This document shows positions 1 to 64,000 of a DNA stretch of 64,000 bases, piece after piece. The notes beneath the pieces are model-generated. The model was not told the origin of the DNA, made no database searches, and worked only from the letters and a program-made list of their open reading frames with translations. The position numbers and the translations under genes are program-made. The stretch lies in the NCBI GenBank assembly GCA_902516925.1, contig CABYAF010000001.1, forward strand, positions 1 through 64,000, written 5' to 3'. Every line of letters begins with the position of its first letter. Positions within the stretch are counted from its first letter, which is position 1. Origin of the DNA: an uncultured Bacteroidota bacterium (GTDB lineage Bacteria > Bacteroidota > Bacteroidia > Flavobacteriales > Flavobacteriaceae).

Positions 1-272
1 ATGAATTGATTGTTTTTTTAAATAAATCAAAAAAAATAATCATCAAATCATCAATTTGCCCACACTTTGGGGGAGAAATTATTTACGATAGTAAAAAGGA
101 TGTATTAAAATGCTTGTGGCATAACTGGGAGTTTTCTTCGTCAACTGGTAAATGTATTTCATATCCAATCAAGGGAATTTTAAATCCATATGATTTTGAA
201 GTAGATCCAAATCCACTTAAAAGTTACGAGGCATTTAATCAAGAAAATAAAATATATGCAATCAAAAAATAA
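1..272 (+). CDS. Rieske [2Fe-2S] domain protein, 5' truncated by window edge
   Basis: The reading frame is open to the left edge (codon GAA at 3-5), so the TTG at position 6 in the ORF track is probably internal. The visible part carries a complete Rieske cluster motif: C-P-H, 16 residues, then C-L-W-H followed by NWEF and a TG turn, which is the standard two-Cys/two-His ligand set. It ends about 27 residues later. The next ORF overlaps it by 17 bases and looks like the catalytic domain of a Rieske oxygenase. This gene would therefore supply the electron-transfer half of a split enzyme, unless the A-run near the junction hides a frameshift. Substrate unknown. Confidence 0.8.
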   Translation, partial: ELIVFLNKSKKIIIKSSICPHFGGEIIYDSKKDVLKCLWHNWEFSSSTGKCISYPIKGILNPYDFEVDPNPLKSYEAFNQENKIYAIKK

Positions 273-861
273 TGTTCTAGAAGTAGAGATTTCCAAAGAA
301 GTAAATTGCTCAAGAGAAATTGCTAAATGGAACTATTGGGATCATGAGCATTTAGATGTTGTTCATGGGGGGTACAAATCTGTTGATACTTTATATGATG
401 CAGACAATTTTTGCTTTAATTATACAAGAGTAAAAATACCAGTTATCCCATTTTTATCATCGATGACTCCATTATTTCTAGTTCAACATGACGAATTTAC
501 TCAGTTCACTTATGCAATTCAATTTGGTGTTGTTTCTAGAACTACTATAAAAATTGAAGAAATAAAAAAGGATAAATGTAAGATAACTATGAACTACAAG
601 TTTCATTTAAATGGCTGGAAAAAAATTCTCAGGCCTTTATTAAAATATCTTATACCCATTTGGAATAAAAAGGTTTGGTTAGAAGATCTTCCAGTAAAAT
701 TGAGAAGACAAAAAGTTTTAGAAATGGGGCATAGAGATTTTATTGGACTGCCTAACGATATTTCTGAAAGAGAAGGACATGAAATTAAAAAAACAAAACT
801 TCCGTTAGCTAGACCACGAAACTCCTCTAGAGATCAACATCCATTAAGTAAACATAAATAA
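256..861 (+). CDS. Rieske-oxygenase-like catalytic (SRPBCC-fold) domain protein
   Basis: 201 residues with no Rieske motif of its own. Near residues 29-37 it has W-D-H-E-H-L-D-V-V-H, which fits the D-X2-H-X4-H mononuclear iron motif of Rieske non-heme iron oxygenases. The rest alternates beta-rich and basic segments, as expected for the SRPBCC/START-like catalytic domain. I could not place the third carboxylate ligand with confidence. The start overlaps the Rieske gene, giving translational coupling or, alternatively, a frameshifted single gene. The location beside a polysaccharide cluster suggests sugar or lipid oxidation, but that is inference. Confidence 0.5.
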   Translation: MQSKNNVLEVEISKEVNCSREIAKWNYWDHEHLDVVHGGYKSVDTLYDADNFCFNYTRVKIPVIPFLSSMTPLFLVQHDEFTQFTYAIQFGVVSRTTIKIEEIKKDKCKITMNYKFHLNGWKKILRPLLKYLIPIWNKKVWLEDLPVKLRRQKVLEMGHRDFIGLPNDISEREGHEIKKTKLPLARPRNSSRDQHPLSKHK

Positions 862-923
862 GTATTATTAAAAATAATAAAGAAAGTTTAGATAAAGTTT
901 TTAAACAATTTGTATCATATTCA

Positions 924-1262
924 ATGGTCGGACTGCTATCAACTATCTTAGACTTTTTGATTTATAATTTATTAATTTCTTCATTTGGTTTATCTGCATC
1001 AAGCTCTAAAAGAATATCCTTTCTTTCAGGAACAATAAACAGTTTTATATTCAATAAAAGAATTACTTTCAAGTCAAAAAATAATACTGCTTTGGAAGCT
1101 GTAAAATATTTTTCTGTTTGGATAATATCTTTTTTTGTAAATTCAATTACTCATGATATTGTATTAGTCTATTATGAGGGATACATTCCTTTTGTATTTG
1201 CTTCACTTATTTCTATTTGTATTAATTTTTTAGGAGCAAAATTTTGGGTATTCAAAAAATAA
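924..1262 (+). CDS. GtrA-like four-helix membrane protein
   Basis: At least 112 residues with four hydrophobic segments and the GtrA-family pattern (N-terminal G-x-L-S-T-x-L-D, central basic F-N-K-R-x-T-F, terminal KFWVFKK). GtrA proteins are thought to help move polyprenyl-phosphate-linked sugars across the inner membrane. The first ATG (924) falls inside the conserved first region. The frame stays open back to a stop at 855-857 and encodes a plausible N-terminus (VFKQFVSYS) with only ATT or ATA as candidate starts, so the true start is probably near 858-870. It converges tail to tail with the WbuB-like gene. Confidence 0.75.
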   Translation: MVGLLSTILDFLIYNLLISSFGLSASSSKRISFLSGTINSFIFNKRITFKSKNNTALEAVKYFSVWIISFFVNSITHDIVLVYYEGYIPFVFASLISICINFLGAKFWVFKK

Positions 1263-2453
1263 TTAACTCAATATTTTAAGTAACCTATCTACTATAATCT
1301 TCTTCGAGAAATTTTTAACATAATATTTTTTTGAGTTTTTACCAAGTTGAATAAGTTGGTCATTGCTCATATTTTTAATACGAATTATGTTATTGGCAAG
1401 ACCTTTGATGTCATCAGGTTCTGTTGCAAATCCAGCTCCTGATTCATTAATTATTTGATTTGAAACACCACTTATTGAACCAACTATTGGCATACCATAT
1501 GCCATGTAGGATTGTAACTTTGAGGGTATTGTAAGAGAGAAAATTTTTGATTTTTTAAGGGAGATCAGCATAACATCAGAGGAATCAAAATAACTTGGCA
1601 TTAAGTTTTGTTCTTTTCTTCCCAAGAATTTAAAATAATCTTTTACTTCGCTTTTAATGATATTATTTTTAAGATTATTTAAATTTCTACCTGTTCCAAT
1701 TATTATAAAAATAATTTTCTCAGATTTGTTTTTTAAAATTTTACAAACACTGATTAAAACTTCAAGATTTTGAGCCTCACCAATATTACCTGCAAATGTT
1801 ACCGTAAAATAATTATGTTTTTTTATAGGTTGTTTAACTCTCAAATAAACATCATCCGCATAATTAGGTAAATATGTTATTTTTCTCTTATTAATATTTT
1901 TTTTACTGAGGTTTTGAATAAAAAGTTTTGATTGAACTAAAATATGATCAACATTATTATAAATATACTTTGTTAGAGAATTTAAAATTTTTATTAAAAT
2001 TCTGTTGTTGATATTTCCAGCCTCTGACACAGACTCTGGCCAAAGGTCTTGCACCCACAAAAAACTTTTAGAATTAAATTTAATTGATGCAAAAATTCCA
2101 ACTAATCCAACAGTTATTGGTGATGGCGCATAGATAAATATTCTATCAAACTTACCACTTACAAAAAGAACTTTTATGATTCCAAAAAAAACAAACGATA
2201 AATAATTAATTGATATAAAAAACTTGTTACTATTAAATCTTGGAAAGATTCTGGCTCTGTGTACAATTACACCATCAATTAACTCTTTATTTCTGTTAAA
2301 AAAATTATAACCCTCGAAAAATCTACCTGATGGATAATTAGGTATTGCTGTTAGTACCTCAACTTCATTACCTCTTTGTTTAAAGGTTTTTACTAAATCA
2401 TTAATAATAAAATTTTCTGGTTTATAATATTGTGTGACAACAAGAATTTTCAA
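1263..2453 (-). CDS. GT4 glycosyltransferase, WbuB-like
   Basis: 396 residues. The N-terminus (MKILVVTQYYKPE), IPNYPSGR, VQDLWPES, AGNIGEAQNLEVL and SLTIPSKLQSYMAYGMPIVG match WbuB-type GT-B transferases, which add an N-acetyl-L-fucosamine or related L-sugar during O-antigen repeat-unit assembly on the cytoplasmic face. It is the last gene of the minus-strand operon. Its start overlaps the stop of the preceding reductase by 4 bases (ATGA). Association with a reductase and 2-epimerase of the L-FucNAc/L-QuiNAc pathway supports the donor assignment. The exact sugar cannot be read from the sequence. Confidence 0.85.
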   Translation of the reverse strand: MKILVVTQYYKPENFIINDLVKTFKQRGNEVEVLTAIPNYPSGRFFEGYNFFNRNKELIDGVIVHRARIFPRFNSNKFFISINYLSFVFFGIIKVLFVSGKFDRIFIYAPSPITVGLVGIFASIKFNSKSFLWVQDLWPESVSEAGNINNRILIKILNSLTKYIYNNVDHILVQSKLFIQNLSKKNINKRKITYLPNYADDVYLRVKQPIKKHNYFTVTFAGNIGEAQNLEVLISVCKILKNKSEKIIFIIIGTGRNLNNLKNNIIKSEVKDYFKFLGRKEQNLMPSYFDSSDVMLISLKKSKIFSLTIPSKLQSYMAYGMPIVGSISGVSNQIINESGAGFATEPDDIKGLANNIIRIKNMSNDQLIQLGKNSKKYYVKNFSKKIIVDRLLKILS

Positions 2454-3304
2454 TTTGAATAATTATTTGATTTGTAATAACAAGCCAGCTCATTGATCAT
2501 ATCAGGATAATTTTTTATTAAAAACTTAAAATCTCTTCTATTAGAAACTAATGATTTATTAGAAATTTCTCCATCAACCTTTTTGATTGTTATGTTTAAT
2601 TTAAATTGATTATTTATTAAGGATAATAAATCATATTTAGTGATAGGGGGATTAGATATGTGTATTAAGCCTTTGATGTCATTTTCAATAAGATAGAGGA
2701 TCACTTTAGAAAGCTCCAAAGTTGTTAAACCAGACCAAATAGACTTGTCGTATCCATCTACAGAACCTTCCTTATTGCTGATAAACCAGTTAAATAATCC
2801 CGAGCCGTCTTTTTTCAGTTCCGGACCAATTATTGATGTTCTAATAGTTAAATGTTTATTGGTTACAATCTCTCCTATATCTTTTGTTTTTCCATATATA
2901 TCAGTTGGTGTCTTCTTAGAATTTTCATCGTAATCTCCAATAGACCCATCAAAAACACAATCAGTACTTAAATGAATTATTTTTGATTTGATATTATCTG
3001 CAATTTTCACAAGCTTATGAGGAAAACATGAATTTATAAGTATTGCATTAAGTGGATTTGATTTTGACTGATTTACAAGAATTCCTGCAGCATTAATAAT
3101 TATATCTGGTGAAATATTATAAATTAATTTTTCAAGATTTTTGGTTTCCAATATATCACAGATTATAGTATCACTGTTTACCTTGATTTTTTTTGCAAGA
3201 TTGAAAATTTCAAAATCTGAATTTTTAGAGAGGAAATCTACCAATACATGCCCCATCATTCCAGAGCTACCTATTACTAGAATTTTTTTTTTTATTTTTT
3301 CCAT
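2450..3304 (-). CDS. RmlD-like NDP-sugar 4-reductase (WbvR/FnlB role)
   Basis: 284-residue short-chain reductase of the RmlD type: N-terminal NAD(P) loop VIGSSGMMG, STDCVFDG, and catalytic Y-G-K-T-K. In UDP-L-FucNAc clusters the reductase is the longer CapF/WbjC type with a C-terminal cupin domain. Here that domain is absent and the protein resembles V. cholerae WbvR, used for UDP-L-QuiNAc. It would reduce the 4-keto intermediate made by the dehydratase at 11442-12458, before the 2-epimerase at 3292-4401. It overlaps both neighbours (13 and 4 bases), so the three are probably translationally coupled. Confidence 0.75.
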   Translation of the reverse strand: MEKIKKKILVIGSSGMMGHVLVDFLSKNSDFEIFNLAKKIKVNSDTIICDILETKNLEKLIYNISPDIIINAAGILVNQSKSNPLNAILINSCFPHKLVKIADNIKSKIIHLSTDCVFDGSIGDYDENSKKTPTDIYGKTKDIGEIVTNKHLTIRTSIIGPELKKDGSGLFNWFISNKEGSVDGYDKSIWSGLTTLELSKVILYLIENDIKGLIHISNPPITKYDLLSLINNQFKLNITIKKVDGEISNKSLVSNRRDFKFLIKNYPDMINELACYYKSNNYSN

Positions 3305-4401
3305 ACTTCTTTATTTACAATCGAAGTATAACTTTGGATTATCTTAATTACTTTATCTGAACAATTAATTAAATCGTAGTCCTCTGGCTCAGTGTGGAAA
3401 TCTAAATTTAAAACTAAATCAATTGAGTTTAATATATTGTTATTATCAAGAGAGCCTATTACAAATGAACCTGAATCAACTGCCTCAGGTCTTTCTGTTG
3501 AAGTTCTTATACTAACTGAAGGAAATTTTAGTATTGAACTTTCTTCAGCCAGAGTTCCACTATCAGATAATGTTATAAATGATTTTTTTTGGAGTAATAT
3601 ATAATCAAAAAATCCTAGAGGTTTAATAAATTTAATTTTAGAATTAATTTTATTTGTCAAGTTTTCTATTTTTTTTCTAGTGCGTGGATGTGTTGAGAAA
3701 ATTATCCTCTTACTATATTTTGTTTGAACTTCATTTAAAGCATCCATAATGCTTTCAAAATTTTTTTTATTATCAACGTTCTCTTCTCTATGAATACTAA
3801 CAACTATATAATCTTTTTCACTGAGTTTAAGCTTTCTTAAAATTTTACTGTTATTAATATCTTTTTCATAAAAATTTAATATCTCTTTCATTGGAGAACC
3901 TGACTTAAAGATAAAGTCTTTTCTTATTCCCTCAGATAATAAATACTTTTTTGCATTTTCAGTGTAAGGAATGTTTATATCTGAAATATGATCTACGATT
4001 TTTCTATTTATTTCTTCTGGCACATTTTGATCAAAGCACCTGTTACCAGCTTCCATATGAAAAATTGGGATTTTTAATCTTTTGGCAGAAATAGATGAAA
4101 GGCAACTATTCGTGTCTCCAAGAATTAGTAGAGCATCCGGATTTATTTTTTTTAAAATAGAATAACTTTTAGAAATAATCTTTCCAATAGAATTTCCAAG
4201 ATTAGATGATTTTGTATCAAGAAAATAGTCAGGCTTTCTAATCTTTAAATCGTCAAAGAAAATTTGATTAAGCTCAAAGTCATAATTTTGACCTGTATGA
4301 ATCATAATATGGTCAAAGAATTTATCACATTTTAAAATAACCTGAGATAATTTAATTACTTCAGGTCTTGTTCCTAAAATAGTTACTAATTTTGTCTTCA
4401 T
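3292..4401 (-). CDS. Non-hydrolysing UDP-sugar 2-epimerase (WecB/FnlC/WbvD family)
   Basis: 369 residues, full length for the family. Hallmarks in order: ILGTRPEVIK, HTGQNYD, LGDTNS, HMEAGNRCFDQNVPEEINRK, SIHREENVD and SDSGTLAEE near the C-terminus, covering the UDP-binding and acid/base regions of WecB-type epimerases. In this context it is more likely the last enzyme of UDP-L-FucNAc/L-QuiNAc formation than a maker of UDP-ManNAc, because it sits between an RmlD-like reductase and, one gene further, a WbuB-like transferase. A general ManNAc role cannot be excluded. Confidence 0.88.
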   Translation of the reverse strand: MKTKLVTILGTRPEVIKLSQVILKCDKFFDHIMIHTGQNYDFELNQIFFDDLKIRKPDYFLDTKSSNLGNSIGKIISKSYSILKKINPDALLILGDTNSCLSSISAKRLKIPIFHMEAGNRCFDQNVPEEINRKIVDHISDINIPYTENAKKYLLSEGIRKDFIFKSGSPMKEILNFYEKDINNSKILRKLKLSEKDYIVVSIHREENVDNKKNFESIMDALNEVQTKYSKRIIFSTHPRTRKKIENLTNKINSKIKFIKPLGFFDYILLQKKSFITLSDSGTLAEESSILKFPSVSIRTSTERPEAVDSGSFVIGSLDNNNILNSIDLVLNLDFHTEPEDYDLINCSDKVIKIIQSYTSIVNKEVWKK

Positions 4402-4433
4402 CTATTTGTAGTCAAATATAAGATTTTAAATAT

Positions 4434-5585
4434 TTATTCGTTGATGCAAGCCTTATATACATTATCATATTCCAAAATATTTTTTTCAATTGATAAATCT
4501 TGCTTTATTCTATCAGCACCTGCTTTAGTTTTATCTATGGCTTCATCTTGATTTTGTAAAACATATTCAATTGCTTTTGATAAATGTTCATCATCATTAA
4601 ACTTTACTACATACCCAGCATTAAGTCTCTTGACATCTAATCCTGCACCTGAATTATCAGATACAATTATTGGCACATGACAAAGTACTGCCTCAAAAGG
4701 AGCGCCTGCACCTTGCTCATATCTTGATGTTTGGACTACAACACTAGAATCAATTATGCATGATAGCTTTTGATCCCCTGATAGATAGCCTGTAAATAAT
4801 ACTTTATTCTGAATATTTAAATTTTTTATTAATGCTTGAATATTTGCTTTATAACCATCGTCACCTCCCATTATTACTAAATGTACATCATTTCTTCTTT
4901 TTTGAATTATATTGAATGACTCAACTAAAAAATCTATACCTTTTATATAGTGTATTCTTCCGAAGAAAAGTATTATATGTTTTTTATTCAAATTATATTT
5001 ACTTTTAAATAATCCTTTTTTTGGTAGATTTTCATAATCTTTAATTGGAAAAGGGGGTCTTATTATTGCTATCTTATCATCGTCTACCCCAAAATCTATA
5101 TACTCTTTATAACTCAGTTCATTCTCTGCTATAAAAGCTTTTGATTTTTTAAGAATATAATTTCCTATTAACAGATCATATAGATATTTTTTTAAAAACT
5201 TTATTTTAAAATGCCTTGGTAAAGATCCATGGGCATCTACTAAATATGGTATTTTTAATTTGTCTGCATAGAGACAAACTATTACATTTTGAATACTTCT
5301 AAATAGATGAAGATGAATTATATCATAATTACCTAAATTATTTCTACAGAATTTTATTAAGTAAGGAGATAAATGGATGCCAAAAAAATTGAAATAGCTT
5401 TCTTGTACAATAACATTATATAGATTACTATTGTTAAGGTTATCATCGTCAAACATGAAATTAGTAGTTAGGACCGATACATCATGCCCATTCTTTGATT
5501 GAGCACTTGCAATTTGATCAATAAGCCAAGTAGTTCCTCCACCTCCCTCTATTGAGAAAAAAGGAAATACATGAAGAATTCTCAT
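4434..5585 (-). CDS. GT4 family glycosyltransferase
   Basis: 383 residues, GT-B fold. The N-terminal domain has the Gly-rich loop of GT4 enzymes (FSIEGGGGTTWL); the C-terminal nucleotide-binding domain has GRIHYIKGIDFLVESF and the E-x7-E-like segment EQGAGAPFEAVLCHVP. It probably transfers one sugar of the repeat unit to the polyprenyl-linked chain in the cytoplasm; donor and acceptor are unknown. Its ATG overlaps the stop of the aldolase gene upstream by 4 bases, so it is coupled to the amino-acid-like cassette. Confidence 0.85.
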   Translation of the reverse strand: MRILHVFPFFSIEGGGGTTWLIDQIASAQSKNGHDVSVLTTNFMFDDDNLNNSNLYNVIVQESYFNFFGIHLSPYLIKFCRNNLGNYDIIHLHLFRSIQNVIVCLYADKLKIPYLVDAHGSLPRHFKIKFLKKYLYDLLIGNYILKKSKAFIAENELSYKEYIDFGVDDDKIAIIRPPFPIKDYENLPKKGLFKSKYNLNKKHIILFFGRIHYIKGIDFLVESFNIIQKRRNDVHLVIMGGDDGYKANIQALIKNLNIQNKVLFTGYLSGDQKLSCIIDSSVVVQTSRYEQGAGAPFEAVLCHVPIIVSDNSGAGLDVKRLNAGYVVKFNDDEHLSKAIEYVLQNQDEAIDKTKAGADRIKQDLSIEKNILEYDNVYKACINE

Positions 5586-6388
5586 GCTATTATTTTATTT
5601 ACTTTAGATACTAATTTTAGTTTATTTTCATCTAAAAGACTAAAGTCTGAGTTACAATATATTTTATACAAATCTTTAATTTTATTTATCTCTAATTTAA
5701 GATTTAACTTATTTTTTATATCAGACAAGGATTTAGATTTATCATGAAACGATCTTGAAAGAATAACAAATTGGGAGCCAACACGAACATGTTCTGACAA
5801 AATAAGTTTTGAGTCAAGAATTCCAGTATCTATCCTTGAAATACCTCCAAATCCAAATTTAATTTTATTTTTTTTAAACTTTTTTGAAAAATAATCAACA
5901 ATACCTCCACTTAGCACCTCAAATAAAAAGTCCATTTTTAATTCTAATGACAAGTCATTTAAACCAATATATGCAAGATCAATCCCCTTACAGCTTAAAA
6001 TATCATCTACATTACATAATGACCCTATGGTTTCAAATAAAAGAACAGATCTTGACCTTCCATTGATACATTTTAAAAAAAATTTAACTTCATCCACTTT
6101 TTTAAACATGGGTAACATTATGTAGTCAGGCCTATATTTAAGTATACTATCAATTTCTTTTTTTGAATTTTTATTTATTGGATTAATACGAACTAACATT
6201 CTACTATCTTTTAAGCACTCTCTAATTCCTTTTAAATCTGATAATTTATGATCAGATATGAAAGTATCGACATTATTCTGTCTTTCTTTTTTGCCTATGG
6301 TTTCAAGATCAATCATTATGATTTTAACACCTGAAGATTGAGCATGTTTTGCAATTTCGACTTTATTAGTAATGAGTATTGTATTCAT
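5582..6388 (-). CDS. HpcH/HpaI aldolase / citrate lyase family protein
   Basis: About 268 residues from the chosen start. The ORF track begins 8 codons upstream, but the ATG at 6388 overlaps the stop of the aminotransferase gene as TAATG, the usual coupling arrangement. TIM-barrel class II pyruvate aldolase residues are present: Arg in LVRIN (about 67), metal-binding Glu in LLFETIGS (about 119) and Asp in IGLNDLS (about 145). Family members join or cleave pyruvate or oxaloacetate and an aldehyde. Within a polysaccharide operon, beside an aminotransferase and a PLP decarboxylase, it probably helps build an unusual substituent. Not a standard nucleotide-sugar enzyme. Confidence 0.75.
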   Translation of the reverse strand: MNTILITNKVEIAKHAQSSGVKIIMIDLETIGKKERQNNVDTFISDHKLSDLKGIRECLKDSRMLVRINPINKNSKKEIDSILKYRPDYIMLPMFKKVDEVKFFLKCINGRSRSVLLFETIGSLCNVDDILSCKGIDLAYIGLNDLSLELKMDFLFEVLSGGIVDYFSKKFKKNKIKFGFGGISRIDTGILDSKLILSEHVRVGSQFVILSRSFHDKSKSLSDIKNKLNLKLEINKIKDLYKIYCNSDFSLLDENKLKLVSKVNKIIA

Positions 6389-7296
6389 TAAACATAAATT
6401 GGTGTTAGCCATTTATAATATTCTTTATAACTACCTCTAACAAGTGATAAATATGAGTCTCTTATTTTATTTGTAATTTTATAAGAGTTATATTCCGCAT
6501 TATTAATTTTTGAAACTGGAAAAACTTCTATACTGGTTCCACATAAAAAAACCTCATCAGCATTTAGAATTTCATCTTTTTGTATTTCTCTAACATCAAC
6601 TTCAAGATTATTAATTTTTTTCGCTATTTCTATAATTGTTTTCCTAGTGATACTGTCAAGTATTGAGCTATTTAGTGGAGGAGTAACCAGATTGTTTTCT
6701 TTAACCATAAAAATACATGAGCCTGTTGACTCTGATATTGTTCCATTATTATTTAAAAGAAGTGCAGTATCAAAGCCTTTTTTAATAGCATCTAAATGAG
6801 CATATCTACTATTTATATAATTTGCTCCAGCCTTAATTTTTGGAGGCATGGAATTGATATTAATTCTCTCCCAGTTTGATAGATTTAGAGCAATTGTTGA
6901 TTTATTTTCAAATGCTCTAGCATATTGTCTTGGAAGCACTACAACTTCACAATCGTATTTTTGAGTCCAGCTCCCTTTCTGATCTACATATGCAATTACT
7001 CTGACAATAGAGTCTTTTTTAAATTGATTTTTTCTAATAGTCTCAATAATTTTTTCTTTAAGATCATCTTTTTTCATTTTTATTTTAAGATCAATAGAAG
7101 TTGACGAATTATAAAGCCTAGTAATATGATCATCTAATCTAAAAAAAAAGAGCTGTGAGTTATCAAGTGATGAATAGCACCTTATTCCCTCAAAAACATT
7201 CAATCCAAATTGACTGGATGGTGAAAAAATATTAATACAAGCCTCGTCCTCTTTTATAAATTTACCTTTTGTCCAGACTATATTATTAGAATTCAT
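6388..7296 (-). CDS. Class IV PLP aminotransferase (branched-chain type)
   Basis: 302 residues, the length of IlvE-like enzymes. Motifs: FNVFEGIRCY near residue 34, the PLP-lysine region IKAGANYINSRYAH, NNGTISESTGSCIF, and the late LCGTSIEVFPVS segment. Such enzymes transfer amino groups between branched-chain or D-amino acids and 2-oxo acids. A housekeeping ilvE would not be expected inside a glycan operon, so a dedicated role with the adjacent decarboxylase (5-base gap) and aldolase (TAATG overlap) is likely. Specificity (L or D, aliphatic or not) cannot be decided from motifs. Confidence 0.8.
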   Translation of the reverse strand: MNSNNIVWTKGKFIKEDEACINIFSPSSQFGLNVFEGIRCYSSLDNSQLFFFRLDDHITRLYNSSTSIDLKIKMKKDDLKEKIIETIRKNQFKKDSIVRVIAYVDQKGSWTQKYDCEVVVLPRQYARAFENKSTIALNLSNWERININSMPPKIKAGANYINSRYAHLDAIKKGFDTALLLNNNGTISESTGSCIFMVKENNLVTPPLNSSILDSITRKTIIEIAKKINNLEVDVREIQKDEILNADEVFLCGTSIEVFPVSKINNAEYNSYKITNKIRDSYLSLVRGSYKEYYKWLTPIYV

Positions 7297-7301
7297 TTTT
7301 T

Positions 7302-8531
7302 CTATAGTTTATACGTCTTGAAAATGTGTTTAGTTTCTTCTTTAATTTTTAATATTTCAATGGTATTATCTTGTTTTAATTCAATAACAGGAGAATTTGT
7401 ATGAATAAAAGGAGGTTTTAAGACAATTGAATATGAGCCAACATTTTCAAAAAAAATATAATCTCCTTCTTTGATTATACCTACATATTCATTAGATAAA
7501 TAGTCTGATTCAATACAGGTATATCCAGCAATTAAATACTTGTTTGTATTTTTTGACACATTGGTTTTAGATATTATCTTAAATGGAAGATTAATGCTTT
7601 CACTTTGTGGTGTAATATTGAATTTACTTCCTGATATTGTTGCAATTTTATATTTATTGATTTGTTTTATACTTATGACTTCAGCAACAAAAAACATTGT
7701 GTCAGCAACAATTGCACTTCCTGGCTCAATTATTAATTCAGGTCGTTGATATTCATCCAGTGATGAAAATGCTGAGTTTATTTTTGACGCTACTGTTTCA
7801 GCATAGTCCTTAAATGATGGAACATCTGAACCAAATTGTTTTTTTAATTCATCACTCATATTACTAAAGAATCCTCCTCCGATATCGATAAACTCAATGT
7901 CATTATTAAAATATTTTTGAGAAATTTCAAGCATTTTATCAACTCTTTCTTGAAATGAAATCAAATCTCTATTTGGGAAATGACAATGTATTCCTGAAAT
8001 TTTAAGATTATCTATTTTATCAACTTTTTTTATAAACGAAGTCAAATCACCATTTTCAACACTAATACCGAATCTAGAAATTTTTAAATTTGAGATTTCA
8101 AAATTACACCTAACACCAATTTTAAATTTTTGATCTTTATATTTTTTAATTATTTGAATTATAACATCTAACTCAGAAAGTGAATCAACGTGGATTCTTG
8201 AACCACTTAATAGGGAGTCTTTAATATCATTATACTGTTTATAAGGTCCATTAAATATAATCTTAGATGGGTTAACACCTAAGTTTAATGCAAGTTCTCG
8301 TTCCATTTGAGAAACAACTTCAGCATAACCACCAAGATTATTAACAATTGAACATAATTTTGGAATGTAATTTGTCTTGTAGGAATACCCTACAGAAGTT
8401 TTTGGGTAAATATTTGTAAATGAATTTAATAGTTTGTTATAGTTTTTTATAAACTTCTCTGAATCCAATATGTAAAACGAGTCCCCATATTCTTGTGATA
8501 TCATTTTTATTTTTTCAAAGTTTAAATTCAT
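7302..8531 (-). CDS. Fold-type III PLP decarboxylase (DAP/ornithine decarboxylase-like)
   Basis: 409 residues with alanine-racemase-type TIM barrel followed by a beta domain. Landmarks: PLP-lysine in GYSYKTN (about residue 51), SRFGIS, HCHFPNRD, the GGGF phosphate loop, EPGSAIV, and C-terminal C-I-E-S-D and VGSYS, where diaminopimelate decarboxylases carry their CESxD and GAY motifs. It probably decarboxylates an amino acid with the carboxyl group at a D-like centre. Clustering with an aminotransferase and an aldolase argues against the lysine-biosynthesis enzyme. First gene of the three-enzyme cassette. Confidence 0.8.
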   Translation of the reverse strand: MNLNFEKIKMISQEYGDSFYILDSEKFIKNYNKLLNSFTNIYPKTSVGYSYKTNYIPKLCSIVNNLGGYAEVVSQMERELALNLGVNPSKIIFNGPYKQYNDIKDSLLSGSRIHVDSLSELDVIIQIIKKYKDQKFKIGVRCNFEISNLKISRFGISVENGDLTSFIKKVDKIDNLKISGIHCHFPNRDLISFQERVDKMLEISQKYFNNDIEFIDIGGGFFSNMSDELKKQFGSDVPSFKDYAETVASKINSAFSSLDEYQRPELIIEPGSAIVADTMFFVAEVISIKQINKYKIATISGSKFNITPQSESINLPFKIISKTNVSKNTNKYLIAGYTCIESDYLSNEYVGIIKEGDYIFFENVGSYSIVLKPPFIHTNSPVIELKQDNTIEILKIKEETKHIFKTYKL

Positions 8532-8540
8532 GACATTAAA

Positions 8541-9530
8541 TTAAGTATAATTAAATTTAAACTTCCATTCTTTATATAATTGGCCATAAAAGTTATAACC
8601 AAAAAATTTTTCAAATATTATAATATAAGAATATTTAGAAATTAAAACTGAGATAAAAACTCCAACTATTTCAATAGGTCTTAGACATTTTGAATGTAAT
8701 AAAAATCTAATCTGATCCATTTTTCTAGATTTCAAATTTTCTTTTTTAGATATTAGATATTCCTCTATCCATTTAAAAAAAATATTATAATCTTTTGACG
8801 AGGAATTTAACGGATCATAGTCTAGATTCTCTCTTGCAAGATAGCTCAAAACAGAAATATAAAGATAGACATCAAATTCATTAAAAGTAATTGATAAATT
8901 ATGCTTCCTAATATGAACATAAGCTTGATCTCCAGTTGATGAGAAGCTTGTTACTTTCATCATCCTAAGCCATAAGTCAATATCTTGTGATTTCTTAAAT
9001 TTTTCCCTATATCCATTTAACATTTCGAAAATTGATTTTCTAAACATTACAGATGAATGAGCAATATTATTAACTCCTTTTGATAAATTATATTTTATTT
9101 TCTCGAATTTACTAATTGCAATGACTTTCTTTATTTTTTCACCAACTTTATCGATTTCAAAATAACTTGTATATGATAAGCCTATTTCGTTATTTGATTC
9201 AAGTATTTCGTACTGTTTTTTTAATCTATCAGGAAGGGAAATATCATCAGCATCAATTCTTGCTATATACTTTCCTGATGATAATGATATAGCTTTATTA
9301 AGTGACTTTGTTAATCCTAAGTTCTGTTGATTATAAAGTTTGATTCGTTTGTCTTGATAAGCAAAAGATTGGATAATAAACTCACTTCTGTCATTACTTC
9401 CATCATTAATTATTATGAATTCAAAATTTGTAAAGGTCTGACTCAAAATACTAGAGATACAATCCTTTAACCACTTTTCAGAGTTATATACTGACATTAC
9501 AACTGATATTTCAACTTTTGATTCCATCAA
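8541..9530 (-). CDS. GT2 family glycosyltransferase
   Basis: 329 residues. The GT-A domain opens with EISVVMSVYNSEKWLKDCI, then IINDGSNDRS and the metal-binding ARIDADDISLPDRL. The C-terminal part has a hydrophobic stretch (VGVFISVLISKYSYIII) that may associate with the inner membrane. Likely adds one residue of the polysaccharide repeat unit. The start is the second or first of two adjacent Met codons; the gene lies in series with the decarboxylase (10-base gap) and the dehydratase (17-base gap). Confidence 0.85.
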   Translation of the reverse strand: MMESKVEISVVMSVYNSEKWLKDCISSILSQTFTNFEFIIINDGSNDRSEFIIQSFAYQDKRIKLYNQQNLGLTKSLNKAISLSSGKYIARIDADDISLPDRLKKQYEILESNNEIGLSYTSYFEIDKVGEKIKKVIAISKFEKIKYNLSKGVNNIAHSSVMFRKSIFEMLNGYREKFKKSQDIDLWLRMMKVTSFSSTGDQAYVHIRKHNLSITFNEFDVYLYISVLSYLARENLDYDPLNSSSKDYNIFFKWIEEYLISKKENLKSRKMDQIRFLLHSKCLRPIEIVGVFISVLISKYSYIIIFEKFFGYNFYGQLYKEWKFKFNYT

Positions 9531-9547
9531 ATTAATGGTATGGTTTC

Positions 9548-10579
9548 TTAATACTCAATCCATTTACTATTTAGAAGTGACCAGTCAACTACTTGTTTAA
9601 TTCTGTCTTTTACACTTATGTTTGGGGTCCACCCTAACTGTTTCATTTTATCACCAGATAAAGAGTATCTTAAGTCGTGTCCTGGTCGTGAGGAGTGAAA
9701 ATCTACTAGATTAAATTTTAATTCTTTGTTCTGATATTGAGCAATTAATTTTGCTAATTCAAGATTATCAAGTTCTTCAGCTCCTACAATATTAAATTTT
9801 GGACATTTTGCATTTCCCCAATTAATATCATTTTCTATTTTTTTTGTTAATAAAAAATAAACTGCAGAAGCAACATCTTCTGCATGTATGTAGTGTCTTG
9901 ACCCTGGTACCTTTTTTTTAGTATCACTATGAATAGTAACAGGTTCTCCATCTCTAATTTTCTTAATACACATTGGAATATATTTTTCAGGATGTTGTCT
10001 TTCGCCAAAAACATTCATTGTGTGAGTAATATATATTGGAAGAGAGTATGTATTTTCATATGCTACAGCAAGTTCCTCACCACCAGCTTTTGAAGCACTG
10101 TAAGGATTAGTAGAGTTATACCTATCATTCTCTTTATAATTAATGCCAATAGGTGCAGGACCAAAAACTTCGTCTGTACTGAAATATAAGAACCTTTCTA
10201 ATCCATTTTTTTCATGTATTTCCTTTGCAAAATTTAGAATATTACATGTCCCTACAACATTATCCATAACAAATTCAAGAGGGTACTTAATACTTCTGTC
10301 TACATGGGAGCCTGCCGCCAAATGAAGGATATAATCTACATCCCCAATCTCTTTTTTTACCAATGGATTGATTTCGGCTTTTAAATCATGAAATACGAGT
10401 CTAACCCTGCCCTTAAAATCATCATTAAATTGAGATAATATATCATCAAGTCTATTAAGATTACCACTGTAATCAAGTCGGTCAAGAGAAATTATTTCCC
10501 AATCAGTATTTTGAATTAAAAATGCAATTAGATGATGGGATATAAAGCCAGCTCCTCCTGTTATTAAAACTTTTTTCAT
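9548..10579 (-). CDS. NDP-hexose 4,6-dehydratase-like SDR (RmlB family)
   Basis: 343 residues, close to the usual RmlB length. NAD loop GGAGFIS (third Gly replaced by Ser), SLDRLDYSGNL, FSTDEVFG with the catalytic Asp-Glu of dehydratases, and YSASK. Retention of D-E next to the Thr/Ser and of YxxxK indicates a 4-keto-6-deoxy sugar-nucleotide former rather than a simple epimerase. The region after YxxxK (HTMNVFGERQHPEKYIP) departs from classical dTDP-glucose dehydratases, and no RmlA or RmlC is nearby, so the substrate may not be dTDP-glucose. Stop overlaps nothing; its start overlaps the preceding SDR stop. Confidence 0.78.
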   Translation of the reverse strand: MKKVLITGGAGFISHHLIAFLIQNTDWEIISLDRLDYSGNLNRLDDILSQFNDDFKGRVRLVFHDLKAEINPLVKKEIGDVDYILHLAAGSHVDRSIKYPLEFVMDNVVGTCNILNFAKEIHEKNGLERFLYFSTDEVFGPAPIGINYKENDRYNSTNPYSASKAGGEELAVAYENTYSLPIYITHTMNVFGERQHPEKYIPMCIKKIRDGEPVTIHSDTKKKVPGSRHYIHAEDVASAVYFLLTKKIENDINWGNAKCPKFNIVGAEELDNLELAKLIAQYQNKELKFNLVDFHSSRPGHDLRYSLSGDKMKQLGWTPNISVKDRIKQVVDWSLLNSKWIEY

Positions 10580-11436
10580 GATAATATTTTTAAACTATTA
10601 ATATGTTCTTTCAGTCTATCTTTAGGTTCCCAATTTAATTCATTTAGAGTATCGTCGTTTTCTCTTAGTGTAAATTTGTAATTTCCTTTCTGGTCAGGTA
10701 TTTTAATTGATTTAACATTGAACTTTTGAGCGAATAAATCAAATAATTCATTAACACTATAATTAAGTCCTGTACCAAGTTCCCATGCATCAGAATGTTT
10801 TTTTGATGAATCGGCAATTTTAATAAGACCGTCAACTATATCCATAACATGAGTAAAGTCTCGCCTTTGCTTTCCATCACCTACAATAGGCAAAGGTTCA
10901 CCTTTAATAATTTTTGTTTGCCAAATTCCAATGACATTTCCATTTATCTCATCTAAAACCTCGTTGGGTCCATATACGTTATAAAACCTAGCAATTTCAA
11001 CGTTCACTTTAAAAGAATTTTTATAGAGCTTGCAGATTTCCTCACCAAGAAATTTGTACATTGCATATGGTGAATCTGATGGAGAATGATGTTTTGAAGA
11101 TGATCCTGCATAAACAACTTTTACATCATTATTCATTGCCCACTCCATTATTTTCATTGTTCCAACAACATTTGAATTAAAATACTTTACTGGATTTGAA
11201 AAGGATGGCTGAACTCTTGATTTAGCAGCCAAGTGAAAACATAAGTCAGCCTTGAAGTCAATCTGATTTATTTTTTCTATATCTAAGTTTATATATTCAA
11301 CTCCTTCAATTTCGTTTTCTTTGAAGCCGGAGCTATAGTCATCAATTGATAATATATTGAACCCCTTACTTCTCAATTTTTTAATAAGATTACAACCAAT
11401 AAATCCTACTCCGCCTGTTACTAATATATTTTTCAA
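10576..11436 (-). CDS. Extended SDR sugar-nucleotide epimerase/dehydratase (GalE-like)
   Basis: 286 residues. GGVGFIGCNL NAD loop, SIDDYSSGF, Ser-rich catalytic loop YAGSSSK, catalytic Y-A-M-Y-K, then RFYNVYGPNE and RRDFTHVMDIVDG, all typical of UDP-sugar 4-epimerases and related enzymes. It is about 40 residues shorter than GalE, with the C-terminal substrate lobe reduced. Encoded just before the RmlB-like gene with a 4-base overlap (ATGA), so the two may act in sequence on one nucleotide sugar. UDP-GlcA made by the upstream dehydrogenase is a possible substrate, but that is inference. Confidence 0.78.
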   Translation of the reverse strand: MKNILVTGGVGFIGCNLIKKLRSKGFNILSIDDYSSGFKENEIEGVEYINLDIEKINQIDFKADLCFHLAAKSRVQPSFSNPVKYFNSNVVGTMKIMEWAMNNDVKVVYAGSSSKHHSPSDSPYAMYKFLGEEICKLYKNSFKVNVEIARFYNVYGPNEVLDEINGNVIGIWQTKIIKGEPLPIVGDGKQRRDFTHVMDIVDGLIKIADSSKKHSDAWELGTGLNYSVNELFDLFAQKFNVKSIKIPDQKGNYKFTLRENDDTLNELNWEPKDRLKEHINSLKILS

Positions 11437-11441
11437 AAATA

Positions 11442-12458
11442 TTATTTTAAGTTATTTATAACTGATGGCAATTCCTTAAGAATTTTAATTGTTTCATTGA
11501 TGTTTAGTAGTTTTGAATTATCTGAACTAATTTCATTATTATTCTTGTAATCTGAATTACCTGTTATAAAATAATTATCATAGTTTAAATCTCTTGTATC
11601 AGCAGAAATTTTATAAAACTTACCCATGTCAGAGGTAAAAGTTATTTCTTCTTTAGTGATTAATGTTTCAGATAATTTTTCACCATGGCGGACACCAATA
11701 TTTCTAATTTTTGAGCTTGAATTAAAAATTTTTATTAGTGCCTCAGCTAATACACCTATTTTTACTGCGGGTGCTTTTTGTACTAAAATATCGCCTTGCT
11801 CTCCATGAATAAATGCATATTTAACTAAATCTACTGCATTTTCTAGTGTCATGATAAATCTTGTCATATCAGGATTAGTAACAGTTAAATCTTTATTTGA
11901 TTTTATTTGTTCAATAAAGAGCGGTATTACAGATCCCCTTGAACCCATTACGTTTCCATATCTAGTTCCACAAAAAATAGTTTCATCTTTATTAAGATTT
12001 CTTGAATTTGCAACCATTACCCTCTCCATTAGGGCCTTAGTCATACCCATAACGTTAACAGGATATGCTGCTTTATCAGTACTCAGTACAACAACTTTTC
12101 TAACTTTTTCAGATTTAGCAGCTTCAAGTATGTTATTAGTACCTAAGATATTTGTCTTTACTGCTTGAATTGGGAAAAATTCACATGAGGGGACTTGTTT
12201 TAGAGCTGCAGCATGGAATATATAGTCGACTCCTCTAATTGCATTTAAGACAGATTCTTTGTCTCTAACATCTCCAATATAAAACTTAACTCTATCGTGA
12301 TTTATCTTTTGCCTTAAATCCTCTTGTTTCTTTTCATCTCTACTGAAAACTCTTATTTCAGAGAATTTAAATTCATTAATAGCTTTGTGAAGAAATGTTT
12401 CCCCAAAAGAACCTGTACCACCTGTTATTAATAAATTTCCAAAGTCTAGTTTCCTCAT
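11442..12458 (-). CDS. UDP-GlcNAc 4,6-dehydratase/5-epimerase (FnlA/WbvB/CapE type)
   Basis: 338 residues. LLITGGTGSFGETFL, VFSRDEKKQEDLR, HAAALKQVPSCEFFP and STDKAAYPVNVMGMTKALME identify the short, soluble CapD-related dehydratases. The catalytic position reads M-G-M-T-K, i.e. MxxxK instead of YxxxK, a known trait of the 5-epimerizing enzymes CapE/FnlA/WbjB that start UDP-L-FucNAc and UDP-L-QuiNAc synthesis. The reductase and 2-epimerase of the same route are in the same operon but about 7 kb downstream. Cytoplasmic, NADP-dependent by family. Confidence 0.88.
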   Translation of the reverse strand: MRKLDFGNLLITGGTGSFGETFLHKAINEFKFSEIRVFSRDEKKQEDLRQKINHDRVKFYIGDVRDKESVLNAIRGVDYIFHAAALKQVPSCEFFPIQAVKTNILGTNNILEAAKSEKVRKVVVLSTDKAAYPVNVMGMTKALMERVMVANSRNLNKDETIFCGTRYGNVMGSRGSVIPLFIEQIKSNKDLTVTNPDMTRFIMTLENAVDLVKYAFIHGEQGDILVQKAPAVKIGVLAEALIKIFNSSSKIRNIGVRHGEKLSETLITKEEITFTSDMGKFYKISADTRDLNYDNYFITGNSDYKNNNEISSDNSKLLNINETIKILKELPSVINNLK

Positions 12459-12480
12459 GCTGCAAATTACAATTTAAAAT

Positions 12481-13764
12481 TTAATTAATATTGGTAGTTA
12501 ATACTTTTCGTGCTTTTAAAAAAGTTGCGAAATATGCTAAAAAATTTACAATTAAAAGACTGTAAACTGCACCCATAATTGAGAAATAATATATCATTGG
12601 AATAGATAAAATTACAGTAAAAATTGAATGTAAAATGTTAATTAATAATAATGATTCAGGTTTATTTTTACTAAAAATAAAACCTGATGTAATATTAATT
12701 AAGACATAGAAGATTGATGATATAGTGGCTATGATAAAATAGTCATTAACTTCAATAAATTTATTTCCTAACAAAATTACAACTATTGTCTCTCCAAGTA
12801 GATAAATAATTAAAGTTACTAAAGCAATAATAATTGGACTGATAAAAGCAATATTTTTCAAAAGCTTATATAAATCAATTTTTGACTTACCTCTTAGGTC
12901 AGTCTTTTCATTTATTATTGGAGATAAAAAAGCAAAAATTGTAGTACCTAAAAGTAAAATAGGAGTTATACTTATTTGGTATAATGCGTTAAAAAGACCT
13001 AAATTTTCATTCGTATCAAAAAACTCAATTATCCACTTACTACAATTAAACTGCACCCAATAGAATATGCCCCAATAAAAAAAATATTTAGAGAAGCTAA
13101 ATATTTTAAAACACCAAAATTTTTGTTTTATATTGATTTTCCAATTTATATTATTTATAAAAATTCTTAGTAAAAAAGGGAGTGATAATAGATAAGAAAA
13201 AATAAAAACTAAAAAAATATCTGCAATCTCCTCTACACCTAATATAAAGATTAGTAAAATTTTTATTATCATATCAAGAGACCTAAGAATGAAAGCAGAT
13301 TTATGCTTTCTCAATGACTTATAATATGAAACTATAAGCTCAAGTAGACTTGATAGTATAGTAAATATCAATACAAATGAAGTTATTTGAAACCATTGTG
13401 ACTTATTTAATATTAGTAATAGAAAATAAAAAAGTATTGTTAATGAAAGGACAAAAAAAGAAATTATAATCCAACTTCTGAATATAACAGAAATAAAATT
13501 ATTATCTTGATTTAAGCCTCTACTAATTACACTATATCTATGAACACCATTATAAAAAGGAGTGTAAATTATCAAAAAAATTAAAGAGCTGACAGTTAAC
13601 GCTAGACCATATATTCCAAAATCTGAAATAGTTAAAGCCCTACTTACAATCATTATTACAAAAACCTTCTCTATAACTTGAACAATATTTGTTATCAGCA
13701 CATAAAAACTCTCTTTTCCGAATTTTTTTAAAAAATAAATAGCTTTTGGTAATAAGTAATTCAA
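12481..13764 (-). CDS. wzx: Wzx-type O-unit flippase
   Basis: 427 residues made up almost entirely of hydrophobic helices (about 12) separated by short basic loops, beginning with an amphipathic stretch and IVSRALTISDFGIYGLA, the usual start of MVF/PST-superfamily flippases. It should carry the polyprenyl-diphosphate-linked repeat unit across the inner membrane. Placed between the UDP-glucose dehydrogenase (4-base gap) and the FnlA-type dehydratase. Sequence conservation in Wzx is low, so the assignment rests on topology, length, N-terminal pattern and context. Confidence 0.82.
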   Translation of the reverse strand: MNYLLPKAIYFLKKFGKESFYVLITNIVQVIEKVFVIMIVSRALTISDFGIYGLALTVSSLIFLIIYTPFYNGVHRYSVISRGLNQDNNFISVIFRSWIIISFFVLSLTILFYFLLLILNKSQWFQITSFVLIFTILSSLLELIVSYYKSLRKHKSAFILRSLDMIIKILLIFILGVEEIADIFLVFIFSYLLSLPFLLRIFINNINWKINIKQKFWCFKIFSFSKYFFYWGIFYWVQFNCSKWIIEFFDTNENLGLFNALYQISITPILLLGTTIFAFLSPIINEKTDLRGKSKIDLYKLLKNIAFISPIIIALVTLIIYLLGETIVVILLGNKFIEVNDYFIIATISSIFYVLINITSGFIFSKNKPESLLLINILHSIFTVILSIPMIYYFSIMGAVYSLLIVNFLAYFATFLKARKVLTTNIN

Positions 13765-13768
13765 CTTT

Positions 13769-15172
13769 TTAAAGTTTAAAATATTTTATTTTATCATACT
13801 GTAATTCAAGATCATTCAATATATTCCTTCCATCATATAAGTATATTTTTCCTCTAATTTTATTTGCTATTTTTCCCCAATCTAACTCTTTGAATTGATC
13901 CCATTCTGTTATAATCGCAATAACATTTGATTTTTCAAGTGCTTCATATGGAGAATTAAAAACATTAACCTTATTAAGTTTTTGGTTTATAATATCACTC
14001 TCTTTATAAGTCTGTTTTAATATAGCCTTTAGATCATTCAAAATTTGACTTTTTTTGACTAATGGATCATAAATATTAACATTTATATCTTCAAGTAATA
14101 TATTCTTGACAACATAAATTGAGGCAGATTCCCTTGAATCATTTGTATTTTTTTTAAATGACCAACCAAGTATTGAAATAGTGTCATATTCATCTTGATT
14201 TTTGAAACAGTTAATTAGTTTATCAGCAAATCTGTTTTTTTGATAATCATTAATTCTTATCACCCCTTCCCAAAACCTTGCTACCTCATGTAAATCATAT
14301 AACTCACATATGTATACTAAGTTTAAAATATCTTTTTGAAAACAGCTACCTCCAAAGCCTACTGAAGCCTTGAGAAAATGAGGGCCAATTCTTACATCTG
14401 CTCCTACTACTTTTGAAATTTCTTCTATATCAGCTCCTGTTTTTTCACATAATGATGAAAGGCTATTTATAGATGAGATTCTTTGGGCTAGCATAGCATT
14501 TGAAACTAGTTTAGAGAGTTCAGAGGACCATATATTAGTTTTAATTATTTTTTCTTTTGGAATCCATCTTTCATAAATCTTTGATAGTACTTCTACAGCC
14601 TTAATACCAGAATCTGTTTTATCTCCTCCAATAAGAACTCTATCTGATTTAAATAAATCATTTATCGCAGTACCTTCAGCAAGAAACTCAGGGTTTGATA
14701 GTACTTCAAAATCAAGGTTAGTGCTATTTTGAGAAATAATTTCTTTAAGTTTCTCGGCTGTTCTAACAGGCAAAGTTGATTTCTCAACAATAATTTTTTT
14801 ACCTTTTGCAACTTTTGCAATATTTTCTGCAGATTTAATTATATATTTTAAATCTGCTGCTTTACCCTTACCTGGACCAGATGTTGCTGTGGGTGTATTT
14901 ACTGCTAAAAAAATTATTTGGGAGCTTTGAATTGAAGCGTCAATATCTGAAGAAAAGAATAGGTTTTTACCTCTTACTTTACTAACTATCTCATTTAATC
15001 CTGGTTCTTTTACAGGTATATCATCAAGATTTTCAGAATTCCAAAGTTTAATCTTTTCTTCATTTATATCTACAACATTAACTCTAATGTCTTCGCATTT
15101 AAAAGCAATTGCAGCCATAGTTGGGCCTCCAACATAACCTGCTCCAATACAGCATATTTCTTTTATGTTCAT
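13769..15172 (-). CDS. ugd: UDP-glucose 6-dehydrogenase
   Basis: 467 residues, the length of the longer (animal-like) UGDH class. CIGAGYVGGPTMAAIA NAD loop, NTPT, VEKSTLPVRTAE, SNPEFLAEGTAI, and the catalytic Cys in GFGGSCFQKDILNL are all intact; the C-terminal UDP domain has SILGWSFKKNTNDSRES. Oxidises UDP-glucose to UDP-glucuronate with two NAD. It provides an acidic sugar, or its epimer or decarboxylation product, for the polysaccharide. The 1-base gap to the nucleotidyltransferase upstream indicates co-translation. Confidence 0.92.
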   Translation of the reverse strand: MNIKEICCIGAGYVGGPTMAAIAFKCEDIRVNVVDINEEKIKLWNSENLDDIPVKEPGLNEIVSKVRGKNLFFSSDIDASIQSSQIIFLAVNTPTATSGPGKGKAADLKYIIKSAENIAKVAKGKKIIVEKSTLPVRTAEKLKEIISQNSTNLDFEVLSNPEFLAEGTAINDLFKSDRVLIGGDKTDSGIKAVEVLSKIYERWIPKEKIIKTNIWSSELSKLVSNAMLAQRISSINSLSSLCEKTGADIEEISKVVGADVRIGPHFLKASVGFGGSCFQKDILNLVYICELYDLHEVARFWEGVIRINDYQKNRFADKLINCFKNQDEYDTISILGWSFKKNTNDSRESASIYVVKNILLEDINVNIYDPLVKKSQILNDLKAILKQTYKESDIINQKLNKVNVFNSPYEALEKSNVIAIITEWDQFKELDWGKIANKIRGKIYLYDGRNILNDLELQYDKIKYFKL

Positions 15173-15173
15173 A

Positions 15174-15596
15174 TTATTTTTTTAATATCCAGGATGAGGA
15201 TTGAATCTTTTTGCCAAGTCCATCAATCATTTTTATATCTAATTTCTTGCAAATATTAATCTCAGGTACTGATTTATTGTTTTGATCTCCACCATTTGCA
15301 AAAAACAAGTCAAATTTTGGAGAAAACAAATTATAAATCTTTTCAATAGATTTTATTACGGTTTTATCGTTGTCAATAGATAATATGACTTCATCAACAA
15401 CTTTTAATTCTTTAATTATTAAAATTCTCTCTTTTTCATCCATGAATTTTTTTGAACCTTTTAGCATTCTTTGCTTATCATTGTTTACTATAACTATTAG
15501 TATATCTCCACTGGATTTTGACAAATGGAAATATTCTATATGTCCTTTGTGTAATGGGTTAAAATAGCCAGAAACAATTATTGCCTTTTTTTTCAT
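15174..15596 (-). CDS. Cytidylyl/adenylyltransferase-like protein (HxGH nucleotidyltransferase)
   Basis: 140 residues, a single Rossmann-like nucleotidyltransferase domain: N-terminal VSGYFNPLHKGHIEYF with the HxGH motif, IVNNDKQRMLKG, and a late FANGGDQNN and IQSSSWIL where TagD/RfaE-C-type enzymes carry their ISSTxxR-like motif, here with no Arg. It probably activates a small phosphate compound with CTP or ATP. Pairing with a cupin (4-base ATGA overlap) and Ugd at the head of the operon suggests a polysaccharide precursor role. Substrate unknown. Confidence 0.7.
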   Translation of the reverse strand: MKKKAIIVSGYFNPLHKGHIEYFHLSKSSGDILIVIVNNDKQRMLKGSKKFMDEKERILIIKELKVVDEVILSIDNDKTVIKSIEKIYNLFSPKFDLFFANGGDQNNKSVPEINICKKLDIKMIDGLGKKIQSSSWILKK

Positions 15597-15946
15597 TTTA
15601 TTCTTTTATAATCATCTTCTATTCTTACAATATCATCTTCACCAAAATATTCTCCAGTTTGAACTTCAATAAATATTAACTTTACTTTACCAATATTTTT
15701 TACTCTATGTTTTACGCCAATAGGTATAATTATGGTTTCACCTCTATTAAATTCTTTTTCAATACCGTCAAGAGTAATTAATGCAACCCCAGATATTATT
15801 GTCCATGCTTCGGATCTTTTAGTGTGATATTGATATGATAATCTCTGACCTACTTCTACCTCAATCTTCTTTATTTTGTAATTTTCTGTTTCATCTATAA
15901 CAAAGTATTCCCCCCATGGTCTTTTATCCTTATCTATATATTTCAT
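15593..15946 (-). CDS. Cupin, phosphomannose isomerase type II C-terminal-like
   Basis: 117 residues forming one double-stranded beta-helix. The pattern RPWGEYFVID, HTKRSEAWTIISG, IIPIGVKHRVKN and EVQTGEYFGEDDIVRIEDDY closely follows the isomerase half of bifunctional ManC/AlgA proteins, with the metal-binding His/Glu positions retained. No GDP-mannose pyrophosphorylase half is present, so this is a stand-alone mannose-6-phosphate isomerase-like cupin, or a sugar isomerase or regulator derived from it. Second gene of the operon, 2 bases after the regulator. Confidence 0.75.
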   Translation of the reverse strand: MKYIDKDKRPWGEYFVIDETENYKIKKIEVEVGQRLSYQYHTKRSEAWTIISGVALITLDGIEKEFNRGETIIIPIGVKHRVKNIGKVKLIFIEVQTGEYFGEDDIVRIEDDYKRIK

Positions 15947-15948
15947 AA

Positions 15949-16461
15949 TTAGTCTTTTGAGTAAATGGTTAAACTATCTTTTGATGTAGGTAGTTTTGAG
16001 GTAAGAAAAAAGATAACTTTTCTAGAAATTATCTTTTCTATTTTACTTTCAAGTTGAGATATGTAGTTAAAATTTAAGTTCTTACCAACTAAAATAACTT
16101 CAATTTTGCCCGAATCTATTCCTTTAGCATAATCACCTATAATTATAATTTGCTCTACATCACCCATTCTTTTTAAAACAACATCGACTATATCCTCTAG
16201 TCCTAAATGTTTGTAGACAATTTTTTGCAAGGTTTTAAATAATGGATGCTTAGAGTTAACACTGTATTCTATTTTGTTATTAGATTTTGATTTATTAAGA
16301 TATCCTGCATCATACAAATGATTTAATTCCTTTCTTATAGAATTTGTAGATTCACTCATTTCAGTTGCCAAACCATTTAAATGACCCTTATTTGCTTGCG
16401 ATATAAAGAACTTAACTAATAGCCTTAACCTTGTTTTAGATGTTATTAATTTACCTAACAT
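15949..16461 (-). CDS. Winged-helix regulator with C-terminal nucleotidyltransferase-like domain
   Basis: 170 residues. The N-terminal about 75 residues form an ArsR-like winged helix (TSKTRLRLLVKFFIS ... NSIRKELNHLYDAGYLN). The C-terminal part contains IIIIGDYAKGIDSGKIEVILVG, laid out like the GS-x10-SD-x-D motif of MNT-type nucleotidyltransferases but with the acidic residues lost or displaced, so probably a sensor rather than an enzyme. It heads the minus-strand polysaccharide operon just behind a strong promoter and is therefore probably its local regulator, possibly autoregulated. Target sites not identified. Confidence 0.65.
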   Translation of the reverse strand: MLGKLITSKTRLRLLVKFFISQANKGHLNGLATEMSESTNSIRKELNHLYDAGYLNKSKSNNKIEYSVNSKHPLFKTLQKIVYKHLGLEDIVDVVLKRMGDVEQIIIIGDYAKGIDSGKIEVILVGKNLNFNYISQLESKIEKIISRKVIFFLTSKLPTSKDSLTIYSKD

Positions 16462-16479
16462 TATTTAATAATCAAGTAA

Positions 16480-16509
16480 CAAAAGTACTTAAAATTATAT
16501 AAATACCAA
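16480..16509 (-). promoter_or_regulatory. Bacteroidota-type promoter for the polysaccharide operon
   Basis: Read on the minus strand: TTG, a 19-base spacer, then TACTTTTG, an exact match to the Bacteroidota primary-sigma consensus TTG-N17..23-TAnnTTTG. The implied start lies roughly 15 bases before the ATG of the winged-helix regulator, the same short-leader geometry seen for trpS and plsC in this window. Computed by eye only. Confidence 0.7.
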
Positions 16510-16556
16510 ATAATAATTTAAGTTAAAACTATTTCTAATTTGAAATATTACTAAAT

Positions 16557-17516
16557 TTGAAAATACACAAGGTTTTGGTAATCGATAAATATTTATATTG
16601 TTTCTTAGTTTTAATCTTTAGCTTTTTTACGATAAGTCTATTTCAAAGATTATTTTTAAATTATGGAATTCACGATGATATTAACGATAGATCGTCACAT
16701 TCGGTTTTAGCAACAAGGTCCGGAGGAGTTTCAGTTTTTTCAATTGTTTTCTTAATCAGCTCATATAATTACATACTTGGAAATGAAATCTTTGACTTCT
16801 CTTTAATTGTTCCACTATTTTTATTGGTAATAGTTGGGCTTTACGATGATATATATAAACTTGATTTTAAACTTAAATTTATATTTCAAATAATTGCTGC
16901 AAAAATTATAATAGATAGTGGTTTAATAATTGATAATTTACATGGAGTATTTGGTGTATTTGAGATAAATAGAATAATTGCTCAAATACTAACAATATTT
17001 ATAATTGTATCAATAATAAATTCAATAAATTTTATAGATGGGATTGATGGATTAGCAAATAGTATTGTGGTTTTATTTCTTTTTGCAGTTGAATTTTTCT
17101 CATCTAATCAAACACCTTTATTTAATCTTTCAGTAATAATTGTTTGTAGTATATTACCATTATTCTATTATAATTTTAAGAAAAAAAGGAAAGTTTTTCT
17201 TGGTGATTCAGGCTCACTATTTTTAGGTGGTCTTGTAAGTATTTACGTCATATATGCTCTTACTAACTCATATATTATAAAACCAGAATTTGATTTACAT
17301 AAAATATTATACATTTCATCAATACTTATCTATCCAATAGTTGACCTTATTAGAGTATTCATGATACGAATATTAAATAAGAGGTCTCCATTCATTGCAG
17401 ATAAAAATCACATTCACCATTTGATTTTAAATAAAACTAAAAGTCATTTAAGATCAACTATTTTAATAATTTTAATTAGTTTTTTAATTTTAATTTTAAT
17501 TCAATTAATCTTTTAA
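16557..17516 (+). CDS. WecA/TagO-like undecaprenyl-phosphate glycosyl-1-phosphate transferase
   Basis: 319 residues, about ten membrane helices. Conserved loops of the MraY/WecA family are present: DDINDRSSHSVLATRSGG, GLYDDIYKLDFKLKFIFQ, INFIDGIDGLAN, FLGDSGSLFLGG and DKNHIHHLIL. It should transfer a HexNAc-phosphate to undecaprenyl phosphate, starting the glycan assembled by the divergent operon. The ORF starts with TTG and I see no in-frame ATG before the first helix, so TTG is the most plausible start. The gene is divergent from the regulator over 95 bases. Confidence 0.85.
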   Translation: MKIHKVLVIDKYLYCFLVLIFSFFTISLFQRLFLNYGIHDDINDRSSHSVLATRSGGVSVFSIVFLISSYNYILGNEIFDFSLIVPLFLLVIVGLYDDIYKLDFKLKFIFQIIAAKIIIDSGLIIDNLHGVFGVFEINRIIAQILTIFIIVSIINSINFIDGIDGLANSIVVLFLFAVEFFSSNQTPLFNLSVIIVCSILPLFYYNFKKKRKVFLGDSGSLFLGGLVSIYVIYALTNSYIIKPEFDLHKILYISSILIYPIVDLIRVFMIRILNKRSPFIADKNHIHHLILNKTKSHLRSTILIILISFLILILIQLIF

Positions 17517-17517
17517 T

Positions 17518-17967
17518 ATGAAATATTTTTTTTTCAGTATAATTTTCATCTTTCTCTACTCATGTACACCAAAACCCTGCCCAGAAATAAGTTTGAGAAA
17601 GTCTAGTGCTTATTCAGATGAATATTTAACATACCTAGACAAAGTTGATCAAAACAGGAAATATATATTATATACAGGGAGATGCTCAACATATGAGTTA
17701 GACACTCTTAGCTCAATAAGAAGTTATAAGGATGGTTATGATGATGGAAATTGGACATTTTATTATAAAAATGGGAAAATTGAAACTAAAGGTAAGTTTA
17801 ACATGGGTAAAAGAGTAGGCGATTGGAAATATTATTATAAAAATGGGAATTTAAAACAAGTAGCTGAATATATTGATGGCCAAAGAAGTGGTACTTGGTA
17901 TTCACTAAATATTAATGGTGACACATTATCGAAAAAAAAATATTTAAACGGTAAATTAATTAATTAA
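17518..17967 (+). CDS. Lipoprotein with MORN/YwqK-type repeats
   Basis: 149 residues. Signal peptide with lipobox LYSC (Cys about 16), then two to three repeats of the form G-x-W-x-Y-Y-K-N-G-x (GNWTFYYKNGK, GDWKYYYKNGN, GTWYSLNINGD). These resemble YwqK/MORN repeats that build small beta-hairpin stacks in Bacteroidota envelope proteins. Some databases label this family as toxin-immunity, but there is no toxin partner here. One base after the WecA-like gene, so co-transcribed; convergent with the TPR gene with a 4-base overlap. Function unknown. Confidence 0.7.
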   Translation: MKYFFFSIIFIFLYSCTPKPCPEISLRKSSAYSDEYLTYLDKVDQNRKYILYTGRCSTYELDTLSSIRSYKDGYDDGNWTFYYKNGKIETKGKFNMGKRVGDWKYYYKNGNLKQVAEYIDGQRSGTWYSLNINGDTLSKKKYLNGKLIN

Positions 17968-18977
17968 TTACAAAACTGATTATAAACTTGCTGAACTCCT
18001 CCCACTGAGTAACCTAGATTTAAAGCCTTTACTAAATAATCACATCCTTTAGCTACAGAATCAAGCTTTATTAACATTGCACCTTTATAGAACTCTGACT
18101 TACCTATACCCGGATTTATCTCGTAGATAACTTTATCAAAGTAATAACTTGCCTCATCATAACTTCCTGCTAGATTATATGATATAGCAGCATTTTCATA
18201 GAAGGTATACTCTGTTTCTTCAATTTGTGAAGCTACAACAAATAATTCTGCTGCATCAATATATTTTTTGTCTTGAAAAAGGGAAGAAGCTTCAAGACTA
18301 ACCTCCACTGATTTTACTACTTTATTACCACCTTGTTTCATAAATTTTTCAAGAATATCAGTGCCTACATCTTTTTGTAAATTGAACTTTTCTCTATATT
18401 CAGACATTAGAGATAAAATTTGATCATCACCACTACCGACTATTGCATATCTTTCATAAAAATAATTCACCCAATGTGAAGAGTTGTTATATTGTTTAAT
18501 TCTACTGAAAGCTTTCTCAAGTTCAATTGAATCTTTTCTATGTTTAAGTACTTTGAAATAGATTGTTCTATGGACATTAGAATTAGGTAATGCATAAAAC
18601 GCCTGTCTAGCATAATAATAAGCACTATCATATTCCTTTTGTCGATATAATAAATCTGCAATCTCAGCTTCTGCTGCTTTCATATATGGATTAATTTTTT
18701 CACTCATAGACTCATAATAAAGTTTTTTTGCTTTCTCTATTGAATCTATCTCCTCATAATATCGTGCTTGTAAAAACTTAATCGGCAAAGCTGTGTCGGT
18801 CACATTTGGATAAATCCCCTTATTTGATATAATGTATTTCCAAGGAACTAAAAAGGAGTTATTGTTATAATCATACATTATATTTGATTGGAATTCAGAA
18901 GAATTGAAAACTTTAAAGTTTGAATAAGAGGCACCAATCAACAAAAAAATAATTATCAGCTTAATAATAAATCTCAT
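17964..18977 (-). CDS. TPR-like repeat protein paired with O-antigen ligase homologue
   Basis: 337 residues. One N-terminal hydrophobic helix (signal or anchor), a short extracytoplasmic segment, then helical repeats with tetratricopeptide character (AEIADLLYRQKEYDSAYYYARQA ..., AAISYNLAGSYDEASYYFDK, YKGAMLIKLDSVAKGCDYLVKAL). Its ATG overlaps the stop of the Wzy_C-domain protein by 4 bases. TPRs are often fused to the C-terminus of O-antigen ligase-like proteins, so this looks like a split version acting in the same periplasmic complex. Confidence 0.65.
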   Translation of the reverse strand: MRFIIKLIIIFLLIGASYSNFKVFNSSEFQSNIMYDYNNNSFLVPWKYIISNKGIYPNVTDTALPIKFLQARYYEEIDSIEKAKKLYYESMSEKINPYMKAAEAEIADLLYRQKEYDSAYYYARQAFYALPNSNVHRTIYFKVLKHRKDSIELEKAFSRIKQYNNSSHWVNYFYERYAIVGSGDDQILSLMSEYREKFNLQKDVGTDILEKFMKQGGNKVVKSVEVSLEASSLFQDKKYIDAAELFVVASQIEETEYTFYENAAISYNLAGSYDEASYYFDKVIYEINPGIGKSEFYKGAMLIKLDSVAKGCDYLVKALNLGYSVGGVQQVYNQFCN

Positions 18978-20236
18978 CTTGTCTCAATTAAAGATTGATA
19001 ACCCATTAAAATAAATAAAAAATAAATATGAGAAATTGGTCTAGATATTGGAAAATTAAGCGTAGAATCAATAAAATAGACTATAAAAGCTCCTAAAAGA
19101 CAAACTCCCATAAGCTGATCAATTGAATTTATAATTTTTTTTATTAATCCCATAATAGGAATTATAAAAAGACTTAAAAAAGCCACAAATCCTAATAAAC
19201 CAGTCTCTGATGCTACTTGCAAAAAATCATTGTGTGTGTGATAAGGAATAGTATACTCTACTATATTTGGAGCATCATATTCAATAGACTTAAATTTCCA
19301 GTTTCCAATTCCAATACCTGTTAATACATTATCTCCTATTATAGTTAGAGTAAGATTATAATACCTCAACCTTTGTCCAATTGACTCATCTTCAGTATCT
19401 AGTGATATAGTAGCAACTCTATCAACTATTAGGTTACTTGAATTATCCTCTCGCATAATTGATGTGGCAATTAAGTAACTTGATACAAGTGCTAAACCTA
19501 GAATCAATATTTTTCTTATTGCAACCCTACTTTTAAATCTAGTGAATATAATATATGCAATAATTAAAATTGAAAGAGCAGAAAATGCTAAAAGTGCACC
19601 CCTAGTTAGCAAGAAAAATAAAGAGGTTGAAACCAAAAATAAAATTGATATATATAAAATATCATGAACAATTTTATTCTCTTTATTGAAAAGTAGAAAA
19701 TAAATAAAGGATGATTTAATTACAAGTGAAAAAGCTGTAATGTTTATGTTCCCTGCAAAACCACTGTAATCATTCCTTCTTGTGAAATCGTTTCCATTAA
19801 TGTATACATAATCAAATACAGAGTAAAGTACTCCAATTGATTCAAAAATTAATGCAATAGCTGAAAAGTAAATTAATATTTTTAAATAATTAAGCTTATA
19901 TAAAGAAGAAATTAAGATGATTGCACAAAAAGAAAAGAAAAACGTAAAATATTGAGATAATGTGATTAAGGCCTCTACCTTATTAGTAGCTACTATAACT
20001 GAGAATGTTGAGATAATAATATAAATAAAGTAAAAAATAAATAATCTACTTTTCTTAATAATATTATAGATACTGTCTAAAGAAAACTTATAAAAAACAT
20101 ATGATAGTATTGTCAAATTACATAACCCAAGATAAAAGAATTGTGGATGTATTCTATCATATGCATTGAATACCCTACCAATCAAAAAGGTAAAGAAAAT
20201 CGAACCCAAGAATATAATTGGAATATATTTCTTCAT
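18974..20236 (-). CDS. O-antigen ligase/polymerase family membrane protein (Wzy_C)
   Basis: 420 residues, roughly ten to twelve membrane helices with a large periplasmic loop holding HTHNDFLQVASETGLLG, the Wzy_C (WaaL/PglL-like) signature with its conserved His. It probably ligates the finished glycan to lipid A-core or protein, or polymerises repeat units; no other Wzy candidate is visible in the polysaccharide operon. Followed directly by the TPR gene. A strong bidirectional terminator separates it from the large surface protein gene upstream. Confidence 0.8.
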   Translation of the reverse strand: MKKYIPIIFLGSIFFTFLIGRVFNAYDRIHPQFFYLGLCNLTILSYVFYKFSLDSIYNIIKKSRLFIFYFIYIIISTFSVIVATNKVEALITLSQYFTFFFSFCAIILISSLYKLNYLKILIYFSAIALIFESIGVLYSVFDYVYINGNDFTRRNDYSGFAGNINITAFSLVIKSSFIYFLLFNKENKIVHDILYISILFLVSTSLFFLLTRGALLAFSALSILIIAYIIFTRFKSRVAIRKILILGLALVSSYLIATSIMREDNSSNLIVDRVATISLDTEDESIGQRLRYYNLTLTIIGDNVLTGIGIGNWKFKSIEYDAPNIVEYTIPYHTHNDFLQVASETGLLGFVAFLSLFIIPIMGLIKKIINSIDQLMGVCLLGAFIVYFIDSTLNFPISRPISHIYFLFILMGYQSLIETR

Positions 20237-20260
20237 TTGTAATTGGTATAAAAATAAAAA

Positions 20261-20283
20261 AAACCCTCCAAAAAGGAGGGTTT
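20261..20283 (-). terminator. Rho-independent terminator (works on both strands)
   Basis: Perfect 9-bp stem AAACCCTCC / GGAGGGTTT with a 5-base A loop. The minus strand continues into TTTTTATTTT and the plus strand into TTTAATTTTTT. It lies 26 bases past the stop of the large surface-protein gene, whose high expression it probably has to stop. Confidence 0.9.
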
Positions 20284-20308
20284 AATTTTTTCAGAATTGA
20301 TTAAGTTA

Positions 20309-23266
20309 TTAACCTAACCATGCAACTCTTGAGAAATTAGTTGCAGCAGTACCTGAAGTAGAAACAGCATCTTCTGCAGTTCTTACATCAGTTCTGTTAA
20401 CAGCCTGATTTGCATAAGTTGAAGCAAAAGTTGTGTTTGCAGTATACGTTGAAGCAGCTAATGCTACCCAAGTAATTTTATCTGCAGCAGCTCCTGTAGT
20501 TGCTACAGTTGAAATTGTGTTTTCATCAACACCAGCAACTGTAGACTCAACACTTACAATAATATCTGTATCAGTTGTAGCATCATCAGACTCTAGATCA
20601 GATGAACCTATTCTCCAAGACAGGTTATTACCATTAGTTGCAGTTACAGTACCACCTGAAACAGACATATCTATGTCTACTCCATAACCAGCACTATCTG
20701 TTTGTAACATTGTAACTGTTAATACACCGTCAGTATCAGTTACAGTAGCAATTGCAGAAACTGAAGCAGTTCCTGTTGCACCATACTTGTTAGCCCACGC
20801 AGTTACAATACCATCACCGATATCTGCAATCGCTGTAGATGTCTCACTAACACCTGTTAAAGAGAAAGTAACTGAGTTACTTCCAACAGTGAATGTGATT
20901 AAATCATCTACACCCATACCGTAGTTAGTCGTACTAACTCCAGCTGCAGCAGCAGTTCCTGTAGAATATCTTTGACCTATTAAGGTAGATGTAGCAGCTC
21001 CACTAGAATAAAAAGCTAAAGAGACTGTTCCTGATGAAGCATATCCTCTTGCAGCGTCAAGCGTAACATTAGCAGCAGTAGCTCTTGATAAGTTTACAGC
21101 TGACTCAATAGCTTGAATCTGTAAATCTTTGTTCGCAGTACCAATTGTTAATGCAGTACCTGCACCACCAACAGTAGTGTCAAATAAAGCAACACTATTA
21201 ACAGTTAACTGAATATCACCTGAAGCTTTCCAATCAAGCACAAATGCTTGCTTAGCTTTAGTAGCTCCACTTGAAGTACCAGCAGTACCTGTTACCATTT
21301 TAAGTACAGTAGCCTCATTTGTAGTTGTTGTGCTTGTAGTAGCTCCAAGAACATTTAATGTAACTGTAGATGTACCTGAAGTTTCAGTGTCAGTTTCAGT
21401 AGATACAGTATCAAAAGAAACTTGAGCTGTGTTATCGCTATCAGCAGCAACAGCAGTTAAGTATACTTTCATAGTATCCATACCTGATGTACCATCATCG
21501 AATGAACCAGCATCTCCAGATGCACCATCTGATTTGTTTGTCTCACCATCAGTTGTATTAGAAGCTGAAACAGCAGTTAAATCATTGTCATATAAGTTAA
21601 CAGTAGCTGAAGTAGCTGTACCTTGATCTTTAAGACCAGTCATATCTAATTCAGTTAAAGCATCATTACCTGTAACTGTAAACACATCAACGTCATCACC
21701 AGTTGTGTGAAGCTTAGTTAATCCTAAGTTATCAGTAACAACAAAGTCTACAGCTTTTTGTACAGTTGTCGAAGCAGTAGTACCAGAAGCTTTAGAATCT
21801 AAGTTAGTTGTGTGGTCAAAGTTAGCAACAGTTAAGTTATCTGAACCTGTTAATGAGATATTTCCAATTTTATTACCTGAAGCAACTGATAAAGTTGTTA
21901 GGTCATCCATATTAGAAATAGTTAAATCGTGAATTGTAGCACCCGAAAGTGTTAATGTTTCAAGATTAGCTTCATCTAGGTATAAGTCTAGTAATTCACC
22001 AGAAATTGTTAATGTCTTAAGATCAGTACCACCTATATCACCTGTAGCAGCATAGTCTTCTAGGTAACCATCGTTACTTAAGTCGTCAGCAACAGCAGCT
22101 TGTGCAGTTGTTAACGTTGGATCCCAGTCATGCTTATAATCAAGAGTTCCAGTAACTAAATCAGTTGCACCATCTAAAGCGATAGTAACAGAATCTGTTG
22201 TAGTTAAAGTTTCAACACCTGAGTTTATATCTAATGTACCATAGAATCCAGATACAGTTGCAGCAGCAACATTACTTAAAGTAATTGTACCATCATCAAT
22301 TTTAGATAAAGTTACAGAAGCTGGACCGTTTAATGTAAGTGATATATCACTTTGTGCACCAGCAGCAGTTACGTCATCTAAGCTTGCGATGTCTAATGTA
22401 GCATCTTTCTTAGTTGTAATAGATAGAGATGAACCATATCTAGTTAAAGAACCTAAGTCAACGTTAGTTGCGCTTGAAACTGTTAAAGTGTTTGCAGACT
22501 CAGATCCATCAGCACCTGAAGCAATACTAGTAACAGATGTCATAGCACCCATATCAACTGAAGTAATTTTTGTAGAATAAGAAGTTGTAATAGTTACTAC
22601 TGTAGCAGAAGCCATTTTCGCGAAAGAAATGTCACCAGCTTGAGTAATATCTAATGTAGTAGCTGCAGTTAGCTCGTTAAAAGTAGCGGCATAACCTGTA
22701 GCAGAACCAGAAGAGTACGTAAACGCACCGTTCATTGTCTTAATTCTATCAATAAATGTTTGGATATCAGTATCAGCAATTGTCGCATCATCTGTTATTG
22801 TAACAGCAGCATTCATTAAGGCAACTTTGTTACCTAATGCAAGGGCAGAAGCCATTGACGCAGCACTGTTAACAGTTACAGCAGTTGAATAAACATTATT
22901 AGATACTAATAAATCAGCTAAATCAGTCTCAACAGCAGTTAAACTAGCCTGTAATGCAGTTACCTCAGCAGCAGTAGCAGTAGTAGCTATTGCAGCTTCG
23001 ATTGCATCAACTTCAGCTTGTAAAGCACTAAGAGAAGCAGAAAGTGCTGTCATCTGAGCTGAACTAGCAGATGCTGCAATACCTGATTGCAAACCACTAA
23101 TACTCCCAGAAAGAGCAGAAACTTGTCCTGATAAAGATGATAAACCGTCAACTTGAGACTTAAGAGCACTAATTTGTGCATTTAAATCATCAAATTGATC
23201 ATCGTAATTTTGACAACCCACAAATACAAGTGAGGCAGCCAAAAGGGTTAATAATCCTTTTTTCAT
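20309..23266 (-). CDS. Large Ala/Thr/Ser-rich surface lipoprotein (repeat-rich)
   Basis: 985 residues from the ATG at 23266; the ORF track begins 26 codons earlier, but this start gives a clean lipoprotein signal peptide with lipobox VFVGC followed by QNYDDQFDDLN. Residues about 25-110 form a heptad-like coiled coil (ISALKSQVDGLSSL...). The remainder is beta-rich, Thr/Ala/Val/Asp/Ser-dominated, with recurrent strand-turn units such as LTLSGATIHDLTISNMDDLTTL, suggesting a beta-solenoid. No Cys other than the lipid site and no T9SS tail. Codon and base use differ from neighbours (many GCA/GCT/ACA/GTT), as in very abundant proteins. Possibly an S-layer-like or adhesin component; function unproven. 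Confidence 0.75.
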   Translation of the reverse strand: MKKGLLTLLAASLVFVGCQNYDDQFDDLNAQISALKSQVDGLSSLSGQVSALSGSISGLQSGIAASASSAQMTALSASLSALQAEVDAIEAAIATTATAAEVTALQASLTAVETDLADLLVSNNVYSTAVTVNSAASMASALALGNKVALMNAAVTITDDATIADTDIQTFIDRIKTMNGAFTYSSGSATGYAATFNELTAATTLDITQAGDISFAKMASATVVTITTSYSTKITSVDMGAMTSVTSIASGADGSESANTLTVSSATNVDLGSLTRYGSSLSITTKKDATLDIASLDDVTAAGAQSDISLTLNGPASVTLSKIDDGTITLSNVAAATVSGFYGTLDINSGVETLTTTDSVTIALDGATDLVTGTLDYKHDWDPTLTTAQAAVADDLSNDGYLEDYAATGDIGGTDLKTLTISGELLDLYLDEANLETLTLSGATIHDLTISNMDDLTTLSVASGNKIGNISLTGSDNLTVANFDHTTNLDSKASGTTASTTVQKAVDFVVTDNLGLTKLHTTGDDVDVFTVTGNDALTELDMTGLKDQGTATSATVNLYDNDLTAVSASNTTDGETNKSDGASGDAGSFDDGTSGMDTMKVYLTAVAADSDNTAQVSFDTVSTETDTETSGTSTVTLNVLGATTSTTTTNEATVLKMVTGTAGTSSGATKAKQAFVLDWKASGDIQLTVNSVALFDTTVGGAGTALTIGTANKDLQIQAIESAVNLSRATAANVTLDAARGYASSGTVSLAFYSSGAATSTLIGQRYSTGTAAAAGVSTTNYGMGVDDLITFTVGSNSVTFSLTGVSETSTAIADIGDGIVTAWANKYGATGTASVSAIATVTDTDGVLTVTMLQTDSAGYGVDIDMSVSGGTVTATNGNNLSWRIGSSDLESDDATTDTDIIVSVESTVAGVDENTISTVATTGAAADKITWVALAASTYTANTTFASTYANQAVNRTDVRTAEDAVSTSGTAATNFSRVAWLG

Positions 23267-23308
23267 TGTTTTAAAATTTAATTTATATTTAAGTTTTGTA
23301 TTTTTCAT

Positions 23309-23320
23309 ATGAACGTTCAT
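23309..23320. promoter_or_regulatory. 12-bp perfect palindrome in the surface-protein leader
   Basis: ATGAACGTTCAT is a perfect inverted repeat located about 20-30 bases after the predicted sigma-54 start and 43 bases before the ATG. It could be an operator or a weak leader hairpin. A single copy is seen, so this may be chance. Confidence 0.3.
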
Positions 23321-23350
23321 GTTACATATTAAATGTACACACACAAATAA

Positions 23351-23366
23351 GCAAATACTGTGCCAA
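23351..23366 (-). promoter_or_regulatory. Sigma-54 (-24/-12) promoter of the large surface lipoprotein
   Basis: Minus strand reads TTGGCACAGTATTTGC. It has GG and GC separated by exactly 10 bases and matches TGGCAC-N5-TTGC in every consensus position. The predicted start is near 23339, giving a leader of about 73 bases to the ATG at 23266. No TAnnTTTG element is seen at a better distance. Enhancer-binding sites for an activator were not identified. Confidence 0.7.
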
Positions 23367-23431
23367 AGATTAAAAATATATTATAACTAACTGATTATCA
23401 AATAAATAAAAAGTTAATAAAAACTTAAAAA

Positions 23432-24496
23432 ATGAATAAAAACTTACTTTTTGCCTTAATTATATCAACTACAATTATTGGATGTAATAATCCTGAAGAG
23501 CCAATAATAACAATCGATACTCATATAGATATAAATGTTGATAATTTCACCGATTCTCTCAACTATACAATGAATACAGATACTCAGTATAATTTACCCA
23601 ATATGATCAAAGGAGAGCTTGATGTAGCATGGCTGGTCGTATATACTGCTCAAGGTGAGCTTAACGAAGAAGGGTATGAATCTGCCTTCAAGAATGCTAT
23701 CTCTAAGTTTGATGCGATTGATCGTTTAGTTAACATATATGCGCCTGATCAGGTTGAGCTTGCCCTTACTTCAGAGGATGTTAATAGAATACTTGCAAAA
23801 GGCAAAAAAGTTATAATGATTGGAGTAGAAAATGCCTATTCTATGGGTCTTGATACCTCTAATGTCAAAAGGTTTTGGGAAAGAGGGGCTAGATATGTAT
23901 CCCTTACTCACAATGGCCATAGTCAGTTCTCTGATTCAAATACTGGGGAGTTTGACGGAACCGCCCTTCACAACGGTTTAAGTGATTTAGGGAAAGAAGT
24001 TGTTGAACTTCTTAACTACTACGGAATAATGATTGATATATCACACCCTTCAAAAGAGGCGATAAGGCAAATGGCCGAATTAAGTAAAGCACCGATAATT
24101 GCCTCTCACTCTTCTGCTCGCGCACTTAGAGATCATCCAAGAAATGTTGATGACGAGCAGCTTAACTGGATCAAGGAAAACGGAGGTGTGATTCAAACTA
24201 CAGCTCTAGGTTTCTTTTTAACTGATCGTGAAGATCCTCCTGCAAATATGGATGATTTTATGGATCATATAGATTACATGGTAGAAAAAATTGGAATCGA
24301 TCATGTTGGAATAAGCTCAGACTTTGATGGAGGTGGAGGAATTATTGGTTGGGAAGACGCCTCTGAGACTATGAATGTTACTTCTGCACTAAGAGAAAGA
24401 GGTTACAGTGAGTCAGAAATAGCAAAATTATGGGGTGGGAACTTGCTAAGAGTGCTTAATGAAGTTCAAGAAATAGCAGCTAAGCTTCAATCTTAA
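23432..24496 (+). CDS. M19 membrane-dipeptidase family lipoprotein
   Basis: 354 residues. Signal peptide with lipobox TIIGC (Cys about 18). Metal ligands of renal-dipeptidase-like enzymes are in order: DTHID, MIGVENA (Glu), DISHPS, IASHSSARALRDHPRN, and GISSDFDGGGG. Hydrolyses dipeptides, often with a D-residue at the C-terminal position, and would act in the periplasm or at the outer membrane. It converges with the PqqB-like gene and stands alone on its strand. Could feed D-amino acids to the DgcN/DgcA pair at 36.7-38.8 kb, but that link is inference. Confidence 0.88.
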   Translation: MNKNLLFALIISTTIIGCNNPEEPIITIDTHIDINVDNFTDSLNYTMNTDTQYNLPNMIKGELDVAWLVVYTAQGELNEEGYESAFKNAISKFDAIDRLVNIYAPDQVELALTSEDVNRILAKGKKVIMIGVENAYSMGLDTSNVKRFWERGARYVSLTHNGHSQFSDSNTGEFDGTALHNGLSDLGKEVVELLNYYGIMIDISHPSKEAIRQMAELSKAPIIASHSSARALRDHPRNVDDEQLNWIKENGGVIQTTALGFFLTDREDPPANMDDFMDHIDYMVEKIGIDHVGISSDFDGGGGIIGWEDASETMNVTSALRERGYSESEIAKLWGGNLLRVLNEVQEIAAKLQS

Positions 24497-24499
24497 GGG

Positions 24500-25414
24500 T
24501 TATAGGTATAGTTTTTGTCCAAGCCTTGCAATATTGAAGCCTTTGTTAATAATTGATTTTGATAAATCACTATTAGGGTTTAACATATGGTTAGTGTGGT
24601 TCATATGAATAAAGTAAACTTTACTCTTGTTCTTTTTGCTTAAACTATTAAGAAGATTAATTGTCTCAGATACTATGGGATGCGGAATTTCACTTATATC
24701 TCTATTTATCTCGTTAGAATCATAGAAAGTGGCATCTAATAGTAAATAATCAAAATCCTTAACTAGGTCTATCAGGTTTTTATCCCATTTCTCCCATTTA
24801 TCTATATCTGGTATAAATAAAGCTTTTTTATTTTTTCCGATTATGATATAGCCTGCTGTCTCGGAATACTCATCTCTATGGGGAACTTTAATTGGAGTTA
24901 CTTCTATATTATTCAACTCCGAATTGCTTACATCAAATTTTGTATTTTGGATTTGAATGTTGTTTAGGGTAACTAATTGACTCCATGGACCGTTTGTTTT
25001 CAAAAAATTACTCATTTTAGGAAGAACCTTAACCAAAAGGTTTTTTGAACCTAATGCTTCTCTTCCAAAATACATTAGTCCAGTATAATGTCCAATATGG
25101 GCATGGGTAATGTATATGGCTTCGGGGAGAAGAAATTCTTGAAAAATATTATCCTTTAGATAATTTAGTTGGTATGTAATGTCGGGTGTTGCTTCAAAAA
25201 GGATATATTTCTTTTTTTCTTGATTAACAACTGCAATTGAGGTTACATAATACTCCTCATACATATTAAAATTATCTAGACAAAACTGATGTTTACACCC
25301 TATGTGTGGCATACCTGCATCCTGAGTATTACCAAGAACATAGATATACTCTGACTGAGTATAAATAGGCATAGAAATAGAGAGAATTAATAAAAATTTT
25401 AAAATTCTAATCAA
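24500..25414 (-). CDS. PqqB-like secreted MBL-fold metallo-hydrolase
   Basis: 304 residues with an N-terminal signal peptide (ending near PIYTQS). The metallo-beta-lactamase fold resembles PqqB: LGNTQDAGMPHIGCKHQFC at the start (PqqB has a similar Gly-rich, Cys-containing loop), EATPDI, THAHIGHYTGL, VPHRDEYSETAGY, and LLLDATF. PqqB acts in PQQ formation in the cytoplasm; this copy is exported and lacks pqqACDE neighbours. Its ATG overlaps the TonB receptor stop by 4 bases, so the two proteins probably handle the same compound. PQQ or a peptide-bound quinone is the obvious guess. Confidence 0.75.
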   Translation of the reverse strand: MIRILKFLLILSISMPIYTQSEYIYVLGNTQDAGMPHIGCKHQFCLDNFNMYEEYYVTSIAVVNQEKKKYILFEATPDITYQLNYLKDNIFQEFLLPEAIYITHAHIGHYTGLMYFGREALGSKNLLVKVLPKMSNFLKTNGPWSQLVTLNNIQIQNTKFDVSNSELNNIEVTPIKVPHRDEYSETAGYIIIGKNKKALFIPDIDKWEKWDKNLIDLVKDFDYLLLDATFYDSNEINRDISEIPHPIVSETINLLNSLSKKNKSKVYFIHMNHTNHMLNPNSDLSKSIINKGFNIARLGQKLYL

Positions 25415-27426
25415 AATGAAAAATTAATGCCAAAATAAAAATTTCTTTTTGGAGCTGGCTCATAGTATCTTTTTCCGAAGGCATTTATCCTTATGTTATC
25501 ATAGAATTCTTCATTAAAAAGATTGTTAACCCCTAAAGAAAACTCACTCTGTTTAAAAATCTCTTTTGAATATTTAACATTAAAAATGTTATATGAACCA
25601 ACAAGAGTTTCATTAAGATTATCAGCATACCTCTCTCCTATTAAACGATTAGATAGTATTAACCTACTTTTTTTGGACAATTTGAATAGTACTTCCAAAT
25701 CTAGCATTTGACTTGGAATACCAGGAATTAAGTTTTCTGAGAGGTCATTGCCATCTAGAATAAAATCCTTAAATCTATTTTTACTTAATGTGTAGTTAAG
25801 ATTAAACATACCGCCTTTAAAAGAAAGCGAAGAACTTAGCTCAATCCCTTGTCTTAATGTTGATCCCACATTTCTGTAAAAGTTTTTACCTGGAAATAGT
25901 TCAATTTCGTAAGGTAAAATTTCATTATCTGAATTTGTAATATAGGCCACTGCTTCAAAAGCTATATTTGATAATGATTTTCTCCATCCAAACTCATAGT
26001 TTATGGCATTGTTGGATTTTAAATCTTTATTGAAACCCGTTCCATCAGGGTTATTTGATAGCTCATTTAAGGTTGGTGTTTCAAAGCTTGTTCCAAAGGA
26101 AAAGAAAAGGTTGTCAGATGAGTTAATTGCGTATGATAACCCTAAAGAAGGATTAATCTTATCAAGATTAACCTTGTTATTTGAGTCAATCCCAATAGAG
26201 TTGATATCGTATCTAACTCCATATCTTAATAGCAGTCCTGAATTGAAAGTAGTTTGACTAACAAGATAGACACCTGTTGTGTCAAAGTTTTCCATTTGAC
26301 CAAGAGTTTTATCTCCTTTTATTCCAAAGTTGTTTTTAAATCTTTTTCTATCATCTGATTGGCTCAAATGATCAACGCCCACTATAAAAGAGTTATTTCT
26401 ATTCTCAAAATTTTTATTTCTTGTAAATTTTGTTCCAAATCCATAATAATCTCTATCTATTGAAATAATTCCTCCATAGTTAAACGGTAATTTTGAATAA
26501 AAATCTCTCTGTTGATAAAAGAAATAACTGTCAAAAAAGGAGTTTTCATTTTTCTTATAATTCCATGATATACCTGTCTTTAAATGCTTTACCTTTTCAT
26601 AAGTGTCATAATCAATATTATTTTTTCTTGCCTGTCTTCGATCATTTTCAACTTCATTTAGTTTGAGACCACCTGAATCATAAGCATAAGGACTATCCGT
26701 ATAATTTATCTGCCAAACAATCTTATTCTTTTGATCTAACTCGTTAATATATTTAAGATTCAGTATCGTAGATTTATAATTACTTTGATCTCTGTAACCG
26801 TTAGATCTTCTCTTATCATAATGAATTATTAGGTTGGAATTTTTCCAGTCCAAAACCCTTGTTCTTTGAATCGACTGATATTGATAAGCTCCAAAAATTC
26901 CTGAAGTCCTATAATATTTGTCACTAGGATTTGACAGAGTATTTATACTTATTACTCCACCTGATGAGTTACCGTATAAATTTGCATTTGGACCTCTTAG
27001 TATCTCAATGTTTGAAATTAAGCCTAGTGGGAGATTATCTAATTGACTTTGACCGTCAGGTGTTGTCTCTGGAATCCCATCAACTATTAATTTTATTCCT
27101 CTTATACCAAATGCAGATCTTGCACCAAATCCTCTTATAGAAATCCTCATATCTTGTGAGAAGTTGTTTGATGAAGTTGTAAACACACCTGGTGTGTTTT
27201 TAATAAAATCAGAAAATGAAGACTGAGAGCTAAAGTTTCTATCCTCAATGAAACTTTTAAAAGTAACTGATAAAGGCGCTTGTTTTTGAGTAGTATTAAT
27301 TCTAGTTGATTTAACAACTACATTTTCAAGATCTATAATTTGAATGGAGTCTTGGAAATTTCCAAAAATAAAAAATGGAGCTAATAAAAATACTTTACTG
27401 ATATACCCTAACATAGTCAATTTCAT
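25411..27426 (-). CDS. TonB-dependent receptor, PqqU/YncD-like
   Basis: About 671 residues from the chosen Met (the track's first ATG, 9 bases further up, lies inside the preceding gene; all candidate starts overlap it). Signal peptide, plug domain at about 50-160, then a 22-strand barrel ending in an aromatic residue (FYFGINFSF). The plug (SIRGFGARSAFGIRG, VDGIPETTPDGQ, LRGPNANLYGNSSGGVIS) follows E. coli YncD/PqqU, the PQQ importer, much more closely than SusC proteins; there is no carboxypeptidase-like N-domain and no SusD. Stop overlaps the PqqB-like gene start. Confidence 0.85.
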   Translation of the reverse strand: MKLTMLGYISKVFLLAPFFIFGNFQDSIQIIDLENVVVKSTRINTTQKQAPLSVTFKSFIEDRNFSSQSSFSDFIKNTPGVFTTSSNNFSQDMRISIRGFGARSAFGIRGIKLIVDGIPETTPDGQSQLDNLPLGLISNIEILRGPNANLYGNSSGGVISINTLSNPSDKYYRTSGIFGAYQYQSIQRTRVLDWKNSNLIIHYDKRRSNGYRDQSNYKSTILNLKYINELDQKNKIVWQINYTDSPYAYDSGGLKLNEVENDRRQARKNNIDYDTYEKVKHLKTGISWNYKKNENSFFDSYFFYQQRDFYSKLPFNYGGIISIDRDYYGFGTKFTRNKNFENRNNSFIVGVDHLSQSDDRKRFKNNFGIKGDKTLGQMENFDTTGVYLVSQTTFNSGLLLRYGVRYDINSIGIDSNNKVNLDKINPSLGLSYAINSSDNLFFSFGTSFETPTLNELSNNPDGTGFNKDLKSNNAINYEFGWRKSLSNIAFEAVAYITNSDNEILPYEIELFPGKNFYRNVGSTLRQGIELSSSLSFKGGMFNLNYTLSKNRFKDFILDGNDLSENLIPGIPSQMLDLEVLFKLSKKSRLILSNRLIGERYADNLNETLVGSYNIFNVKYSKEIFKQSEFSLGVNNLFNEEFYDNIRINAFGKRYYEPAPKRNFYFGINFSF

Positions 27427-28372
27427 ATGTTGCATTAGTAAGACCTGGAGCTACATAACCGTCAGTCCAATGTCCACCAACAGCAAGGTTTACTAATAAG
27501 AAAAATGGTTTGTCAAATGGTGAATGTTGTGATTGCATTGGATATTCAAAATACATTTCTTCATCTATAAAAAATTGAATTTTGTCAGGTGCCCATTGGA
27601 TTGAATAAGTATGAAATTCCTCAAATGGATTATCAATTATTTTTTCAGCTCTTATAAACCTTTCTTGGCCAGTATCAAAAAAGATTTTATCTGGAACATA
27701 TGTAGCCTGTCTCGAGTAATCTTGAGGACCATAATGAACAGCTGAAGAAATCAGTCCTGGATCATTAATAGTACTATCTTTAACATAATCTCCATGTTCT
27801 AATATATCTAACTCTCCACAATTAGGCCAACTAACTTCATCAATATTTGCACCAAGCATCCAAAATGCTGGCCACATTCCCTCCCAATTAGGAAGTTTTG
27901 CTTTCATCTCAACTCGGCCGTATGTAAACTCAAATTTATCTTGTGTATTTATTCTTGCAGAAGTATATAGTTTACCTTGAAAGTCCTCTCTTTTTGCTGT
28001 AATTTTCAAAAGGCCATCTTCAACTTTAATATTATCTTGTTTATCTGTGTAATATTGTAACTCTCCATTATACCAACTACCATTATCTGGTGCAACGGTT
28101 TCAATATTCCATTTATCTGGAGAAACAGCCGGGACTCCAAATGATGAATCTTCATCAAACTCATCACTCCAAATTAGGTCGTTTCCAAAAGAATAACTAA
28201 GAGCTGTTTGATTAGAAGGGTTATTTCCTTGAGTATTATTGCCTCCTTGATTTAAGTTTGTGTCTTGATTTACACTACCTGACAAATAAGAATCATTAAC
28301 ATCAGTTTTAGATCCACCGCATGAGATTAATATAAACAAAGCGAAAAAGATTGAATTTAAGTAGGTTTTCAT
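27395..28372 (-). CDS. GH16 endo-beta-glucanase lipoprotein (laminarinase-like)
   Basis: 325 residues from the ATG at 28372; the longer ORF in the track adds 35 residues with no signal-peptide character. Lipobox FILISC, a Ser/Asn/Gly/Gln-rich linker to about residue 60, then a GH16 domain: LIWSDEFDE, YTSARINTQDKFEFTYGRVEMKAKLP, MWPAFWMLG, and catalytic G-E-L-D-I-L-E (nucleophile and acid/base Glu). Probably cleaves beta-1,3(1,4)-glucans such as algal laminarin at the cell surface. No SusC/D pair is adjacent. The stop lies inside the 5' end of the receptor gene, suggesting coupling. Confidence 0.9.
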   Translation of the reverse strand: MKTYLNSIFFALFILISCGGSKTDVNDSYLSGSVNQDTNLNQGGNNTQGNNPSNQTALSYSFGNDLIWSDEFDEDSSFGVPAVSPDKWNIETVAPDNGSWYNGELQYYTDKQDNIKVEDGLLKITAKREDFQGKLYTSARINTQDKFEFTYGRVEMKAKLPNWEGMWPAFWMLGANIDEVSWPNCGELDILEHGDYVKDSTINDPGLISSAVHYGPQDYSRQATYVPDKIFFDTGQERFIRAEKIIDNPFEEFHTYSIQWAPDKIQFFIDEEMYFEYPMQSQHSPFDKPFFLLVNLAVGGHWTDGYVAPGLTNATYEIDYVRVYQ

Positions 28373-28392
28373 ATACAAAGTAAAATTTAACT

Positions 28393-28400
28393 CAAAGCTA
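28393..28400 (-). promoter_or_regulatory. -7 element of the GH16 gene
   Basis: TAGCTTTG on the minus strand fits TAnnTTTG. The predicted start would be about 15 bases before the ATG at 28372. No TTG is present at -33 spacing, so the match is partial. Confidence 0.4.
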
Positions 28401-28466
28401 ATAATATTTATTATTTTTAGTAAAACTTTTTTAATGGAATTAATTCCACACGAAGGAATTTCAATC

Positions 28467-29753
28467 ATGTCAATCATAAGGGGGGTAATAGGCTTAAGCT
28501 CTATTATTTTGATTGCATTTTTACTTAGTAATAATAAAAGGAAAATTGATTGGAAAACAATTATAATTGGTATTTCAAGTCAATTTGTTATAGCTATTGC
28601 AGTTCTAAAAGTTGATTTTGTTAGAATGATTTTTGAAAAAATTGGTCAAGGTTTTCTAGCAATTGTAACATATACAAATCAAGGCTCCAGAATTCTTTTT
28701 GGTGAGCTAGCAGACTCCTCTAAATATGGTGAGATCTTTGTATTTCAAGTTCTACCTGTTATTATTTTCTTTTCTGCTCTGACATCAGTACTATATTACT
28801 ATCGTATTATTCAAAGAATAGTATCTGGTCTAGCATGGATGCTTACAAAGCTCTTGAATATATCTGGTCAAGAAAGTTTAGCAGTAGCTGGTAATATTTT
28901 TTTAGGTCAAACTGAAGCTCCACTTTTAGTTAAGGGTTACCTTGATAAAATGAATAGATCAGAATATTTTCTTTTAATGACAGGGGGAATGGCAACTGTA
29001 GCAGGGAGTGTTCTAGCTGCATATATTGGATTTCTAGGAGGTGATGATCCTGCTCAAAGAATAGAAGTAGCTAAAAACTTAATTATTGCATCTGTAATGG
29101 CAGCTCCTGGTGCAATTGTTATTTCAAAAATAATGTTTCCTCAAACTGAGGAAGTTAATAAAGAAATAGAGATCAGTACTGAGGTTACAGGAACAAATTT
29201 ACTATCAGCAATAACAAACGGAACAAGAGACGGGATTAAAATGGCTGTTAATGTTGGTGCAATGTTGCTTGTGTTTCTTGCTCTTATTGCACTTATCAAC
29301 GGTATTTTCTTTCAATTAGCTGAAGTCTTTGGCTTAAATGAATGGATTGAAAAAAACACAGTCTATGATTCTTTTTCGCTAGAATTAATATTAGGGTATT
29401 TATTTGCTCCTCTAATGTGGTTAATTGGTATTGCCAGAGAGGACATAACTCTTATGGGACAGCTTCTGGGTGTAAAACTAGCTGCAAGTGAGTTTGTTGC
29501 TTATATTGAATTAGCTAGTTTAAAAGATATAACAAGCACTGTGCATCTAACCTACCAAAAGTCTGTAATTATGGCAACTATAATGCTTTGCGGGTTTGCA
29601 AACTTTGCTTCAATTGGAATTCAAATAGGTGGAATTGGGATTCTAGCACCAGGAAAATCAAAGTTATTGACTGAACTGGGTTTTAAAGCTATGATAGCAG
29701 GAACCCTTGTCTCATTATTATCTGCAACCTTCGTTGGTATGCTTCTTGGTTAA
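28467..29753 (+). CDS. Concentrative nucleoside transporter (CNT/NupC family)
   Basis: 428 residues from the second Met (28467), where the usual family N-terminus MSIIRGVIGLSS begins; the track starts 11 codons earlier. Motifs NIFLGQTEAPLLVKGYL, GGMATVAGSVLAAY and CGFANFASIGIQIGG are those of CNT proteins that couple nucleoside uptake to H+ or Na+. About nine or ten membrane helices. Convergent with the SSS symporter with a 4-base overlap and divergent from the GH16 gene. Likely role: scavenging dissolved nucleosides. Confidence 0.9.
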   Translation: MSIIRGVIGLSSIILIAFLLSNNKRKIDWKTIIIGISSQFVIAIAVLKVDFVRMIFEKIGQGFLAIVTYTNQGSRILFGELADSSKYGEIFVFQVLPVIIFFSALTSVLYYYRIIQRIVSGLAWMLTKLLNISGQESLAVAGNIFLGQTEAPLLVKGYLDKMNRSEYFLLMTGGMATVAGSVLAAYIGFLGGDDPAQRIEVAKNLIIASVMAAPGAIVISKIMFPQTEEVNKEIEISTEVTGTNLLSAITNGTRDGIKMAVNVGAMLLVFLALIALINGIFFQLAEVFGLNEWIEKNTVYDSFSLELILGYLFAPLMWLIGIAREDITLMGQLLGVKLAASEFVAYIELASLKDITSTVHLTYQKSVIMATIMLCGFANFASIGIQIGGIGILAPGKSKLLTELGFKAMIAGTLVSLLSATFVGMLLG

Positions 29754-31525
29754 TTTTCTTCAGTTGAAAGTCGTTTCCAAAATTTCATGAGAAGCACAAC
29801 TGATAAAACAGATATAATCATAAAAACTAGGCCTAGTGTTATTTTTGAATATAAAATATAGCCTATCCCAAAAAGAATACTATACACAGATATACTTCCA
29901 AAAACCATACATAATATTCCGCTAGGAACATCCCATTTTTCTTTTTTACCAGTAATAATTATACCCTTCTCCTTAGATTCTTTGACTACCTTTTTCCATC
30001 CAGGACCACCAGGTTGTATTTTCTTATAAAAATTTTGAAGTGTTTCTATGTTTGATGGTGGTGTAACCATAGTTACCATTAACCATGAAATAGTTGTTAT
30101 TGTTACACCTATAATAAGTTTTTCTTCAACTGAAAAATTATTAGGTATTATAAACTCAAAAGCAAGCGCAACTATAAATGATACTATCATTGCTGTTAAT
30201 TCACTGTATACATTTATTCTATACCAGAACCATCTCAGAATAAATATTAAACCTGTACCAGCTCCAATTTGAAGAATTATTCCAAATGCTTGGAGTGAGT
30301 TATTTAGATAAAGTGCAAAAAAGGCAGATATTATCATTAATAAAACAGTGAAGACTCTACCTATAAACACATAATGTTTCTCTGATTTATCAGTAACAAA
30401 AAATCTTCTGTAAAAATCATGTACTAAATATGATGACCCCCAATTTAAATGGGTTGATATTGTCGACATAAAGGCTGCAATTAATGATGCAACCAGAAGG
30501 CCTAATAATCCTGATGGTAAAAAAGAGATCATAGCTGGATATGCAAGATCATTTCCAACTATAGTATTTGGAAAAGCCACTTGAAGGGATTCTAAATCAG
30601 GGAAAACAACAATAGATGCAAGTGCAATTAAGATCCAAGGCCATGGTCTAACTGCATAATGCATAAAATTAAAAAGCAGTGTAGCCCAAATTGCGTTTTT
30701 TTCATCTTTTGCAGATAACATTCGTTGAGCAACATATCCTCCACCACCTGGTTCTGCTCCAGGGTACCAAACGGCCCACCATTGAACTGCAAGTGGGATT
30801 ATAAATACTGCTATAAATAGATCTGTATCTGCTATATCTGGAATCAGACTTAGCTTTGGAATAACATCTGGATGATTAAGGAGATTAGTCAATCCCTGAA
30901 TCTGAGGAAGAGAAACAATCTCATAGGCAGCCCAAAAAGTAGCTACCATTGCTAAAATAAATTGAAAGAAATCTGTTATTATAATTCCTCTTAGACCACC
31001 AATAGAACTATAAAGCACCGTAATTGCACATGAAATAAGAAGTGTTTCAACTGGGCTTAGGCCTAATAGGGCTCCTCCAATTTTAATTCCAGCAAGACAT
31101 ACACTTGCCATAATAAGTATATTGAAAACTGCACCTAGATAGAATGCTCTAAAACCTCTTAAAAATGCTGCTCCTTTTCCGCTATATCTTAACTCATAAA
31201 ATTCAAGATCAGTCAGCACCTTTGACCTTCTCCAAAGTTTGGCATAAACAAAAACTGTTAACATTCCTGTCAACAGAAATGCCCACCAAACCCAATTACC
31301 AGCTACACCATTAGTTCTTACTATGTCTGTCACTAAATTTGGGGTATCAGCTGAAAAAGTAGTTGCTACCATTGATATCCCAAGTAACCACCATGGCATC
31401 TTTCTTCCGGATAGAAAAAACTCTGTAACATCTTTTCCAGATTTTTTTGAAACTATAACTCCTATCACCAATGATAGAACAAAGAAGGATGATATTATTA
31501 ACCAATCTATGTTTTCTAATTGCAT
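29750..31525 (-). CDS. Sodium/solute symporter (SSS family)
   Basis: 591 residues, about thirteen or more membrane helices. N-terminal IGVIVSKKSGKDVTEFFLSGRKMPWWLLGISMVAT is the SSS core region, followed by GGLRGIIITDFFQF and the ISTHLNWGSSYLVHD segment, matching the sodium-binding helices of the SGLT/PutP group. The C-terminal extension (about residues 480-591) adds two further helices. Substrate (sugar, polyol or carboxylate) cannot be read off. Stands alone on its strand. Confidence 0.88.
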   Translation of the reverse strand: MQLENIDWLIISSFFVLSLVIGVIVSKKSGKDVTEFFLSGRKMPWWLLGISMVATTFSADTPNLVTDIVRTNGVAGNWVWWAFLLTGMLTVFVYAKLWRRSKVLTDLEFYELRYSGKGAAFLRGFRAFYLGAVFNILIMASVCLAGIKIGGALLGLSPVETLLISCAITVLYSSIGGLRGIIITDFFQFILAMVATFWAAYEIVSLPQIQGLTNLLNHPDVIPKLSLIPDIADTDLFIAVFIIPLAVQWWAVWYPGAEPGGGGYVAQRMLSAKDEKNAIWATLLFNFMHYAVRPWPWILIALASIVVFPDLESLQVAFPNTIVGNDLAYPAMISFLPSGLLGLLVASLIAAFMSTISTHLNWGSSYLVHDFYRRFFVTDKSEKHYVFIGRVFTVLLMIISAFFALYLNNSLQAFGIILQIGAGTGLIFILRWFWYRINVYSELTAMIVSFIVALAFEFIIPNNFSVEEKLIIGVTITTISWLMVTMVTPPSNIETLQNFYKKIQPGGPGWKKVVKESKEKGIIITGKKEKWDVPSGILCMVFGSISVYSILFGIGYILYSKITLGLVFMIISVLSVVLLMKFWKRLSTEEN

Positions 31526-31557
31526 GTTAAAGTTTTATCTTAGCGTAAAATTTTTGG

Positions 31558-32214
31558 TTGATTCGATATAATAAATATATAGTTTTTTTAATGTTTTCAA
31601 TGTTGATTGTTGGATTTAGTTATTCTCAAGAAAATTCAAACAATTCTTCGGGATCTTCCTTTTTCTCCTCAAGTTCTGAATCTGAAAAATCACTTTTAAA
31701 TCTAGAAAAAAAAGAAAATCCATTTTTAAAAAAACTAAAAGACAAAAACAAGAAAAACTTTTTTCCAGATGCAAATGTAAAAGAAAAGAGACCTGAAAGA
31801 TTCATTAATTCAAATGACTTATATCTTTCTAGGCTTAACAAAAAGGACTCTGAATCAAATAAAAATATTAATAAATTTAAAGTTGATCAATTTCTTGGTG
31901 AAATTAGAAATGATGGTGAGTATGTGAACATTATACTTAGAGATCATGAGTATCCCGATGGTGACTTGATTAAAGTGGAGGTAAATGAAAGTGTTGTAAT
32001 GCCCGCAATTTTATTAACGGAGAAAGCAAAAGGTTTTAAGCTGGATCTTAATAGTGGGTTTAATGTAGTTGATTTTGTTGCCTTAAATCAGGGGAGCTCA
32101 GGGCCAAATACAGCAGAAATTATTGTTTATGATGACCAAGGTAAACTTGTTGGAACTAATAGATGGAACTTAGCTACAGGTGTTAAGGCTACTTATATAA
32201 TTTATAAAAATTAG
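31558..32214 (+). CDS. Conserved-looking secreted protein of unknown function
   Basis: 218 residues from TTG, which gives a good signal peptide (basic MIRYNKY, hydrophobic core, SYSQ cleavage region); the next in-frame ATG is 11 codons further and would cut the n-region. Residues 25-100 are Ser/Asn/Lys-rich and low-complexity. Residues about 110-218 form a beta-rich domain (GEYVNIILRDHEYPDGDLIKV, NVVDFVALNQGSSGPNTAEI, NRWNLATGVKATYII). I recognise the general look from other flavobacterial secreted proteins but know no function. Confidence 0.65.
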   Translation: MIRYNKYIVFLMFSMLIVGFSYSQENSNNSSGSSFFSSSSESEKSLLNLEKKENPFLKKLKDKNKKNFFPDANVKEKRPERFINSNDLYLSRLNKKDSESNKNINKFKVDQFLGEIRNDGEYVNIILRDHEYPDGDLIKVEVNESVVMPAILLTEKAKGFKLDLNSGFNVVDFVALNQGSSGPNTAEIIVYDDQGKLVGTNRWNLATGVKATYIIYKN

Positions 32215-33341
32215 CTATAAATATCAAGCATTGCACTCACAAACCTGTCAACCTCTTGACTTGTTCCTGTACTGATTCTACACCAATCATAAAATGGTGG
32301 AAATGGTCTTCCTACTCTAACCCCTTTAGCAAGCATTTCTTTTGATAAATCATCAATATGCCTTTTTGATTCAAAAAAAACAAAATTCGTACTTGACTCA
32401 ACATATTTAAGCCCTAAGTGGTCTAGCAGTTTATATATCTTATCTTTTTCTTCATTAGCCTTTCTTAAAGAAAATGCATAAAAATCTTCATCATTAAGCG
32501 CCTCTATAGCAGCAGCAACAGCAAGAACATTTGTTTGCGCCATGATTTTATTTCTTCCATATGGAGAATATTCTCCAAATAATTTATCTGCCAATTTAGG
32601 CTTCAAGACCATGTAGCCAATTCTTAATCCAGCCATTCCAAAAACTTTTGAAAATGTTCTAGAGATAATAATATCTTTTCCTTGTCTGACTAAGTAGTCC
32701 ATTGACGGATAACCCGGTTCATTAATATAGTCATAGTAGGCCTCATCACAGAATACTAATGTTTTTTCTGAGACTCTTTCACAAAAATTACTTAGAGATG
32801 ATTTTTCAAGTAATGTGCCCGTTGGATTATTTGGGTTTGCAATAAAAACCATTTTGGTTTTACCATTTATCTTTTTTTCTATTTCACCCAAATCATAGCC
32901 TTTATTTGAGTCAACTGGAACCCAATTTATTTTTCCACCCATTGCTTCTGCATAACTCATTAAAGCAAGATATGTTGGTTGACCAGCCACTATCTCTCCA
33001 CCTTGATCTGCAACTGCCAATCCTGTAACCCTCAAAGCCTCATTTGAACCTCCTGTTATTACAATACTTTCAGGACTAACATTATGTTTTTTTGCTAGTA
33101 TGTTCTGTAGCTTTAAGATATATTCATAGGGGTAACGACATGCATTTTCAAAAGAATCAATAATAGCATTTCTTACTCTTTCGGATGGACCATATGGATT
33201 TTCGTTTGAGCTGAGTTTAACTATATCAGATAATGGTCTTGGATTATATTTTTTAATTTCTTCAGCAGTTAAAATTGATGGTGTCATCATTAACCCACCT
33301 AAACCTATTGAAGACTTGAACCACTCGCGTCTAGATTGCAT
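32211..33341 (-). CDS. Tat-exported fold-type I aminotransferase (HisC-like)
   Basis: 376 residues. The N-terminus MQSRREWFKSSIGLGG carries a twin-arginine motif followed by a short hydrophobic region, i.e. a Tat signal. The mature part is a HisC-type class I/II aminotransferase: KLSSNENPYGPS, GGSNEALR, FIANPNNPTG, FCDEAYYDY, and the PLP-lysine in SRTFSKVFGMAGLRIGY. Tat export fits a cofactor-loaded enzyme. It is not beside other his genes and, being extracytoplasmic, is unlikely to be the histidine-pathway enzyme. Convergent with the preceding secreted protein (4-base overlap). Confidence 0.82.
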   Translation of the reverse strand: MQSRREWFKSSIGLGGLMMTPSILTAEEIKKYNPRPLSDIVKLSSNENPYGPSERVRNAIIDSFENACRYPYEYILKLQNILAKKHNVSPESIVITGGSNEALRVTGLAVADQGGEIVAGQPTYLALMSYAEAMGGKINWVPVDSNKGYDLGEIEKKINGKTKMVFIANPNNPTGTLLEKSSLSNFCERVSEKTLVFCDEAYYDYINEPGYPSMDYLVRQGKDIIISRTFSKVFGMAGLRIGYMVLKPKLADKLFGEYSPYGRNKIMAQTNVLAVAAAIEALNDEDFYAFSLRKANEEKDKIYKLLDHLGLKYVESSTNFVFFESKRHIDDLSKEMLAKGVRVGRPFPPFYDWCRISTGTSQEVDRFVSAMLDIYS

Positions 33342-33409
33342 AATTATTTATTTTACTTTAATTTAAAAAAGAAAGTATTCATTTCAAAATTTAATGACTA
33401 ATTTACGAT

Positions 33410-34759
33410 ATGCCTGAATTATTTGACATTGTTGAGGATTATATAAACCAGATTATTGTTCCATTAAATTGGTTAATGCTATTCCTTATCATTGGTGGTG
33501 GAATTTATTTAACGGTTGTTTCTAGGGCAAACCCTTTAAGAAAGATTAGTCAGGGCTTCAAGCTACTTTTAAAAAAAGATAATTCAGTAATCGGTATTTC
33601 AAGATTTCAGGCTTTATCAGCTGTTCTAGCTGCAACAGTTGGTCTTGGAAATATTTCCGGTGTTTCAATTGCAATTCATCAAGGAGGTCCAGGTGTTCTT
33701 GTTTGGATGTGGGTTACTGCTCTTATAGGCGCTACAATTAAATTTTTTTCCTGCTCACTGGCTGTTAGTTTAAGAGACAAAGATAATAATGGTGAATATT
33801 TAGGAGGCCCTATGTATTACATGACTTTAGGAATAAAAAAGTGGGGTAAACCTCTGGCGATATGGTTTTCGATTGCAGGATTAATAGGAGTACTGCCTGC
33901 ATTTACTGCAAATCAATTAACTCAATCATACATAGATGTTTTAAACCCAAATGCTATGTTTGATATTGGCATCGGTAACTGGAAGCTTGTAATAGGTATT
34001 GTTTTTACAATACTAACTTCGATCGTGATCTTTGGTGGGCTAAAATCTATTGTACGTGTAACTTCTGGTTTGGTTCCAATTATGGTAATCCTATACTTTA
34101 TTATAGGCCTATTTATTTTAGTATCTAATGCAAGTGTTGTTCCATCTACTTTTTTATTGATTTTTAGTGAAGCATTTAATTTTAATACAATGGTTCAAGG
34201 TGGATTCTGGGGTCTTGTTTTAATTGGTATTCGTAGAGCTGTTTTCTCAAGTGAGAGTGGTGTAGGTTTAGCTCCTATTTATCATGGTCAGTCTTCTACT
34301 AAACATGGTACAGATGAAGGATTAGTTGGAATGCTTGGCCCTATTTTGGATACAGTGCTAGTATGCACAATAACTGGATTAATTATAATTATTAGCGGGG
34401 CTTATCTTGAGAGTGATTTGAATGGAATTGTTCTTTCTTTAGAGGCATTTAGGAGACTTTTCTTTGGTTTTGGAGATTATATTTTAATAATTATGATTTC
34501 AATTTTTGGAATATCTACACTTTTCACTTATTCATATTATGGTGTTAAATGTTTTGGGTTTTTAACAACGCCAAAAAAAGGAAAATATTATAATTATATA
34601 TATATCGCTGCAATTATTATATCGTCAATTCTTACAGTGGAGATCGTTATTGGATTAATTGATGTTGCCTTCGCATTAATGGCAATTCCTAATATGATCG
34701 CAATAATATATTTATCAGGTATAGTGACTAAAGAGATGAAGTCTAGATCATGGATTTAA
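33410..34759 (+). CDS. AGCS-family sodium:alanine/glycine symporter
   Basis: 449 residues, about eleven helices. The family signature region reads SAVLAATVGLGNISGVSIAI followed by HQGGPGVLVWMWV; GGPMYYMTLG, RRAVFSSESGVGLAPI and the late Tyr-rich loop are also typical. Na+- or H+-coupled uptake of alanine, glycine or D-alanine. Neighbouring genes (Tat aminotransferase, M20 hydrolase, D-glutamate enzymes) give it an amino-acid scavenging setting. Convergent with the M20 gene with a 4-base overlap. Confidence 0.9.
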   Translation: MPELFDIVEDYINQIIVPLNWLMLFLIIGGGIYLTVVSRANPLRKISQGFKLLLKKDNSVIGISRFQALSAVLAATVGLGNISGVSIAIHQGGPGVLVWMWVTALIGATIKFFSCSLAVSLRDKDNNGEYLGGPMYYMTLGIKKWGKPLAIWFSIAGLIGVLPAFTANQLTQSYIDVLNPNAMFDIGIGNWKLVIGIVFTILTSIVIFGGLKSIVRVTSGLVPIMVILYFIIGLFILVSNASVVPSTFLLIFSEAFNFNTMVQGGFWGLVLIGIRRAVFSSESGVGLAPIYHGQSSTKHGTDEGLVGMLGPILDTVLVCTITGLIIIISGAYLESDLNGIVLSLEAFRRLFFGFGDYILIIMISIFGISTLFTYSYYGVKCFGFLTTPKKGKYYNYIYIAAIIISSILTVEIVIGLIDVAFALMAIPNMIAIIYLSGIVTKEMKSRSWI

Positions 34760-36189
34760 TCTACATAGTCAATTGGTGGGGGGCCTGGATCTAGATATGG
34801 ATCATAATCATACTCACCAATTTTTTCATCAAATTCTTTTTTAATATCCTCTCTTAATTTACTGTCTTTAAAAATATCAACCATTGTCATTCCCAATGCT
34901 TTTGCAGCGTGAAGCATTCCCTTATGTCCTATCGACATGCCAGAGCTTGCTACTACTGACCATGAATGCCATGGGACACCTTTGGGTGCCGTTGTAGCCG
35001 CTAAACTTACTACTGGTATATTATAACTTACATCACCACTGTCAGTAGAACCCCCACCTGGACTATTTAGGGTTTCTCTTAATGGTCTTATTTTACCATC
35101 AATTCCTAATTCAGGTTTTCCATTGTTTCTTTGAAGTTCTAAAGCAAAATCTATTTCCTCTTGCGAATACTGGATATCCCCTAGAGTCTCAAGATTTTTT
35201 TGCATTGCTGCACCTCCAACTCTATTTGGTAAAAGATCATGCACGCCTGAAATTAATGAAACTTTATGTTCTACATTAGCCATTATAGCCGCACCTCCAG
35301 CCATTCTTCTTACTTGTTCATAAACAGGTTGCAAACCCTCTTTAGTTATGTCTCTTACTCTGACCCATATTCTTGAATAGTCTGGGACAACATTTACCAC
35401 TTTTCCAGCATCCTGTATATGGTAATGCATCCTTACTGATGGTAAGACATGTTCTCTATATGAGTTAATTCCTGATGTATATAACTCAAGTGCATCATTT
35501 GCAGCCCTTGCATTCCAGGGATCAACAGATGCGTGAGCAGATTGACCTGAAAACTCAACCATAAAATCAACAAGCGCAAGAGATGGTTGGACATTAGCTT
35601 CTGTCTTATCTGCTGGATGCCAATCCATACATATATCTACATCATCAAATACTCCGTCTCTAATCATCCAAAGTTTTCCAAAAAATTTCTCTTCAGCTGG
35701 TGTTCCAAAAAACTTTACTGTTCCCTTTAAGTCGCCTTTCTCAATTAACTCTTTTATTGCAATAGCTGCACCTAAACTTGCTGTACCAAATAAATTATGG
35801 CCACAACCATGACCGGCACCTCCTTCAATTAATTCATGTTTGTGAGGTACTGAATCTTGTGATAAACCCGGAAGGGCATCAAATTCTCCAATAATACCAA
35901 TTACTGGTTTACCTTCTCCATATGTTGCAGTAAAAGCAGTAGGCATTCCTGCCAGCCCTTTTTCTATAATTAGTCCGTTTGATTCAGCGTACTCCATTAA
36001 ATATTCGGCTGATTTATCCTCTCTAAATGCTACTTCCGCAGCCTCCCATATCTTATCACTTAATGAAGTTAAATCTGATGTTTTTTGATCTATAGAACTT
36101 AACAATTCTTTTTTTAATTTATTAACACTTTGGGATTGAACTGTTACAAATGATATAAATATTAATAAAATTGTAAAAAAATTTTTCAT
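34756..36189 (-). CDS. Secreted M20-family amidohydrolase (AbgB-like)
   Basis: 477 residues with signal peptide (ending TVQSQ). Metal-binding and catalytic segments: GEFDALPGLSQ, GHGCGHNLFGT, TPAEEKFFGKL, DWHPADK, and a C-terminal PGGGSTDSGDVSY. The length and insert resemble AbgB, the subunit of p-aminobenzoyl-glutamate hydrolase, and related exported aminoacylases. It would cleave N-acyl or N-aroyl amino acids or peptides in the periplasm. The C-terminus is Pro/Asp-rich (DPYLDPGPPPIDYVD). Relationship to the D-glutamate genes is positional only. Confidence 0.85.
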   Translation of the reverse strand: MKNFFTILLIFISFVTVQSQSVNKLKKELLSSIDQKTSDLTSLSDKIWEAAEVAFREDKSAEYLMEYAESNGLIIEKGLAGMPTAFTATYGEGKPVIGIIGEFDALPGLSQDSVPHKHELIEGGAGHGCGHNLFGTASLGAAIAIKELIEKGDLKGTVKFFGTPAEEKFFGKLWMIRDGVFDDVDICMDWHPADKTEANVQPSLALVDFMVEFSGQSAHASVDPWNARAANDALELYTSGINSYREHVLPSVRMHYHIQDAGKVVNVVPDYSRIWVRVRDITKEGLQPVYEQVRRMAGGAAIMANVEHKVSLISGVHDLLPNRVGGAAMQKNLETLGDIQYSQEEIDFALELQRNNGKPELGIDGKIRPLRETLNSPGGGSTDSGDVSYNIPVVSLAATTAPKGVPWHSWSVVASSGMSIGHKGMLHAAKALGMTMVDIFKDSKLREDIKKEFDEKIGEYDYDPYLDPGPPPIDYVD

Positions 36190-36249
36190 TATTTGATAAT
36201 TTAAGGTTTTCTTGATAACCTAATTTACAAATAATATTTATTTTAGAAG

Positions 36250-36699
36250 ATGAGATTATTTAAGGATGTTAAAGGCAACAATGTTGATCCCGTTAATCAT
36301 ACTCTTTCCATTTTAAAAGAATATCCATACGCAAAAATTCATATTGGCTCTGACTCACAAAATGTTGGTAAGAAGACTAATTATACAAGTGTAATAGCAT
36401 ATAGACTTGGCACTAGAGGAGTACATTATATATTAAGTAAGTCTTCATGCGAGGCAATAAATGATATTTGGAAAAGACTTTGGTTAGAGGCTGAATACAG
36501 TATTAAAGTTGCAGAATGGCTAACTAAACAAGTCAGTGTTCAAGTTGAAATAGATATGGATTATAACTCTGACGAAAATCATAAATCAAATAAATTAATC
36601 TCAGCAACAAAAGGGTGGGCTAATTCTTTAGGTTATAAAGTCAATGTTAAACCAAACAATCAGATAGCAACAAGAGCTGCTGATCATCATTGTAAATAA
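36250..36699 (+). CDS. YkuK-like (DUF458) RNase H-fold protein
   Basis: 149 residues. The N-terminal IHIGSDSQNVGKKTNYTSVIAYRL is the family signature; it is an RNase H-like first strand with an acidic residue (Asp) in the metal-binding position. EIDMDYNSDENHKSNKLISATKGW and ATRAADHHCK complete the domain. DUF458/YkuK proteins have an RNase H fold and unknown role. Single gene convergent with the DgcN homologue: its stop and the other stop are adjacent. Confidence 0.8.
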   Translation: MRLFKDVKGNNVDPVNHTLSILKEYPYAKIHIGSDSQNVGKKTNYTSVIAYRLGTRGVHYILSKSSCEAINDIWKRLWLEAEYSIKVAEWLTKQVSVQVEIDMDYNSDENHKSNKLISATKGWANSLGYKVNVKPNNQIATRAADHHCK

Positions 36700-37731
36700 T
36701 TAAGTTAATTGACTAAAAATTTTACCTCCACCATACCTTACTACATCAGTTGAAGGAAGTCCTGTTTCTTTTTCCGTTTTTTCTATAAATTCCTTAGCTG
36801 CTTCATCAGTCATTAAGGTTGTGTTAAGTGCAATCCCAATCACTTTTGTACTAGGATATGTTCCAATGACTGAGGCTAGTTCTTCATTAAGTTTTATAAA
36901 TTTTTTTAAATCAGGAATCTTAATATTCTCAAGAGACCTTAATGAATCATTTCTAGCTATATGACATAAAATCATATGGGTTGGACATGTTCCTCTCATT
37001 AATGGAAGAGTAGCTGAACTGCCTGGATGTAAAATAGAACCCTGGCCTTCTACAATTACAATATCTTTATCTTTCTGCTCAATAACTGCAGACTCAACTG
37101 CTCCGCAAGCATGGTCAAGTTTATATGCATCTAGGGGTATACCCTTTCCTGTAACTGTTATACCTACTTGTCCCGTAGCAACAAATCCCGTATTAATCTG
37201 TTTTTCTTTTAAATATGAATATAATTCCAGTCCCACAGTCATTTTTCCAGCAGCCATATCAGTACCGATCATTAAAACTCTTTTGTTAGATAAATTTATA
37301 GCTTTGGCTGATCCTATCTTTGGTACAAACTGAGGAACCCTAGTATCCCATATCCATTGAGTTTTATCAGTTAAATATTTTGAAAAATCAGGGTAAACTT
37401 GATCATGTAATCCATTAATTATTGACATACCTTGATTTAATGCCTCTTTAATAACATTATTCCATGACTTTGGTCTTACTCCACCTGAAGTCAGAACTCC
37501 TAGCAATAGAACATTAGCTCCCATAGCTTTAGCCTTATTTATATCCTCAACAACTGGAATGTCTTTCTTAATAATTGAAACCTCAGATATTTTTTTACCA
37601 GCAAAAACAGAGTCTATAACACAAAGGATTTCATTATCAAGATATCTAAGTGCACTAATGCCCATTTTTCCATAGTCATCATCAATACTTGACTCCATCC
37701 ATATTGCAATTTTATCAGATTGTTTCAACAT
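36700..37731 (-). CDS. dgcN: DUF1611 protein, D-glutamate N-acetyltransferase DgcN-like
   Basis: 343 residues from the Met at 37731 (MLKQSDKIAIWM); the longer ORF overlaps dgcA further and its first 9 residues do not look conserved. Rossmann-like N-domain, then a P-loop-like segment RVLMIGTDMAAGKMTVGLEL, VAATGQVGI-like region and VEGQGSILHPG, as in DUF1611 proteins. In marine Pseudoalteromonas DgcN acetylates D-glutamate and DgcA, an epimerase, inverts it, after which the acetyl group is removed. The neighbouring gene here is exactly such an epimerase, overlapping by 17 bases. Confidence 0.82.
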   Translation of the reverse strand: MLKQSDKIAIWMESSIDDDYGKMGISALRYLDNEILCVIDSVFAGKKISEVSIIKKDIPVVEDINKAKAMGANVLLLGVLTSGGVRPKSWNNVIKEALNQGMSIINGLHDQVYPDFSKYLTDKTQWIWDTRVPQFVPKIGSAKAINLSNKRVLMIGTDMAAGKMTVGLELYSYLKEKQINTGFVATGQVGITVTGKGIPLDAYKLDHACGAVESAVIEQKDKDIVIVEGQGSILHPGSSATLPLMRGTCPTHMILCHIARNDSLRSLENIKIPDLKKFIKLNEELASVIGTYPSTKVIGIALNTTLMTDEAAKEFIEKTEKETGLPSTDVVRYGGGKIFSQLT

Positions 37732-38773
37732 AACTCTGAGTTTTAAGTTTAGCTCCATGACCTGGCATCGAGTTTGTCATAGTTATCCCATTGACCATTG
37801 AAGAGCCTTCACTAGGATCTGGATCTAAATTATAGTGAGAGTCTAAATCAACATAATCTATTATACCTGTAATTGAGGCCCCTGCTGATATGCTAACAGA
37901 TGATTCACTCATACATCCAATCATAGTTTTTAATCCATGTGCTTTTGCAACATTTAAAATTTTTAAGGCCTCGGTTATTCCTCCGCATTTCATGAGTTTT
38001 AAATTTACCCCATCAACATATTGATAGTACTTTGCAACGTCGTCTGAAAATCTGCATGATTCATCAATAAATATTGGAAGAAGCCTGCCTTCAAATAAGA
38101 ATTTAAGTTTATCTTCTTCTCCTTCAACTAATGGTTGTTCTATATATTCTGCTTTTCTTTCTGCTAGCCATTTCATCATAAGTTTTGCCTCATGTAAAGT
38201 CCATCCTCCATTTGCATCAACACGAATAGCAATATCTTTGTTTTTAGTTGATTCAATTACTTGCGAATAGATCAACTTATCATATTCTATGCCTTCTTTA
38301 GAGCCTAATTTAATTTTTAAAGCCTTTACCTCTGGATTCTGTACTATTAATTCTACTCTCTCTTTTACTACTTCAGGTGGATTTATACCAACAGTTAAGG
38401 ATGTGGGAACGGATGTAGATGGGAGTCCTAATAAATCTTTCAAAGATATATTTGCCTTTTTTGCTTTCCAATCCCATAAAGCAATATCCATACCAGCCAT
38501 AGCACATGCTGGAACATTTAACTCTTTAGCTCTTTGATTTACTTCGTATATTGAAAGTGAGTCTATTTTTGAGTCAATCAATCTTTTAAGATGTACTTCA
38601 ACTTCATGAGCTGTTGTTGCTCCTTCTGTTTTTCCTGGAGCACATTCTCCCCAAGCAGTAATATCATCTTTAATAATTTCAACAAATAGATTTTGTGACT
38701 TATCATGTGTTCCTCTGCTAATTTGAAGAGGAAATTTTTTCTTAAGATTTACTATATGAAAATTAAATTCCAT
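37715..38773 (-). CDS. dgcA: Enolase-superfamily dipeptide/N-acetyl-glutamate epimerase (DgcA-like)
   Basis: 352 residues. Muconate-lactonizing subgroup layout: capping domain to about 120, then VKALKIKLGS (K-x-K), RVDANGGWTLHEA (metal Asp), IEQPL (metal Glu), IFIDESCR (metal Asp) and LKLMKCGGI (second Lys). This matches L-Ala-D/L-Glu epimerases such as YcjG, and DgcA of D-glutamate catabolism. With DgcN next to it, epimerisation of N-acetyl-D-glutamate is the favoured reaction; murein-derived dipeptides are the alternative substrate. Confidence 0.85.
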   Translation of the reverse strand: MEFNFHIVNLKKKFPLQISRGTHDKSQNLFVEIIKDDITAWGECAPGKTEGATTAHEVEVHLKRLIDSKIDSLSIYEVNQRAKELNVPACAMAGMDIALWDWKAKKANISLKDLLGLPSTSVPTSLTVGINPPEVVKERVELIVQNPEVKALKIKLGSKEGIEYDKLIYSQVIESTKNKDIAIRVDANGGWTLHEAKLMMKWLAERKAEYIEQPLVEGEEDKLKFLFEGRLLPIFIDESCRFSDDVAKYYQYVDGVNLKLMKCGGITEALKILNVAKAHGLKTMIGCMSESSVSISAGASITGIIDYVDLDSHYNLDPDPSEGSSMVNGITMTNSMPGHGAKLKTQSYVETI

Positions 38774-38778
38774 TTACC

Positions 38779-38793
38779 TAGATTGAAAATCTA
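38779..38793 (-). promoter_or_regulatory. Short hairpin just upstream of the dgcA start codon
   Basis: TAGATT-TTC-AATCTA on the minus strand is a 6-bp inverted repeat with a 3-base loop, ending 5 bases before the ATG. It sits between the HTH gene stop and dgcA and could affect initiation or be an operator half. AT-rich composition makes chance likely. Confidence 0.25.
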
Positions 38794-38804
38794 AGTTAAT
38801 CTTT

Positions 38805-39131
38805 TTATTGATTTTTTTCTTTAAAATTATCAAGGGTCTCTCTTAAGTATATAGGAGTTCTATTTCGTCTAGTTATCCACTTAAGTTTTCCTTTTTCTTG
38901 ATATCTAATAAGGGTACTCTCACTTAAACCAAGATATTCTGCAGCTTGTTTTCTTGGAAGATATTTGATGTGGTCTGGGAGATTCGAGCAATCATAATTA
39001 GAAGAGGCTAGCTCAAGAAAACTTCTTTCAATTTGAATGTCTTCTTTCTTAACCCTTCTTCCCTCAAAGTAAACTGATCTGACTCCATCAGGAAAATAAA
39101 TTTGGTTTATATCAATCCACTTTTTGTGCAT
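38805..39131 (-). CDS. Helix-turn-helix (MerR/excisionase-type, HTH_17) protein
   Basis: 108 residues. The C-terminal half is a clear excisionase-like winged helix: YLPRKQAAEYLGLSESTLIRYQEKGKLKW followed by a wing and RTPIYLRETLDNF. The first 50 residues are not recognised. It lies 31 bases upstream of dgcA on the same strand, so it is probably co-transcribed and may control the D-glutamate genes. No integrase is nearby, which argues against a phage excisionase. Confidence 0.7.
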   Translation of the reverse strand: MHKKWIDINQIYFPDGVRSVYFEGRRVKKEDIQIERSFLELASSNYDCSNLPDHIKYLPRKQAAEYLGLSESTLIRYQEKGKLKWITRRNRTPIYLRETLDNFKEKNQ

Positions 39132-39188
39132 TATTTTTTTAGCTAGCCTATAAAGGTAAAAAAAAATACCTATTTTTATGTTTAATTA

Positions 39189-39206
39189 TACAAATAAATC
39201 TTTGTA
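39189..39206. promoter_or_regulatory. Inverted repeat between the HTH gene and the plug-protein operon
   Basis: TACAAA-TAAATC-TTTGTA is a perfect 6-bp inverted repeat in the 100-base divergent gap. It is a candidate operator for the adjacent HTH protein. A second, weaker repeat (AGGTA/TACCT around a run of A) lies 15-45 bases to the left. Confidence 0.3.
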
Positions 39207-39231
39207 TTTATCTATAAGCTAATTATTTACG

Positions 39232-39753
39232 ATGAAAAGACTTTTTTTTATAATTATTATCCTAGTTTCTAATTCTATTGAGGCTCAAATTGGCAGAGAA
39301 GGATACTATCGATCAAACTATGGCACTAGAAACTATAATTCTGGGCTAAATTCATTTGAATATGGAATAATTGGTTCAAACCAAGATGCAACTGGCTCAC
39401 CTACTGGATTAATATCTGCAATAATTAGAAGAATTCCCACTGCAAAAAAAATTTCAGACAGATTTGGAAATGAAAATGTGTCCCTAAGAGGAAGAAATTC
39501 TGTTCAGGCAGCTGGTGATGAAGTTCTTTGGGAAATTGATGGTGTTACTTTCCAATCTCCACCAATGTTAAGTGTAAATGATGTAGTTTACGTTGAAATT
39601 ATAAAAGGGCTTGCTGCAACTAATAAATATGGCTCGGATGGAGCAGCAGGAGTAATTATTATAAAAACAGCGGTAAACGCATCTAACTTTGATTTAATTA
39701 ATTCTCCAAAAAATCTTTGGAGAAAAGTTACAGAAAAAAAAGTTAAGAGGTAG
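39232..39753 (+). CDS. Secreted stand-alone TonB plug-domain protein 1
   Basis: 173 residues. Signal peptide (to SIEAQ), about 45 poorly conserved residues, then a SusC-type plug core: NVSLRGRNSV, VLWEIDGVTFQSPP, DVVYVEIIKGLAATNKYGSDGAAGVIIIKT. In a receptor this would be followed by a 500-800-residue barrel, but the gene stops about 30 residues later (KNLWRKVTEKKVKR). The next gene encodes a paralogue, so the short form is not a random truncation. Role unknown; it could occupy or modulate a receptor or interact with TonB. Confidence 0.7.
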   Translation: MKRLFFIIIILVSNSIEAQIGREGYYRSNYGTRNYNSGLNSFEYGIIGSNQDATGSPTGLISAIIRRIPTAKKISDRFGNENVSLRGRNSVQAAGDEVLWEIDGVTFQSPPMLSVNDVVYVEIIKGLAATNKYGSDGAAGVIIIKTAVNASNFDLINSPKNLWRKVTEKKVKR

Positions 39754-39801
39754 TTAACACAACTAGTTCAAACTTTTTTTTATTTTAGCTTTTTACTTAT
39801 T

Positions 39802-40287
39802 ATGAAAGAGAAATATTTAGTTTTACTTATACTTTTTTCTGTCTTTTCTTATTCACAAGAAGACAAAATTTTTAAGGCTCAGCAAAATGCTATTTCATCT
39901 ATGTCATTAGTTGACGCGCTTGCATCTAGATATCCAGGTGCTAGAAAATATATTGATAGAATGGGCAATAATAATATTGCATTGAGAGGTAGACAATCAT
40001 TTAAAACTGCAGGTAATCAGGTTCTTTGGGAAATTGATGGTGTGATATACAATAACCCTCCCAGCCTTTATGCAAATCAAGTAAAATATGTTGAAATTCT
40101 TAATGGTCTAGCTGCAACCAACAGATATGGAAGTGAGGGAGCTGGGGGAGTAGTGGTTGTTAAAACAAATGTAAGTGCTGAAAAATTCAATAGCAGAAAA
40201 AACCTTTGGAACAGATCACTACAAATTCCAAAAAAAAAGAAGAAGGATAAGAAAGCTAAAAAGAAAAAAAAAGATAAAAAATCTTAA
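39802..40287 (+). CDS. Secreted stand-alone TonB plug-domain protein 2 (Lys-rich tail)
   Basis: 161 residues, paralogue of the preceding gene; 44 of 72 core positions are identical in my hand alignment. Signal peptide (to FSYSQ), plug core NIALRGRQSF, VLWEIDGVIYNNPP, YVEILNGLAATNRYGSEGAGGVVVVKT, then KNLWNR and a C-terminal tail that is almost all Lys (KKKKKDKKAKKKKKDKKS). The tail is absent from its sister. Both lack any beta-barrel. 48 bases after the first copy, no terminator between, so one transcript is likely. Confidence 0.7.
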   Translation: MKEKYLVLLILFSVFSYSQEDKIFKAQQNAISSMSLVDALASRYPGARKYIDRMGNNNIALRGRQSFKTAGNQVLWEIDGVIYNNPPSLYANQVKYVEILNGLAATNRYGSEGAGGVVVVKTNVSAEKFNSRKNLWNRSLQIPKKKKKDKKAKKKKKDKKS

Positions 40288-40298
40288 AAAATTCAAAT

Positions 40299-40790
40299 TT
40301 GAAAAAGATCAATGTTTTTTCTTTGTGTTGTCTGATATTGTTTAGCCTCAACTCATGTATTACAAATAATAAAAGTGCCTCTGATTTAGATTCTTTACAG
40401 CTTAAAACTTCATTTATTGATTTATATGATAATAATTTAGATCTCTCGGAATATAAAAAAGGAAAGATTGTAATTAATTACTGGGCTACATGGTGTGCGC
40501 CATGTATAAAAGAAATGCCAAGTATGAAAAGGGCTGAGGAAATTTTAGAGGAATACGGCTATACCTTTTTATTAGTTTCTGATGAAACAATATCTAAAAT
40601 ATCTAGTTTTAAAAACGAATGGAATTTTGATTTGAATTTTTTAAAATCCACTAAATCATTTGAGTCACTCGGAGTCTATGCTATGCCTACTTCTTATATA
40701 TTTGATGCAAATGGTCAATTAATTGAAACTATTTTTGGAGCAATTGAATGGGATTCGGAAGAAATGATTAATAAACTAAAAATGTTGTAA
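40299..40790 (+). CDS. TlpA/ResA-like thioredoxin lipoprotein
   Basis: 163 residues from a TTG start 11 bases after the second plug gene. Lipobox FSLNSC (Cys 20), then a thioredoxin fold with the redox motif W-C-A-P-C (65-69) and cis-Pro region AMPTSYIFD. Membrane-anchored periplasmic thiol-disulfide reductase. The following gene encodes a lipoprotein with a C-x-C-C cluster, a possible redox or metal-loading client. One base separates the two genes. Confidence 0.88.
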   Translation: MKKINVFSLCCLILFSLNSCITNNKSASDLDSLQLKTSFIDLYDNNLDLSEYKKGKIVINYWATWCAPCIKEMPSMKRAEEILEEYGYTFLLVSDETISKISSFKNEWNFDLNFLKSTKSFESLGVYAMPTSYIFDANGQLIETIFGAIEWDSEEMINKLKML

Positions 40791-40791
40791 A

Positions 40792-41991
40792 ATGAAAAAC
40801 TTTGTCATTGCCTTTTCTTTATTAAGTGTTTTTTCATGTACTTCTAATGATATCATAATAGAAGAAATATCTTTTTCATATGACAACAGCAATGCGCAGC
40901 CAAGTTTAGTTTCAACTAATGGTTCATTGTCATTGACTTGGATTTCTTCTGATGAGGACATGAATGCTAGTTTAAATTTTAGACAATTCAAGGATGGAAA
41001 CTGGACTGATCCTCAAACATTCGCTGTTGGTTCTAATTGGTTTGTTAACTGGGCTGACTTTCCAACACATGCAATAAGTGGTGATCAAGTTTTAACAAGC
41101 TACCTAAAAAAATCTGCATCTGGCACATATACCTATGATGTTTTTTTAAGTCTTCATAAATTATCTGGAGAGAAGGTAAAAGAAGATTTTATATTAAATA
41201 CAGATGGCTTCAAGGCAGAACATGGTTTTGTTAGTATAGTTGCAAAAGACAATGAAGGGTTTTTTGTTACTTGGTTAGACGGTAGAAATACAGTTAAAAA
41301 GGATTCAGAAGGGAATAGTAAACCTATGACCATTCGATTTGCTGAAATTACAAATGCAGGAGATATTATAGATGAGTCTGAGTTAGATTCATCTGTTTGT
41401 GATTGTTGTCAAACATCAATGACATTCACTGATAAAGGACCCCTAGTTGTCTATAGAGACAGAAGTAAGGAAGAAGTTCGAGATATTTATGTTACAAGAA
41501 ATGTAAATGATGAATGGGAAAATCCAGTGCCAGTTAATAATGATGGATGGGTAATTTACGGGTGTCCGGTAAATGGTCCTAAAGTTGTCTCCAATTCAAA
41601 AAATCTTGCTGTAAGTTGGTTTACTGTTTTAGATGGCAATCCAACAGTCAATCTTTCCTTTTCAGAATCTTACGGATCGTCTTTTGGTGGGCCAATAAAA
41701 ATTAATGACCTCAATGCTATTGGAAGAGTAGATACTGCCTTTTTAAATGAAAAGGAGGTAATGGTTAGTTATATGGAAGGTGACGATGTTGGTACATATT
41801 TAAGAATAAAAAAAGTTTCAATAGACGGAAAAGTTTCAGAGCCAATTACAATTTCTAAAATTGATAGTGGAAGAGGGACAGGAGTGCCACAATTAGAAAT
41901 ACTAAATGACGAGATATTTATTATATGGACTGTTTTTGACGACGAAAACAATCAATTAAAGACAGTAAGAGTGAATTCTAAAAATATTTAA
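40792..41991 (+). CDS. Sialidase-like beta-propeller lipoprotein with CxCC motif
   Basis: 399 residues. Lipobox SVFSC (Cys 16). Repeated beta units with Ser-x-Asp/Trp features (PSLVSTNGSLSLTWIS, EGFFVTWLDGRN, LEILNDEIFIIWTVF) suggest a six-bladed sialidase-like propeller. In the middle it carries C-D-C-C-Q-T and, about 60 residues later, Y-G-C-P-V-N-G-P, an arrangement that could bind metal or form disulfides; a sialidase active-site Arg triad is not evident. Lies directly after the TlpA gene. Function unknown. Confidence 0.6.
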   Translation: MKNFVIAFSLLSVFSCTSNDIIIEEISFSYDNSNAQPSLVSTNGSLSLTWISSDEDMNASLNFRQFKDGNWTDPQTFAVGSNWFVNWADFPTHAISGDQVLTSYLKKSASGTYTYDVFLSLHKLSGEKVKEDFILNTDGFKAEHGFVSIVAKDNEGFFVTWLDGRNTVKKDSEGNSKPMTIRFAEITNAGDIIDESELDSSVCDCCQTSMTFTDKGPLVVYRDRSKEEVRDIYVTRNVNDEWENPVPVNNDGWVIYGCPVNGPKVVSNSKNLAVSWFTVLDGNPTVNLSFSESYGSSFGGPIKINDLNAIGRVDTAFLNEKEVMVSYMEGDDVGTYLRIKKVSIDGKVSEPITISKIDSGRGTGVPQLEILNDEIFIIWTVFDDENNQLKTVRVNSKNI

Positions 41992-41995
41992 ATTA

Positions 41996-42856
41996 ATGAA
42001 AAGGCATTACTTCCTGTTGTCGTTAATAATATTCAGTTGTTCGAGTGGACAAGAAAAGGAAGAATATAAAAATGCTGTTATTCTTGAAACTATTGTTCTA
42101 CCAAAAATCATTAATGAAACCTCTGGTTTAGAAATTTTAAATGAAGTTTTTATAACACATAATGATTCTGGAGGAGAGCCAAGTTTATATTTTTTTAATC
42201 TAAATGGTGAGATCATAAATTCTATAAAACTCGAAGAAGAGTCTGTTTGGGAAATTTATAATAATGATTGGGAAGATATTACAGCTGATAAAGACTATAT
42301 ATTCATTGCTGACACTGGAAACAATTTTGGTAATAGAGATAATCTAAATATCATAAAATTAAGAACAAGTGATTTTAGTATTGAGGGTAAAATTGAGATT
42401 TCCTATGAAGATCAAAAAACATTTTTGCCAAGACCAAAACATAAGTACGATGCTGAAGCATTATTTTTAATTGAAGATAAAATTGCCGTTTTGTCTAAGG
42501 ACAGAAGCAATCTATTTACCGATTTATATTTAATTGATAAAGAAAGTAATTTAAAACAAGCACTTGAAAGTAAAATTACATATAATGTAAATTCTTTAAT
42601 TACTGGCGGTGATTACAATAAAGATATTAGTTTACTTGCCCTTGTTAGCTACAACTCAAATGGCAATCAATTCTTAATTCTATTCGAAGACTTTAATTTG
42701 GAAAACTTATCTGAAAAAAAATTTAGAAAATTTAAAATTCCACTAGAGAGAGCGCAAATTGAAGCAGTTAAGATAATTGATAATGATACGTTTTGGATTA
42801 CTTCAGAAGATGAGGGCATCGGAAGCCCTTACATGTACAAAATTAAAGTGGAATAA
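41996..42856 (+). CDS. Beta-propeller-like lipoprotein of unknown function
   Basis: 286 residues. Lipobox IIFSC (Cys about 15). Strand-rich with features such as ETSGLEILNEVFITHNDSGGEPSLY, DWEDITADKDYIFIADTGNNFGNRDNL and KYDAEALFLIEDKIAVLSKDR, which recall propellers of the SdiA-regulated/esterase-like phytase type. Acidic residues next to DxGNN turns could bind Ca2+. Last gene of the plus-strand run that starts at 39232, 4 bases after the CxCC protein, and followed directly by a hairpin. Confidence 0.6.
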   Translation: MKRHYFLLSLIIFSCSSGQEKEEYKNAVILETIVLPKIINETSGLEILNEVFITHNDSGGEPSLYFFNLNGEIINSIKLEEESVWEIYNNDWEDITADKDYIFIADTGNNFGNRDNLNIIKLRTSDFSIEGKIEISYEDQKTFLPRPKHKYDAEALFLIEDKIAVLSKDRSNLFTDLYLIDKESNLKQALESKITYNVNSLITGGDYNKDISLLALVSYNSNGNQFLILFEDFNLENLSEKKFRKFKIPLERAQIEAVKIIDNDTFWITSEDEGIGSPYMYKIKVE

Positions 42857-42940
42857 AAAACGCCCCTAACAAAACCAATTAACAAAAATTCAAATTAACC
42901 TAGCTAAAAAAGGACTAAAGATGACCTTAGGAGCGTTTTT
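42856..42940. terminator. Long-loop hairpin between convergent genes (terminator or small RNA)
   Basis: AAAAACGCCCCTAA pairs with TTAGGAGCGTTTTT across 57 bases. On the plus strand one C-A mismatch interrupts the 14-bp stem; on the minus strand that position is a G-U wobble, so the minus-strand RNA pairs fully and ends in T6. It lies between the stop codons of the propeller gene and lpxR and probably terminates both. The large, A/C-rich loop is unusual for a plain terminator. Confidence 0.6.
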
Positions 42941-42998
42941 GAATTATTCTTTAATTTAAGATAATTCCACTTGATATTATTTTAAAGAAAAGTTAAAA

Positions 42999-43895
42999 TT
43001 AGTTAAGCCTATAACTCAAACTGATTTTTAAAAAAGGGTGCCTGATAGTTCTTTGCATTTCGGTATCCTTAGACATAGAGTTAAAAGTAGTAAGAACTTG
43101 TAGTCTATTAAATCGCTTTTGGAGTCCAACTTCTATAGTATTTCTATATTTATTTGAGGACATTATAAGCTCAGCGTTTTCATTGAACAGGCTTCCCTCT
43201 AATTTATAATCATGAAAGTAGTACTCCTGACTGGTACCAATATAAAAGGATAAATTATTATCTGATTTGTTTATAATATTGTCTGATAGACTAAACCAGC
43301 TTACCTCTCCAATTAAAAGTCCAATATTAACACCTGCCATTTGCTGGTATGTTCCTAGTTTTGAGTAAACTTCTGTTGTGATGTTTATGTTATCTTCCAC
43401 CTCAAATCCTTTGAAATAATTTGCAACTAGATTTATTTGGAGTTCCTGAGGCATCTGAGATTTCCATTCCAGATTTGGTAAATTTAAAACAAGATCATGG
43501 TATAAATTTTGCATTCCTTTAGCCAACGATGCGTTACCTGTTATTCCAAAATTTACTCCATAAGAAAAACTGGAGTAATCAGATAGCTGTTTTTGTTTTA
43601 ATCCCTCTAAAAATAAATAGCCACTGTATGGGTAATCATATTTATTTGGGTCCGTCTCATATCTACTCGATGGGGTGTAAATTAACTGTCCTAATTTAAA
43701 ATGATTAATAAAGGTTTTTTCTTCTTTAATTTTATAAGATGAGTATGAAAGAAAAATTCCACTTGAGTAATAAAAGTCTCTGTCAAAATAAAGATCATTA
43801 TCTACATCTAAACTAACCTGTTGTTGAGAATAGCTATAACTTGAAATCATTACAACTAGGATAGTCAAAAATCTAAGTGCTGTTTTTTTAGACAA
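42999..43895 (-). CDS. lpxR: LpxR-type lipid A 3'-O-deacylase (DUF2219)
   Basis: 298 residues with signal peptide (to YSYSQ). Outer-membrane barrel pattern and LpxR landmarks: SLDVDNDLYFDRDFYYSSG (Ca/active-site Asn-Asp region), DYPYSGYLFLEG, FGITGNASLAKGMQNLYHD with the catalytic His/Ser-Lys area, and a C-terminal aromatic-ending strand (ISLSYRLN). Removes the 3' acyloxyacyl group from lipid A in the outer membrane in enterobacteria. Monocistronic, divergent from the GNAT gene. Confidence 0.8.
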   Translation of the reverse strand: MSKKTALRFLTILVVMISSYSYSQQQVSLDVDNDLYFDRDFYYSSGIFLSYSSYKIKEEKTFINHFKLGQLIYTPSSRYETDPNKYDYPYSGYLFLEGLKQKQLSDYSSFSYGVNFGITGNASLAKGMQNLYHDLVLNLPNLEWKSQMPQELQINLVANYFKGFEVEDNINITTEVYSKLGTYQQMAGVNIGLLIGEVSWFSLSDNIINKSDNNLSFYIGTSQEYYFHDYKLEGSLFNENAELIMSSNKYRNTIEVGLQKRFNRLQVLTTFNSMSKDTEMQRTIRHPFLKISLSYRLN

Positions 43896-43935
43896 TTAAA
43901 TTAATTTTACTCTAATTTAAACATTATTATTTTTT

Positions 43936-44445
43936 ATGATTAAAATTGAATTAGCTGAAATAAATGACCTTGATGATATAATGAAAATGATTCATAAGTG
44001 CGCAAATGATTTAATAAGCAAAAATATTTTTCAATGGAATGAAAAATATCCAAGCAGAGATATTTTTTTGACTGATATTAAAAAAAAGAATTTATTTGTA
44101 TTTAAAAATAAATTAGGAGTTATAGGCTGTGTAGCACTTTCTTATGATAAAGATATAGAGTACAATGATATAAAGTGGCAAACCAAAGACGATAAAAATC
44201 TATATGTTCATAGGTTAGCTGTTGATCCAAATTTTCAAAAAAAAGGGATAGGTAGATTGTTAATGGATTTTGCTGAAGGTTATGCACGAGATAATAAATC
44301 AAAGTCCGTCAGGCTTGACACATTTAGTAAAAATGAGAGAAATAATAGGTTTTATAAATCAAGAAAATATACTCAAATTGGCGATGTTTATTTTCCAAAT
44401 CAAAGCGAATTTCCTTTTCATTGCTATGAAAAGATTTTGGATTAA
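43936..44445 (+). CDS. GNAT-family N-acetyltransferase
   Basis: 169 residues. Acetyl-CoA-binding loop VDPNFQKKGIGRLLMDFAEGYA (Q/R-x-x-G-x-G/A) preceded by LYVHRLAV and followed by RLDTFSKNERNNRFYKSRKY, the standard GNAT core. Full-length single domain. Substrate unknown. Convergent with the PBP1a gene with a 4-base overlap. Confidence 0.85.
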   Translation: MIKIELAEINDLDDIMKMIHKCANDLISKNIFQWNEKYPSRDIFLTDIKKKNLFVFKNKLGVIGCVALSYDKDIEYNDIKWQTKDDKNLYVHRLAVDPNFQKKGIGRLLMDFAEGYARDNKSKSVRLDTFSKNERNNRFYKSRKYTQIGDVYFPNQSEFPFHCYEKILD

Positions 44446-46727
44446 AAACCTAGCTCTTCAAGATCTTTTTTCTTCTTAGAGCTTTCAATATTTAAATTTT
44501 CACAATCTAATGGAATTGATACTAATTCAGGGACTGGAAAATCCTCAGATGAAATTCCTAAATCTGGGTTAAGGTAAGCTTTCTTCATGTATTGTCCCCA
44601 GATAGGGAGAGCCATAGTAGCACCCTGACCAAAAGCAATATCTTCAAAATGGATAGATCGGTCTTCACCTCCAACCCATACTCCAGTTACTAGGTTAGGA
44701 ACCATTCCCATAAACCATCCATCACTTTGATTTTGAGTAGTTCCAGTTTTTCCAGCTATGGAATTCTCAAATACGTAAGGATAGCCTGTCACTAAATTCT
44801 TATAAATATAATTTGTCTCTTCTAAGCCAGAGTGTCTTAGTCTTCCTCCTGAACCATATTTTGTTACACCTTCCATTAAATTAACTGTTACATATGCTGC
44901 TTCTTCACTCAATACATCAGTTGTGTTAGGAATTACTTCAAATAATGGAACTCCATTTTTATCTTCTATCCTTGTAATAAAAATAGGCTCAATGTATATC
45001 CCTTTATTTACAAACGTACTATATGCACCTACCATTTCATATATGCTAATATCTGGTGTTCCAAGAGCAATTGATGGTACCTCAGGCAGATAAGAATTAA
45101 TTCCCATTTTTTTCATCAAAGCAACAACGGGTTTAGGCCCAACTTGATCCATAAGTCTTGCACTTATTGTATTAATTGAGTTAGCTAATGCATTTTTTAA
45201 ATTCCGTGTCTGGCCATATTTATCGCTTGAATTCTTTGGGCACCATGCGTCCATGTTTCCATGTTTACCAGGCTCGATACAATATAATGCGTCTGGGACA
45301 GTATAACATGGAGAAAGTTTTAATTGATCAATTGCTGTTGCATATAAGAAAGGTTTAAAGGTTGAACCTATTTGTCGCCTTCCCTGTTTAACCTGGTCAT
45401 ACTGAAAATGTTTATAATTAACCCCTCCAACCCATGCTTTGACATGTCCTGTTTGTGGCTCCATTGACATCATTGAGGCTCTTAGATGAAACTTATAATA
45501 TTTAATTGAGTCTACTGGCTTCATTATTGTGTCAATTTCTCCATTCCATGAAAATATTTTCATAGGAGTTTTTACTTGAAATGTATCCCATATCTCATCT
45601 TCATCTTTGCCACTTAATTTCATCTTTCTCCATCTCTCAGATCTCATTGCTGATAATTTAATTAAGGTGTCAACTTGACCCTCTCTTAAATCTCTGAAAG
45701 GTGGTGTTGGATTTTCCTCTGATTCTTTATTTTGAGCAAAAAATTCTGATTGAAGATTCTTCATATGCTCATTTACTGATTCTTCAGCTATAGACTGAAG
45801 CCTAGAGTCAATAGTTGTGTAGATTCTTAGGCCATCTTTATAAAGGTTATATCTTGAGCCATCAGACTTTGGGTTCTCTCTTAACCACTGATTCATAAAC
45901 TCTTGAAGATATGCTCTAAAATAAGTTGCAAGTCCTTCTCGGTGTGATTCTGGTGAATAATCAATTTTTAGTGGGATTGATGATAATGAGTCCCTTTGAT
46001 CTTTTGTAATCATTTCATTTCTATACATCTGTTGAAAAACAACATTTCGTCTTTCCGTAACAAGTTCTGGTCTTCTGAGTGGATTATATAATGATGAGTT
46101 TTTTAACATTCCCACAAGGGTAGCAGCATCTTCAATAAGAAGTGAGTCAGGGGTTTTATTAAAATAAATTTTTGAAGCTGAGCGAACACCATCTGCTGTG
46201 TTGTTAAAATCATATATATTTAAGTACATAGCAATAATTTCATTCTTAGTGTATCTTTTCTCAATTTGAATAGCTAGAACCCACTCTCTTGCTTTTTGGA
46301 GAACTGCTTGGATAATACTTCTTGATCTAACCCCAACAAAAAGCTGTCTTGCAAGTTGTTGGCTAATTGTACTCGAACCACCTCTTGTATTTAGGAAAAT
46401 TATTGCTCTTAAGGTTGATCTTATGTCGATTCCTGGATGATCATAAAACCTTTCATCTTCAGTGGCAATCAAAGCATCAACTAAATTTTTAGGAAGCTCA
46501 TCATAAGTTATAGGCGTTCTGTTATCATTAAAATAGTATTTACCTAATATTTCTCCATCAGATGATATTATTTGAGTAGCAAGATTCGTGTTTGGATTTT
46601 CCAATTGTTCAAATTGAGGCATTTCTCCAAACGTTCCATTTCCTGCAAGAATAAACAACCCAAAGAAGGAGACTAAACCAATCAAAATTGAAGTCCATAA
46701 TAATCTAATAGTGATTAACCTTTTCAT
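44442..46727 (-). CDS. Class A penicillin-binding protein (PBP1a-like)
   Basis: 761 residues. N-terminal membrane anchor, GT51 transglycosylase domain (ATEDERFYDHPGID with the catalytic Glu, GGSSTISQQLARQLF, ALLEREW-like KAREWVLAIQIEKRYTK) and a transpeptidase domain with the SxxK serine in GSTFKPFLYA, S-I-N in ALANSINTISA, and AGKTGTTQNQSDGWFMG. Bifunctional peptidoglycan synthase on the periplasmic side of the inner membrane. Followed upstream by trhO with only 1 base between the two genes. Confidence 0.93.
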   Translation of the reverse strand: MKRLITIRLLWTSILIGLVSFFGLFILAGNGTFGEMPQFEQLENPNTNLATQIISSDGEILGKYYFNDNRTPITYDELPKNLVDALIATEDERFYDHPGIDIRSTLRAIIFLNTRGGSSTISQQLARQLFVGVRSRSIIQAVLQKAREWVLAIQIEKRYTKNEIIAMYLNIYDFNNTADGVRSASKIYFNKTPDSLLIEDAATLVGMLKNSSLYNPLRRPELVTERRNVVFQQMYRNEMITKDQRDSLSSIPLKIDYSPESHREGLATYFRAYLQEFMNQWLRENPKSDGSRYNLYKDGLRIYTTIDSRLQSIAEESVNEHMKNLQSEFFAQNKESEENPTPPFRDLREGQVDTLIKLSAMRSERWRKMKLSGKDEDEIWDTFQVKTPMKIFSWNGEIDTIMKPVDSIKYYKFHLRASMMSMEPQTGHVKAWVGGVNYKHFQYDQVKQGRRQIGSTFKPFLYATAIDQLKLSPCYTVPDALYCIEPGKHGNMDAWCPKNSSDKYGQTRNLKNALANSINTISARLMDQVGPKPVVALMKKMGINSYLPEVPSIALGTPDISIYEMVGAYSTFVNKGIYIEPIFITRIEDKNGVPLFEVIPNTTDVLSEEAAYVTVNLMEGVTKYGSGGRLRHSGLEETNYIYKNLVTGYPYVFENSIAGKTGTTQNQSDGWFMGMVPNLVTGVWVGGEDRSIHFEDIAFGQGATMALPIWGQYMKKAYLNPDLGISSEDFPVPELVSIPLDCENLNIESSKKKKDLEELGF

Positions 46728-46728
46728 A

Positions 46729-47763
46729 TTAGTCTATTTTATATTTGAGTTTAGCTGATCTTCCTTTTTTAAAAATCTGATTGCTGTTTCCTTTTCTTTT
46801 TCGTAGTAATTTCTTCTCATCATAAGGAAGGGCATTGATTTCCTTACATTCTTCTGAGCAACATTTATTCATCTGATTTTTGCAATCATCACACTGAATA
46901 AAAAGTAGATGACATGAATCATTCGCACAATTTACATGAGTATCACATGGGGCCCCACACTGATGACAATTTGAGACAATTTCATTTGAAACTCTTTCAC
47001 CTAATCTTTCATCAAACACAAAGTTTTTTCCAAGAAAATTATTTTCTAGCTTTTGGTCTTTAACTTGTCTAGTGTATTCTATTATTCCCCCTTCTAGTTG
47101 AAAAACATTTTCAATCCCTTTATGTTTGAGATATGCACTTGCTTTTTCACATCTAATTCCTCCTGTACAGTACATTAAATAACTTCTATCTTTTCCATTT
47201 TTATCTAGCTCTTTATCTATTACCTCCAAGGATTCTCTAAAAGTATCAACATCTGGTTTAATTGCACCCTTGAAAAATCCTATTTCACTTTCATAATGAT
47301 TTCTCATATCGATACAAATAGTATTTTTATCATTTAGCATTTCATTAAATTTTTTAGCGTCCAAATGTTCACCAATTTTTGTTACGTCAAAAGTAGAATC
47401 GTCAAGTCCATCTGCAACAATTTTATCTCTAATCTTTATAGTTAATTTTAAGAAAGATTTACTGAAATGTTCGAGAGCTACATTTAATCTAATATCTCTT
47501 AAAGGAGAAAATTCATTGACTGATATTTTAAATTTTTCAAAGTTTTCTTTAGGAACTGAGAGTTGAGCATTAATGCCTTCCTTTGCAACATAAATTCTTC
47601 CTAAAATATCCAGATTTGACCAAGACATATATAAATGATCTCGAAAGAGTGATGTGTTTCCTAATTTGAAATACTTGTAGAACGATAGTGTTATTCTCTC
47701 TTGAGAATTTTCATCAATTATTCTGGCGCGCTCTTCAGCGCTAAGTTTATTGTACAGTTGCAT
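46729..47763 (-). CDS. trhO: tRNA uridine(34) hydroxylase TrhO (rhodanese family)
   Basis: 344 residues. N-terminal acylphosphatase-like domain (YVAKEGINAQLSVP), central rhodanese domain with IDMRNHYESEIGFFKGA and catalytic Cys in MYCTGGIRCEKASAYL, and a C-terminal Cys-rich tail (CHQCGAPCDTHVNCAN ... CDDCKNQMNKCCSEEC) likely to bind zinc. TrhO (YceA) hydroxylates U34 of tRNA. Co-oriented with and 1 base from the PBP1a gene. Confidence 0.9.
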   Translation of the reverse strand: MQLYNKLSAEERARIIDENSQERITLSFYKYFKLGNTSLFRDHLYMSWSNLDILGRIYVAKEGINAQLSVPKENFEKFKISVNEFSPLRDIRLNVALEHFSKSFLKLTIKIRDKIVADGLDDSTFDVTKIGEHLDAKKFNEMLNDKNTICIDMRNHYESEIGFFKGAIKPDVDTFRESLEVIDKELDKNGKDRSYLMYCTGGIRCEKASAYLKHKGIENVFQLEGGIIEYTRQVKDQKLENNFLGKNFVFDERLGERVSNEIVSNCHQCGAPCDTHVNCANDSCHLLFIQCDDCKNQMNKCCSEECKEINALPYDEKKLLRKRKGNSNQIFKKGRSAKLKYKID

Positions 47764-47782
47764 GCTATACTAATATAGAATG

Positions 47783-47790
47783 CAAAATTA
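47783..47790 (-). promoter_or_regulatory. -7 element upstream of trhO
   Basis: TAATTTTG on the minus strand fits TAnnTTTG and puts the start about 14 bases before the trhO ATG, the same leader length as other promoters here. No TTG at the -33 distance. Confidence 0.4.
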
Positions 47791-47823
47791 CAACTTTTTA
47801 CTAACCTTATGTTTATTTATTTT

Positions 47824-49155
47824 TTAGTCGTTTAAACCTGTCTGTTTTTCACCCACTAAAAGAAATTCTGTTAGTCTACCATTGATATATCTAAATCCAT
47901 TATCACCAAAGAATCCCGGAACTTCAAGCATAATTCTTATGTCTTTCTCCCATTCTTCAATATATACAGTTGTATTTAATTCAATAGCATATGCTGTGTT
48001 AAATTGTAAGGGATAATCTCCAGTAAATGGAACACCTCCCTGGGAGTCCCACATACCCAAAGTAGTCCCTGCAGAGTGTCCATATGTTCCAAGTGGATGA
48101 GTATATATGGAAGGTCTAAGACCTTCTGCTTTTCCTTCCTCAAGAGATTTTTTCAAAATTTCATTTCCTGTCAATCCTTGCTTAAAATTATTTGTAAAAA
48201 TATCTTGAACTCTAGTGCCTTGTTTAAAGGCATTAATTAAAAAATCTGGAGCATTTGTTTCACCAGGCTTAAGCACGTAGGCTAACTCTTGAGTATCTGT
48301 ATTTAATGTCAAATAAGATATTCCAAAATCGCAATGAAGTAGGTCTCCAGGTAATATTATGTCGAATTTTGATTTGTTATCAAAGGCATATAAATCACTA
48401 TTATCTTTTCTTTGAACATCGACAGTGGGATGAAACCAGGTATCTAGTCCAAGAGATAAAACTTTTTCACGCATCCACCATACTACATCATCAGTGCTAG
48501 TAACTCCGGGGGTAATTACTTTAGTAGAAAATGCCTCCCTTATGATAGCGCTGCTAATTTCAACTAATTGAGAAAACACTGTCATTTCTATATCTGTTCT
48601 TGTTTCAATCCAGGCTATTGCAAGGTCCTCAGCTGATGTAATTTTTTTTCTAAATTTAGGTGATAAAACTTTATAAAGCTGATCATAATGATACTTGCTG
48701 AGTCCATCAGCAAGTGACTCATAGCTTGAAATATTTAGACCTATTTTTTTTGGGTTTTTACTTACAATATAATCATTAAGAGCTTCCCATTGGTTAGGCT
48801 GTTTCTCTTTATCCCATATTGATGGTATGTTATTACCAAAAGCATATCGGGCTATAGCAACTGATTCAAATTTTTTAGTTTTTGAATCTAAAGAAAAAAC
48901 TAAAATTGTTGTTCTTCTTGCATTGAGCCATGTTGGAGGTAACATAGTCTTTATTATTGGATCTTCATTATATTCTCTTGCAATCAAAACCCACATATCA
49001 ATACCAGTTTTTTCCATTAACTGGGGTAATAATTTATTAAGCCTTTCTTTTTGAAGTTTGTTTATAAATTCTGCTCTTTCCTTCAAAGGAAGGATGTCTT
49101 GTGCATAAATGTTTGTTACAGATAATGCTATAAATAATATTAATATTTTTCTCAT
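47824..49155 (-). CDS. Secreted M24-family (Xaa-Pro aminopeptidase-like) protein
   Basis: 443 residues with signal peptide (to NIYAQ). Creatinase-like N-domain, then a pita-bread domain: LLHCDFGISYLTLNTDTQ (metal Asp pair), HPLGTYGHSAGTTLGMWD (metal His), IELNTTVYIEEW and MLEVPGFF (Glu). Metal ligands look intact. Exported proline-specific aminopeptidase or related hydrolase. Divergent from recA over 54 bases. Confidence 0.85.
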   Translation of the reverse strand: MRKILILFIALSVTNIYAQDILPLKERAEFINKLQKERLNKLLPQLMEKTGIDMWVLIAREYNEDPIIKTMLPPTWLNARRTTILVFSLDSKTKKFESVAIARYAFGNNIPSIWDKEKQPNQWEALNDYIVSKNPKKIGLNISSYESLADGLSKYHYDQLYKVLSPKFRKKITSAEDLAIAWIETRTDIEMTVFSQLVEISSAIIREAFSTKVITPGVTSTDDVVWWMREKVLSLGLDTWFHPTVDVQRKDNSDLYAFDNKSKFDIILPGDLLHCDFGISYLTLNTDTQELAYVLKPGETNAPDFLINAFKQGTRVQDIFTNNFKQGLTGNEILKKSLEEGKAEGLRPSIYTHPLGTYGHSAGTTLGMWDSQGGVPFTGDYPLQFNTAYAIELNTTVYIEEWEKDIRIMLEVPGFFGDNGFRYINGRLTEFLLVGEKQTGLND

Positions 49156-49209
49156 AGTTTGGTAAAATATAAATATAAAAAATATTACTTTAGTGATAAA
49201 TGATTCAAT

Positions 49210-50211
49210 ATGTCAGATCCTAAAGATTCTAAACTTAAAGCACTAAAATTAACATTAGACAAACTAGATAAAACCTACGGTAAAGGCTCTGTTATGAAGC
49301 TAGGTGATCAAACAATAGAAAAAGTTGAATCAATATCTTCAGGCTCAATTGGTCTTGATATCGCTTTAGGTGTGGGTGGTTATCCAAAAGGAAGGGTTGT
49401 TGAAATATATGGACCTGAATCCTCTGGTAAAACTACACTTACACTACATGCAATAGCAGAGTGTCAAAAAGCAGGAGGTATAGCAGCTTTTATTGACGCA
49501 GAGCATGCATTTGACAGATTTTATGCAGAAAAACTTGGGGTAGATTTAGGTGAATTAGTTATCTCTCAGCCTGATAATGGTGAACAAGCCCTTGAAATAG
49601 CAGATAATTTAATTAGATCTGGAGCAGTAGATGCCTTGGTCATTGACTCTGTTGCTGCATTAACACCAAAAAGTGAAATAGAAGGTGAGATGGGAGATTC
49701 AAAAATGGGATTACATGCTAGACTGATGTCACAAGCACTAAGAAAATTAACAGCATCTATTAGCAAGACAAATTGTACAGTATTTTTTATCAATCAACTT
49801 AGAGAAAAAATTGGAGTGATGTTTGGAAATCCTGAGACAACTACTGGTGGTAACGCTCTTAAGTTTTATGCCTCTGTTAGAATTGATATTAGAAGGTCTA
49901 CTCAATTAAAAGATACAGAAGGTGGAGTACTTGGTAATAAAACTAGAGTAAAAATTGTAAAGAACAAAGTTGCTCCTCCATTTAAAACTGCCGAATTTGA
50001 CATAATGTATGGAGAAGGTATATCAAAAATTGGTGAAATACTTGACATTGGTGTTGAAAAAGATATAATTGAGAAAAGCGGTTCATGGTTTAGTTACGGA
50101 GGGAGTAAATTAGGCCAGGGTAGAGATTCTGTAAAATCTATTTTGAAAGATAATCCTGAATTAATGGAAGAGCTTGAACAAAAGATTGTTGAGCAGATTA
50201 ATACTAATTAG
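49210..50211 (+). CDS. recA: Recombinase RecA
   Basis: 333 residues, full length. Walker [10 protein letters not shown] at about 68-76, FIDAEHAFD, the L1/L2 loops ([44 protein letters not shown]) and [11 protein letters not shown]. Forms the ATP-dependent filament on single-stranded DNA for homologous recombination and, where LexA exists, for its cleavage. The 3' end overlaps the plsC end by 8 bases. Confidence 0.98.
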
Positions 50212-50989
50212 ATAGTATTTTTTTCCACTTTTCTGTTGCTCTTACAGCAGCTTTTTTTGGATCATTTTCTAATTCTACTCTAATTGTATCAAAAGCCTTC
50301 TTTGTAAGCATTGGGATATCCTCTTCTTTAAGACCATCAACATTAATTTTATCTAATACTTTAACTCTTAATTTACCTATTGAACCAAATTTTGGATACC
50401 AAGGGTGTTTTAATTTTAAATCATAAAAAATAATTGGTATTATTGGAAGTTGATTATCAATTGCAATTTTAAAAGCACCTCTTTTAAATTCCTGTAATAA
50501 CACAGTATCATCCCAGTAATGAGCCTCGGGAAAAATACAAACATTATAACCTCTTTCTAACATATTATTTGCCCTACCATAAACTGCGTATCTACTTCGT
50601 GAATCAGATCTATCAACCATTATTACAGCTTTTTTATATAGATAACCAAAGAGTGGTAAACTATATAGTTCCTTTTTTCCAACAAACCTAAAAGGCTTCT
50701 TATTAAGTATTAACATTAAAAAAGGATCCATGTGACTTGAATGATTTGCTATCATTAAACAATTTGTTTCTGATATCAATTTATCCTTATTCTCCACTTG
50801 AACATAATAACCACTTCCGTGTAAAATTATTCTTGCCCAAATGTTTCTTGCAACCCAATAAAGCATCTCATATCCTTTTGGAAATAATAAAATTATTACC
50901 AAAAAGGGGAAGTAAATAACAATTTGAATTCCTGCAAGAAAGTAAAACCAAATTTGGAGCCATATGGTAAGTAAAAACCTTTTTAGCAT
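50204..50989 (-). CDS. plsC: 1-acylglycerol-3-phosphate acyltransferase family (PlsC)
   Basis: 261 residues. N-terminal hydrophobic helix pair, catalytic NHSSHMDP (H-x4-D) and the FPEAHYWDD block with Glu, both standard for PlsC-type acyltransferases; [17 protein letters not shown] and IPIIFYD supply the remaining blocks. Attaches the second acyl chain in phosphatidate synthesis, or acts on a related lipid. Divergent from trpS with overlapping promoters. Confidence 0.88.
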
Positions 50990-51013
50990 GTCTCAATTAT
51001 TGATATAATTATT

Positions 51014-51045
51014 CAAAGGTAACAGGTATTTTGTTTCAAGATCAA
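51014..51045 (-). promoter_or_regulatory. Promoter for plsC (TTG-N21-TACCTTTG)
   Basis: Read on the minus strand: TTG, 21 bases, TACCTTTG, a full match to the Bacteroidota consensus. Implied start about 20 bases before the plsC ATG. Overlaps the opposing trpS promoter. Confidence 0.65.
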
Positions 51046-51060
51046 AAAAAAATATCTTTG
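51031..51060 (+). promoter_or_regulatory. Promoter for trpS (TTG-N19-TATCTTTG)
   Basis: TTG, 19-base spacer, TATCTTTG: a full match to the Bacteroidota primary-sigma consensus. Start would lie about 12 bases before the trpS ATG. The element overlaps the plsC promoter on the other strand. Confidence 0.7.
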
Positions 51061-51077
51061 TTTGGTAAATAACTCTC

Positions 51078-52046
51078 ATGGCCAAAATATTAACTGGCAT
51101 TCAATCCACGGGAACACCTCACCTTGGCAACATACTTGGCGCAATTATCCCTGCTGTAAAAATGGCAAATTTAACTGATGATGAATCCTATCTTTTTATT
51201 GCTAACATGCATTCTTTAACTCAAATTAAAGATGATAAGGCTTTAAAGGAAAATACATTTGCTACTGCAGCAACATGGTTAGCTTTTGGTTTGGATCCCA
51301 GAAAGACATGTTTTTACAGGCAAAGTGATGTTCCAGAAGTAACAGAGCTAGCTTGGTACCTTAGTTGTTTTTTTCCATATCAGAGATTAAAATTAGCCCA
51401 CTCTTTTAAAGACAAGTCTGAAAACTTAAAAGATGTAAATTCTGGACTTTTTTCATATCCAATGCTTATGTCTGCTGATATTCTTCTTTATGATGCTGAC
51501 ATTGTACCTGTAGGGAAAGATCAACTTCAGCATCTTGAAATAACTAGAGATGTAGCCTCTAGATTTAATAATTTAATGGGAGAGACCTTTATAATCCCGC
51601 AAGCTAAAATTGAGGATGATACAAAATATATAACTGGTACAGATGGTGAAAAAATGAGTAAATCCAAAAATAACATAATTGATATTTTTGTTGATGATAA
51701 AAAGTTAAGAAAACAGATTATGAAAATTGAGACTCAGAGCTTATCTGTTGAAGATCCGAAGAATCCAGAGGAGTGTAATGTGTTTAAGTTGTTTGAAATT
51801 ATTGCATCAGAGGATGATGTGCAACTACTGAAGAATCAATATTTAAAAGGAGGAGTTGGCTACGGTGAAGCTAAGGAACTTTTATTTAATAAAATTTTAA
51901 AACGTTTTGCTGGAAACAGAGAAAAATACTTTGAGTTACTAGAAAATAAAGATGAGGTTGAAGCCTTATTACTGACTGGTGCTCATAAAGCAAGAGAACA
52001 AGCTCAAAAAGTTCTTAAAAGAGTTAGGAGTCGTGTTGGTTTTTAG
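51078..52046 (+). CDS. trpS: Tryptophanyl-tRNA synthetase
   Basis: 322 residues, typical of bacterial TrpS. Class I signatures: GTPHLGN in the HIGH position (about residues 12-18) and G-E-K-M-S-K-S-K-N as the KMSKS loop; PVGKDQLQHLEITRDVASRFN is the tryptophan-binding block. Charges tRNA-Trp in the cytoplasm. Monocistronic start with its own promoter; the HU-SPOR gene follows 23 bases downstream. Confidence 0.96.
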   Translation: MAKILTGIQSTGTPHLGNILGAIIPAVKMANLTDDESYLFIANMHSLTQIKDDKALKENTFATAATWLAFGLDPRKTCFYRQSDVPEVTELAWYLSCFFPYQRLKLAHSFKDKSENLKDVNSGLFSYPMLMSADILLYDADIVPVGKDQLQHLEITRDVASRFNNLMGETFIIPQAKIEDDTKYITGTDGEKMSKSKNNIIDIFVDDKKLRKQIMKIETQSLSVEDPKNPEECNVFKLFEIIASEDDVQLLKNQYLKGGVGYGEAKELLFNKILKRFAGNREKYFELLENKDEVEALLLTGAHKAREQAQKVLKRVRSRVGF

Positions 52047-52069
52047 CTGTTTTTTTTTAAATTTACTTA

Positions 52070-52969
52070 ATGAGTATTTTTAAAGATGTAGCAGAACTTT
52101 TGCATTACAACGATTGTGTAATTGTTCCAAATTTTGGAGCCTTTGTTCTTAAAACCAAATCTGCTTACATACAAAAAAATGAATTTTTTCCTCCTAGCAA
52201 ATATGTGTCTTTCAATGCTATGCTTAAAGATAATGATGGTCTTCTAGCAAAACACATAAGTATTGAAAAAAAAATCTCATATAAAAAATCTCTAATACTA
52301 ATTTCGGAAGAAGTAATTTCCTTTAAAGAAAGTTTGAATAAAGATTTAATTATTGACACTGAATGTCTTGGTATTTTTGAATTAAAAGAAAAAGAAACTT
52401 TAATATTTAATCCCAACTTTTCAATCAATTTTGACACTAAAATGTTTGGTTTAAAACCTTTTATTAGAGAGCCAATACTTAGTAAAATCTCAAAGGAATC
52501 AAACAATAATACTCAGTTTAGCAGCAAAAATTTATTAAAATATGCTGCTATTTCTATATCAATATTTGGCTTGTCTTACTTTGGATATTTTAACTATAGT
52601 GATTATCTCAATAACGAAAAATTTAAAAATATTGCAATTGCTCAAGAAAAAATTCTTGAAAATGTTCAGGCTGCCACTTTTAATTTAGGTGAGCTTCCTC
52701 CTATTAATATTAATGTTACAGCTCCTATTGTTATGGATAATTCAATTTATTACAGCGTTATAGCAGGTGCGTTTAGATCCAAGGGAAATGCTGAAAAACA
52801 TTTAAATACTTTAATAGGCAAAGGCTATCAAGCATCATATACTTCTATTAACCCTAAAGGTCTTTTTAGGGTTGCTTACGCAAGACTTAAGACTAGGAAA
52901 GAGGCGGCAGAATTAATTTCAAAAGTAAAGAATAGCGGAGAAGACGCTTGGTTGTTAATAGAAAATTAA
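52070..52969 (+). CDS. HU-like / SPOR-domain membrane protein
   Basis: 299 residues in three parts: an N-terminal CCDC81/HU-like region (MSIFKDVAELLHYNDCVIVPNFGAF ..., about 1-130), a single transmembrane helix (LLKYAAISISIFGLSYFGYF, about 150-170), and a C-terminal SPOR domain (YYSVIAGAFRSKGNAEKHLNTLIGKGYQAS, about 225-299) that should bind denuded septal peptidoglycan. It would link cell-wall sensing outside with a DNA-binding-like fold inside. Common in Bacteroidota; convergent with the EnvC-like gene (4-base overlap). Confidence 0.85.
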   Translation: MSIFKDVAELLHYNDCVIVPNFGAFVLKTKSAYIQKNEFFPPSKYVSFNAMLKDNDGLLAKHISIEKKISYKKSLILISEEVISFKESLNKDLIIDTECLGIFELKEKETLIFNPNFSINFDTKMFGLKPFIREPILSKISKESNNNTQFSSKNLLKYAAISISIFGLSYFGYFNYSDYLNNEKFKNIAIAQEKILENVQAATFNLGELPPININVTAPIVMDNSIYYSVIAGAFRSKGNAEKHLNTLIGKGYQASYTSINPKGLFRVAYARLKTRKEAAELISKVKNSGEDAWLLIEN

Positions 52970-54174
52970 TTGTCTAACCAAATAGTAGGATTCTCTGGTT
53001 TCAGTTCATTAAAAATATTAAATTTTAAAACAGTCTTTCCATTTGATTCATTAGTAAATACAACACCTATTTCATCATTAGCATTTATCTTGTCACCTTT
53101 TTTAACAAATATTGAAGAGAGGTTCTGATAATTAGAAATGTACTTTCCATGTCGAATCAAGACTCCTGGGTTTCCCCCTGAAAAACCATAAACAGATAAA
53201 ACTTCACCATCAAAAACAGAATAAGCTATAGAGCTTGGAGATGTTGCAATTGAAATTCCATTACTATTAATTGTCGTTGTTCGAACAACGGGATGTGGTT
53301 GAGTACCAAATCTTCTAACTATAACTCCCTCTTTAACTGGCCATGGCAAGCGCCCTCTATTAGCTTGAAAATTTGATGAAATTAATCTACCTTCTGGTGT
53401 TAATGCAAAATTGGTTGAATTATTATTTTTATTTGATTCTGCAATTGCTAGTCTTATCAGTTTTTGAATTTCATTTTCTATTAATTTTGCTTGCTTTTCT
53501 TTTTTATTAATTTGTGCAGTATAATCCTTTTGATTTTTCAATAGCCCCTTGAATAAATCATCTTGTTGTTGTTTTTCTTTTGTCAATGATTGTTTGGCAT
53601 CCTTATTTTCTTCAATTAACTTTTCCTTTTGGGTCTTGCTAATAACTAAGCTATCAACATTCTCTTCAATTTCTTGTTGAATTTGGACAATCTTTTCAGC
53701 CTGTTTTTTTCTGTATTTAGAATACTGTTTAAAGTACTGAAATCTTTTGAATGCCTGATTGATGTTTTCAGAGGAAAATAAAAACATAAGTTTCATCTGA
53801 GTAGACCTTTTTTTATATGAGTTGTATATTATCTTCTCGTACTCATTTTTAAGGTTTGTCAAATTTGTCTGTAAATCAACTATTCTATCATTTTTATTAT
53901 TTATGATATTGGTCAAATTATTAAGTTGTGAATTATTAATATTAATAATCTTATCACGTACCGCGATTTTTAATTGTAGGTCCTCTAGATCATTAGCTAG
54001 ATTCTTGGATCTTTTTTTTGATTCAACTATCAATGAGTTGATCTGAATAATTTCTTTATTTAAAGAGATTTTTTGTGCCTCTAGTTTTTTTTGTCTTGCC
54101 TGATAATCCTGAGCGTTCAGTTGAATAGCTGAAAGCATAAATAAAAAAATATATATCTTACTTAAGAATTTCAT
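52966..54174 (-). CDS. EnvC-like murein hydrolase activator (degenerate M23/LytM)
   Basis: 402 residues: signal peptide (to QLNAQ), long coiled coil (about 25-250), then a LytM domain beginning LPWPVKEGVIVRRFG. The LytM zinc and catalytic residues are missing: H-x3-D reads NSNGIS and the HxH region reads LKFNIF, so it should not cleave murein itself but activate an amidase, as EnvC does. Overlaps the DUF4292 gene by 17 bases. Confidence 0.88.
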   Translation of the reverse strand: MKFLSKIYIFLFMLSAIQLNAQDYQARQKKLEAQKISLNKEIIQINSLIVESKKRSKNLANDLEDLQLKIAVRDKIININNSQLNNLTNIINNKNDRIVDLQTNLTNLKNEYEKIIYNSYKKRSTQMKLMFLFSSENINQAFKRFQYFKQYSKYRKKQAEKIVQIQQEIEENVDSLVISKTQKEKLIEENKDAKQSLTKEKQQQDDLFKGLLKNQKDYTAQINKKEKQAKLIENEIQKLIRLAIAESNKNNNSTNFALTPEGRLISSNFQANRGRLPWPVKEGVIVRRFGTQPHPVVRTTTINSNGISIATSPSSIAYSVFDGEVLSVYGFSGGNPGVLIRHGKYISNYQNLSSIFVKKGDKINANDEIGVVFTNESNGKTVLKFNIFNELKPENPTIWLDN

Positions 54175-54949
54175 TTAAGGATACACGTTTATAGTCAGAG
54201 GGAATTTCCATTGGGAAGTTTAGATTTTCTGGAAAATCAAATTGAGAATACTCTAAGTTTATTTTAATGATTCGACTCCCCTTTATGTATGAGATTAATA
54301 TCTCATTAGGGACTGTTTTTCCATCAATATTTTTATAGTTTCTATAGTTGACTGTTACTAAAGAAGAGAGAAGAGGAATAAAGATTCTTTGTTGATCAAG
54401 CATAAAGGTTTTAGGGTTTATAAAAACGGTTGTTTGAACTCCTTTTGAAGACTGGAGAACATAATAGACTGAATTGTCTATTCTCTCCCAATCTCCTTTA
54501 TTCATATCTACAATTGTTTTACCAAAAAGTAAATCTTGTAATAGTTTAACTGGTTTTTTAAAATCAGTTAATTTTAATAATTGTGATAGATCCGCGTCAA
54601 TAAATGTTTTTTGAAATTTTTCATAAAAAATAAACCTTTCATTGCTCATCAATATTTTTGCTATAGGTACAATCATTGATGCATTAATCCATAAAATTTC
54701 ATCCTCTAAAGCTCTAAAACTTAAATTAACATTTTGAATCAATCTCCCATTATCAAATTCAACTTTAACTCTATTTCTTAAATTTTGAAACTTGAATTCT
54801 GTTTTTCTTGAATTCTTAATAATTTCAGATATTTCAATGTCTTTTAGTGGAGCATCACTCGAAATATTTTTTTTGACTGAACAACCTTGTAGGAATAAAA
54901 ATAATAGAGCACAAAATAAAGCAGAATAAATCTTATTAATTGTCTTCAT
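54158..54949 (-). CDS. DUF4292 lipoprotein
   Basis: About 263 residues from the third codon Met of the track ORF. Lipobox LFLQGC (Cys about 23). Beta-rich LolB/LolA-like body (FKFQNLRNRVKVEFDNG, NLSFRALEDEILWINAS, FINPKTFMLDQQRIF) as in the DUF4292 family, found almost only in Bacteroidota and usually next to this EnvC-like gene. Its role is not established; a lipoprotein- or lipid-handling fold is inferred from the family shape. Overlaps both neighbours. Confidence 0.8.
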   Translation of the reverse strand: MKTINKIYSALFCALLFLFLQGCSVKKNISSDAPLKDIEISEIIKNSRKTEFKFQNLRNRVKVEFDNGRLIQNVNLSFRALEDEILWINASMIVPIAKILMSNERFIFYEKFQKTFIDADLSQLLKLTDFKKPVKLLQDLLFGKTIVDMNKGDWERIDNSVYYVLQSSKGVQTTVFINPKTFMLDQQRIFIPLLSSLVTVNYRNYKNIDGKTVPNEILISYIKGSRIIKINLEYSQFDFPENLNFPMEIPSDYKRVSLNEILK

Positions 54950-55961
54950 TATCATTTATTTGTGAATAATCACCTAAAAAAACTTCTTTGTTTGATCCGT
55001 CATAAACTGAATATGATCCTAATATAGAGTTTTTAATATCTGCATTTGAAACTTTTGCACTGTTATATATTAATGTTGATTTTATACTTGAACTAGATAT
55101 ATATACATTATCGCTGATCGAAACATACGGTCCAATTTCTGAGTCTTTAATTCTAACATTTTTACCTATAAAGACCGGGTGATTTATTTTAACATTACCT
55201 TCTTCAGTAAAGCTATTATTTTTGTCAGAATCTACATATTGCATCATAATTTTTTTTGCAGACTCAATTAATAATCTGGGAGTACCACAGTCCATCCACG
55301 TTTCTATCTCTTGTGATTTAAAAATCTTTTTATTATCTATCATTTTCTCAATTCCGAAATTAAGAAGGTATTCTTTTCCTGGACTCAATTTTTGACTTAA
55401 ATGAATCTTCAGTTCATCTCTAATTAATGATATATCCTTGAAATAATAAATACCTACAACTGCAAGATCAGATATGAAGTCTTTGGGTTTTTCAATTAAA
55501 CTAGATATGTTTCCATCTTTATCAAGATTTACAACACCATAACTAGATGGGTTTTTCACTTTCTTTACCCATATTATTCCATCAGTATCTGGATCAATAA
55601 AGATTTCACCCTGAATCATTGTATCTGAATATGCAACAATTGATGGTCCCTCTAATGACTCTTCTGCACACATAATTGCGTGACCTGTCCCTAGCTGATC
55701 AAGCTGCCGATAAACTTTAGTTTTCGCATTATACTTATCTGAAATTGAAGTTAAAGATTTCACTACATCTGAATTAAAATATCCTTCATCTCCTAAGATA
55801 TATATGATTTCATCAACAGGGGTTGTTAGCTTTGAAGTAATCTGATCTATAAGGTGTTCAACTATTGGCTTGTCAATAATTTTTAGCAAAGGTTTTGGAC
55901 AAGTTAAAGTAAAAGGCCTAAGCCTTGTTCCTTTTCCAGCCATAGGGATAAATATCTTCAT
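54936..55961 (-). CDS. Sugar-1-phosphate nucleotidyltransferase with left-handed beta-helix
   Basis: 341 residues. GT-A-like nucleotidyltransferase domain with M-A-G-K-G-T-R-L-R-P-F-T and CPKPLLKI, GTGHAIMCAEE and IVAYSDTM; then a hexapeptide-repeat tail (HPVFIGKNVRIKDSEIGPYVSISDNVYI). Makes an NDP-sugar, probably dTDP- or UDP-linked glucose or a related sugar. The neighbours are envelope-assembly genes. 20-base overlap with DUF4292. Confidence 0.85.
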   Translation of the reverse strand: MKIFIPMAGKGTRLRPFTLTCPKPLLKIIDKPIVEHLIDQITSKLTTPVDEIIYILGDEGYFNSDVVKSLTSISDKYNAKTKVYRQLDQLGTGHAIMCAEESLEGPSIVAYSDTMIQGEIFIDPDTDGIIWVKKVKNPSSYGVVNLDKDGNISSLIEKPKDFISDLAVVGIYYFKDISLIRDELKIHLSQKLSPGKEYLLNFGIEKMIDNKKIFKSQEIETWMDCGTPRLLIESAKKIMMQYVDSDKNNSFTEEGNVKINHPVFIGKNVRIKDSEIGPYVSISDNVYISSSSIKSTLIYNSAKVSNADIKNSILGSYSVYDGSNKEVFLGDYSQINDNEDN

Positions 55962-56011
55962 TTAGTTGATTTAAATCAAAAATACAAAAAGTGTAGGATG
56001 TTTATTTATCG

Positions 56012-56872
56012 TTATGAGTTTAGGGCCTCGGCTCCCCCTACAATTTCTAAAATTTCATTAGTAATTGCTGTCTGTCTTGCCTTGTTATAAGTAAGCTTTA
56101 ATTGATCTCTTAGCTCTGAAGCATTATCAGTTGCTTTATGCATTGCTGTCATTCTTGCTCCATGTTCTCCAGCAATGGAGTCAGAAATAGATTTAAAAAG
56201 TTGAATTGATAAAGTCTTTGGTATTAGTTCATTAAGAATCTTTTCCCTGTTTGGCTCGAAAATATAATCGCCTTGTGTAGATAAGTCCTCATCTGAATTT
56301 TCAGCGATTGGAAGGAATTGCTCTTTTGTAATAGTCTGGGTAGCAGCGTTTTTAAAATGATTATATACAAGAATAACCTCATCATATTTTTCTTCAGTGT
56401 ATAGCCCCATAATATCATTAGCAATTAACCTTACGTTTGAATATGAAAAGTCATCATATAAATCATTCTGTGAGCTGATGACATTAAATTTCTTTTTCAA
56501 AATGTCATTTCCTTTTTTCCCAATTGTTAGAAGGTCAGGTTTTTTTGTTCCATACTGAGAACTAATATTATATACCTCTTTAATTATGTTGGAGTTAAAT
56601 CCCCCACAAAGGCCTTTATTAGAAGTAATTACAATAATCAGTGGAGATTTAACTTCTCGTTTAGCAAATAATGGGTTAGAATCAACTGAGTCAATAGATG
56701 CAGAAATATTTTTAACTAAGTCTGAGAGTTTATTTGAATATGGAAGAGTAGCGGTAATAGAGTCCTGAGCCTTCTTCAATTTGGCAGCAGAAACCATTTT
56801 CATAGCATTTGTAATCTGCATAGTTGAAGAAACTGAACTTATTCTATTTCTAATCTCTTTTAATCCTGACAT
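56012..56872 (-). CDS. atpG: ATP synthase F1 gamma subunit
   Basis: 286 residues. N-terminal helix SGLKEIRNRISSVSSTMQITNAMKMVSAAKLKKAQ, ITSNKGLCGGFN, and the C-terminal helix MTAMHKATDNASELRDQLKLTYNKARQTAITNEILEIVGGAEA are the rotor-shaft signatures. Last gene of the operon, 3 bases after atpA. Genes for beta and epsilon are not present on either side. Confidence 0.97.
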   Translation of the reverse strand: MSGLKEIRNRISSVSSTMQITNAMKMVSAAKLKKAQDSITATLPYSNKLSDLVKNISASIDSVDSNPLFAKREVKSPLIIVITSNKGLCGGFNSNIIKEVYNISSQYGTKKPDLLTIGKKGNDILKKKFNVISSQNDLYDDFSYSNVRLIANDIMGLYTEEKYDEVILVYNHFKNAATQTITKEQFLPIAENSDEDLSTQGDYIFEPNREKILNELIPKTLSIQLFKSISDSIAGEHGARMTAMHKATDNASELRDQLKLTYNKARQTAITNEILEIVGGAEALNS

Positions 56873-56875
56873 ATA

Positions 56876-58450
56876 TTAAAATGATTTTGCAACTTTTTCA
56901 ACTACCTTTTTTATTTCGTCTGTTTCTTTATCAGAAATTTTTCCTGATTTTAATTCTGCAAGTAGTTTTTTATTATTTTTTCTGAGTTCTTGTAAAAATG
57001 CCTCTTCGAATGCTTTTACTTTTTCAACAGGAACCTCTTTGAGAAGATTTTGAGATCCAGCATAAATTATTGCAACTTGATCCTCAACTTGAAATGGATC
57101 ATTTTGATTTTGCTTCAAAATTTCAACATTTCTTCTACCCTTTTCTATAACATTTAATGTAGCAGCATCTAAGTCTGAACCAAATTTTGAAAATGCTTCA
57201 AGTTCTCTATATTGAGCTTGATCCAGTTTAAGAGTACCCGCAACTTTTTTCATGGATTTTATCTGTGCAGAACCCCCAACTCTTGAAACGGAGATTCCAA
57301 CATTAATTGCAGGTCTAACTCCTGAATTGAATAAATCTGACTCCAAGAATATTTGACCATCTGTAATAGAAATTACATTTGTAGGTATATATGCTGATAC
57401 ATCTCCTGCTTGAGTCTCAATAATTGGAAGTGCAGTTAATGAACCCCCACCTTTTACCTTAGATTTCAATGAGGCAGGCAAATCATTCATTCCACTTGCA
57501 ACTTTATCGTCATTCACAACCTTTGCAGATCTTTCTAGAAGCCTTGAGTGAAGGTAAAAAACATCACCAGGATATGCCTCTCTTCCAGGTGGTCTTCTTA
57601 AAAGAAGAGAAACCTCTCGATAAGCAACTGCCTGTTTTGATAAATCATCATATATAATTAATGCTGGTCTACCAGTATCTCTAAAGTACTCACCTATACA
57701 TGCGCCAGAGAATGGAGCAAATACTTGCATAGGTGCTGGATCTGATGCGTTAGCTGCAACTATAACAGTGTAATCTAATGCACCTTTTTCTTCAAGAGTT
57801 TTTGCAATCCCTGCTACTGTTGATGCCTTTTGGCCAATTGCAACATAAATACAAAAGACAGGCTCTCCAGCATCGTAAAATTCTTTTTGATTTAGAATTG
57901 TGTCGATACAAACAGTTGTTTTACCAGTCTGTCTGTCACCAATTACTAATTCTCTCTGGCCTCTTCCAATAGGTATCATGGCGTCAATTGATTTAATTCC
58001 AGTTTGAAGTGGCTCGTTAACGGGTTGACGGTAAATAACACCTGGAGCCTTTCTTTCGATTGGCATATCAAAAAGTTCTCCTTCAATTGGACCTTTTCCA
58101 TCAATAGGATTTCCAAGCGTGTCAACAACTCTTCCAAGAATTCCTTCTCCAACTTTAATAGAAGCAATCTGATTGGTTCTCTTAACAGTATCTCCCTCTT
58201 TTATTCCTTTGGAAGGACCGAAAAGAACAATACCTACATGATCTTCTTCTAGGTTTAATACCATTCCTTGAAGACCATTATCAAAAGAGACAAGTTCCCC
58301 ATATTCAGCATTTGTTAGACCATAAACACGCGCTATTCCGTCTCCTACCTCAAGTACAGTTCCAACTTCATCAAATGATGTTTGAATATTTGCTGATTCT
58401 AATTGTTTTTTGAGTAGGGCTGATACTTCAGCTGGTTTAATTTTTTGCAT
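56876..58450 (-). CDS. atpA: ATP synthase F1 alpha subunit
   Basis: 524 residues. P-loop [47 protein letters not shown] and [14 protein letters not shown] are the alpha-subunit hallmarks, with the non-catalytic nucleotide site. The long C-terminal helix is Lys-rich. Sits between the small lipoprotein (11-base gap) and atpG. Confidence 0.98.
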
Positions 58451-58461
58451 TTTTTATAATT

Positions 58462-58686
58462 TTAATTTTTTTTCTTTGGTTTAGATTTTTTTACTGTTCC
58501 TATTTCTACTTGCATATCGAACTTGTTCTTTGCTTGACTTCTAAGAGTGTCAACTATTATTTCAAGTTTTTCAATATCAAAGTCCTCAGGAACATTAATG
58601 TTTATTTCCATTTTGTCAGGGAACCTTAATGCTACACATGAGTAAAAAAGCGAAGATAATAGAAGAATAATTATTATTTTTTTCAT
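58462..58686 (-). CDS. Small lipoprotein embedded in the ATP synthase operon
   Basis: 74 residues: signal peptide with lipobox SLFYSC (Cys 17), then a short acidic-to-mixed body (KMEININVPEDFDIEKLEIIVDTLRSQA) and a Lys-rich tail (KKSKPKKKN). Gaps of 2 and 11 bases to atpH and atpA and the same strand leave no doubt about co-transcription. I know no family. Bacterial ATP synthase operons do not normally contain an exported lipoprotein. Confidence 0.7.
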   Translation of the reverse strand: MKKIIIILLLSSLFYSCVALRFPDKMEININVPEDFDIEKLEIIVDTLRSQAKNKFDMQVEIGTVKKSKPKKKN

Positions 58687-58688
58687 AA

Positions 58689-59228
58689 TTAATTTGTCGT
58701 TTTTAATTGTTTCTTCATTTTATCTAATCTCTTTTTAACACTTGCATCTAATCTTGTATTGTCATAGTCCAAAATAAACCCAGCAATTAGAGATTTATCA
58801 TGCTTTTTGGTTAATTTAATTTTACCCTTTTTCATTGACTGCAAATATTCCTTTATAGAACTTTCCAGTTCTTCAGAAACTTCAACAGGAGAGGTTACTG
58901 TAACTTCAACAATGTCTTTTTGCACGTTATATTGTTCTACAAATCCTTTACAGACATCCAAAAGCATATCAACTCGGTTATTTTGAGATAAAAGCTTTAT
59001 TACACTTGACGTATTAGGTAAAGATTCAGACGTTAAATCATTTAAAACTTTTTTCTTAATATCTTTTGAAATAGTAGGGTTGGCTATAAAACTTGTTAAG
59101 TCCTCTGAACTTTCCAAAGTTTTAATTAAAGACATAATTTCTTCAAAAAGAATATCTAAATTATCATTTTCAAGTCCATAGCTTATGATAGCCTTTGCAT
59201 ATCTTTTAGAAGAAGTTTCTAAACCCAT
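58689..59228 (-). CDS. atpH: ATP synthase delta subunit (OSCP)
   Basis: 179 residues. RYAKAIISYGLENDNLDILFEEI, and the C-terminal TVTSPVEVSEELESSIKEYLQ with DKSLIAGFILDYDNTRLDASVKKRLDKMKKQL are the OSCP signatures. Joins F1 to the peripheral stalk. 5 bases after atpF. Confidence 0.95.
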   Translation of the reverse strand: MGLETSSKRYAKAIISYGLENDNLDILFEEIMSLIKTLESSEDLTSFIANPTISKDIKKKVLNDLTSESLPNTSSVIKLLSQNNRVDMLLDVCKGFVEQYNVQKDIVEVTVTSPVEVSEELESSIKEYLQSMKKGKIKLTKKHDKSLIAGFILDYDNTRLDASVKKRLDKMKKQLKTTN

Positions 59229-59233
59229 GATTA

Positions 59234-59734
59234 CTAGTCAAATTTTTTCTCTTTTAATAATTTATTTATATAGTCTTGATGATTTTTATCATCATCAAGC
59301 TCTTGCTCTAAAACTTTAGATGCAATATCAATAGAAAGATCTGCAACTTGATTTTTGATTTCATTCATTGCTGATCTCTTTTCATTCTCGATTGATGTGC
59401 GAGCTTGTACTAAAATGTTTTCAGCTTCCAATCGTGCATCAGATTTTGCTTTCTCAACAAGTTCCTTCCCTGATTGCTTTGCTTGATTAATCATAGCATC
59501 GCTCTCAGATCTAGCTTCTTGTAGAATTTTTTTATTCTCGGCTTGAAGACTTTCCATCTCCTTCTTTGCCTCTTTAGCAGAATTTAAAGAATCTCTAATA
59601 GATTTTTCTCTTTCATTAATGGTGTCTAATATTGGTTTCCATGCAAATTTTCTTAACAAGAAAATTAGGGTTACAAATATTAACGTCTGCCAGAAAAAAA
59701 GACCAGATGAAAATTCACTTATTAATTTTTCCAT
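59234..59734 (-). CDS. atpF: ATP synthase F0 subunit b
   Basis: 166 residues. One N-terminal membrane helix (GLFFWQTLIFVTLIFLLRKFAWKPIL) followed by a long charged helix with the Ala/Glu/Lys-rich pattern of the stalk dimer. Length and position after atpE are typical. Links F0 to delta. Confidence 0.95.
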   Translation of the reverse strand: MEKLISEFSSGLFFWQTLIFVTLIFLLRKFAWKPILDTINEREKSIRDSLNSAKEAKKEMESLQAENKKILQEARSESDAMINQAKQSGKELVEKAKSDARLEAENILVQARTSIENEKRSAMNEIKNQVADLSIDIASKVLEQELDDDKNHQDYINKLLKEKKFD

Positions 59735-59746
59735 AAACTAATTCAA

Positions 59747-59941
59747 TTAGTTAACTGCGAATAAAGCTGCAAAAGCAATTCCCTCAACAAGAGCTGCAAT
59801 TACAATTGCTGCTACAAGAATTTTATTAGAAGCATCAGGCTGTCTACCAATTGCGTCCATTGCACCGCGACCAATAAGACCGATACCGATTCCTGTTCCG
59901 ATAATTACAAGTCCTGCTCCGACTATTTTAGGTATTTCCAT
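59747..59941 (-). CDS. atpE: ATP synthase F0 subunit c
   Basis: 64 residues, two membrane helices with GTGIGIGLIGRGAMDAIGRQP in the loop-proximal half and the ion-binding Glu 53 in ALVEGIAFAALFAVN. The residues around Glu (EGIAF, without the E-S and polar pair of sodium-binding rings) suggest H+ rather than Na+. No signal or fusion. Confidence 0.96.
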   Translation of the reverse strand: MEIPKIVGAGLVIIGTGIGIGLIGRGAMDAIGRQPDASNKILVAAIVIAALVEGIAFAALFAVN

Positions 59942-59976
59942 TTTTATTTATTTTAATTACACATTTATTTTTAAAG

Positions 59977-61047
59977 TTAATGATCGTCCTCCTGAACTGC
60001 AAAACCAAAGTATAAAGCTGACAAAAGAGTAAAGATATACGCTTGTAGTAAGGCTACTAAAACTTCAATTATTGAAATAAAGAATACAAGGACAAGTGAT
60101 AAGCTAGACCCAACTAAATTTTTAAAAATAAAAATTAATCCTATCAAGCTGTAAAGTACTATATGACCTGCAAGAATATTTGCATATAACCTTATCATTA
60201 AAGAAAAAGGTTTGATAAATACTCCCAAAAGTTCAATTGGTGCCAAAAGAGGTTTCAACCATACTGGAACACCTGGCATCCAAAAAATATGCTTCCAATA
60301 TGTCTTATTTGCTGTAAGGTTAGTAATCAAAAAAGTTATTAAGGCTAACCCAAATGTTACAGCTATATTACCTGTTACATTAACTCCTAACGGGCTTAGA
60401 CCTAATAAATTTAAAAACCAGATAAAAAAGAATAATGTAAGCAAGAAACTCATGTACTTTTTATAATGATGTTCACCTATACTTGGAATTGCAATCTCAT
60501 CTCTAATTAGTAGGACAATTGGTTCAAAAAATCTTCCAATTCCCGATGCAATTTGATTATTCTGCTTGTAAGATTTAGCTAAAGAAGTAAATAACCAAAA
60601 CATTAATACTGAGATTAACAAAATTGAGAAAACACTCTTTGTAATTGACATGTCAAGGGGCATTGCGTTAGTTACAATTCCCTCTTCATCATATGATATA
60701 TATCCCTCTGAATTTGTTTCATATATTTTACCATGATAGAGTTTGTAGTATTTCCCAGAAGCATTAACCACATTTTTTCCGTGATCTAACTTTGAAGACA
60801 TAAAAAACTTAACACCGTCATCAATTAATATAACTGGAAGTGGGAATCCATAATACTTTTTCTTACCCGTTTCTTTATCCTTAGTTGAAAAGAGTGAAAA
60901 GTCATGAGAATCTTGAACATGATGATATATATATTCCGTAATTTCTTCCTGAAGAGTAAGTTCTTTTTCTTCTTCTTTTGCATCTAGAAACGAGGCAGAC
61001 AAAATTAATATAGAAAGAAAAAAATATCTGCTTTTATTATATATCAT
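59977..61047 (-). CDS. atpB: ATP synthase F0 subunit a
   Basis: 356 residues, longer than in most phyla because of a signal-peptide-like N-terminus and a periplasmic domain of about 120 residues (EEEKELTLQEEITEYIYHHVQDSHDFSLFS), as seen in other Bacteroidota. The membrane part has the essential Arg in LMIRLYANILAGHIV. Forms the proton half-channels against the c-ring. A -7 promoter element lies 32-39 bases upstream of the ATG. Confidence 0.95.
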   Translation of the reverse strand: MIYNKSRYFFLSILILSASFLDAKEEEKELTLQEEITEYIYHHVQDSHDFSLFSTKDKETGKKKYYGFPLPVILIDDGVKFFMSSKLDHGKNVVNASGKYYKLYHGKIYETNSEGYISYDEEGIVTNAMPLDMSITKSVFSILLISVLMFWLFTSLAKSYKQNNQIASGIGRFFEPIVLLIRDEIAIPSIGEHHYKKYMSFLLTLFFFIWFLNLLGLSPLGVNVTGNIAVTFGLALITFLITNLTANKTYWKHIFWMPGVPVWLKPLLAPIELLGVFIKPFSLMIRLYANILAGHIVLYSLIGLIFIFKNLVGSSLSLVLVFFISIIEVLVALLQAYIFTLLSALYFGFAVQEDDH

Positions 61048-61078
61048 GCTTAAACTAAGTAGATTAAGTTTTGCGCGA

Positions 61079-61086
61079 CAAATGTA
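61079..61086 (-). promoter_or_regulatory. -7 element of a second promoter ahead of atpB
   Basis: TACATTTG fits TAnnTTTG in the 88-base gap between atpZ and atpB. No TTG at the matching distance; a TTGACC lies further upstream. Suggests extra transcription of the F0/F1 genes independent of bactofilin-atpZ. Confidence 0.4.
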
Positions 61087-61135
61087 ATATATAAATACAT
61101 ATTTATAAAATCATTTTAGGTCAAAATTTAAAAAG

Positions 61136-61339
61136 TTATTTTAAATTTTTTGTCTGAAAGATTATTAAACAAATAATCAAAATTATCCCTAATAAAGATA
61201 AGGAAAGAGTAAATTGATTTGATTCATTTTGAAAGTAGGAGTCAGCATATTTTCCAAGCCTTGTAAATACAAGCATTACTATGGCAATTTGAAAAAATAA
61301 ACCGGAAAATATAAGCCAGGGTTTAGGCTGTTTTTTCAC
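61136..61339 (-). CDS. AtpZ/AtpI-like ATP synthase accessory membrane protein
   Basis: 67 residues, two membrane helices (PWLIFSGLFFQIAIVMLVFTRLGKY and FTLSLSLLGIILIICLIIFQ) with the G-K-Y/W between them that marks the AtpZ type. Probably assists c-ring assembly or Mg2+/Ca2+ supply as proposed for AtpZ/AtpI. Its start overlaps the bactofilin stop by 17 bases. The longer AtpI partner often found between this gene and atpB in Bacteroidota is absent here. Confidence 0.78.
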   Translation of the reverse strand: MKKQPKPWLIFSGLFFQIAIVMLVFTRLGKYADSYFQNESNQFTLSLSLLGIILIICLIIFQTKNLK

Positions 61340-61730
61340 GAGGATTATTAAGGTTTGTTATCTTTTTTAATGGTGCTATTTCAGAATCATCATTTTGCAT
61401 GGATGACTTTGCATTAAAAATTGCTCCAGACTCAACAATTAACTTTGACATAACAACATCCCCATGAACTTCGCCTGTAGATCTAATTGACAATAAGTCG
61501 TCAACATGGATGGTTCCTTTAAATTTACCTTCAATGTCAGCAGATGAACATACAATAGTTCCATCAATATTTCCGTTTTTACCAATCACCACCTTACCTT
61601 TAGTCTCAATATTTCCTTCAAAAGAGCCATCAACTCTAAAGTCAGATTCTGAGTTAAAGTTACCTGTGAAGTTGGTGTTTTTTTCTATGGTATTACAGCT
61701 AGCTGATAAATCGTAATTTTTCATTTGCAT
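61323..61730 (-). CDS. Bactofilin (polymer-forming cytoskeletal protein)
   Basis: 135 residues (start could be the third codon, also ATG). The central beta-helix with regular G-D-V/I-x-G and I-x-G spacing (FRVDGSFEGNIETKGKVVIGKNGNIDGTIVCSSADIEGKFKG) is the bactofilin signature. Forms non-polar filaments at the membrane or cell wall. Conserved location at the head of the flavobacterial ATP synthase operon. Confidence 0.88.
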   Translation of the reverse strand: MQMKNYDLSASCNTIEKNTNFTGNFNSESDFRVDGSFEGNIETKGKVVIGKNGNIDGTIVCSSADIEGKFKGTIHVDDLLSIRSTGEVHGDVVMSKLIVESGAIFNAKSSMQNDDSEIAPLKKITNLNNPREKTA

Positions 61731-61807
61731 AAAAATTGGGCGATAAATCTACAATTTTATTTTCAATAATTAGTTAATTTATTAGTAATATTGCGCTGAT
61801 AATCAAT

Positions 61808-62095
61808 ATGTCTATGTCAAAAAAGATTAAAATTATTTGTGATGGAATGGAATATAATTTAGAAATGGTAGATGATACAACCATTCTAGATCTTGCGCTT
61901 GAAAATGATATTGATGCTCCTTATTCTTGTCACGGTGGAATCTGCAGCGCATGTTTAGCAAAGATCGATAAGGGTTCAGTAGAGATGGACAATAATCAAA
62001 TTCTTACAGATGATGAAATTGAAGATGGATATATCTTAACTTGTCAAGCAAGACCAACTTCTGACGAGGTCGAAGTTAGTTATGATGAGGTATAG
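61808..62095 (+). CDS. Plant-type [2Fe-2S] ferredoxin
   Basis: 95 residues. C-H-G-G-I-C-S-A-C with a further Cys in YILTCQARP (C-x4-C-x2-C-x~30-C) binds a 2Fe-2S cluster. It resembles the C-terminal domain of PaaE-type reductases as a free protein. Electron carrier for an unknown oxygenase or reductase. The 3' end overlaps the GT9 gene by 20 bases tail to tail. Confidence 0.9.
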   Translation: MSMSKKIKIICDGMEYNLEMVDDTTILDLALENDIDAPYSCHGGICSACLAKIDKGSVEMDNNQILTDDEIEDGYILTCQARPTSDEVEVSYDEV

Positions 62096-63143
62096 TATCA
62101 TCTAAGATTTTTAATGCTTTCTCAATTATTTCTTTTGGTTCAATAGATCTAAATGCACTTTCGTATCCTTTTGGAACTTTATTTCCGAATACTGAGGTTG
62201 GAATTGACGGATATAAGTTCCTGTCAATCATTATTGAATTTTCTGAAGATTGATCAAATGGGGTGAAGCCACAAAATGGGTGAGTCATTCCCCATATTGT
62301 CAAAACAGGAATTCCACAATTAGCTGCAAGATGACCATTGGCTGAGTCCATTGAAATCATAAGATCTATGTAATTAATAATATTTATTTGTTGGCTTAAG
62401 CTGAAACGCGATGAAACATCATAAACATTTTCGTATGCTTTATCCCAGATTTCTATTTGTTTTAACTCATTATTTCCTCCTCCAAAAAGATAGACGTTGT
62501 AATTGATTTGAAGATATGCGATTACATTTTGCATGAGGTCTAGGGGGTAACTTTTACCCTTATATGATGCAAAAGGAGCAACACCTATAATCTGTTTATT
62601 TTGGCATAAAGAAAGTAGTTTTTGTTCTTCAGAGTGATTGTCTAAATAAGGTTTTACCGGATACTCATGGTTAACTAAATCAACTGGAAACCCTAATCTC
62701 CTAAAAACATCACAATATTTATATTGAATAGGCGTTAATGGTTTAAATATTTTGTTTTTTTTTCTTGTTAACTTTTTACGATTAGCTCTTCCCTTATCAA
62801 TAGACTGAACTTTTTTGAAAGATAATTTGAAAAGAAGGTTTAGAACTTTTGTTCTTAAAACATTATGCAGGTCTGCAATTGATTTAATGTTTTTTTTTCT
62901 TAGTACTTTAAATAACTTTATTAAGCCTTTTAGACCTTTGTATTCTTGATTAAAATCTACTTCAATAAATTCTAAATTATCAAATTCGTCAAAGAGTGGC
63001 TTAGCATAATTTCTGGAAACAAATATGATTTTTTGATCAGGATATGTTCTAAAAAAAGATCTTAATACAGGTATAATCATGGCTATATCACCAAGAGCAG
63101 AGAACCTGTAAACTAGAACTGATTTATCCTTTGGCTGAATCAT
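62076..63143 (-). CDS. GT9 heptosyltransferase-like protein
   Basis: 355 residues. VLVYRFSALGDIAMIIPVLRSF at the N-terminus and SMDSANGHLAANCGIPVLTIWG near the C-terminus are the GT9 (WaaC/WaaF/RfaQ) signatures. Probably adds a core or heptose-like sugar to LPS in the cytoplasm. Overlaps DUF4254 by 20 bases, a pairing common in Bacteroidota. Confidence 0.87.
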   Translation of the reverse strand: MIQPKDKSVLVYRFSALGDIAMIIPVLRSFFRTYPDQKIIFVSRNYAKPLFDEFDNLEFIEVDFNQEYKGLKGLIKLFKVLRKKNIKSIADLHNVLRTKVLNLLFKLSFKKVQSIDKGRANRKKLTRKKNKIFKPLTPIQYKYCDVFRRLGFPVDLVNHEYPVKPYLDNHSEEQKLLSLCQNKQIIGVAPFASYKGKSYPLDLMQNVIAYLQINYNVYLFGGGNNELKQIEIWDKAYENVYDVSSRFSLSQQINIINYIDLMISMDSANGHLAANCGIPVLTIWGMTHPFCGFTPFDQSSENSIMIDRNLYPSIPTSVFGNKVPKGYESAFRSIEPKEIIEKALKILDDTIPHHN

Positions 63144-63753
63144 CTTTTTTATACAAAACAGGGTTTAATGATTCGTCATTATACATTTTCATTTGCTTGT
63201 AAACTCTCATTTTCTTATTGCCTGTAGATAAATCAATTAATAATTGATCTATTGATTCTGAAAGATCTTTTTGCTGCTCAAGCAGAACATTTAATTTTAC
63301 TTGACAATTATTTCTGTGATCATCGGTGACATCCTCTCTTTTTGATTCCTCTTCCATATGAAATATTTTTAAAATCAAAATAGATAACCTATCCATTGCC
63401 CATGCAGGACTCTCAGTATTAATTTTTGCATCTTCACTTGGGGTTACATCTGAATATAGCTTTAAAAAATATGAGTCTATATACTCTACCATCTCCGTTC
63501 TGTTTTGATTAGAGCTATCAATCATTCTTTTAAGCTTCATACCTTCATTGGGGTCAATATCAGGGTCACGTATTATATCCTCAAAATGCCATTGAACAGT
63601 ATCTATCCAGTTCTTCTCATACAATAAGTGCTGAAGACTTTTAATCTCATAAGGATTGTCTGGCTTGCGGCTTATATCATCATAAACATGGTAATCATTA
63701 ACTGATTTTTCAAATATTTCAATTGCTTGTTTGCTGATTTTTGTATTTGTCAT
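63124..63753 (-). CDS. DUF4254 protein
   Basis: 209 residues, helical, rich in Asp/Glu/Asn. NWIDTVQWHFEDIIRDPDIDPNEGMKLKRMID and AWAMDRLSILILKIFHMEEE are the DUF4254 core. No known function; its fixed place beside GT9 genes suggests a role in LPS core synthesis. Its ATG overlaps the stop of the truncated upstream gene. Confidence 0.82.
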   Translation of the reverse strand: MTNTKISKQAIEIFEKSVNDYHVYDDISRKPDNPYEIKSLQHLLYEKNWIDTVQWHFEDIIRDPDIDPNEGMKLKRMIDSSNQNRTEMVEYIDSYFLKLYSDVTPSEDAKINTESPAWAMDRLSILILKIFHMEEESKREDVTDDHRNNCQVKLNVLLEQQKDLSESIDQLLIDLSTGNKKMRVYKQMKMYNDESLNPVLYKKDDSAKG

Positions 63754-64000
63754 AGGATGAATCTAAAAATTATTGTTGATGCAATTATAGATATAAAGAT
63801 AAAGTTTATATAAAAACTGTTAATTTTTTTTACAAAAATCTGAGCAATAAAATAAACCAGTATTAATGAAACATAATGGAATTCTGACCCGCTTAGTCCT
63901 TTATTTAGCATAAAAAAACTTATAACTGTAAAAAAGAATAATATCCCTGCAACGTCCAGTGCTCTTCTTTGAAATCCAGAAGTCTTTCTTAGCTTAACAG
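63750..64000 (-). CDS. C-terminal part of a membrane protein, cut by the window edge
   Basis: Not in the ORF track because fewer than 60 codons follow its first ATG. The minus-strand frame is open from the right edge for 82 codons to TGA at 63750-63752, which overlaps the DUF4254 ATG (ATGA). It encodes a basic segment (KLRKTSGFQRRALD) and then about three hydrophobic helices (GILFFFTVISFFML, FHYVSLILVYFIAQIF, INFIFISIIASTIIF). Hydrophobicity and stop/start coupling make it real. Identity unknown. Confidence 0.6.
   Translation of the reverse strand, partial: VKLRKTSGFQRRALDVAGILFFFTVISFFMLNKGLSGSEFHYVSLILVYFIAQIFVKKINSFYINFIFISIIASTIIFRFIL

Follow-up and report, generated by a model that had tools for sequence, protein, structure and literature searches.

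The plug domain is known chiefly as a gate inside receptors. Two adjacent genes, P1 and P2, found in a 64,000-nucleotide stretch of DNA from an uncultured marine member of the Flavobacteriaceae (GenBank assembly GCA_902516925.1, contig CABYAF010000001.1; hereafter the window), encode short proteins carrying such a plug and no receptor barrel. An original prediction, made from the nucleotide sequence without database searches, described the pair as exported paralogues that might plug receptors or titrate TonB. In the literature searched, which largely omits subscription journals, functional work on naturally barrel-less plugs was not found. As judged from the sequence comparisons below, P1 and P2 are conserved, barrel-less, predicted secreted plug proteins, built from a known domain, with a function that can be proposed by inference only.

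Domain content of P1 and P2

The two ORFs were found as predicted (Table 1), and they are paralogues: the proteins are 52% identical over 125 aligned amino acids (E 1e-42), in agreement with an earlier hand count of 44 identities in 72 core positions. Both match the Pfam Plug family PF07715 (E 2.9e-7 for P1 and 1.6e-7 for P2) above its gathering cut-off of 23.9 bits. The top NCBIfam match for both is the SusC/RagA family TIGR04056 (2.5e-11 for P1 and 1.2e-11 for P2), where only the plug part of the 981-position model is matched and the scores of 42.7 (P1) and 43.8 (P2) bits are below the cut-off of 368.25. Both ORFs end soon after the plug and no barrel domain was found in the ORFs or by Pfam, which bears out the predicted SusC-type plug core without a barrel.

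SusC consists of, in this order, an N-terminal extension (PF13715), a Ton box (DEVVVTG in BT1763), a plug and a barrel (PMC7782687). The PF07715 match begins only at profile position 20-21, so the plug start and the Ton-box region are missing in P1 and P2. Searching by eye did not reveal a DEVVV-like Ton-box string in either protein, and Pfam gave no match to the extension. The LRGR, IDG and YGSxGAxGV motifs are retained in the alignment. Export, as claimed earlier, is supported by Sec-type signal peptides recognised by eye in both proteins, with a basic start, a hydrophobic core and likely cleavage before Q near EA-Q and YS-Q; a lipobox Cys was not seen by eye.

A PDB sequence search with a profile of P1/P2 orthologues returned SusC structures first (6zlt, E 7.5e-6). 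The AlphaFold model of P2 has a mean pLDDT of 63.6, with about 70-80 in the core, and TonB-dependent receptors (SusC, Cir, BtuB, TbpA, RagA) occupy places 1-18 of its Foldseek search, none with E below 0.002 (lowest 0.0023). For P1 the model is of low quality (mean pLDDT 51.5), but its best 7 structural matches are likewise TonB-dependent receptors. Compared with SusC/RagA transporters (TIGR04056; BT1763, PDB 6zlt, 5t3r), the plug core sequence and predicted fold are alike, whereas P1 and P2 have 161-173 amino acids instead of about 1000, lack the barrel, Ton box and extension, and carry an added SRKN motif and Lys tail.

The Lys tail noted earlier for P2 is confirmed: Lys makes up 14 of the last 25 residues, against a mean of 3.1 in the 62 window ORFs of at least 100 amino acids. 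Fifteen of 173 genus-locus ORFs have at least 9 Lys among the last 25 residues, and all 15 are plug-family proteins. Such tails, in which both Lys codons are used, occur in P2 and in a third kind of paralogue described below. The motif after the plug follows a consensus common to the family, S-x-(K/R)-N-(L/I)-(W/L), according to the alignments; a scan of the receptors of the same genome gave one similar string, SRRNVL, far inside a receptor barrel.

Table 1. Position, strand and supporting evidence of features at the plug locus (window coordinates)
Feature	Position	Strand	Evidence
P1, predicted exported stand-alone plug protein, 173 aa	39232..39753	+	Intact ORF; Pfam Plug 31.4 bits; orthologues in 14 genus genomes
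P1 plug core, residues 56-141	39397..39654	+	PF07715 profile positions 20-107 of 107
P2, predicted exported stand-alone plug protein, 161 aa	39802..40287	+	Intact ORF; Pfam Plug 32.2 bits; orthologues in 18 genus genomes including its own
P2 plug core, residues 32-117	39895..40152	+	PF07715 profile positions 21-107 of 107; AlphaFold model and Foldseek
SRKNLWN motif of P2, residues 131-137	40192..40212	+	Alignments; after the plug, common to family members
Lys-rich tail of P2, residues 144-161	40231..40284	+	C-terminal Lys counts in genus loci
TlpA-like thioredoxin lipoprotein	40299..40790	+	Pfam AhpC-TSA 1e-13; 11 bp after P2
Propeller-like lipoprotein with CDCC motif	40792..41991	+	1 bp after TlpA; by eye
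Small HTH_17-like protein, divergent neighbour	38805..39131	-	HTH_17 25.8 bits (cut-off 27)
DgcA/dipeptide-epimerase-like enzyme, divergent neighbour	37715..38773	-	NF042940 184.6 bits (cut-off 400)
DgcN-like (DUF1611) protein	36700..37758	-	NF041892 212.3 bits (cut-off 480); DUF1611 205.8 bits

Conservation and origin

Conservation was assessed in 25 genomes of the genus, each counted once. P1 and P2 are present together, in the same gene order, in 14 of them, where P1 is frameshifted in G221 and a contig end truncates P2 in G189. Four genomes (G209, G211, G204, G220) have P2 only, and P1 without P2 was never found among the 25. Two species (G214, G219) have neither plug; the epimerase, HTH, TlpA, propeller and lipoprotein genes are still there, and no plug remnant was detected by tblastn. 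The remaining five assemblies are without plugs and also without the epimerase and TlpA genes, and are therefore uninformative on plug loss.

P1 and P2 have median pairwise dN/dS values of 0.162 and 0.154, compared with 0.10-0.20 in six neighbouring genes; these values are rough, as many dS values are high and some genomes occur twice in the sets. Judging by these comparisons, P1 and P2 are maintained under purifying selection yet dispensable, since two species have lost both genes and four have lost only P1. That they are kept under selection in relatives, with a lysine-rich tail on P2-type copies, indicates that the genes are real and probably repurposed.

Outside the genus, two related genera (three genomes: G053, G677 and G140) have a single barrel-less copy beside the same epimerase gene. 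The copies in G053 and G677, of 249 and 280 amino acids, consist of the CarbopepD_reg N-terminal domain (the extension, PF13715), a plug-like region and a basic tail, and the 182-residue copy in G140 has a Ton-box-like string, LEEVVVE, soon after the signal peptide. The possibility that homologues in relatives are full-length receptors, with truncation here, had been left standing by the original prediction. It is ruled out for the relatives examined, as no full-length receptor replaces the plug beside 20 DgcN-like loci or in 20 propeller regions (motif scan, in which the YG motif falsely flags DgcN-like proteins). Other barrel-less plug genes, which the prediction proposed to look for, do occur: at least 8 further genera of the family have complete short-plug ORFs, whose tail, anchoring and neighbours differ from those of P1 and P2. 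A phylum-wide profile search was dominated by ordinary SusC plugs.

In a quick tree the P1 clade (SH-aLRT 100) is nested within P2 sequences, with weak deep branches. The simplest reading of these data is that the family would represent a SusC receptor front end, an origin drawn from the SusC pieces kept by the copies in other genera (the extension in G053 and G677, LEEVVVE in G140). The ancestor would have consisted of extension, Ton box and plug after loss of the barrel, and would have gained the S-x-(K/R)-N-(L/I)-(W/L) motif and the basic tail; in this genus the extension and Ton box would have been lost, followed by duplication.

Several further short plugs were seen. G209 encodes another complete stand-alone plug (L225:1229-1663, 144 amino acids) that is approximately 50% identical to the plug of the own-genome SusC-like receptor, and which seems to have been detached from a receptor independently and more recently. 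A short plug abuts a subtilase gene in three other genera (L080:6929-10099, L081:4613-7827 and L092:7746-10936, with 0 bp, an overlap and 2 bp between the genes); these plugs appear to be lipoproteins judging by their signals, and the L080 subtilase, the only one of the three checked, carries a T9SS sorting tail. A short plug match in G201 was rejected, being a frameshifted receptor. PorF of Porphyromonas gingivalis has been called a plug-domain protein (PMC12704123).

Candidate roles

The role we favour, with even confidence for and against, is that P1 and P2 are lineage-specific small exported proteins from a SusC-type front end, now acting as non-transporting binding or adaptor proteins of the envelope near genes of D-amino-acid or peptide catabolism. 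Sec would export the protein, and electrostatic attraction between the Lys tail and an anionic partner or envelope surface would keep it in place. Having lost pore gating, the plug core would be the binding or adaptor part of an accessory function linked to peptide or D-amino-acid scavenging, with P2 as the core component and P1 as an add-on.

The neighbouring genes suggest this link of the plug family to the scavenging of peptides or D-amino acids. Of these, the divergent epimerase/DgcN-like pair recurs most constantly beside the plugs; both genes are called '-like' because their NCBIfam matches are good but below the equivalog cut-offs. As evidence the neighbourhood is weak: in many genera a DgcA/DgcN-like pair stands without any plug, and the two plug-less species of the genus retain these genes. 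The dgcN gene has been reported from marine Bacteroidetes (PMC12363236).

A third kind of plug-derived protein, of 130-153 amino acids, was seen at L065, L085:6471-7395, L086:6811-7248, L088:7364-7789 and L089:9511-9903. Its neighbours include a PfkB kinase, KDPG aldolase, GntP permease, a RidA-like protein, an Ala_racemase_N/D-Ser-dehydratase-like protein and an M19 dipeptidase, and an M28 peptidase adjoins another copy. In the alignment its LRGR segment is missing and YGxxGAxGV is replaced by a CxC motif; the central DG..Y / (Q/R)(V/I)(K/R)Y core, the S-x-(K/R)-N motif and the Lys tail are kept. These paralogues are the main reason to think that the retained function of the family is probably something other than barrel plugging, since they lost the LRGR and YG segments and kept core, motif and tail. 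Against a binding or adaptor role, the LRGR and YGS motifs kept in P1 and P2 would also fit a plug that contacts a barrel, and the unfolded behaviour of an isolated FepA plug (PMC11658791) speaks against it too.

Less probable, though the strongest competitor, is a plug acting in trans: P1 and P2 would insert into SusC-type barrels when transport displaces the resident plug, and would seal or inhibit these barrels. In vitro, closed-state SusC barrels do not contain their plug (PMC7782687), the three plug motifs are retained, and the nearest receptor plug in the same genome is SusC-like, so that SusC barrels with displaced plugs are possible clients. The identity to that plug is only about 33% over 95 amino acids, however, the third-kind paralogues lack the LRGR and YG segments, and a free plug may not fold: the isolated FepA plug behaves as unfolded and binds ligand 100-fold more weakly (PMC11658791). 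That construct is also barrel-less but artificial, whereas P1 and P2 are natural genes under selection. Without a Ton box, TonB could not pull P1 or P2 out of a barrel.

Partner barrels were sought in five genus genomes by pairing PF00593 and PF07715 matches by eye, and PF14905 barrels were searched too. Every detected barrel is paired in frame with its own plug (one across a frameshift), the sole exception being cut by a contig end; there is thus no orphan barrel waiting for a plug in these genomes. Receptor plugging as originally proposed stands as a candidate, but a barrel without its own plug was not found. The window itself encodes a complete TonB-dependent receptor, plug and barrel included (25411-27435, minus strand), which is not close to P2.

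A broader version, which we regard as speculative and slightly more doubtful than trans plugging, is that flavobacteria have repeatedly detached the TonB plug from receptors and used it in trans, as a portable, secreted module. Here it would be an envelope-attached, Lys-tailed partner, either a SusC stopper or an adaptor or inhibitor of secreted peptidases of the S8/M28 type; S8 and M28 peptidases adjoin other short-plug copies. If this is true, the plug has a further use outside receptors, as a free-standing protein.

It is improbable that P1 and P2 are accessories of the TlpA and propeller lipoproteins encoded downstream, in one envelope redox or receptor complex. The genes lie on the same strand with gaps of 11 and 1 bp and are linked in G053 and G677 too, but G201 and G202 have P1 and P2 and neither TlpA nor propeller, the reverse is true of G214 and G219, and TlpA and propeller genes occur without any plug in other genera. 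An obligate unit is contradicted by these separations in both directions.

Titration of TonB, also part of the original prediction, or TonB-linked signalling is very improbable: the plug derives from a TonB-dependent receptor and the G140 copy keeps LEEVVVE, but P1 and P2 have no Ton-box-like string, although SusC function requires the Ton box (PMC7782687). Least credible is that the genes are remnants of a decaying receptor, a reading that could draw on the plug losses, the frameshifted P1 of G221 and the probable beginning of the family as a truncated receptor. For the genus taken together it is refuted by a pair that is kept intact through most members, at a dN/dS of about 0.155, and by barrel-less copies in two other genera; the prediction had already argued against decay, from the duplication.

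Other observations at the locus

A mobile or phage origin was rejected, since searches of phages, plasmids and viral contigs gave nothing, as was an anti-phage defence protein, with no PADLOC match at E 0.01. A promoter scan did no better than shuffles. 'Propeller-like' is a reading by eye, as no Pfam family scored above its cut-off; of 200 genera sampled in the family, 42 have relatives of this protein, often beside a gene that reads like rimO. An LpxR-type outer-membrane protein (PF09982, 132 bits) is encoded beside the operon at 42999-43895 on the minus strand. The RNaseH_like (PF04308) protein at 36250-36699 is 95-100% identical in several relatives, far above the conservation of its neighbours.
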